Origin: a virus
Virus record (IMG/VR): IMGVR_UViG_3300032282_002691
Span: 1 to 24,529 of that record
Length of the DNA: 24,529 nucleotides
Direction: 5' to 3' (one strand)
Made by a program: the position numbers and the translations under genes. Position 1 is the first letter of the stretch, and every line of letters starts with the position of its first letter. The notes under the pieces were generated by a model. It was not told where the DNA came from. It saw nothing but the letters and a program-made list of their open reading frames with translations, and searched no databases. Positions 1 through 24,529 of this stretch are shown here, piece by piece.

Positions 1-598
1 AGCCGTCGATGTTCAACGCGCCCGTGCCGTATCGCAGCACGTTGTCGGCGACCGTGCCTGACAGCGGCTTGCGCGCCACAATCACCGGTTCCCACGCGGG
101 CTTCAGCGCCGTGCCCCACCCCTGCCACGCGCGGGCGTCGTCAGTCGCGGGGGCTGTGGTCTTCGCCGTAGCGCCTTCTGCGTGACCGTTGAACGTGGCG
201 CCCGTGCTGCCGATCCCGTAGGCGGGGCGCTCATCAAGCACCTGCCGTTCGGCGCCTTCCGCGCGGTCGATGGCCTTCGACACGTCGTGCGACTTGGGGA
301 AGCCCGACCCGTACAGCCACATCACGCAGTCGCGAACCTCCCACCCCGCGTCTTCGATCGCGACCGTCAGCCGGTGAAACGTCCGCGTGCCGCCGAACGC
401 CAGCAGGTGCGCGCCGGGCTTGGCAACCCGCAGCGCCTCCTGCCAGAACTCGACGCCTGGCACGCCCCGATCCCACCCCTTGCCCATAAAGGTCAGGCCG
501 TACGGCGGGTCGCTGACGATGCTGTCGAAGTGGTCGGCAGGGTAGTCGCGCAGCACGTCGCGGCAGTCGCCAGTGTGTACCGTGTAGGGGGTCGTCAT
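1..598 (-). CDS. DNA methyltransferase, 3' end beyond window
   Basis: Open from ATG at 598 down to the left edge (199 codons visible), so the C-terminus is missing. Residues about 30-34 read SDPPYG, the DPPY catalytic motif of amino-DNA methyltransferases (N6-adenine or N4-cytosine), followed by FMGKGWD and later LLAFGGTRTFHR and WLYGSGFPKSHDVSKAID, a run common in phage DNA methylases. The catalytic motif lies near the N-terminus, so the SAM-binding motif is probably in the missing part. It is the last visible gene of the minus-strand operon and its ATG overlaps the preceding stop as ATGA. Methylation of phage DNA to escape host restriction is the usual role; the target sequence cannot be read from this fragment. 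Confidence 0.85.
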   Translation of the reverse strand, partial: MTTPYTVHTGDCRDVLRDYPADHFDSIVSDPPYGLTFMGKGWDRGVPGVEFWQEALRVAKPGAHLLAFGGTRTFHRLTVAIEDAGWEVRDCVMWLYGSGFPKSHDVSKAIDRAEGAERQVLDERPAYGIGSTGATFNGHAEGATAKTTAPATDDARAWQGWGTALKPAWEPVIVARKPLSGTVADNVLRYGTGALNIDG

Positions 599-714
599 CG
601 GTCGAACAGCTGCAGCAGGAAGAGCACGATCACCCACCCGAAGAAGATGAGAATGAAGGCAAGCAGCACCGGGTCGCCCTTCGGCTCGGCGGTGGCAAGA
701 AGGTAGAGGGTCAC
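595..714 (-). CDS. Tiny single-span membrane protein, 39 aa
   Basis: GTG start at 714 gives MTLYLLATAEPKGDP, then a hydrophobic run of about 20 residues (VLLAFILIFFGWVIVLFLLQLF) and a short DR end. An AAAGGA Shine-Dalgarno sits a few bases upstream. It overlaps the methyltransferase start by ATGA at 595-598, and its own GTG overlaps the stop of the upstream small gene. The hydrophobic segment is long enough to cross a membrane once. No family is recognised. The tight coupling and good ribosome site argue that it is real, but the short length leaves doubt. Function is unknown; holin-like or superinfection roles would be guesses. Confidence 0.5.
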   Translation of the reverse strand: MTLYLLATAEPKGDPVLLAFILIFFGWVIVLFLLQLFDR

Positions 715-845
715 GGCGGATCCTTTGGTGGGGTGTAACAGAGGGCGAACCCGCAGATCAGACCGACGCCGAACCCGAACAGCCCGGCAGTGAACTCGGT
801 CGGCAGCGGGTTCGATGCGTTCAGCAGTTCGGCAGCGTGGCGCAC
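711..845 (-). CDS. Tiny hypothetical membrane protein, about 44 aa
   Basis: The frame ends in a stop at 711-713 that overlaps the next GTG as GTGA. Its C-terminal part has a hydrophobic run (FTAGLFGFGVGLICGFALC) followed by a polar tail YTPPKDPP, consistent with one membrane span. The frame stays open upstream into the resolvase gene, but that part is Arg/Ala-rich shadow sequence. GTG at 845 is the last plausible start after the resolvase stop; no good Shine-Dalgarno is visible, so the start is uncertain. An alternative GTG further up overlaps the 912-927 stem-loop. Function unknown. Confidence 0.35.
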   Translation of the reverse strand: MRHAAELLNASNPLPTEFTAGLFGFGVGLICGFALCYTPPKDPP

Positions 846-911
846 GCCCGGCGCGTCTGCTACGATGACAGCTGCGCGGGCGACTGGGGAGCCGAAGCAG
901 GCAAGCGCCTG

Positions 912-927
912 CACCCGTCGGCGGGTG
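912..927. other. Perfect 6-bp stem-loop in gap after resolvase gene
   Basis: CACCCG at 912-917 and CGGGTG at 922-927 are exact reverse complements around a TCGG tetraloop. It lies in the gap of about 120 bp between the resolvase stop (965) and the likely start of the next small gene (845). Read on the minus strand it has no T-run after it, so it is not a typical terminator; it could be an RNA-stability or processing element. Confidence 0.3.
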
Positions 928-964
928 TTTCTATCCTGGCACTTGTCGACGGGCCGCGCAGCGA

Positions 965-1453
965 TCACGGCTGCACCCCGCGCACCTTCGCCGACCACGG
1001 GCCGTGCAGGCGCCCCCATTCGGCAAGCCACACCGCGTCGGCTTCGGCGAGTAGCAACTTGCGACCGAACCGCGTCTCTGCCTCTTGCTTCAGCGTCCGC
1101 TTGTGGTTCGTCACGCAGTCGCGCTTCGGCAGGTACAGGTCGCGCTGCCACGTCGACGGCGTCACGGCGAACACCCGGCACTGCGACGCAAGAAGACCCG
1201 CCCAGGCCTCCCCGTACACCCTTCCAAAAGTGAACATCGACACCACCCCTTGCCGGGGCATCGCGCCGACCCGTTCGATCGTCGCTGCCTTGATGTCGTC
1301 GGGGTCGAGTTCGGCGACGAAGTCGAGGATGATCAGCGCGATCCTGCCTTCGGTCTCGGCGTGAATGAAGCGGCTGATGCCGAGCACCGTGCCGCTGCTG
1401 TCGACAGCTGCAACGGCGCCGTTCTTGCCGGGGTCTACACCGACGAAGATCAT
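965..1453 (-). CDS. RuvC-like crossover junction nuclease
   Basis: 162 residues, ATG at 1453 overlapping the upstream stop as ATGA, with a G-rich ribosome site. The N-terminus MIFVGVDPGKNGAVAAVD is the first acidic strand of the RNase H-like RuvC fold (Asp7), an acidic residue follows at Glu60 (ATIERVGAMPRQGV), and the C-terminal LLAEADAVWLAEWG supplies the last acidic residues (Glu137, Asp139). This is the phage type of RuvC-like endonuclease that cuts Holliday junctions and other branched DNA. Its place downstream of recT and the exonuclease fits resolution of recombination or replication intermediates before packaging. The reading frame stays open upstream of the chosen start, but the family N-terminus fixes the ATG. 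Confidence 0.86.
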   Translation of the reverse strand: MIFVGVDPGKNGAVAAVDSSGTVLGISRFIHAETEGRIALIILDFVAELDPDDIKAATIERVGAMPRQGVVSMFTFGRVYGEAWAGLLASQCRVFAVTPSTWQRDLYLPKRDCVTNHKRTLKQEAETRFGRKLLLAEADAVWLAEWGRLHGPWSAKVRGVQP

Positions 1454-1797
1454 GACGCCCCCCTGCCCGCGCCCTTCAACTGCGCGCGACGCATGAAGCG
1501 CTTGCCGTGCGCCACCTGCCACACCGACGACTGCAGCGACCAGATCTGATTGAGCTGGTCGACCGTCGGCTGCGGGCAGGCAACGATCGCCTCTGCCGTC
1601 AGGCCTTCGACCCGCGTGTCGAGGGCGAGCACTAGCGCCCACCACGCGTGCGAGTTCGACCACGCGCAGGCTGACAGCACCCGGCGATTGAGCGCCTGGC
1701 GTGTCAACCCGCAGAAGCGGGCGCACGCTGCCGCGCTGCCGTAGATCTGCACCATGCGGGCGTGCAGCGCCTCTCTGTTGGCAACGGTAGCGGTCAC
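1450..1797 (-). CDS. Hypothetical protein with HTH-like segment
   Basis: 115 residues from a GTG at 1797 that overlaps the recT stop as GTGA; ATGA overlap with the resolvase at the other end. Residues about 19-40 (YGSAAACARFCGLTRQALNRRV) look like a helix-turn-helix: a small-residue helix, a Gly turn and a recognition-like helix. The rest is rich in Trp and Ala with no recognised domain; the C-terminus is basic. It could be a small DNA-binding accessory or regulator of the recombination genes. The gene call is firm from packing between two clear genes; the HTH reading is by eye only. Confidence 0.65.
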   Translation of the reverse strand: MTATVANREALHARMVQIYGSAAACARFCGLTRQALNRRVLSACAWSNSHAWWALVLALDTRVEGLTAEAIVACPQPTVDQLNQIWSLQSSVWQVAHGKRFMRRAQLKGAGRGAS

Positions 1798-2621
1798 AGC
1801 GGGCCGCCTTCGTCTTCGAAGGGTACGACCTGCGGCGACTGGTCGCCGGCGTCGTCTTCGTCGTCAGGGGCTGCAGGAATCTGCGCCGCGTGCGCCGCCT
1901 TCACGGTCTTGACCGGCGCCTGCTGCGTCGCGTCGATGTAGCCGGGCGCCTCGGCACGGTCGGCGATCTCCAGTGCGTCGACCATCGACACCGACTTCGG
2001 CAGGTACTTGGCGGCGCGCTTCAGCACCGTCTTGCGTGCCATCTCCGACCAGTCGGTCGCCCACGGGCCGCTCTTGCCCGACTTCGACCGGTTGCGGATC
2101 GCGTTGACGTCGGTCGTCGTCATCCACTCGAACACGTGCTCGTCTGACGTCAGGATCGCGTGGCAGTAGACGCCGACGACGGGGTCGTTGTCGGGGCGCC
2201 GAAGGTTCGGGTGGTGCACAAAGGGCGGGGTCTGTTCGTACTTGATGGCGAAGTCGTCGCTGGCGTAGACGATGCGAGCCGACAGCGACTTGACCTGCCC
2301 GCTGCGGCGAATCAGGTCGAGCAGCCCCTGGTACCCTACGATCAGGGTGCATTCGTTGCCGTGCGGCACAAGGTAGCACTGCCCCTGCACGTGCGGCTCT
2401 AAGCCGAGCTGCGCGGCGGACATGATTGCTGCCATCACCGACGACGGGCTGCAGTTCTGCAGCCCCCGGTTCGTGCGGAAGGCGGTCAGGGCAAGGCGCG
2501 TCATGCGCTCGGCAGGGAAGTGCGACGGCAGGGCGGTGCGGAGCTGCGCCAGCGTCGTTGGGTTGGCAAGCCACTGCACGACGGCAGGCTGCTGCGGGGT
2601 GGTCTGAAGTTCGGTGGTCAT
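1794..2621 (-). CDS. recT: RecT family single-strand annealing protein
   Basis: 275 residues. The core follows the RecT family closely: N-terminal LTAFRTNRGLQNCSPSSVMAAIMSAAQLGLEP, then YLVPHGNECTLIVGYQGLLDLIRRSG, then DPVVGVYCHAIL and a WSEMARKTVLKRAAKYLPKS segment. The C-terminal 50 residues are acidic and low in complexity (DDEDDAGDQ, FEDEGGPL), common in this family. RecT anneals complementary single strands and promotes strand exchange with a partner 5'-3' exonuclease; the YqaJ-type exonuclease one gene upstream is the expected partner. ATG at 2621 overlaps the upstream stop by ATGA and follows an AGGATC ribosome site that sits in a repeated leader motif. Confidence 0.95.
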   Translation of the reverse strand: MTTELQTTPQQPAVVQWLANPTTLAQLRTALPSHFPAERMTRLALTAFRTNRGLQNCSPSSVMAAIMSAAQLGLEPHVQGQCYLVPHGNECTLIVGYQGLLDLIRRSGQVKSLSARIVYASDDFAIKYEQTPPFVHHPNLRRPDNDPVVGVYCHAILTSDEHVFEWMTTTDVNAIRNRSKSGKSGPWATDWSEMARKTVLKRAAKYLPKSVSMVDALEIADRAEAPGYIDATQQAPVKTVKAAHAAQIPAAPDDEDDAGDQSPQVVPFEDEGGPL

Positions 2622-3190
2622 GTTTGATCCTGTCGGTTGTGCCTTGCGGCGGGGTCGGGGTCGTAGCCGGGGAAACGGGCGAGGGTCAGCGCCTGCTCTG
2701 CTTCGTCGATGGCACGGCAGGCATCATCTTTCTGTTTTCGCGTGCCGCGCAGGGCGATCGCATCGTAGTGCGCGAGGGCGGCGTCGTAGGCGGCCTGGCG
2801 TTCGGCTACAAGCTGCGGGTCGGGCTGCGCGGGGGCTTTGAATGTGACTTTCACGCGCAACTCTTCGCCGGGCTGCGCGTCGTTCATCGCGATGCCGATC
2901 GGTACGTTGCGGGTGAGTTCCGCGAAGGGCGACAGGTCGCCAAGCGTCGTCAGCGGGTCGCCCATCTTCGCGTCGAAGGCCTGCTGCACGCTGTCACGGT
3001 CGGCAGGTGCGACAGTGGCAGCGGCGGGCGTGACGTGCGCCCTGGCGAGGGCAAGCAGCCCCTCCAGTGCGGCAGCCTGGCGCTCTGCTGCGTCAGCGAT
3101 GCGTTGCACGCCTTCTGTCGCGGCTGCATTCATTGGGTTGGCGTTGCCGCCGAAACGGTCACTAGGGGGTCGATACATTCCACCATTCAT
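2618..3190 (-). CDS. Unknown protein between exonuclease and RecT
   Basis: 190 residues from ATG at 3190, preceded by an AGGATCGA ribosome leader; the frame is open further upstream but that part runs through an intergenic hairpin and is not credible. Residues about 25-60 are Ala/Glu/Gln-rich and look helical or coiled-coil. A short strand-like part (ELRVKVTFKAP) follows, then a helical Ala/Asp/Glu segment. No family is recognised and no catalytic motif is seen. Its stop overlaps the recT start as ATGA, so it is translationally coupled to RecT. An accessory role in recombination is inferred only from position. Confidence 0.72.
   Translation of the reverse strand: MNGGMYRPPSDRFGGNANPMNAAATEGVQRIADAAERQAAALEGLLALARAHVTPAAATVAPADRDSVQQAFDAKMGDPLTTLGDLSPFAELTRNVPIGIAMNDAQPGEELRVKVTFKAPAQPDPQLVAERQAAYDAALAHYDAIALRGTRKQKDDACRAIDEAEQALTLARFPGYDPDPAARHNRQDQT
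2626..2641 (-). repeat. Leader motif copy 1 (upstream of recT)
   Basis: On the minus strand this reads CACAACCGACAGGATC, carrying the AGGA ribosome site of recT. The same 16 bases occur exactly at 3195-3210 and with one inserted C at 4688-4704. This copy lies inside the end of the 190-residue gene, so it is also translated. Confidence 0.7.
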
Positions 3191-3194
3191 CTTC

Positions 3195-3210
3195 GATCCT
3201 GTCGGTTGTG
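3195..3210 (-). repeat. Leader motif copy 2 (upstream of 190-aa gene)
   Basis: Exact 16-base match to copy 1, CACAACCGACAGGATC on the minus strand, lying in the 73-bp gap between the exonuclease stop and the ATG at 3190. Similarity continues upstream as CGCAAG-like bases, giving about 25 bases of imperfect identity with copy 1. It includes the ribosome site. Confidence 0.7.
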
Positions 3211-3236
3211 GTCTTGCGACCGTGGGGAGGGGCAAC

Positions 3237-3255
3237 GCCGGGGCTCGCACCCGGC
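3237..3255 (-). promoter_or_regulatory. Intergenic GC stem-loop
   Basis: GCCGGG (3237-3242) and CCCGGC (3250-3255) form a perfect 6-bp stem with a 7-base loop. A further 5-bp pairing (3210-3214 with 3266-3270) could close it, including the exonuclease stop. No T-run follows on the minus strand. Together with the leader motif it has the same layout as the gap at 4681-4768. Confidence 0.45.
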
Positions 3256-3263
3256 TGCAGGCT

Positions 3264-4289
3264 TCAGACCTTCTTCGCCCGTGGTGCCGTCACCCGGCAA
3301 CCCGCGCTGACCTCGGTCGTGCGCGTGAACTCTTCGGCGACGTCGGGCCGCTCTGCCTGCAGCCGCTTCGTGTCGACCGAACGGCGACTGGTCGCGGCCA
3401 CGAACGACGACTTCAGACCGTCAGCCGTCACAAGCGAGGCTGCGTCAGCGTGCGCGACAAGCAGCCGCCGCTTGATCGCGGTCTGCTCGGCTTCCAGTTC
3501 GTCGACCTGCTTGCCGATCGCGATGTACCTGGCGATGTCGTCGGCAAGGTCGCCGTCGACCTGCTTCGGCTCTTCGCTCTTCGGCTTGATGCTTGCGGCG
3601 ATGGCGGCAAGGCTGTCGGCGTCAGTCGGTGCAGGCAGCAGCCCCTTCGGGTGCGATACCCACCGCCACGCGGCGTCGATGGCCTTGTCGATCGTCGCTG
3701 CCGCTTCGGGGTCGGCGTCGATGTAGATCAGGAAGAAGTCGTACACCGTCCAAACCGCAAGCCACCCCGACGCGCAGCCCGTGACCCGCAGCTGCTGCTG
3801 CACCTGCCACCAGTACGCAAGCCGAAGGTCGCCCGGCTGCAGGTCGCCGAAGTTGCCGTCAGCGACCGTCGACCAGTCGGTGCGGCTGCGGTCAAGCTTG
3901 GCTTCGACAAGGGCGATCACAAGTCCGGTGTCGTCGACAAGCAGCCCGTCAGGCGTCGCGCTGGCACGACCGACGGCGACCGCTTCGCCCTGGCGGAACT
4001 TCAGGTGCGGCGCTCCGATCCGGCGGCGTGCCATCCGAAGGATCGTGTCTTCGGCGTCGCGACCGTCTGCCATCGCGGGGCTGTCGTTCTGCTCGACATC
4101 GCCCGCCAGTGCCGCCCGCTTGCGCTGAACGAGCTCTAGAAGACCACCGTAGGGGCTGACGCCGATCGTCATGCCGACTTCAGACGCGCCGATCGTGTTG
4201 CCGCGTTCGATCAGCCACGCGTCGCTGCCGTGCTTATGGGCGGGCAGGGCAACGCAGCCGCTGCTGTAGGTGAGGGGCTTAGATTCCAC
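3264..4289 (-). CDS. YqaJ-type viral recombination exonuclease
   Basis: 341 residues from GTG at 4289, chosen because a GAGG ribosome site lies 6 bases upstream and the family begins close after it; the start overlaps the preceding gene by 11 bases. Family landmarks: WLIERGNTIGASEVGMTIGVSPYG (about 25-48), GRDAE with Glu80, ATPDG with Asp114, LVEAKL with Glu129 and Lys131, and WWQVQQQLRVTG (160-171). These are the metal-binding and catalytic positions of the PD-(D/E)XK fold shared with lambda exonuclease. It should resect double-strand ends 5' to 3' to give single strands for RecT. The C-terminal third (about 230-341) is charged and helical, beyond the nuclease core. Confidence 0.9.
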   Translation of the reverse strand: MESKPLTYSSGCVALPAHKHGSDAWLIERGNTIGASEVGMTIGVSPYGGLLELVQRKRAALAGDVEQNDSPAMADGRDAEDTILRMARRRIGAPHLKFRQGEAVAVGRASATPDGLLVDDTGLVIALVEAKLDRSRTDWSTVADGNFGDLQPGDLRLAYWWQVQQQLRVTGCASGWLAVWTVYDFFLIYIDADPEAAATIDKAIDAAWRWVSHPKGLLPAPTDADSLAAIAASIKPKSEEPKQVDGDLADDIARYIAIGKQVDELEAEQTAIKRRLLVAHADAASLVTADGLKSSFVAATSRRSVDTKRLQAERPDVAEEFTRTTEVSAGCRVTAPRAKKV

Positions 4290-4680
4290 GGCTGACCTCG
4301 GCGGCTTCGATGAGGATGGCAACGCGGGAGTTGACGGCAACGGTCGCAACGTCGAAGGCTTCGATCACGTCGTCGACCGTCAGGAAGGCGCACGGCGTGA
4401 CAGCCGAGCACGACATCGTCGGGCCGACGGCGCCGCTGTACGAAGGGTCGGTCACGCTGACGAAGTGCGTCAGGTGCATGACCGGCTTGTCGGTGTCGGT
4501 GCCGACTGCGGCGATGACGATCAGCAGTCGCATCACGCTGCCGTCGCCGAGCAGCTGGCTTTCGGTCGCCGAGATTGCAACGTCGCCGATCGCGGCGGGT
4601 GCGGGCTTCCAAGTGCCGCCGAGGGCGCGCACGCTTGTGAACATCAAAGACTGCAGAGAGAGGGGGTCGCGGTAACTCAT
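4279..4680 (-). CDS. Hypothetical protein, 133 aa
   Basis: ATG at 4680 (MSYRDPLSLQSLMFTS) preceded by the AGGATCGA-type leader; the open frame further up is Pro/Ser/Arg-rich shadow in a structured gap. The protein is rich in Val, Ala and Thr with beta-strand-like stretches (MRLLIVIAAVG, ATVAVNSRVAILI). No family or motif is recognised. It overlaps the exonuclease start by 11 bases, which suggests coupled translation and a function in the recombination operon, but this is inferred from position alone. Confidence 0.68.
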   Translation of the reverse strand: MSYRDPLSLQSLMFTSVRALGGTWKPAPAAIGDVAISATESQLLGDGSVMRLLIVIAAVGTDTDKPVMHLTHFVSVTDPSYSGAVGPTMSCSAVTPCAFLTVDDVIEAFDVATVAVNSRVAILIEAAEVSRGI

Positions 4681-4687
4681 GAGGGTC

Positions 4688-4704
4688 GATCCTGTCGGGT
4701 TGTG
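4688..4704 (-). repeat. Leader motif copy 3 (upstream of 133-aa gene)
   Basis: Minus strand CACAACCCGACAGGATC: the same motif as at 2626 and 3195 with one extra C. It ends in the ribosome site for the ATG at 4680. Confidence 0.65.
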
Positions 4705-4725
4705 CTGCAGCTGCAGCGGGGGAGT

Positions 4726-4769
4726 GTCGCAGCCCGGCGACGAACCGGGCGGGGGTCGAACCCTGCGAC
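4726..4769 (-). promoter_or_regulatory. Compact three-way-junction stem structure
   Basis: GTCGCA (4726-4731) pairs with TGCGAC (4764-4769) as an outer 6-bp stem. Inside, GCCCGG (4732-4737) pairs with CCGGGC (4745-4750) around 7 bases, and GGGT (4753-4756) pairs with ACCC (4760-4763) around 3 bases. Almost every base of the 44 is used. It starts at the stop codon of the upstream gene and precedes leader copy 3, so in the mRNA it would form between the two genes. No T-run, so not a classical terminator. Confidence 0.5.
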
Positions 4770-5041
4770 TAGGCGGCGGCGGCGAAGCGGGCGAAGTGCG
4801 CCGAGAGGCAGGCGGCGCGCTTGGCACGGCAGGCCTTCGCCAGTGCGACCGTCCAAACACCGGCTTCGTCGGTGCGGCGGCCGTGAATCTTGAACGTCAT
4901 GTCGGCTTCGAAGGGCTGCGACAGTTCGCGCTCGATGGCAGCCACGTCGTCAGCGCCGAGGGGCAACACAATCGAACCGGCGAGGATGGCGGCGGTCTGG
5001 TTGGCAAGGTCGGCGAGGGTAGCAAGGCGGTCGGCGTTCAT
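4769..5041 (-). CDS. Hypothetical protein, 90 aa
   Basis: ATG at 5041 follows AGGAGA at good spacing, which decides the start over an ATG further up. It is mostly Ala-rich and helical (LATLADLANQTAAILAGS; VALAKACRAKRAACLSAHFARFAAAA), with a short charged middle. No known family. It is the first gene after the candidate promoter at 5095-5124 and so opens the recombination operon; early regulators or small accessory proteins often sit there, but no DNA-binding motif is clear. Confidence 0.7.
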   Translation of the reverse strand: MNADRLATLADLANQTAAILAGSIVLPLGADDVAAIERELSQPFEADMTFKIHGRRTDEAGVWTVALAKACRAKRAACLSAHFARFAAAA

Positions 5042-5094
5042 GTTCTGTCTCCTGTGCGACGGGCTAGGGGGGCTTCCCGTCTGGTGTGAGAGCA

Positions 5095-5124
5095 TCACTA
5101 GTCCGACCCGCTACCGCCTGTCAA
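5095..5124 (-). promoter_or_regulatory. Candidate promoter for recombination operon
   Basis: Minus strand TTGACA (5124-5119), an exact sigma70-type -35, then 18 bases and TAGTGA (5100-5095), a weak -10. It lies in the only gap over 100 bp within the minus-strand block and faces the 90-residue gene. Direct repeats overlap or flank it: CAACA at 5122-5126 and 5133-5137, and ATTTTTCG at 5140-5147 and 5159-5166 (19-base period). The AT-rich stretch stands out in GC-rich sequence. Confidence 0.4.
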
Positions 5125-5167
5125 CAGTATGGCAACACTATTTTTCGCCCCTATGTCGATTTTTCGA

Positions 5168-7951
5168 TCAGAACGGATCGCCGTCGTCGTCTGGCGGCGG
5201 CTTCGGCACCTGCGCCCCCTTCTTCGTCGCTGCAGCTGGCGACGTCACAGCGTCCGCCCACAAGAACTTCGACAGCGCCGCTTCGGTCAGCGAGTAGGCG
5301 CGGACCCGCCCGCCTGACATCGCGACCGTCTTCGACACCTTCGACCCGCTGCCGCCTTCGACCCACCCGCGCTCCGCCCAGGCTGACGTCACGGCGCCGA
5401 TCTGGAAGCCCGCAGTCTTCAGCATGTCGTTCGCTGCCGACAGCACCACCGCAAGGCGCGGCTGCCCGGTCGCGCTGCTATACCAGACGCCGATCAAGTC
5501 GCGGTTTGCCTTGTCGTTGTCGGGATGGCCTGACAGCTGCAGCGCCCGCGACAGCGACCAGTCGACCAGACGCGACAGCGCTGCCGTTGCCACGTCGGCA
5601 GGCCGTGATCGCTGCATCATGTCTGCCCACCGCTCGGCAGTCACCCACCCGTCGCGCGCACGCAGGCCTAGCACCTGATCGGCGACTTCGCCCACCACCC
5701 GCACGAACGCCACGTACTCGGCAAGGCGCGACCCGATCGGGTGACCGGGGCTAGTGGCTTCGACCTCGGCTGACGCCGCGTTGCACAAGGTGCGGTACCT
5801 GGCACGCAGGTCGCGGCGCTCTTCGGTCGTCAGGCCTGCCACGTACCCGGCGAAGATGCGCCCCGCGTGACCGTGGTTGTCGGTCAGCGTGTCGATGACG
5901 TCGCGCTGAAAGGCTGCAGTGGCGTCGCTGACGCGCTGCGCGGCACTACCCCGCGACCACGGCGGCCCCCACATCGTCAGCACCCGCGCACGCGCGCCAC
6001 CGGCTTCGCCGAAGTCGCTGATCGACTGCTCGCCCGTCGACAGCACAAGCGATTCGTACCGCGACGTCGCACGAACCCCGCCCGCCTGCGCGCCCCTCAT
6101 CTTGCCGGTGTCGGTCGTCAGGTCGTACACGGTCTTCTGCACCGCTTCGACCTTCGCCCGCTGTGTCTCGTCGATGCAGACCGACAGCCCCCGCACCGCG
6201 TTCACGTGCAGTTCTAGCGCGTAGGGCGTCGAATCCCACGACAGCACCGCGTCAGTCGACCCGCCGACACTGGCGGCCACCCGCAGCGCCTTCGTCTTGC
6301 CCTGCGACGTGCCGCTGCAGATGTCGAGCACGAACGGCTGCGCGCCGAGCACCCGAAGCAGCGGCGACCCCATCGACACCGCGATCACTGTCGCAAGGTC
6401 GGGGCTGTGGTCGATCACCCGCTGAAGCGCCCGCAGCTGCAGGTCAGCCGACCCGCTGGTCGAGTAGCGCCCGACCCACTTCGACAGCGCCGCGTTCGAT
6501 GCTTCGAAGTGCGGGCAGTTCACGCCGAACCGGTCACGACCGAAGAGGAAGGCAGGCGCCTGCCAGTCGTCAGCGCCGTGCCAACCCGTCACGCTGCTGA
6601 CGAACTCTGCCTCTGCCCTGGCGTTCTGCTGCAGGTAGGCTGTCTCTGCCGCGCTCAAGTACTCGACCACCGCTGCAGCCGTGCCGGTGTCGACAGGGAA
6701 GCCACCCGACTGCAGGTCGACCACCTTGCGCGAGTTCAGCAGCACCGATCGGTCGACCGTCTTCTGCCGCACGTCGAACCCGTCGGCGCCGTTCGGGCGA
6801 TGCCATCGCACGACCAGCGCGTGCGTATCGTCGCTGCTGTCGACCCGAACCCCTGCCACCCACAACGGCACCCGCGACACAAGCCACGACTGGTCGCCCG
6901 CCGACTTCGTCACGCCCCTGTCGGGCGTGCAGGCGAACGGCTTCGGCGCCCACATCGCCCCATCGTCAGGCGGGGCCGCGACGCTGTCGTCGTCAGCCGC
7001 TTCGACCACGTTCGGCTTCAACGCTGCCTGCAGCTGCAGCCGCACCGTTTCAACGCCCACCTGGCACACAAGATCATTCCAGTCGCTGCCACGGTTGACG
7101 AAGCCCGGCGGCCACACTGGCACCACCGCCACGCCTCCGCACTTGCCTGCCGCCTCTTCGCCCTTGATCTTGCCGGGGTTCTTCGCCTTCTGCTTCCAGT
7201 CGTCATCGCAGCAGACGACAAGGCGCACGTCAGGGTACTTCGCCCGCAGCGCCTGCGTGACAGGCAGCAGGTTGCCGCAGTCGAACGCCACCGCCACCGG
7301 CCACCCTGTCGCCTCATGCACGCTGGCACCCGTCGCGTACCCTTCGACGATGGCAAGTACCTGGTCGTCGCCGAACTTGCCGAAGCTGTGATAGCAGCCC
7401 GTCACAGCGACGCCCTTGCCGAAGCGCTTGTCGGTGCCGTCTTCTGCCTTCTCGGCGAAGATCGTCTGCAGCCCCCGCAGAACCCCTGCCGAGTTCCGCA
7501 GCGGCACTAGCAGGCGGTCGCCGTCACGACGCAGCCCGTGGGCCGCAACCCGCTTGCGCTGCAGGTAGGCGTGACCGGTGCAGTCACGCCCTGCCGCCTC
7601 CCACTGCGCCGTCGCGCTGGTCGCTGCCAAGTTCGCGGCCGCCTCCCGTGCCTTCGCCCGGCGGTTGCCGTCTGCCTTGATCTTGGCGTTCAGCGCGTCA
7701 AGGTCGACCACCGACAACGACACCCCGCCCCACTGCCACGTCTGCGACCCCTGCCCGTCTCCCATGTTTTCGATGTAGCCTGCGGGCTTCGCGTCAAGGT
7801 GCAGCGTGTACCGCCCGTTCTTCGACTTCGGCTTGTCGTGCGTCGGCAGGTGGTGAATCTGACCGTCGGCGATCAGGGCAGCCGGGGCGATGATGCCGCG
7901 CGCCTCCAGTGCTGCCCGAAACTCGGCTTCTACCTTTGCAAAATCGCTCAC
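5168..7951 (-). CDS. Primase-helicase: Toprim plus DUF927 ATPase
   Basis: 927 residues. A Toprim domain is visible: VEGYATGASV with Glu203, and LVVCCDDDWKQ with Asp249-251, the metal-binding positions for primer synthesis. From about 340 on the protein matches DUF927: RDRFGVNCPH, then Walker A SGTSQGKTKALRVAASVGG (546-564) and Walker B-like GLSVCIDET with Asp594/Glu595. Such proteins are single-chain phage or plasmid replication primase-helicases. No CHC2 zinc-finger cysteines appear in the N-terminus. GTG at 7951 overlaps the helicase stop as GTGA and follows a perfect AGGAGG. The C-terminal 150 residues may be a helical DNA-binding part, ending in an acidic PPPDDDGDPF tail. Confidence 0.9.
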   Translation of the reverse strand: MSDFAKVEAEFRAALEARGIIAPAALIADGQIHHLPTHDKPKSKNGRYTLHLDAKPAGYIENMGDGQGSQTWQWGGVSLSVVDLDALNAKIKADGNRRAKAREAAANLAATSATAQWEAAGRDCTGHAYLQRKRVAAHGLRRDGDRLLVPLRNSAGVLRGLQTIFAEKAEDGTDKRFGKGVAVTGCYHSFGKFGDDQVLAIVEGYATGASVHEATGWPVAVAFDCGNLLPVTQALRAKYPDVRLVVCCDDDWKQKAKNPGKIKGEEAAGKCGGVAVVPVWPPGFVNRGSDWNDLVCQVGVETVRLQLQAALKPNVVEAADDDSVAAPPDDGAMWAPKPFACTPDRGVTKSAGDQSWLVSRVPLWVAGVRVDSSDDTHALVVRWHRPNGADGFDVRQKTVDRSVLLNSRKVVDLQSGGFPVDTGTAAAVVEYLSAAETAYLQQNARAEAEFVSSVTGWHGADDWQAPAFLFGRDRFGVNCPHFEASNAALSKWVGRYSTSGSADLQLRALQRVIDHSPDLATVIAVSMGSPLLRVLGAQPFVLDICSGTSQGKTKALRVAASVGGSTDAVLSWDSTPYALELHVNAVRGLSVCIDETQRAKVEAVQKTVYDLTTDTGKMRGAQAGGVRATSRYESLVLSTGEQSISDFGEAGGARARVLTMWGPPWSRGSAAQRVSDATAAFQRDVIDTLTDNHGHAGRIFAGYVAGLTTEERRDLRARYRTLCNAASAEVEATSPGHPIGSRLAEYVAFVRVVGEVADQVLGLRARDGWVTAERWADMMQRSRPADVATAALSRLVDWSLSRALQLSGHPDNDKANRDLIGVWYSSATGQPRLAVVLSAANDMLKTAGFQIGAVTSAWAERGWVEGGSGSKVSKTVAMSGGRVRAYSLTEAALSKFLWADAVTSPAAATKKGAQVPKPPPDDDGDPF

Positions 7952-9660
7952 TTTGCCCTCCTGGCGTTCTTCGCGTCGACCGTTGCCGCGATCACCGCGT
8001 CGCTGTCAACGGGGCAGTCGAACAGCGCCGCGATCGTCTGGTTCTGCGTCGTCAGGTCGTAGACGCCCGGTTCGATGAAGCGAGGCGTCAGCGCCTTGTC
8101 GAGTGACAGGAAGTCGGTCAGGATGCCGCGCCGCAGCGTCGGTTCGCCCTGCACGGTCGTATGTTCGTGCAGTAGCAGGTCGTACGCGTGCGCGATCGCC
8201 TTCGCTACCTGTTCGGGGCGCTGCTTGATGTTCTTGTAGCGCGCCGCCCGACCCGCCAGCAGGTCAAGCTGTGCCTTCGTCGCAGGCTGCCGACGCCACG
8301 ACGCGTCGATCTGACCGAAGGCATTGTCGATCAGCCCCTTCGCCCGCAGCCAACTGACGCACTCGCTGATGTAGGAAGTCGACACCGCGTGGGCGACTGC
8401 GACCCGCTGCACTGCCGTCCGCGCCTTCGACAACTTCGGCACCCGGTACGTTTTGCCCGTCAGCGGATCGAACACGTCGATCATGTCAGGCGCCTGTACT
8501 TCCTCTTCGACCTCTTCGACCGCGTCGACAATCGCCCCTGCCAGCTGCGACGGGTGGCTGATGCCGTGCTGCACGAACAGGCCGTACGGGTCGAACAGGT
8601 CGGCGTGCGACTTGCCTGGCGACGACCGCAAGAAGCGCCCGACCTCCTGCACGAACCCCACCCGACCACGCGGACGGCGAAGGCAGCCCCACCGCAGCCA
8701 CGGCAGGTCGACACCTTCGACAAGGATCTGCACGTGCACAAGGCAGTCGATCACGCCATCCTGCAGCGCCTGCAGTCGCGCCGCCCGAATCGCTGACGAC
8801 TGGTTCGAATGCAACGTCATCGCACGAACACCGGCGTCTTCTAGCCGCTTCGCGAACGCCTCGGCGTCGACCACGTGCCGAGCGCTGACGACACCGGGGC
8901 CGCGCTGCTGCTGCACCCACAGAACCGACGCTGCGTCGATGATCTCCTGCTGCTCTTCGGCGATGTCGTCACGTTCGGGGTCGTCGGGCTTCAGCCTGCC
9001 CGCGTAGCTTGCCATGTCGTTGATCCGCATCGCATCGAACCTGCCAAGCCCTGACGCCACCCACGGCACTAGCACCCCGTCGGCAAGCGCGTCGTCGATG
9101 CTGTACCTGTCGAGTTCGTGCAGCCACAACGTCAGCCCCTTCGACGGGTCGGGGTCGGACTTGTAGGGCGTCGCCGACCACCCGATTCGCGGCACCTCGG
9201 CGATCGTCGCTGCAGGCTGCAGGATCTGCGGGTTGTCGGTCTTGTGGCATTCGTCCGCGCACCACACCACCACCCGGCGCCCTGCCTTCGCCAGTGCCGT
9301 CAGACAGGCGCCGAACGACGGGTGACAGGTGACGACCACCCGCTGCGACACGTCTTTGCCGCTGGTGTAGAACACGCCCACCGATTCGCCCAGGCGGTCG
9401 GTCAACGTCGCTGACAGCTGTTCGACCAGTTTGACCGTCGGCGTCGTCACGACCACCACGTCGGCAGGGCCGGTCAGCAGCTGCAGCTGGTCGGCGACAA
9501 CCTCGGCAAGCAGGATCGACTTGCCCGACCCCGTCGCTGCAGCGAACACGCCCGCCGACAGCGACCCGGCGTCACGCGCTGCCACGTATGCGGCAAAGGC
9601 TTCGACCTGGCACCGGCGCGGCACCCGACCCGACCACAGCGACACACTCGGCGAACTCAC
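7948..9660 (-). CDS. SF2 DExH-type DNA helicase
   Basis: 570 residues. Motif I AATGSGKS (41-48), motif Ia-like VVTTPTVKLVEQL, motif II DECH (136-139), motif III GWSATP (160-165), and motif VI QEVGRFLRSS (338-347) are in the order of superfamily 2 helicases of the RecQ/UvrB-like phage group. It probably unwinds DNA for the adjacent primase or for recombination. After about residue 400 there is an extra region with an HTH-like stretch (VAHAVSTSYISECVSWLRAKGLID) and basic helices. GTG start at 9660 overlaps the upstream stop as GTGA. The exact pathway cannot be fixed from sequence. Confidence 0.9.
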   Translation of the reverse strand: MSSPSVSLWSGRVPRRCQVEAFAAYVAARDAGSLSAGVFAAATGSGKSILLAEVVADQLQLLTGPADVVVVTTPTVKLVEQLSATLTDRLGESVGVFYTSGKDVSQRVVVTCHPSFGACLTALAKAGRRVVVWCADECHKTDNPQILQPAATIAEVPRIGWSATPYKSDPDPSKGLTLWLHELDRYSIDDALADGVLVPWVASGLGRFDAMRINDMASYAGRLKPDDPERDDIAEEQQEIIDAASVLWVQQQRGPGVVSARHVVDAEAFAKRLEDAGVRAMTLHSNQSSAIRAARLQALQDGVIDCLVHVQILVEGVDLPWLRWGCLRRPRGRVGFVQEVGRFLRSSPGKSHADLFDPYGLFVQHGISHPSQLAGAIVDAVEEVEEEVQAPDMIDVFDPLTGKTYRVPKLSKARTAVQRVAVAHAVSTSYISECVSWLRAKGLIDNAFGQIDASWRRQPATKAQLDLLAGRAARYKNIKQRPEQVAKAIAHAYDLLLHEHTTVQGEPTLRRGILTDFLSLDKALTPRFIEPGVYDLTTQNQTIAALFDCPVDSDAVIAATVDAKNARRAK

Positions 9661-9860
9661 GACGCACCCCGCAGGCTGTCGGTCGTCGCCTTCGCGGTCA
9701 CAAGGTCAGCGGCAAGCGCCACGATCCCGCGCTCGACTGCCAGCGCCATCGCCGCAGACAAGCTGCGACCGGTCAGTGCCGAGTAGGCGACAAGCGCTTC
9801 GTCGACGTGGGGGGGCAAAGTGGTGTCGCGACGGCGCGCACCCGCACTACTGCTAGACAT
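9657..9860 (-). CDS. Small ribbon-helix-helix-like protein
   Basis: 67 residues from ATG at 9860, preceded by AGGATCGATC. After a Ser/Arg-rich head (SSSSAGARRRDT) comes TTLPPHVDEALVAYSALTG then SLSAAMALAVERGIVALAADL: a short strand, helix, Gly turn, helix, the order seen in Arc/CopG ribbon-helix-helix repressors. Such dimers bind short 5-6 bp half-sites in tandem. It is the first gene of the minus operon and lies about 90 bp from the GTTACC site array at 9951-10215, so it is the best local candidate to bind the array and control itself. The fold is read by eye and not proven. Confidence 0.65.
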   Translation of the reverse strand: MSSSSAGARRRDTTLPPHVDEALVAYSALTGRSLSAAMALAVERGIVALAADLVTAKATTDSLRGAS

Positions 9861-9883
9861 GATCGATCCTGCTGTTCGGGGAA

Positions 9884-9908
9884 GTGCGGCACAGCGCCGC
9901 GACCGCAC
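9884..9908 (-). promoter_or_regulatory. Stem-loop in leader of ribbon-helix-helix-like gene
   Basis: GTGCGG (9884-9889) and CCGCAC (9903-9908) pair perfectly around 13 bases, between the site array and the ATG at 9860. It would lie in the 5' untranslated leader of the minus-strand transcript. Function not known. Confidence 0.3.
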
Positions 9909-9950
9909 CGTAGCAGCACCGCGCACGCACCGCAAGGGCAAAGTGTAAAC

Positions 9951-10028
9951 GGTAACATCGGTAACATTTCGCCGTTACCGCTCGCACCCGCTTAGATCCT
10001 AGCGCAAACGAGGACAGTAACGGGTAAC
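9951..10028 (-). repeat. Left arm of palindromic array
   Basis: Read outward on the minus strand (from 10028) it aligns base by base with the right arm read on the plus strand: GTTACCCGTTAC, a few varied bases, TTTGCGC, AGATC, AAGCGG, TGCGA, GTAAC, GGCGAA, TGTTACCG and a last GTTACC, with a few 1-2 base gaps. The match beyond the short sites shows duplication of a longer module, not chance short repeats. Confidence 0.7.
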
Positions 10029-10139
10029 TGCAAAAAAACATAGAGACTAATACGCGCGAGCACTGTCGATGCTCACACTTCGATCTGAAGTTCGCCACTG
10101 ATCGATCGCTTCCCCTAGTAGGGTGTATCTCAAAACCCC

Positions 10140-10215
10140 GTTACCCGTTACCGCAGCCGTTTTTGCGCGTCAGATCAAGCGGTTGCGAGTAACTGGCGAA
10201 TGTTACCGCGTTACC
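10140..10215 (+). repeat. Right arm of palindromic array
   Basis: Homologous to 9951-10028 in inverted orientation and pointing toward the late operon. It carries five GTTAC sites: two tandem with 7-base period, one reversed, two with 8-base period. The gap of about 110 bp between arms holds the central palindrome. Confidence 0.7.
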
Positions 10216-10234
10216 TGTCGCGCGCGCAGGGGTG

Positions 10235-10271
10235 ACTGCACGGATGGCCTAAGTGGGGGCGACCGTGCAGT
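10235..10271 (+). repeat. Perfect 9-bp inverted repeat
   Basis: ACTGCACGG (10235-10243) and CCGTGCAGT (10263-10271) are exact reverse complements separated by 19 bases. It lies just beyond the right arm, between the array and the small terminase gene. It could be an operator, a leader hairpin or a packaging-related site; nothing in the bases decides. Confidence 0.5.
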
Positions 10272-10360
10272 GAAGGCTACGCCCCCCGCAAGCCCGCTGT
10301 GAAGTCGAAGGTGAAGTGATCGACATGCCTGCGCCCCCCTGGCATACCGCCACGCCCCGC

Positions 10361-10390
10361 TTGACGCAACGGCGATGCTAGGGCTAGGTG
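10361..10390 (+). promoter_or_regulatory. Candidate late promoter before terminase
   Basis: TTGACG (10361-10366), 18 bases, TAGGTG (10385-10390), pointing at the terminase genes. The -10 is poor, but the pair resembles the candidate at 5095-5124 in spacing and in a CTAG at the -10. The rest of 10272-10435 shows only G/C-rich sequence with several GTGAAG runs. Confidence 0.28.
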
Positions 10391-10435
10391 GGGGTCGAAC
10401 CGGGTGGTGAAGTCACGCGCGTGAAGGCTTCGGCG

Positions 10436-10891
10436 ATGTTCACGAAAGACCAGAAGATCGAGATGCAGCGACGGGCGTGGGAGATGCGTCTGCGCGGCGT
10501 GCAGCAGGTCGACATCGCCACCGAGCTGCAGGTGTCGCAGGGGTTCGTCAGCGGCCTGCTGAAGAAGGCGCGCGAAGAGATGATCGAGCAGAACCGGCTC
10601 GACGCTGGCACGGCGACGGGTGAGCAGGTCGGGCGGCTCGACAAGATGATCGTGGCGCTGACGCCTGCTGCCGAGGCTGGCGACGTGAAGGCGGTTCAGG
10701 CCTTGCTAGCGGTCGAAGACAGGCGGGCGAAGCTGCTAGGCCTTGACGCTGCCACCCGCAAGGCGGTCGACCTGACGACAGGCGGTGCGCCCCTGGCGTA
10801 CACGGTGCAGATCCCGGTGGTGCAGCGAATCGAGGGCGTTACGGCGCCGCCAGTGCCTGACGACGGCGCGGACGACGAGCAGCCCCTGTGA
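10436..10891 (+). CDS. Terminase small subunit
   Basis: 151 residues from ATG at 10436 with a GAAGG ribosome site 8 bases upstream; a GTG 48 bases earlier keeps the frame open but has no clear ribosome site. The N-terminal part holds an HTH: WEMRLRGVQQVDIATELQVSQGFVSGLLKKAREEM (about 15-49), typical of small terminases that bind the packaging site. The middle AGDVKAVQALLAVEDRRAKLLGLDA is also family-like, and the C-terminus is acidic. It directly precedes and overlaps (GTGA) the large subunit. It would recognise phage DNA and hand it to the motor. Confidence 0.82.
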   Translation: MFTKDQKIEMQRRAWEMRLRGVQQVDIATELQVSQGFVSGLLKKAREEMIEQNRLDAGTATGEQVGRLDKMIVALTPAAEAGDVKAVQALLAVEDRRAKLLGLDAATRKAVDLTTGGAPLAYTVQIPVVQRIEGVTAPPVPDDGADDEQPL

Positions 10892-12159
10892 CGGTAGCGG
10901 CGGGTGCCGTGCCGTTCGTGCTGCCTGCTCTGTACGCGAAGCAGCGGGCGGCGGTCTGCGACCCGCGCCGTGTGGTCTGCATCGAATCGACGACGAAGGC
11001 AGGCAAGACGCTAGGCTGCCTTGTGTGGCAGATCGGGCAGATGATGTCAGGGCCGCCCGACGCCGAGCACTGGTGGGTTGCGCCCGTCTACGAACAGTCG
11101 ATGATGGCGTACCGCCTGGCGTGGTCGCTGCTGCGCGGGCAGCCGGGCTTTCGGCAGGTGCTGTCAGAGCGGGCGATCGTCGGGCCGGGTGAGCGGCGCT
11201 GGTCGTTCAGGTCGGCAGACAAGCCCGACAACCTGTACGGGTCGGCGGTCAGCAGCGCGGTGCTAGACGAGGCGTCACGCATGAAAGACGACGCCGTTGA
11301 TGCGGTCTACAGCACGACGACGCGCACGCGGGGGCCGCTGCGGCTGATCGGCAACGTGCGGGGTCGGGCGAACCGGCACTACCAGTGGTCGCGCCGTGGC
11401 GAATCGGGTGAGGCAGGCTTCGGCTACCACCGCATCACGGCTGACGACGCGGTCGCTGCGGGTGTCTTCGACGCCGCCGACGTCGACATGGCACGGCGGT
11501 CGCTGCCTGACGCGATCTTCCGCGAGCTCTACTACTGCGAACCGGCTGACGACGGGGCAAACCCGTTCGGCATCGACGCGATCCGGTCGGCGTGCGAGTT
11601 GTGCAACGGCAAGGCGACAGGCGGGCAGGTCGCGGTGTGGGGGCTCGACATCGCCCGCAAGCGCGACTTCGCGGTGCTGATAGGGCTAGACCACGCGCGG
11701 CACGTCGCAGTGTTGCACCGCTGGCACGGGCTGTCGTACGGGGCGCTTGTCGACGCGGTGGTCGCAGCTGTCGGTCGCCAGTCGAAGGCCTGCGTCTTCT
11801 ACGACGCGACGGGTGTCGGCGACGCGGTGGGCGACCAACTTGTCACGGCGAAGGTCTGGTGTGAGCCCTTCATCTTCAGCAGCGCAAGCAAGCAGGGGTT
11901 GATGGAAGGGCTCGCCCTGGCACTGCAGCAGGGTCGAACGACGGTGCTCGACGGGCCGCACCGTGCCGAGCTGGAGGCGTTCGAATACGACGTCAAGGCG
12001 AACCGGGTCGTGTATGGGGCGCCGTCAGGGTCGCACGACGACACGGTGTGCGCGCACGCGCTGGCGTGGTATGGCGCCGAACGGATGGGCATTAGTCAAG
12101 CAGTTCGCCGGTTGCCGCTAGGGGCGCCGACGACTTCACGCAGGGATCGAACATGGTAA
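10888..12159 (+). CDS. Terminase large subunit
   Basis: 423 residues, GTG start inside the small-subunit stop. ATPase: Walker A STTKAGKT (34-41) and Walker B SAVLDEAS (123-130). Nuclease with RNase H-like fold: WGLDIARKRDFAVLIGLD with Asp254, ACVFYDATGVGD with Asp306, and GSHDDTVCAHALAW with Asp384/385. It packages DNA into proheads and cuts the concatemer. The length is short for the family (often 450-600) but all motifs are present. It overlaps the portal start by 7 bases. Whether packaging is cos or headful cannot be told by eye. Confidence 0.93.
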   Translation: MTVAAGAVPFVLPALYAKQRAAVCDPRRVVCIESTTKAGKTLGCLVWQIGQMMSGPPDAEHWWVAPVYEQSMMAYRLAWSLLRGQPGFRQVLSERAIVGPGERRWSFRSADKPDNLYGSAVSSAVLDEASRMKDDAVDAVYSTTTRTRGPLRLIGNVRGRANRHYQWSRRGESGEAGFGYHRITADDAVAAGVFDAADVDMARRSLPDAIFRELYYCEPADDGANPFGIDAIRSACELCNGKATGGQVAVWGLDIARKRDFAVLIGLDHARHVAVLHRWHGLSYGALVDAVVAAVGRQSKACVFYDATGVGDAVGDQLVTAKVWCEPFIFSSASKQGLMEGLALALQQGRTTVLDGPHRAELEAFEYDVKANRVVYGAPSGSHDDTVCAHALAWYGAERMGISQAVRRLPLGAPTTSRRDRTW

Positions 12160-15100
12160 GACCGATCGTCGACAGCCGGGGCAACGTCATCAGCGGGCAG
12201 CAGGTGGCAGAGCGCACGAACATCATCGGCGCGCGAAACTTCAGGGGCGGTCTGCCTGACGCTGACGCGAACCTGTCGTTCGTGCCTATGGATCGGCGCG
12301 GCGTCGCGGGCCTGCAGGGCAAGTTTCAGGAGATGATGCAGACGCACGTCGGCATCGCGGCGGCGGTCTATTGGGCGATCACGGAAGGCGCAGCGCTGCC
12401 GAAGGAGGTCGTCTGGCCGCACCGCGACAAGCCTGACGCTGACGCCGAGGCCTTCATGCGGTTGTGCGAATCTGCGGTCATCGACGACGCGGTCGTCTAC
12501 GACGGGATGATCGAAGGGCAGGCGGCGCTGTGGGCGTACCCTCTGCTTGACGCCTTCATGGGGTTCGGGTTGATGCTGCCGCGCATGATCGGCGACGGTG
12601 CGGTCGAGTGGTACCCGGTGGCGCACAACGCGGTCATGCTGTGGCGCCCGAACGGCTACCTGCTCGGCGGGGTTCGGTTCAGCACGCCGAACGGCTACGA
12701 CGACATCGACGCGATCGACCTGGTGCATACGGTTCACGGGTTCGCCGGGTCGGGCGAGTTCGAAGGGCGATCACTGCTGCGCGACTGCGTGCAGCCGTTC
12801 GAACTCTGGAAGCAGATCGCGGTCAACGCGGGCGTCTACAACCAGATGAGTTGGGGCTTCCTCGACATCGCCTATCAGCCGAACGCCAGCGACGACGACA
12901 TCGCGGCGTTCAACACGTTCGCGCAGCAGTTTCAGGACGGTCAGCGCAAGTACATCCTGCGCCCGCAGGCGGTCGAAGTCGACATGAAGTACCCGTCGGG
13001 GTCGCCGCCTGACGTCATCGCGCAGCTGGAGTACTGGGATCGGCAGATCGAGAAGAAGTTGAACGCACCGCTGGCGGGCATCAGTCAGTTCGGGTCGCGT
13101 GCGATGGCAGAGACGCTAGACGAAGCCGGGGGCCGCAAGGCGAAGGCGTGGCTCAACTCTGTGTTCGACCGGGCGTCGCGGGGGATGTTCCAGTGGCTCG
13201 CCCAGGCGGTCGGCTACGACGGCAAGCTGCCGCGCGTGCAGGTGCAGTCGGCAGAGATGACGACGGGGATCGGCGGGTGGACGGCGTACGTGCAGGGCGT
13301 GCAGTCGGGGCTGCTGTCGAAGGGGCCGGACGACGAAGCGTGGGGCCGTCGCGTGATCGGGGCGCCGGAACTTGCCGACGAACCGAAGATGACGGCAGAC
13401 AGCCCGTCGCCGCTGCAGGTTGCGAACGTGCAGGCGGTGCAGGCTCTGCTTGCGGCGCTGAAGCCGTCGCAGATGGCACCGACCCCGCTTGCCCCTGACG
13501 CGGTGGTGCTGCTGCTTCAGTCGGCGGGCGTCAGTGAGGTCAACGCGCGTGCGATGGTCGCGGCGCAGCTGGCAGTGCCTGACGCGGTCGCAGCGGCGCC
13601 CGTAGCAGGGCAGGAAGGCGGGGGCGCGGCACCTGCCGCTGCACCTGTCGCGGCAGAGGTCGGCACCCCTGCGCCGTCGACGCAGCCGCAGGTCGTGGTC
13701 GGCGGCAACATCGAAGTTCCAGCGGCGATCGGAGAGGCGGCAGCGTTCGCCCCGGTGAAGGCAGCGGGGGAGATGTCAGACCTGTCTGACGAAGTCGACA
13801 CGCAGCCGACTGCCGAGATGGCAACGGTCGCCGAGCGGGCGCTGACCTGGCGTGCAGAACACGGTCGGGGCGGCACGGCTGTCGGGGTGGCGCGTGCGCG
13901 TGACATCAAGAATCGCAAGGCGCTGTCAGAGCAGACGGTGCGACGCATGGCGTCGTACTTCGCCCGGCACGAAGTCGACAAGAAGGGCAAGGGGTTCGAC
14001 AGCGGCGGCGACGGCTACCCCTCGGCGGGTCGCATCGCGTGGGACTTGTGGGGCGGCGACGCGGGTGCGGACTGGTCGGCGCGCAAGGTCGAAGAGTTCG
14101 ATCGGTTGGCGGGCGACCTTGCCGACACGGCGGGGCTGCTGTCGGCGTCGCTGGCAGATCACCCCGACGTGGTGGTGCCTGACAGCGTGAAGGCTGCAGC
14201 TGCAGCGGCGCTTGCGGCGCACCGTGCGTCGAAGGCGAAGACCAGCGACAGCGGCGCCCTTGTCTACGCCCGCGACTTGGCGGCAGGCAAGCGCCTGGCA
14301 TGGGGTCGCGTGATGCGGCTTGCCGAGTACTTCCTGAAGCAGCACCCGCAGCACGTCGGCACGAAGGCCTACTTGGCGCACGGGCCGTCGTGGCACGCCT
14401 ACCAGTTGCGGGGCGGCGATGCTGCGCGGGCGTGGGTGCGGTCGCTGCTGACGTCGTACGCCAGCGGGGCGCATCAACGGGCTGCACGGCTTGCGGCGAT
14501 GGGCACCGGCACGGGCGACCTAGCAGACGGCGAACCCGACGGGGTGCTAGTGGTCGGTGCTGACGGTCGCGAGTTCGTGACGTATCGCACGCTGCGGCCC
14601 GAAGAGCAGGTCGTTGCGTGGGTGACGCTGGCAGAGGGTCGGCGCGACCTTGACGTCGAACTGTCGAAGAAGCTGGAGGCGATCAGCGCTCGGCACCGGG
14701 AAGCGGTCATCGAAGGCCTTGCCGACGGCTGGCAGTCGGGTGAGCGCGATCGGATCTGGTCGCAGTTCGTCGCCGAGTACCAGACGGCGCTGACAGAGGC
14801 TGCAGGCGCCCTTCGCGCTGACGTTGCGGCGACGGTGCTAGACGAGGCGCGGCGGGCTGCGCGCGGGGGTGCTATCGCGACGATCAGCATCGACAACGTG
14901 GCGGCCGGTCAGGCAGCGCTGGCGGCACGTGCTGACGAGCAGTTCGCACGGGCGGCGGCGATGACGCAGAAGGCGGGCGAAGTGATGGCGGACCGCGTGC
15001 AGGGCGAGGTCGAAAGTGCGATCCTCGGCGGCGCTGCGATGGAGGCCTTCGAATCGCGCATCACACCACTAGGCCTGCTGTCGTCGGGGCTAGAATCCCG

Positions 15101-15374
15101 CAACACGGTCGAAGGTGCGGCACGTGTCGCCGAGTACGCAAACACCCCGGCGGCGCTTGGGCTGATGCCGACAAAGGCGATCAGGTCGTCGATACCTGAC
15201 GGCAAGCGGTGCGATCACTGCAAAGCAATGGACGGCGACGAGGTCGACCTTGTCGGGGCTGACGGCGAACCCCTTGACGACTTGGAGTTGCCCCCGCTGC
15301 CCGACCCCGACTGCAAAGGCGGCGCGTCGCGGTGCCGGTGCGGTTGGTTCGTGATCTACGGCAAGATCGACTAG
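12153..15374 (+). CDS. Portal protein fused to MuF-like head protein
   Basis: 1073 residues. Residues 1 to about 420 look like a DUF935/Mu-type portal: FQEMMQTHVGIAAAVYWAITEGAALP, YLLGGVRFSTPNGYDDIDAIDLVHTVHG, GRSLLRDCVQPFELWK, WDRQIEKKLNAPLAGISQFGSRAMAETLDEAGGR. A low-complexity Ala/Pro linker follows (about 450-545). Two related modules come next (about 574-650 and 699-770). The end is MuF/SPP1 gp7-like: helical from about 820, then cysteines CDHCKAMDGDEVD (about 1020-1032) and CKGGASRCRCGWF (about 1054-1066). The portal is the DNA gate; MuF proteins bind it inside the head. ATG at 12153 overlaps the terminase stop and has AGGGATCGAAC upstream. Confidence 0.85.
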   Translation: MVRPIVDSRGNVISGQQVAERTNIIGARNFRGGLPDADANLSFVPMDRRGVAGLQGKFQEMMQTHVGIAAAVYWAITEGAALPKEVVWPHRDKPDADAEAFMRLCESAVIDDAVVYDGMIEGQAALWAYPLLDAFMGFGLMLPRMIGDGAVEWYPVAHNAVMLWRPNGYLLGGVRFSTPNGYDDIDAIDLVHTVHGFAGSGEFEGRSLLRDCVQPFELWKQIAVNAGVYNQMSWGFLDIAYQPNASDDDIAAFNTFAQQFQDGQRKYILRPQAVEVDMKYPSGSPPDVIAQLEYWDRQIEKKLNAPLAGISQFGSRAMAETLDEAGGRKAKAWLNSVFDRASRGMFQWLAQAVGYDGKLPRVQVQSAEMTTGIGGWTAYVQGVQSGLLSKGPDDEAWGRRVIGAPELADEPKMTADSPSPLQVANVQAVQALLAALKPSQMAPTPLAPDAVVLLLQSAGVSEVNARAMVAAQLAVPDAVAAAPVAGQEGGGAAPAAAPVAAEVGTPAPSTQPQVVVGGNIEVPAAIGEAAAFAPVKAAGEMSDLSDEVDTQPTAEMATVAERALTWRAEHGRGGTAVGVARARDIKNRKALSEQTVRRMASYFARHEVDKKGKGFDSGGDGYPSAGRIAWDLWGGDAGADWSARKVEEFDRLAGDLADTAGLLSASLADHPDVVVPDSVKAAAAAALAAHRASKAKTSDSGALVYARDLAAGKRLAWGRVMRLAEYFLKQHPQHVGTKAYLAHGPSWHAYQLRGGDAARAWVRSLLTSYASGAHQRAARLAAMGTGTGDLADGEPDGVLVVGADGREFVTYRTLRPEEQVVAWVTLAEGRRDLDVELSKKLEAISARHREAVIEGLADGWQSGERDRIWSQFVAEYQTALTEAAGALRADVAATVLDEARRAARGGAIATISIDNVAAGQAALAARADEQFARAAAMTQKAGEVMADRVQGEVESAILGGAAMEAFESRITPLGLLSSGLESRNTVEGAARVAEYANTPAALGLMPTKAIRSSIPDGKRCDHCKAMDGDEVDLVGADGEPLDDLELPPLPDPDCKGGASRCRCGWFVIYGKID

Positions 15375-15613
15375 GCGGGGCGACAGTCGCTGCAGCTGCA
15401 GTCGCGCAGGCGGTACTGCGTCGGCGCACTGCCGCGCCCTTCGACGACGCCGACGATTTCGCCGTCGACGATCAGGCGCCCGACGTCGGCGCGCATCGCC
15501 TGGCGTCCGCCGAGTTCGATACGTTCGGCAAGGCGTGCGGGGGAGGGGTGGAATCCTGCCGCGTGTGCTGCACGGATGGCGTCAAGGATCATGCGTTGTC
15601 GGCGCGTCAGCAT
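15371..15613 (-). CDS. Antisense winged-helix-like regulator
   Basis: 80 residues, minus strand, inside the plus-strand late operon. MLTRRQRMILDAIRAAHAAGFHPSPARLAERIELGGRQAMRADVGRLIVDGEIVGVVEGRGS has the spacing of the LexA N-terminal winged helix (helix, long turn, helix, recognition helix, wing), without the LexA protease part. The C-terminal tail holds CSCSDC. The ATG at 15613 is preceded by GGATCCCC. Its stop overlaps the portal stop tail to tail. The protein reads as a real domain, unlike other antisense frames here. It may repress phage promoters; the target is not known. Confidence 0.72.
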   Translation of the reverse strand: MLTRRQRMILDAIRAAHAAGFHPSPARLAERIELGGRQAMRADVGRLIVDGEIVGVVEGRGSAPTQYRLRDCSCSDCRPA

Positions 15614-15630
15614 AGGGGATCCGTTCGGGT

Positions 15631-15659
15631 GCTAGTAGGGGGCTGCTTCGCCCGCTAGC
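15631..15659. promoter_or_regulatory. Imperfect inverted repeat between divergent genes
   Basis: GCTAG (15631-15635) pairs with CTAGC (15655-15659) and GGGC (15640-15643) with GCCC (15650-15653), with a few unpaired bases on the left side. It lies in the 107-bp gap between the minus-strand winged-helix gene and the plus-strand protease gene, where both would need their start signals. A possible operator for the regulator or a leader hairpin. Confidence 0.35.
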
Positions 15660-15720
15660 GGCACGCTACCGCACTGCAGGGGGCTAGGCAAGGGGATCGG
15701 AGCGGTGCAGAAGTGAGGGC

Positions 15721-16947
15721 ATGAGATCTGCACGCTACAAAGTCCGCACGCAGTCGGTTGCCCTCGGCGACGACAGCGACCTGCGTTGGGTGTCGATGAT
15801 CCCCGAAGGGGCGATCTTCGCGCACGGGATGGAGTGGCGCTTCGACGCAGCGGAAACCGACCCCGACAAGCTGCAGTTCACGTTCGACGACGCCGTCGAT
15901 TCGTTGGAGCGGTGGCTTGCGGACTTCGCCCCGGCTGTCGCGATCGAGCACGACAAGAACGGCACGGCTGCAGGCTACCTGCGACGCATTCGGGTGCTGA
16001 CGGCATCGGAGGCGGCAGGCTACGGCATCAAGCAGCCTGCGCCGCGCATGATCTACGGTGGTCTAGACCTGACGTCACCCCGCTGGGCCGAAGCGTTCGA
16101 CGCTGGCGAAGTGCCGTACGTCAGCCCGAACATTCGGGCATGGGCAAGCACGGAACGCGACAGCGCGCCCGGCTACCCGTTCGCGATCGGTGAGGTGTCA
16201 TTCGTGACAATCCCGCAGATCAAGTCTCAACAGGTGCCTGTCGCAGAGATGCGGGGGGTCGCCCTTTCCGAAGGTGGCAAGATGAACGCGATGACGATGG
16301 AAGATTGTGCGGCCTACTGCGCCGACGCCGGGCTTGACGCCACGGCGATCGAGGCTCTGATGGCGAAGTTGTTCCCTGACATGCACAAGGCAGACCACGA
16401 GGCGAACCCCGACCTGGCCGAAGACCCCGAAGCGATCGAGGCTGCGGCTGTCGCCGAGTTGGAGAAGGCTGCGGAGATGGAGAAGAAGGACGACGAGGCG
16501 CTGCTGTCGGAGAACGGCAGGCTGAAGCGCGAACTGGCGGCTGCCAAGCGCGCCTTCGCTGCGTCGTCGGTTCGCCAGCGGCTCGGCGCCCGCAAGGTGT
16601 CGACAGCGACCGAATCGCTGCTGACCGACGCCTTCCTGCAGGGCGGCACGAAGTTCGAAGCCCTGCTTGCCGATCTCGGTGGGTCGAAGGCTGCACCCGC
16701 TGCTGTCGCGCCTGTCGCTGCCCGCACGGTGGCGCCCATCGCCCGCACGTCTGCCGACGCCAACCTTGCCGAGTGCCTGACGAACTACGCGAAGTTCGAC
16801 GCGCTGACCGACGACCAGCAGTGGGAGCGGATCTGCGAGTTGTCCGACAAGGAGAACATCGCGCACTGGCAGGCTGCTTCTTGGATCCGGTACAGCCGGA
16901 TGCCTGACAGCGTTCGCGAGCGTCGCGCTTCTGGCCTCGGCAAGTAA
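15721..16947 (+). CDS. Prohead protease and scaffold, Mu I-like
   Basis: 408 residues. The N-terminal part matches the Mu gpI-type protease: VAIEHDKNGTAAGYLRRI (about 73-91), GGLDLTSPRWAEAFDAGEVPYVSPNIRAWAS (about 113-143) and a GYPFAIGEVSFVTIPQI end. The middle (about 230-290) is strongly charged and helical (LEKAAEMEKKDDEALLSENGRLKRELAAAKR), like a scaffold coiled coil. The C-terminal part ends LTDDQQWERICELSDKENI. Such proteins shape the prohead and then digest the scaffold. It lies between portal and capsid genes as expected. The ribosome site before the ATG is weak and very close (GAGGGC). Confidence 0.82.
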   Translation: MRSARYKVRTQSVALGDDSDLRWVSMIPEGAIFAHGMEWRFDAAETDPDKLQFTFDDAVDSLERWLADFAPAVAIEHDKNGTAAGYLRRIRVLTASEAAGYGIKQPAPRMIYGGLDLTSPRWAEAFDAGEVPYVSPNIRAWASTERDSAPGYPFAIGEVSFVTIPQIKSQQVPVAEMRGVALSEGGKMNAMTMEDCAAYCADAGLDATAIEALMAKLFPDMHKADHEANPDLAEDPEAIEAAAVAELEKAAEMEKKDDEALLSENGRLKRELAAAKRAFAASSVRQRLGARKVSTATESLLTDAFLQGGTKFEALLADLGGSKAAPAAVAPVAARTVAPIARTSADANLAECLTNYAKFDALTDDQQWERICELSDKENIAHWQAASWIRYSRMPDSVRERRASGLGK

Positions 16948-16986
16948 CCACACCCCGCACCTGCGGAACCCTACCGGAGATCGATC
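16948..16986 (+). promoter_or_regulatory. Leader hairpin and ribosome site of first decoration gene
   Basis: Holds CCGCA (16955-16959) against TGCGG (16962-16966), followed by ACCGGAGATCGATC directly before the ATG. The same layout, hairpin then ACCGGAGAT-A-GATC, occurs before the major capsid gene. GGAG is the Shine-Dalgarno core. Confidence 0.5.
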
Positions 16987-17451
16987 ATGGCACTTGGCAC
17001 CCTTACCTACAAGACCCCGAACGCGATCAACAAGATCGCACAAGACCTGTCCGCCAGCGAAGGCTGCGCGCTGAAGCTGTCGGCGCAGGGCGTCGTCAGC
17101 CTGGCGGTCACCACGGCTTCGCTGCCCTACGGCGTCGTCGTCGTCGGCTGCGCCTCTGTCGATGGCACCTACTGGGCTTCGACGAACTCGACCACGAAGG
17201 CGCAGGGCGTCGTCGCGCAGTCGGCACTTGAGCTTGTCGACGCGCTCGGCTGCGTCGTGCAGGTGACAGCTTCGTCGACCGCTGCGATCGTCGCGGGCGA
17301 CTTCATTCAGGTCGACGCTGCGACTGCTGACGGCGCCTTCAAGGCGAACAACAGCCCGGCTTCGACGACCTACGTGTGGGGCGTTGCCCTGACCGACTGC
17401 GCCGCTTCCGGCCAGTTCCTGCTTCGCTTCGCGCCCTACCGCGCAGCCTAA
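16987..17451 (+). CDS. Head decoration protein 1 (DUF2190-like)
   Basis: 154 residues. MALGTLTYKTPNAINKIAQDLSASEGCALKL opens a small beta-rich protein full of Val, Ala, Thr and Gly, with LVDALGCVVQVTASSTAAIVAGDFIQVDAATADGAF in the middle and a WGVALTDCAASGQFLLRFAPYR end. Capsid cement proteins of the DUF2190 type have this size, place (between protease and major capsid) and composition. It would stabilise the capsid from outside. It is a paralogue of the next gene. Strong GGAGATCGATC ribosome leader suggests high expression. Confidence 0.78.
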   Translation: MALGTLTYKTPNAINKIAQDLSASEGCALKLSAQGVVSLAVTTASLPYGVVVVGCASVDGTYWASTNSTTKAQGVVAQSALELVDALGCVVQVTASSTAAIVAGDFIQVDAATADGAFKANNSPASTTYVWGVALTDCAASGQFLLRFAPYRAA

Positions 17452-17467
17452 CGACTAGGGGTCGACG

Positions 17468-17914
17468 ATGGCACTAGGCTACACCACCTACAAGACGCCG
17501 AACGCGATCTTCACGATCAACAGCGACCTGACCGACAAGGAAGGCTGCGGCGTCTACCTGCTCGATCAAGGCAAGGTTGCGTTGGCGATAGCGTCGACCG
17601 ACACGCCGTATGGCATCGTCACGGTCGGCGGGCCGTCTGAAGACGGGGTCACGTACCCTGGCTTGATCGGCGGTTCGTCGGTCGAGTTCGTCGACATGCT
17701 CGGCTGCACGGTGCAGGTGACGGTCAGCGGCACGCAGGCGATCATCGCAGGCCAGTATCTGATGATCGACAACGGCGACGCAAATGGCACGTTCACGCCC
17801 GCAGCACCCGCGCAAGGCGACTGGCTGTGGGGCCTTGCCCTGACGAACGCTGCTGCAGGCGAGCAGTGCCTGATGCGCTTCCAACCGACCTACGTCTGGT
17901 ACATCGCCCCATAA
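17468..17914 (+). CDS. Head decoration protein 2, paralogue
   Basis: 148 residues; aligns along its length with decoration protein 1: MALGYTTYKTPNAIFTINSDLTDKEGCGVYLL, TPYGIVTVGG, VEFVDMLGCTVQVTVSGTQAIIAGQYLMIDNGDANGTF, WLWGLALTNAAAGEQCLMRFQPTY. At DNA level 24 bases near the start (17486-17509) differ from 17005-17028 by only one base, so the duplication is old but the N-terminus is constrained. The ribosome site is a plain AGGGG, unlike the leader of copy 1, so expression may differ. Role as a second or variant cement protein is inferred. Confidence 0.78.
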   Translation: MALGYTTYKTPNAIFTINSDLTDKEGCGVYLLDQGKVALAIASTDTPYGIVTVGGPSEDGVTYPGLIGGSSVEFVDMLGCTVQVTVSGTQAIIAGQYLMIDNGDANGTFTPAAPAQGDWLWGLALTNAAAGEQCLMRFQPTYVWYIAP

Positions 17915-17958
17915 CACAACCCGCGCCTTCGCGGGCGCTCTTCGACCGGAGATAGATC
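17915..17958 (+). promoter_or_regulatory. Leader hairpin and ribosome site of capsid gene
   Basis: CCCGCG (17920-17925) and CGCGGG (17930-17935) form a perfect 6-bp stem with a CCTT loop. ACCGGAGATAGATC then runs into the ATG. No T-run follows the hairpin, so it is more likely an mRNA-stability or translation element than a terminator. Closely resembles 16948-16986. Confidence 0.5.
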
Positions 17959-18996
17959 ATGGCCTTTGCTTTCCCGTCAGTTGGTGTCAACACCGGCGCC
18001 CTTCGCCCCGGCGTACTTCAGCGGATCTCGCTCTTCCGCACCGGCGCAGCTGGCACGCAGTCGATGGAGCTTTCGCCCATCGTCAAGGTGCCGACCCGTC
18101 AGGGCTTCTACCACTACTTCGCCGAGAACGACGCCCTTCCTGGCGGCGACTACTCGACGGTGTCGGCGACGGGCGCGCAGGCGATTCAGGCTGTCGACTA
18201 CGACACCCCGGCGTCGCCCGGCGGCCTCCGCATCACGTCGGCTGCCTATCAGGCGTCGATCTACCGTTGGGGCTTCAACGTCTTCACGCTGAAGCAGATC
18301 GATGAGTTCGCTGCACGCGGCGAAGACATCACTGCCCGGTACGCCGACAAGCTGTCGATTCAGGGTCGTCAGCACCACGCTGCGATCACCGGCTACGCGC
18401 TCCGCCAGTCCGCCAACTACGGCAGCAGCAGCGCCGTGACCGACGGCGGCCTGCAGTCCGCGCAGCTGCAGAAGACGTTCAACGACCTTCTGCTTGCCTC
18501 GGCGGCTGACGGCTGCGACATCGAGGGCGGCCGTTGGGTTGCGACCTGCAACTTGACCACGGCGAACCGCCTGCTTGGCAAGAACGAGGTCTTCCAGATG
18601 GGCTACGGCATCGCGTCTGACAGCGGCGGTACCGCGCAGTTCCGCGCTGGTGCCAGCGACATGACGCAGCTGAAGGCCTTCTTCGCGTCGCGCCTGATCG
18701 TGCCTCTCGACCTGGTCGTGCTTCCCACCTACCTGCCGACGAACGCGTCGCAGACGGGCGTCAGCGTCCTGACCGACGGCAACGTGTCGATCTTCAAGGT
18801 CGCCGAGGCCTACGGCGACAGCGGCTTCCTGCAGACCTTCACGCCCGACCCGAACGCGGCACTCGGTCAGATCTACAGCTACGACACGAACAACCCGAAG
18901 GGCATCGCGATGCACGTCGAGAGCGACTACGGCGTGGTCGTGCTCGGCGGCACCGCGAACAAGTGGGCGCGTCTGGCGACTGGCATCAGCGCCTAA
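17959..18996 (+). CDS. Major capsid protein
   Basis: 345 residues, placed between decoration and connector genes. Features: MELSPIVKVPTRQGFYHYFAENDALPGGDYSTVSATGAQ, a central helix region (LKQIDEFAARGEDITARYADKLSIQGRQHHAAITGYALRQ), and LVVLPTYLPTNASQTGVSVLTDG near the end. Length, position, lack of cysteine clusters and mixed alpha/beta pattern agree with an HK97-fold capsid subunit, but direct family proof is not available here. It is followed at once by a strong hairpin, as expected for the most highly expressed late gene. Confidence 0.83.
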   Translation: MAFAFPSVGVNTGALRPGVLQRISLFRTGAAGTQSMELSPIVKVPTRQGFYHYFAENDALPGGDYSTVSATGAQAIQAVDYDTPASPGGLRITSAAYQASIYRWGFNVFTLKQIDEFAARGEDITARYADKLSIQGRQHHAAITGYALRQSANYGSSSAVTDGGLQSAQLQKTFNDLLLASAADGCDIEGGRWVATCNLTTANRLLGKNEVFQMGYGIASDSGGTAQFRAGASDMTQLKAFFASRLIVPLDLVVLPTYLPTNASQTGVSVLTDGNVSIFKVAEAYGDSGFLQTFTPDPNAALGQIYSYDTNNPKGIAMHVESDYGVVVLGGTANKWARLATGISA

Positions 18997-19002
18997 GGGC
19001 GT

Positions 19003-19028
19003 AGGGGGCGGGCTTCGGCTCGCCCCTT
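19003..19028 (+). terminator. Terminator-like TTCG hairpin after capsid gene
   Basis: Left arm 19003-19013, loop TTCG (19014-19017), right arm 19018-19028: an 11-bp stem with two G-U pairs, mostly G-C, capped by the very stable TTCG tetraloop. Only TT-G-T follows, so the T-run is poor and termination would be partial. It lies 7 bases after the capsid stop. Partial termination would raise capsid over downstream tail gene expression. Confidence 0.6.
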
Positions 19029-19076
19029 GTCAGAAGCGCGTCGCAGCCCCTCCCTGCGGCGCCCTTCTGTCAAGGG
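19024..19076 (+). promoter_or_regulatory. Long stem-loop masking next ribosome site
   Basis: Arms 19024-19046 and 19054-19076 pair over 23 positions with 20 Watson-Crick pairs, one G-U (19041/19059) and two mismatches (19030/19070, 19037/19063), loop of 7 bases. The right arm includes the first three bases of the Shine-Dalgarno GGGAGG (19074-19079) of the gene starting at 19086. Its left arm shares 19024-19028 with the terminator-like hairpin, so the two cannot form together. Confidence 0.6.
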
Positions 19077-19085
19077 AGGCACAAG

Positions 19086-19568
19086 ATGGCAGACTACTAC
19101 ACCTTCGGCGTCGTGCCTGCTGACGTGGGCCGATACGTGCCGCGCTTCGCCTACGACACGACCAGCGCGCCGACGCTGACGCAGGCGCAAGACATCATCG
19201 ACGACCACGCTGCCGACCTGTGTGCCTTCCTCTACGGCATGGGCGTCGCGGTGCAGGCGCTGAACAACAACCCGACGCTGGCGATGTACCGCACGGCGCA
19301 GCGGTACATCCTGCTGCGGCTGTCGGCGCAGGTGCTGCGGCTGCGGCAGCAGAACAGTCAGACGATGGCGGACCGCCTCGACGAAGAGGCTGACGCGGTC
19401 ATGAAGCGGCTTCGTGAGATCCCGCAAGACATGGGGTCGACCCGGCCCGTGTCGGTCACGTCGGCGAACATTCTGCACTCGAATGCCGACTACCCTGGCG
19501 ACATCTACCGCGCGTCGATTCAGTCGGGCTCACGCCTGGCGATCAACGCGCAAGTCGACAAGATGTGA
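19086..19568 (+). CDS. Head-tail connector or head completion protein
   Basis: 160 residues. The mostly helical N-terminal half (LTQAQDIIDDHAADLCAFLYGMG; MYRTAQRYILLRLSAQVLRLRQQNS; ADRLDEEADAVMKRLREI) fits gp6-like connector proteins that dock under the portal. Position right after the major capsid supports this. ATG at 19086 has GGAGG six bases upstream, partly inside the long hairpin. No conserved residue decides the exact family, so the role is inferred from helices, size and order. Confidence 0.62.
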   Translation: MADYYTFGVVPADVGRYVPRFAYDTTSAPTLTQAQDIIDDHAADLCAFLYGMGVAVQALNNNPTLAMYRTAQRYILLRLSAQVLRLRQQNSQTMADRLDEEADAVMKRLREIPQDMGSTRPVSVTSANILHSNADYPGDIYRASIQSGSRLAINAQVDKM

Positions 19569-19578
19569 GGGGGTCGAC

Positions 19579-20238
19579 GTGTCAAGCTTCAGTTTGATCC
19601 TCTACGACGAGACCGGCAAGGCGACGGGCGCGCTAGAAGCGGCGATCCGCAACGCGAAGGACTGGAAGGCCTTTTGGGCGGGCAAGGGCGGGCCGATCAG
19701 CCTGCTGTGGGCTGACAGCCGCAAGGTGATGTTCGCGACCGAAGGGCAGTCAACGGGCGCCGACTGGCCGAAGTACACGCGGCAGGAGCAACGCTACTGG
19801 CTGCCGATCAAGCGGTGGTCTCTAGGGGTCAAGAAGATCGCCACGGGCGGCATCTTGCGTTGGACGCCGACGCCCAGGTCGTCGACACCGGCGGCACACG
19901 AACGGCTCTACCCGTCGATGACGGTCACGAACCACCCGAACTACGTCTACGACGTCAGCGGCACGTCGGTGCAGCTCGGCACGTCGCTGCCCTACGCCCG
20001 CAACCACAACTTGGGGATCGGCGCCTACAGGCGCAAGACGTCGCGCAAGAAGAGCGGCACGGTCACGATCCCCACCCCGAAGCGCCCGCTGGTTCGGTTC
20101 GGCAAGCCGTTCGCGGACGGGGTGCAGAAGGAGCTGAACCGCACGGCGATGATGCAAGGCGCAGGCAAGAAGGTCGGCATCACGTCTGACGGCTTGGCTG
20201 ACCGGATCAACTTCGCGCGCGCGCAGGGTCGCCCGTGA
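19579..20238 (+). CDS. Tail completion protein, Mu G-like morphogenesis
   Basis: 219 residues from GTG at 19579, with GAGGGGG upstream; a longer frame exists but overlaps the previous gene with Arg-rich shadow sequence. SLLWADSRKVMFATEGQSTGADWPKYTRQEQRYW resembles the F-x-T-x-G-x-S/T-x-G-x-x-W motif of phage virion morphogenesis (Mu gpG-like) proteins; an HPNYVYDVSGTSVQLGTSLPYARNHNLG segment also fits. The C-terminal basic part (YRRKTSRKKSG) follows. Probably joins tail and head. Ends in a GTGA overlap with the next gene. Confidence 0.68.
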   Translation: MSSFSLILYDETGKATGALEAAIRNAKDWKAFWAGKGGPISLLWADSRKVMFATEGQSTGADWPKYTRQEQRYWLPIKRWSLGVKKIATGGILRWTPTPRSSTPAAHERLYPSMTVTNHPNYVYDVSGTSVQLGTSLPYARNHNLGIGAYRRKTSRKKSGTVTIPTPKRPLVRFGKPFADGVQKELNRTAMMQGAGKKVGITSDGLADRINFARAQGRP

Positions 20239-20846
20239 TCGCCGGAACTGCAAACGGCGCGCAGGTCGTCGCGAACGCGGCGAAGGCGCTTGTCATCGCG
20301 AACTGGTCGACGGTCTGCGACGCGGCGTGGCTGTCGGCGATGGGCGCCCCTGGCCTGCCGTCGCCGGTGGCGAACAACATCTTCACGTCGCAGCGCTCGC
20401 TCTTCACTGCCGAATCGCAGCCGAAGGTCGGGCTGACGGTCATTCGCACCGACGGGCTGATCACCGACGCCCTCGGCGCACTCGACCAGACGCACGAACT
20501 TGAGGTCAGCGTCTGCAGCGATTGGGGGTACTACGACGGCACCGGGGCGCACCCGCTGACGACGGTGCAGCCGTTCACGATCGAGGCCTACGAAACGGCG
20601 GTGCGGGCCTACGTCGAAGGCATCGTGATGATCCTTTGCTCGGCGACCTACGGCTTCATCAACTACGACGCGCGGAACCAGTCGACGGTTGGGTTCGTGT
20701 CGACGGGGATCTACAACTGCTTGCCGTCGTCGGGTCTGACGCCTGTCGACTTCGTGGTCGGCGAAGACGACACCGGGCAGACGTTGATTCAACAGACCGT
20801 TCGTGCTTCAATTCAGGTGCTTCAGCGCCGCAGCCTAGCAAGGTAA
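20235..20846 (+). CDS. Probable neck or tail terminator protein
   Basis: 203 residues, GTG start overlapping the upstream stop. N-terminal helix (NGAQVVANAAKALVIANWSTVCDAAWLSAMG), then beta-rich part with LEVSVCSDWGYYDGTGAHPL and helices AYETAVRAYVEGIVMILCSATYGF, ending in strands (TGQTLIQQTVRASIQVLQRRS). Tail terminators sit just before the tail tube gene and have this alpha/beta pattern. No recognised motif; the name is from position and fold pattern. Confidence 0.5.
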   Translation: MIAGTANGAQVVANAAKALVIANWSTVCDAAWLSAMGAPGLPSPVANNIFTSQRSLFTAESQPKVGLTVIRTDGLITDALGALDQTHELEVSVCSDWGYYDGTGAHPLTTVQPFTIEAYETAVRAYVEGIVMILCSATYGFINYDARNQSTVGFVSTGIYNCLPSSGLTPVDFVVGEDDTGQTLIQQTVRASIQVLQRRSLAR

Positions 20847-20850
20847 CAAA

Positions 20851-21915
20851 ATGTCGTACTTGATCGCGAGTAACACAAGCGCTGTCTTCATCAAAACGCA
20901 GTCGGCGCTCGGCAGCTTCGACGACCCGACCGCGTCGGCGACGAACGCGATCCGCGTGGTCGGCACGCCGAAGTTCGCCCCGCGCGGCGCTGGCATCATT
21001 CAGCGTACTGACATCTACACCCCGTTCGGCGGCGGTCAGGCGGCAGTCACGGGCGGCATCGGTTGGGACATCACCCTGCAGACCGAACTCTTCTGGCGGT
21101 TCGACGAGGCGCAAGGGCCGAACTCGGCGTACATCACGACGGCGGCATCGCAGCTGGCAGCCCTGTGGCTTGCGTCGCCGTGGGCGATCACGCTGCCGAA
21201 CACCGACACGCTGCTGACGGTGCAGCCGTACTTCTTCGCCGACGTTGACCGGGCTACGCAGAACTACGCGGTGCAGCCGTTCAGCATCACCTACGAAGAG
21301 TCGAACGGCAAGCGGTACGACGCGTTCGACTGCATCTGCGTGCCGAAGATCAGCTGGGAATCGGGCGGCAAGATCATGATCGACTGGACGATCAAGGGCA
21401 AGTGGGTCAACGTCAGCAGCAGCGGCAACACGGTGCCGATCTACCCTGAGCAATACACGGTGACGCCGAAACCGCAGCCCCCGCTGATCGGTCAGAACGC
21501 GTCGATGTCGCTGACGGGCTTCTTCGGCGCTGACACGAACGCGCTGTCGAAGGTGACGGTCGACACGGGGTGGGCGATCAACGACGTGATGGACACGCGG
21601 CAGGCCTTCGGGTTCGGGCTTGGCTTCATCGCCCTGACGACCTACCCGACGATCGCTGTCGAGGTGGCGAACTTCGCCGAAACGGTGCAGCCGGACTGGA
21701 CTAACGCTCAGGCGAACACGATCAGCGCGACCTACGACCTGATCGTGACGCTGGCGATCGGCGGCAACAGCATCATCTTCACGCTGTCAGAGCCGCAGCT
21801 GATCGAATGGCCTGCGCCTGGCGACGCGAACGGCTACCGCAACATCGGTCTGAAGTTCGGCGGCATACCGAACAGCGGTCAGACGACGGTCATGTCGATC
21901 AAGTTCAACTCCTAA
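20851..21915 (+). CDS. Major tail tube protein
   Basis: 354 residues, ATG at 20851 with AAGG upstream. Beta-rich, Gly/Thr/Ser-heavy with repeated strands (GIGWDITLQTELFWRFDEA; KIMIDWTIKGKWVNVSSSG; NASMSLTGFFGADTN), typical of tail tube subunits. It directly precedes the frameshifted tail chaperone and tape measure, the conserved order in siphoviruses. The C-terminal half (LSKVTVDTGWAIND; QPDWTNAQANTISATYDLIVTLAIGG) may be a second domain, since tube proteins are often 200-250 residues. Confidence 0.75.
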   Translation: MSYLIASNTSAVFIKTQSALGSFDDPTASATNAIRVVGTPKFAPRGAGIIQRTDIYTPFGGGQAAVTGGIGWDITLQTELFWRFDEAQGPNSAYITTAASQLAALWLASPWAITLPNTDTLLTVQPYFFADVDRATQNYAVQPFSITYEESNGKRYDAFDCICVPKISWESGGKIMIDWTIKGKWVNVSSSGNTVPIYPEQYTVTPKPQPPLIGQNASMSLTGFFGADTNALSKVTVDTGWAINDVMDTRQAFGFGLGFIALTTYPTIAVEVANFAETVQPDWTNAQANTISATYDLIVTLAIGGNSIIFTLSEPQLIEWPAPGDANGYRNIGLKFGGIPNSGQTTVMSIKFNS

Positions 21916-21967
21916 CGGGTCGCCAGTCGGCACACCCACCCCACCACCTTCGTCGCAAGGGCAACGC

Positions 21968-22348
21968 ATGGCAATCGAGTTCGTCGAACAGCACCGGATC
22001 ACGGTCAAGAGCAAAGGTCAGACCGGCACGCTGCTAGCGCGTGAGCCTAACGCACTGGAGGGGGCGCGCTACATGGCGGCACTGCAGCGTCACGGGGTAG
22101 GCCTACGGGAGACAGACCCCGACGCCTTCGAAGCCACCATCGCGCTGCACGTGGGGCTGCTTGTCGCCTGCGTGCAGGGTAGCGAAGACTGGTCGCCTGC
22201 GTTCCCTGCCGACGGCACTGAAGCCGAGCGGCGCGCGTGGCTGCTGCGGCTGTCGTGGGCGGACGTGTCGCCGATCGCCACGGCGGTCATGGGGCTTGGC
22301 TTCCCCCCTACTTCAGCCGGGTCGTCTGGCGAGACTACGCCCGGCTAG
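21968..22348 (+). CDS. Tail assembly chaperone, short form (lambda G-like)
   Basis: 126 residues ending TAG at 22346-22348. ATG at 21968 follows AAGGGCAACGC. It is charged and helical (ALEGARYMAALQRHGVGLRETDPDAFEATIALHVGLLVACV) and lies between tail tube and tape measure genes. In lambda, gpG and the frameshift product gpGT load tape measure during tail assembly. The zero-frame C-terminus after the slippery site is Gly/Ser/Thr-rich (TSAGSSGETTPG). Confidence 0.8.
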   Translation: MAIEFVEQHRITVKSKGQTGTLLAREPNALEGARYMAALQRHGVGLRETDPDAFEATIALHVGLLVACVQGSEDWSPAFPADGTEAERRAWLLRLSWADVSPIATAVMGLGFPPTSAGSSGETTPG

Positions 22349-22695
22349 TGATGACGCACGGGTTCCGCTGTTGGGAATGCCCCGACGCAACCCGCTATCA
22401 GAGAGGCTGCACGATGGGCTACAGGCAAGGGCTAGGGCACGACAGCATGACACCCGCGCCGACGACTTGCCTAGTGCTTGTCGACGAACCTGCGGGCTTC
22501 TGGTCGGCGAACAAGTTCGGCAAGATGATCGAGCGCGGGTCGCCGCAGATCGCCCTGCGTGACATGTCGCACGCGCAACTTGAACTGGCCGAAGTGGTGC
22601 AATACGAACTGCAGGAAGGCGCGAAGGCCTACGACGAACAACGCACGAAGTCAGCCGAACGCATGGCGTCGATGCTGGAGGGTCTGAAGCGATGA
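21968..22695 (+). CDS. Tail assembly chaperone, -1 frameshift long form (GT-like)
   Basis: Made by slipping back one base at CCCCCCT (22303-22309): zero frame through 22309, then reading from 22309 in the -1 frame to TGA 22693-22695, about 242 residues in total. The added 128 residues run YFSRVVWRDYARLVMTHG, then CWECPDATRYQRGC with three cysteines, and end in a helical tail (AQLELAEVVQYELQEGAKAYDEQ). No ribosome site supports an independent start for this second frame. It overlaps the tape measure start as ATGA. Confidence 0.8.
22303..22346 (+). other. Programmed -1 ribosomal frameshift site
   Basis: C CCC CCT in the zero frame fits the X XXY YYZ slippery rule exactly. After a 5-base spacer, AGCCGGG (22315-22321) pairs perfectly with CCCGGCT (22340-22346) around 18 bases; the zero-frame TAG starts on the last base of this stem. 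Slippery site, spacer and stem are all where a -1 signal needs them. Confidence 0.82.
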
Positions 22696-24431
22696 GCAGC
22701 GTAGCCGGTGCAGTAGTAACGATCGACGGCGACAGCAGCGGACTTGTGACCGCGCTTCAGAAGGGCGAGAAGGGGCTCGCTGACGTTAAGCAGGGCGCGC
22801 GCAAGCTGTCAGAGCAACTGAAGGAGGTTGGTGACGATGCCGACAAGGCAGCGGGCGATCTGATGCAGAAGCTCGGCGGCCCCGGCGCCGTGAAGGCGAT
22901 CGCAGGCATCGGCATCGCGATGGGCGCCGCGAAGGCGGGCGTCGATATGTTCCTCGACAGCAGCGAGAAGCTGTTCCGATCCTACGGGGAGCAAGGGCAG
23001 GTCATCTGGGATGATCTAGAGAAGTCGCTGTTCAACATTCAGGGCGCCTTCGCGAAGGCAGCGCTGCAGACCGACGACATGTACGTCGCTGCGGGTCGGC
23101 TTTACGCCCTTCTAGAACTGATCAAAGACATGTCGATTCAGGCTGTCGATTCGACGGTCACGGCGATCAACATTCTGCGAAAGATCCCGTTGTCGGCTGC
23201 GTGGTCGTTAGAGAAGATGGGCTTCTTCGAAGCCTTCGACCGCATGTCAAAAGAAGGTGAGGCGCGTTCGCGTGAACTCGTCAAGAACATGGACAAGTCA
23301 GCGGTGGCGTTCGGCAAGCCACTGACGGCAGCGAAGACGCTGACCGAAGCGGTTGGCGACATGGAGACAGGCTACGCCAACCTAGCAGGAAAGGCGGTCA
23401 ACCTAGAGGACAAGCAGCGGTCGCAGGCGCTGGCGAACATCGAAGGCACGATCAAGCAGGTCGAAGCGCTGGCACTGCTGCAGAATCAAGCCGACAACAT
23501 GTCAGGCGACAATCTTGGCACCCTGTCAGACGAGCAAGAAGCGCTGCTGACGCGCCTCGGCAAGCTGCGCGACGAGATCAACGCGAACGCCAAGCCACCA
23601 GCGGCGACCCCGACCGCAACGGGCGGAACGAAGGCAGACGCGACCGGCGTGAAGGAGGCTGCTGACGACACCGTGTACGCCTTCGCCCTGGCAGAAGGTG
23701 GGTACGCCGAACTGACGAAGTCGCAGGCCGACTTCCTGCTCGCATCAGAGACCATGCTAGGCGATTCGTCGTCACGCGTGATGGAGATGAAGCGGGCCGA
23801 GTTCGACAACCTAGAGAAGCTTGGTGCCAGCGTCTACCTGAACGACATCGAACTGCAGACGAAGCGCGATGAGGCGGAGGCGAAGTTGCGGGCCGACAAG
23901 GCAGCGGCGATCAAAACCGAGCAGGAGCTAGTGCTGCAGGGCAAGCTTGACGCGATCAACGAAGAGATGGAGGCGATTCAGGTCGCGAAGGAGAAGGAGA
24001 TCGCCGACGACAAGGCAGCGAAGGCAACCCTGTTCAACCTGGCGGTCACGCAGAACGGCAAGATGCTGGCGTCCGCGATCGTCGGCAACAAGAAGATGAG
24101 CGAAGTCGCCCGCGCAGCGCTCGGCAACGTGGCGTCAGGCCTCGGCGACATCGCGATGGTGGAGGCGGGCAAGTACGCTGCAGCAGGTGACTACCCGCAG
24201 GCGGCAGCGATGGCGACAGCAGGTACCCTCGGCTACACCATCGCGGCAGCGCTCGGCGCCGAGAAGAAGCCGAACGCAGGGCCGCCGACCGAACGGGCGC
24301 AGCCGGTGCAGAACTACGCCTACAACCTGCGGATCGACGCTGCCTTCGCCGACAGCGAAAGTGTCAGCCGTCGATTCGCGCAGATGCAAGAAGGCGCGCG
24401 GCAACGCGGGCTGATCACGGCGGCGGCATAA
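22692..24431 (+). CDS. Tail tape measure protein
   Basis: 579 residues, ATGA overlap with the chaperone and GGAGGG upstream. Long helical protein with charged stretches (LQKGEKGLADVKQGARKLSEQLKEVGDDADKAAGDLMQKL; AEAKLRADKAAAIKTEQELVLQGKLDAINEEMEAIQVAKEKEIADDKAAK) and hydrophobic parts near both ends (AVKAIAGIGIAMGAAKAGVDMF at about 66-87; MATAGTLGYTIAAALGA near the C-terminus). This is the usual plan of a tape measure that sets tail length and is ejected with DNA. It is short for the family; by the general rule of about 0.15 nm per residue the tail would be near 85-90 nm, a rough inference. Confidence 0.82.
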   Translation: MSSVAGAVVTIDGDSSGLVTALQKGEKGLADVKQGARKLSEQLKEVGDDADKAAGDLMQKLGGPGAVKAIAGIGIAMGAAKAGVDMFLDSSEKLFRSYGEQGQVIWDDLEKSLFNIQGAFAKAALQTDDMYVAAGRLYALLELIKDMSIQAVDSTVTAINILRKIPLSAAWSLEKMGFFEAFDRMSKEGEARSRELVKNMDKSAVAFGKPLTAAKTLTEAVGDMETGYANLAGKAVNLEDKQRSQALANIEGTIKQVEALALLQNQADNMSGDNLGTLSDEQEALLTRLGKLRDEINANAKPPAATPTATGGTKADATGVKEAADDTVYAFALAEGGYAELTKSQADFLLASETMLGDSSSRVMEMKRAEFDNLEKLGASVYLNDIELQTKRDEAEAKLRADKAAAIKTEQELVLQGKLDAINEEMEAIQVAKEKEIADDKAAKATLFNLAVTQNGKMLASAIVGNKKMSEVARAALGNVASGLGDIAMVEAGKYAAAGDYPQAAAMATAGTLGYTIAAALGAEKKPNAGPPTERAQPVQNYAYNLRIDAAFADSESVSRRFAQMQEGARQRGLITAAA

Positions 24432-24432
24432 G

Positions 24433-24529
24433 ATGGCGAACTTCCCCCTGGCGACATGGCAGGTGACAGCCCCTGCGTTCACTGTAGCGAACGCGATCGG
24501 GTCGGTATCGATACCTGCAGCGACCGGCA
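24433..24529 (+). CDS. Tail protein, N-terminal fragment
   Basis: ATG at 24433, one base after the tape measure stop; 32 codons are visible before the window ends (MANFPLATWQVTAPAFTVANAIGSVSIPAATG). No motif is visible in so short a piece. Position after the tape measure suggests a distal tail or minor tail protein. Translation probably depends on coupling, as no clear ribosome site is seen. Confidence 0.55.
   Translation, partial: MANFPLATWQVTAPAFTVANAIGSVSIPAATG

Follow-up and report, generated by a model that had tools for sequence, protein, structure and literature searches.

The window analyzed here, a stretch of freshwater phage DNA of 24,529 nucleotides, carries at positions 9951 to 10215 a mirrored array of short repeated sites that is very probably a phage replication origin of the SaPI/PICI type, bound by the phage's own DUF927 primase-helicase, hereafter Rep. 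We read the array as an origin because of the homology of Rep to a satellite initiator, the conservation of arrays among related phages, the co-variation of the site class with Rep, and the presence of arrays beside rep genes elsewhere; the low G+C content of the array center and a GC-skew minimum within the array were also counted as support. A sequence-only reading of this segment had left the choice between a two-way control region and an origin with symmetric loading of one protein complex in two copies, and the comparative evidence favors the latter.

Anatomy of the array

The array comprises ten GTTAC/GTAAC sites, of which eight are full GTTACC/GGTAAC hexamers and two (at 10017 and 10189) match GTTAC only, so that an initial count of ten GTTACC sites was right as to number but slightly generous as to motif. 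With GGTAAC written as ">", the order of the sites is >> < >> | << > <<, an exact mirror centered at ~10084, with offsets of 0, 9, 28, 65, and 72 in the left arm and 194, 201, 237, 256, and 264 in the right. The site search delineated, on the left, an outer pair on the minus strand (9951–9965; GGTAAC at 9951–9956 and 9960–9965), a lone site of opposite orientation, GTTACC, on the plus strand (9974–9979), and an inner pair on the minus strand, GTAAC(G)GGTAAC (10017–10028), the perfect inverted partner of 10140–10151. The right arm consists of an inner pair on the plus strand, GTTACCCGTTACC (10140–10152), a lone GTAAC of opposite orientation on the minus strand (10189–10193), and an outer pair on the plus strand (10202–10215; GTTACC at 10202–10207 and 10210–10215). 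The paired elements pointed out earlier are all present, that of 9974–9979 with 10188–10193 matching in five of six positions.

Ten sites per 265 bp compare with no more than three in 300 Markov sequences of equal composition. A hexamer count of eight is by itself not rare in such G+C-rich DNA, with counts of up to 10 obtained in 40 Markov sequences, and for the window the best 7-mer count (five) does not exceed that in the rest of the window. Since some enriched-hexamer counts can be reached by chance in G+C-rich sequence, raw counts were not used as evidence, and the significance of the array rests on its symmetry and conservation. As had been proposed, the symmetry extends well beyond the sites: when 9951–10028 and 10140–10215 are aligned in inverted orientation, they are 77% identical (E 3.5e-6), and the alignment score of 58 was reached in none of 1,000 shuffles of all other bases that preserved the sites (maximum, 41).

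The arms are separated by a center of 111 bp (10029–10139) with a G+C content of 49%, compared with 66% for the window, and a G+C content this low is found in only 0.23% of all window stretches of that length. What had been described as a perfect small palindrome within it, ACTTCGATCTGAAGT (10077–10091), actually consists of two inverted 5-bp repeats (ACTTC/GAAGT) separated by 5 nt; being imperfect and not kept in relatives, it was discarded as a functional element.

Arrays and site classes in related phages

A TerL search of viral contigs yielded 36 related loci. A GTTAC array occupies the same place in the near relatives L009, L010, L011, L014, and L015 and in the distant relatives L022–L028 (TerL, 77%), and the remaining relatives whose upstream sequence is long enough have an array of a different motif there. 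When aligned by orientation, the sites fall into four classes, namely, TGTTACC (A), TGGGAAC (B), TGGGAAG (C), and TGGGGCA (D); the GGTAAC of class A and GGGAAC run in opposite senses, in agreement with the alignment of TGTTACC with TGGGAAC. The four classes share a layout in outline, with an outer run of two to three sites, one reversed site, and an inner pair, which is followed by a center of ~85–130 bp and then by a more or less complete mirror image of these elements. In all relatives the array is located 5' of rep; in the window, it lies ~2 kb from rep, with two genes in between. The search of related phages that the sequence-only reading had recommended thus recovered the array at the same place with its outline layout kept, the site sequence changing by class.

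Five larger genomes (G001–G005) each contain a single such array, with no other cluster of comparable size. The related genomes measure ~32–34 kb, and four of the five have terminal repeats of 123–141 bp, from which we conclude that these four are complete at 32–34 kb. Genomes of the family encode TerL and a MuF-like region, and an endolysin is found in G005, but PHROGs recognized no tail genes in them. The phages of this family would probably be helper-independent. The cumulative GC skew of the window is lowest at 10158, which falls within the array, so that the inflection suggested as a check is there, although divergent transcription alone could cause such a minimum. It lies in or near the array also in G002, G003, and G005, and elsewhere in G001 and G004. 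Because the minimum falls off the array in two of the five genomes and is confounded by gene direction, GC skew was rejected as proof of an origin.

Several further features of the relatives were observed. Most iterons of a given genome have identical flanks (GTAACAG in L010 and L023, GTAACAT in L022), and several genomes have arms that are alike outside the sites as well; these shared flanks and the likeness of the arms point to concerted evolution, perhaps gene conversion between the arms. Between the array and terS, L013 (420–1683) carries a ParB-like gene, recognized by eye and without a Pfam match, and a DNA modification gene of the Mom family (E 3.5e-44), and L016 has a ParB-like/methyltransferase-like open reading frame in the same location.

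Rep and the other neighbors of the array

Leftward from the array, the window encodes, all on the minus strand, a 67-aa protein with a weak ribbon-helix-helix (RHH) match (9657–9860), a superfamily 2 (DEAD/ResIII) helicase (7948–9660), and Rep (5168–7951), followed by a YqaJ exonuclease and RecT. Rightward, on the plus strand, the late operon begins with a small HTH protein in the small terminase (terS) position (10388–10891), followed by TerL and by a very long (1073 aa) portal-like protein (12153–15374), the C-terminal domain of which is of the MuF type. The pair of RHH and superfamily 2 helicase genes (7948–9860) is an insertion between rep and the array that is confined to the window's clade.

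Rep is a protein of 927 aa that combines a Toprim domain, a DUF927 helicase (Pfam, E 3e-26), and a C-terminal domain, and is a homolog of SaPIbov1 Rep over the helicase and the C terminus. Its profile matches SaPIbov1 Rep (8tch) with an E value of 1.2e-61 over columns 335–894, running through the C terminus, and SCCmec Cch (5dgk) with an E value of 1.9e-26; consistently, a Foldseek search of the PDB with the AlphaFold2 model of Rep (mean pLDDT 79) retrieved 8tch first (E 1e-22) and 5dgk next (E 1e-19). The winged-helix-like C-terminal domain (residues 787–898; 5258–5593, minus strand), which is apparent in the secondary structure of the model and is spanned by the 8tch profile alignment, is the proposed iteron-binding part. 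The Pfam domain HTH_56 ("Cch helix turn helix") scores above the cut-off at the Rep C terminus of L033, L041, and L017, and the Pfam scan did not detect it in the window's own Rep. In the D-class phages L033 (2087–4837) and L041 (1964–4609; both minus strand), the Rep N terminus is an AEP Prim-Pol, the others having Toprim; the helicase, the C terminus, and the array are kept in the D-class phages despite this replacement.

Arrays of the same kind are found just 3' of DUF927 rep genes in other genomes, those of a SaPI-like element and of full-size Firmicutes phages. In the SaPI-like PT1028, the Rep of which is nearly identical to the 8tch protein (1224 bits), nine AGTTCCC-type sites in the order <<< > << | > <, with a weaker >> beyond, lie directly 3' of the DUF927 gene, around a center of 16% G+C. 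THSA-485A has ten GGTAACC-type sites just 3' of rep, ordered >>> < >> | << > < around a center of 21% G+C. Also just 3' of rep are eleven GGGGAAC sites in phiAH14b, a GGTGAAA array in FP_Epona, and a GTAACA array in phiRg507T2 (phiRg507T2_3). Across these five loci, the most frequent 7-mer occurs 7–11 times in the 400 bp that follow rep, compared with a maximum of 3–5 elsewhere in each locus. In vB_Pae_U10, no array was found downstream of the rep gene, and Roseburia phage Jekyll has a marginal one there; the arrays of Klebsiella P12620-1 and of the Escherichia coli contig ECO95 differ in layout.

The location of the window array between divergent operons would also suit a two-way operator through which a phage regulator, the 67-aa protein or another, switches the early and late operons, given that RHH proteins bind short repeated sites; both such a control region and this binding partner had been put forward at the outset. 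However, the RHH gene is absent from L022–L028, which carry the same GTTAC array, and this protein was accordingly dropped as the binder; being confined to the window's clade, neither it nor the superfamily 2 helicase can be the conserved binder. Furthermore, a scan for sigma-70 promoters and terminators between the divergent operons found no site resembling either, and arrays of this kind persist in PT1028 and THSA-485A, where there is no divergent operon and the array lies downstream of a co-directional gene. We therefore consider an operator of this sort very unlikely. The search for a host through TerL relatives in GTDB species genomes returned none.

The array neighbor common to all site classes is the primase-helicase. 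Class A forms one clade (100/100) in a tree built from the Rep helicase and C terminus, whereas the TerL tree groups the window's clade with class C and splits class A (0% of bootstraps, AU p 0.039). Sequence identities follow the same pattern: the window and the same-class L022 share 53% in the helicase and 49% in the C terminus, compared with 24–29% for other classes, whereas the N-terminal primase (33% to the same class versus 38% to class C) and TerL (77% versus 80%) are slightly closer to class C. The N-terminal primase and TerS trees do not reject a class A clade, so that the discrimination rests on the contrast between TerL and the Rep helicase and C terminus together with the identities. 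In these sequence comparisons, which cover few independent lineages, the site class of the window co-varies with the Rep helicase and C terminus and not with TerL, and Rep is likely the protein that binds the array.

The TerS data bear on another explanation, under which the small HTH terminase encoded just to the right of the array binds it as a packaging (pac/cos) site. TerS-type proteins with HTH domains often bind repeats near their own gene, every phage of the group has the array upstream of terS, and the TerS tree is compatible with a class A clade (AU p 0.34). Yet TerS identity to the window does not follow the class (43–46% for D-class phages versus 41% for the same-class L022); in L013, which has the same array and a TerL 99% identical, a Mom gene and another gene, ~1.4 kb in all, intervene between the array and terS; and in PT1028 and THSA-485A, this kind of array adjoins rep with no terS annotated beside it. 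TerS was accordingly rejected as the binder, and a packaging site is highly improbable. RHH proteins and short heptad repeats also occur in plasmid partition systems, which could cast the array as a partition centromere or, alternatively, as a cluster of sites for a host protein, such as a DnaA- or IHF-like one. However, the site sequence changes between relatives in step with the phage Rep, a pattern that a host protein would leave unexplained, and no ParA-like match was detected among the early and packaging proteins scanned; the probability of either version is close to nil.

Relation to satellite origins and a proposed mechanism

The origins of PICIs always consist of two iteron sets flanking an A+T-rich region, an organization that was described in 2018 as unique, or exclusive, to these elements, and a plasmid with the replication region of the PICI EcCICFT073 was maintained in E. 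coli in an ori-dependent manner (PMC6092414). SaPI Rep recognizes its iteron origin with the C-terminal domain (PMC7581432). The window shares with these Rep-ori systems (SaPIbov1 Rep, 8tch; PT1028; Gram-negative PICIs, PMC6092414) a homologous DUF927 initiator helicase with a C-terminal DNA-binding domain and two iteron sets, here of five sites each, around an A+T-richer center, and the layout of PT1028, <<< > << | > < (>>), is close to that of classes B, C, and D. It differs from them in position: the SaPI origin is immediately 3' of rep, whereas the array of this family is 5' of rep, between divergent operons, and in the window's clade it is detached from rep by two genes in a G+C-rich genome. 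The genomes differ as well, PICIs being small, helper-dependent satellites without complete virion genes, in contrast to the ~32–34 kb genomes with a terminase and a MuF-type portal region described here. Thus, the kind of array is known, that of a PICI origin; new are its occurrence in complete phage-like genomes, its position 5' of rep, and the stability of its layout while the sites change.

Similarities to other systems are more partial. SCCmec Cch (5dgk) is likewise a DUF927 helicase with a C-terminal HTH, and Cch2, from another helicase family, binds short iterons through its C terminus (PMC7581432). The Cch2 origin, however, lacks mirrored arms and consists of just three direct iterons, located 3' of the gene. 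Another comparison is with the alpha protein of phage P4, which unites primase, helicase, and origin binding in a single polypeptide, carries an EGYATG motif of the Toprim primase type, and acts in a two-part arrangement of ori and crr. The EGYATG motif is present in Rep of the window, but the helicase family, DUF927 here, differs from that of alpha as far as tested.

By analogy with the SaPI and PICI systems, Rep would most likely bind the GTTACC iterons via its winged-helix-like C-terminal domain, assemble on both arms in mirror orientation, melt the A+T-richer center (10029–10139), and load as two helicase rings that move apart, with the fused Toprim domain priming, such that replication would be bidirectional. 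Rep bound at the array may, as pure conjecture, also repress the leftward early operon, which would make autoregulation a secondary role of the array. An A+T-rich center is clear in the window's clade, L041, PT1028, THSA-485A, and phiAH14b, but a comparison of base composition showed none in the B-class L030 and the D-class L033, suggesting that more than base composition may govern strand opening.

On balance, we lean toward the broader view that satellites did not invent the mirrored two-arm iteron origin, which would instead be an ancient module of phages with a DUF927 primase-helicase, spread from those of Firmicutes to G+C-rich freshwater phages. Its layout would be fixed by the assembly of two Rep rings, with the Rep C terminus and the iterons co-diverging as a specificity cassette that survives exchange of the primase (Toprim for AEP Prim-Pol). 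If so, satellites would share this origin with phages or have taken it from them, and distinct iterons would avoid cross-talk. The presence of such arrays beside the same kind of initiator in the window's family, THSA-485A, FP_Epona, and phiRg507T2 bears on the ancestry of satellite replicons, and the four site classes on a near-constant layout offer a natural series in which origin recognition by a self-loading helicase and the placement of two rings on DNA could be studied. Orientation relative to the center also varies among arrays: the GGTAAC/GGGGAAC-type iterons of the window, THSA-485A, and phiAH14b point opposite to the AGTTCCC/TGGGAA-type iterons of PT1028 and classes B–D.
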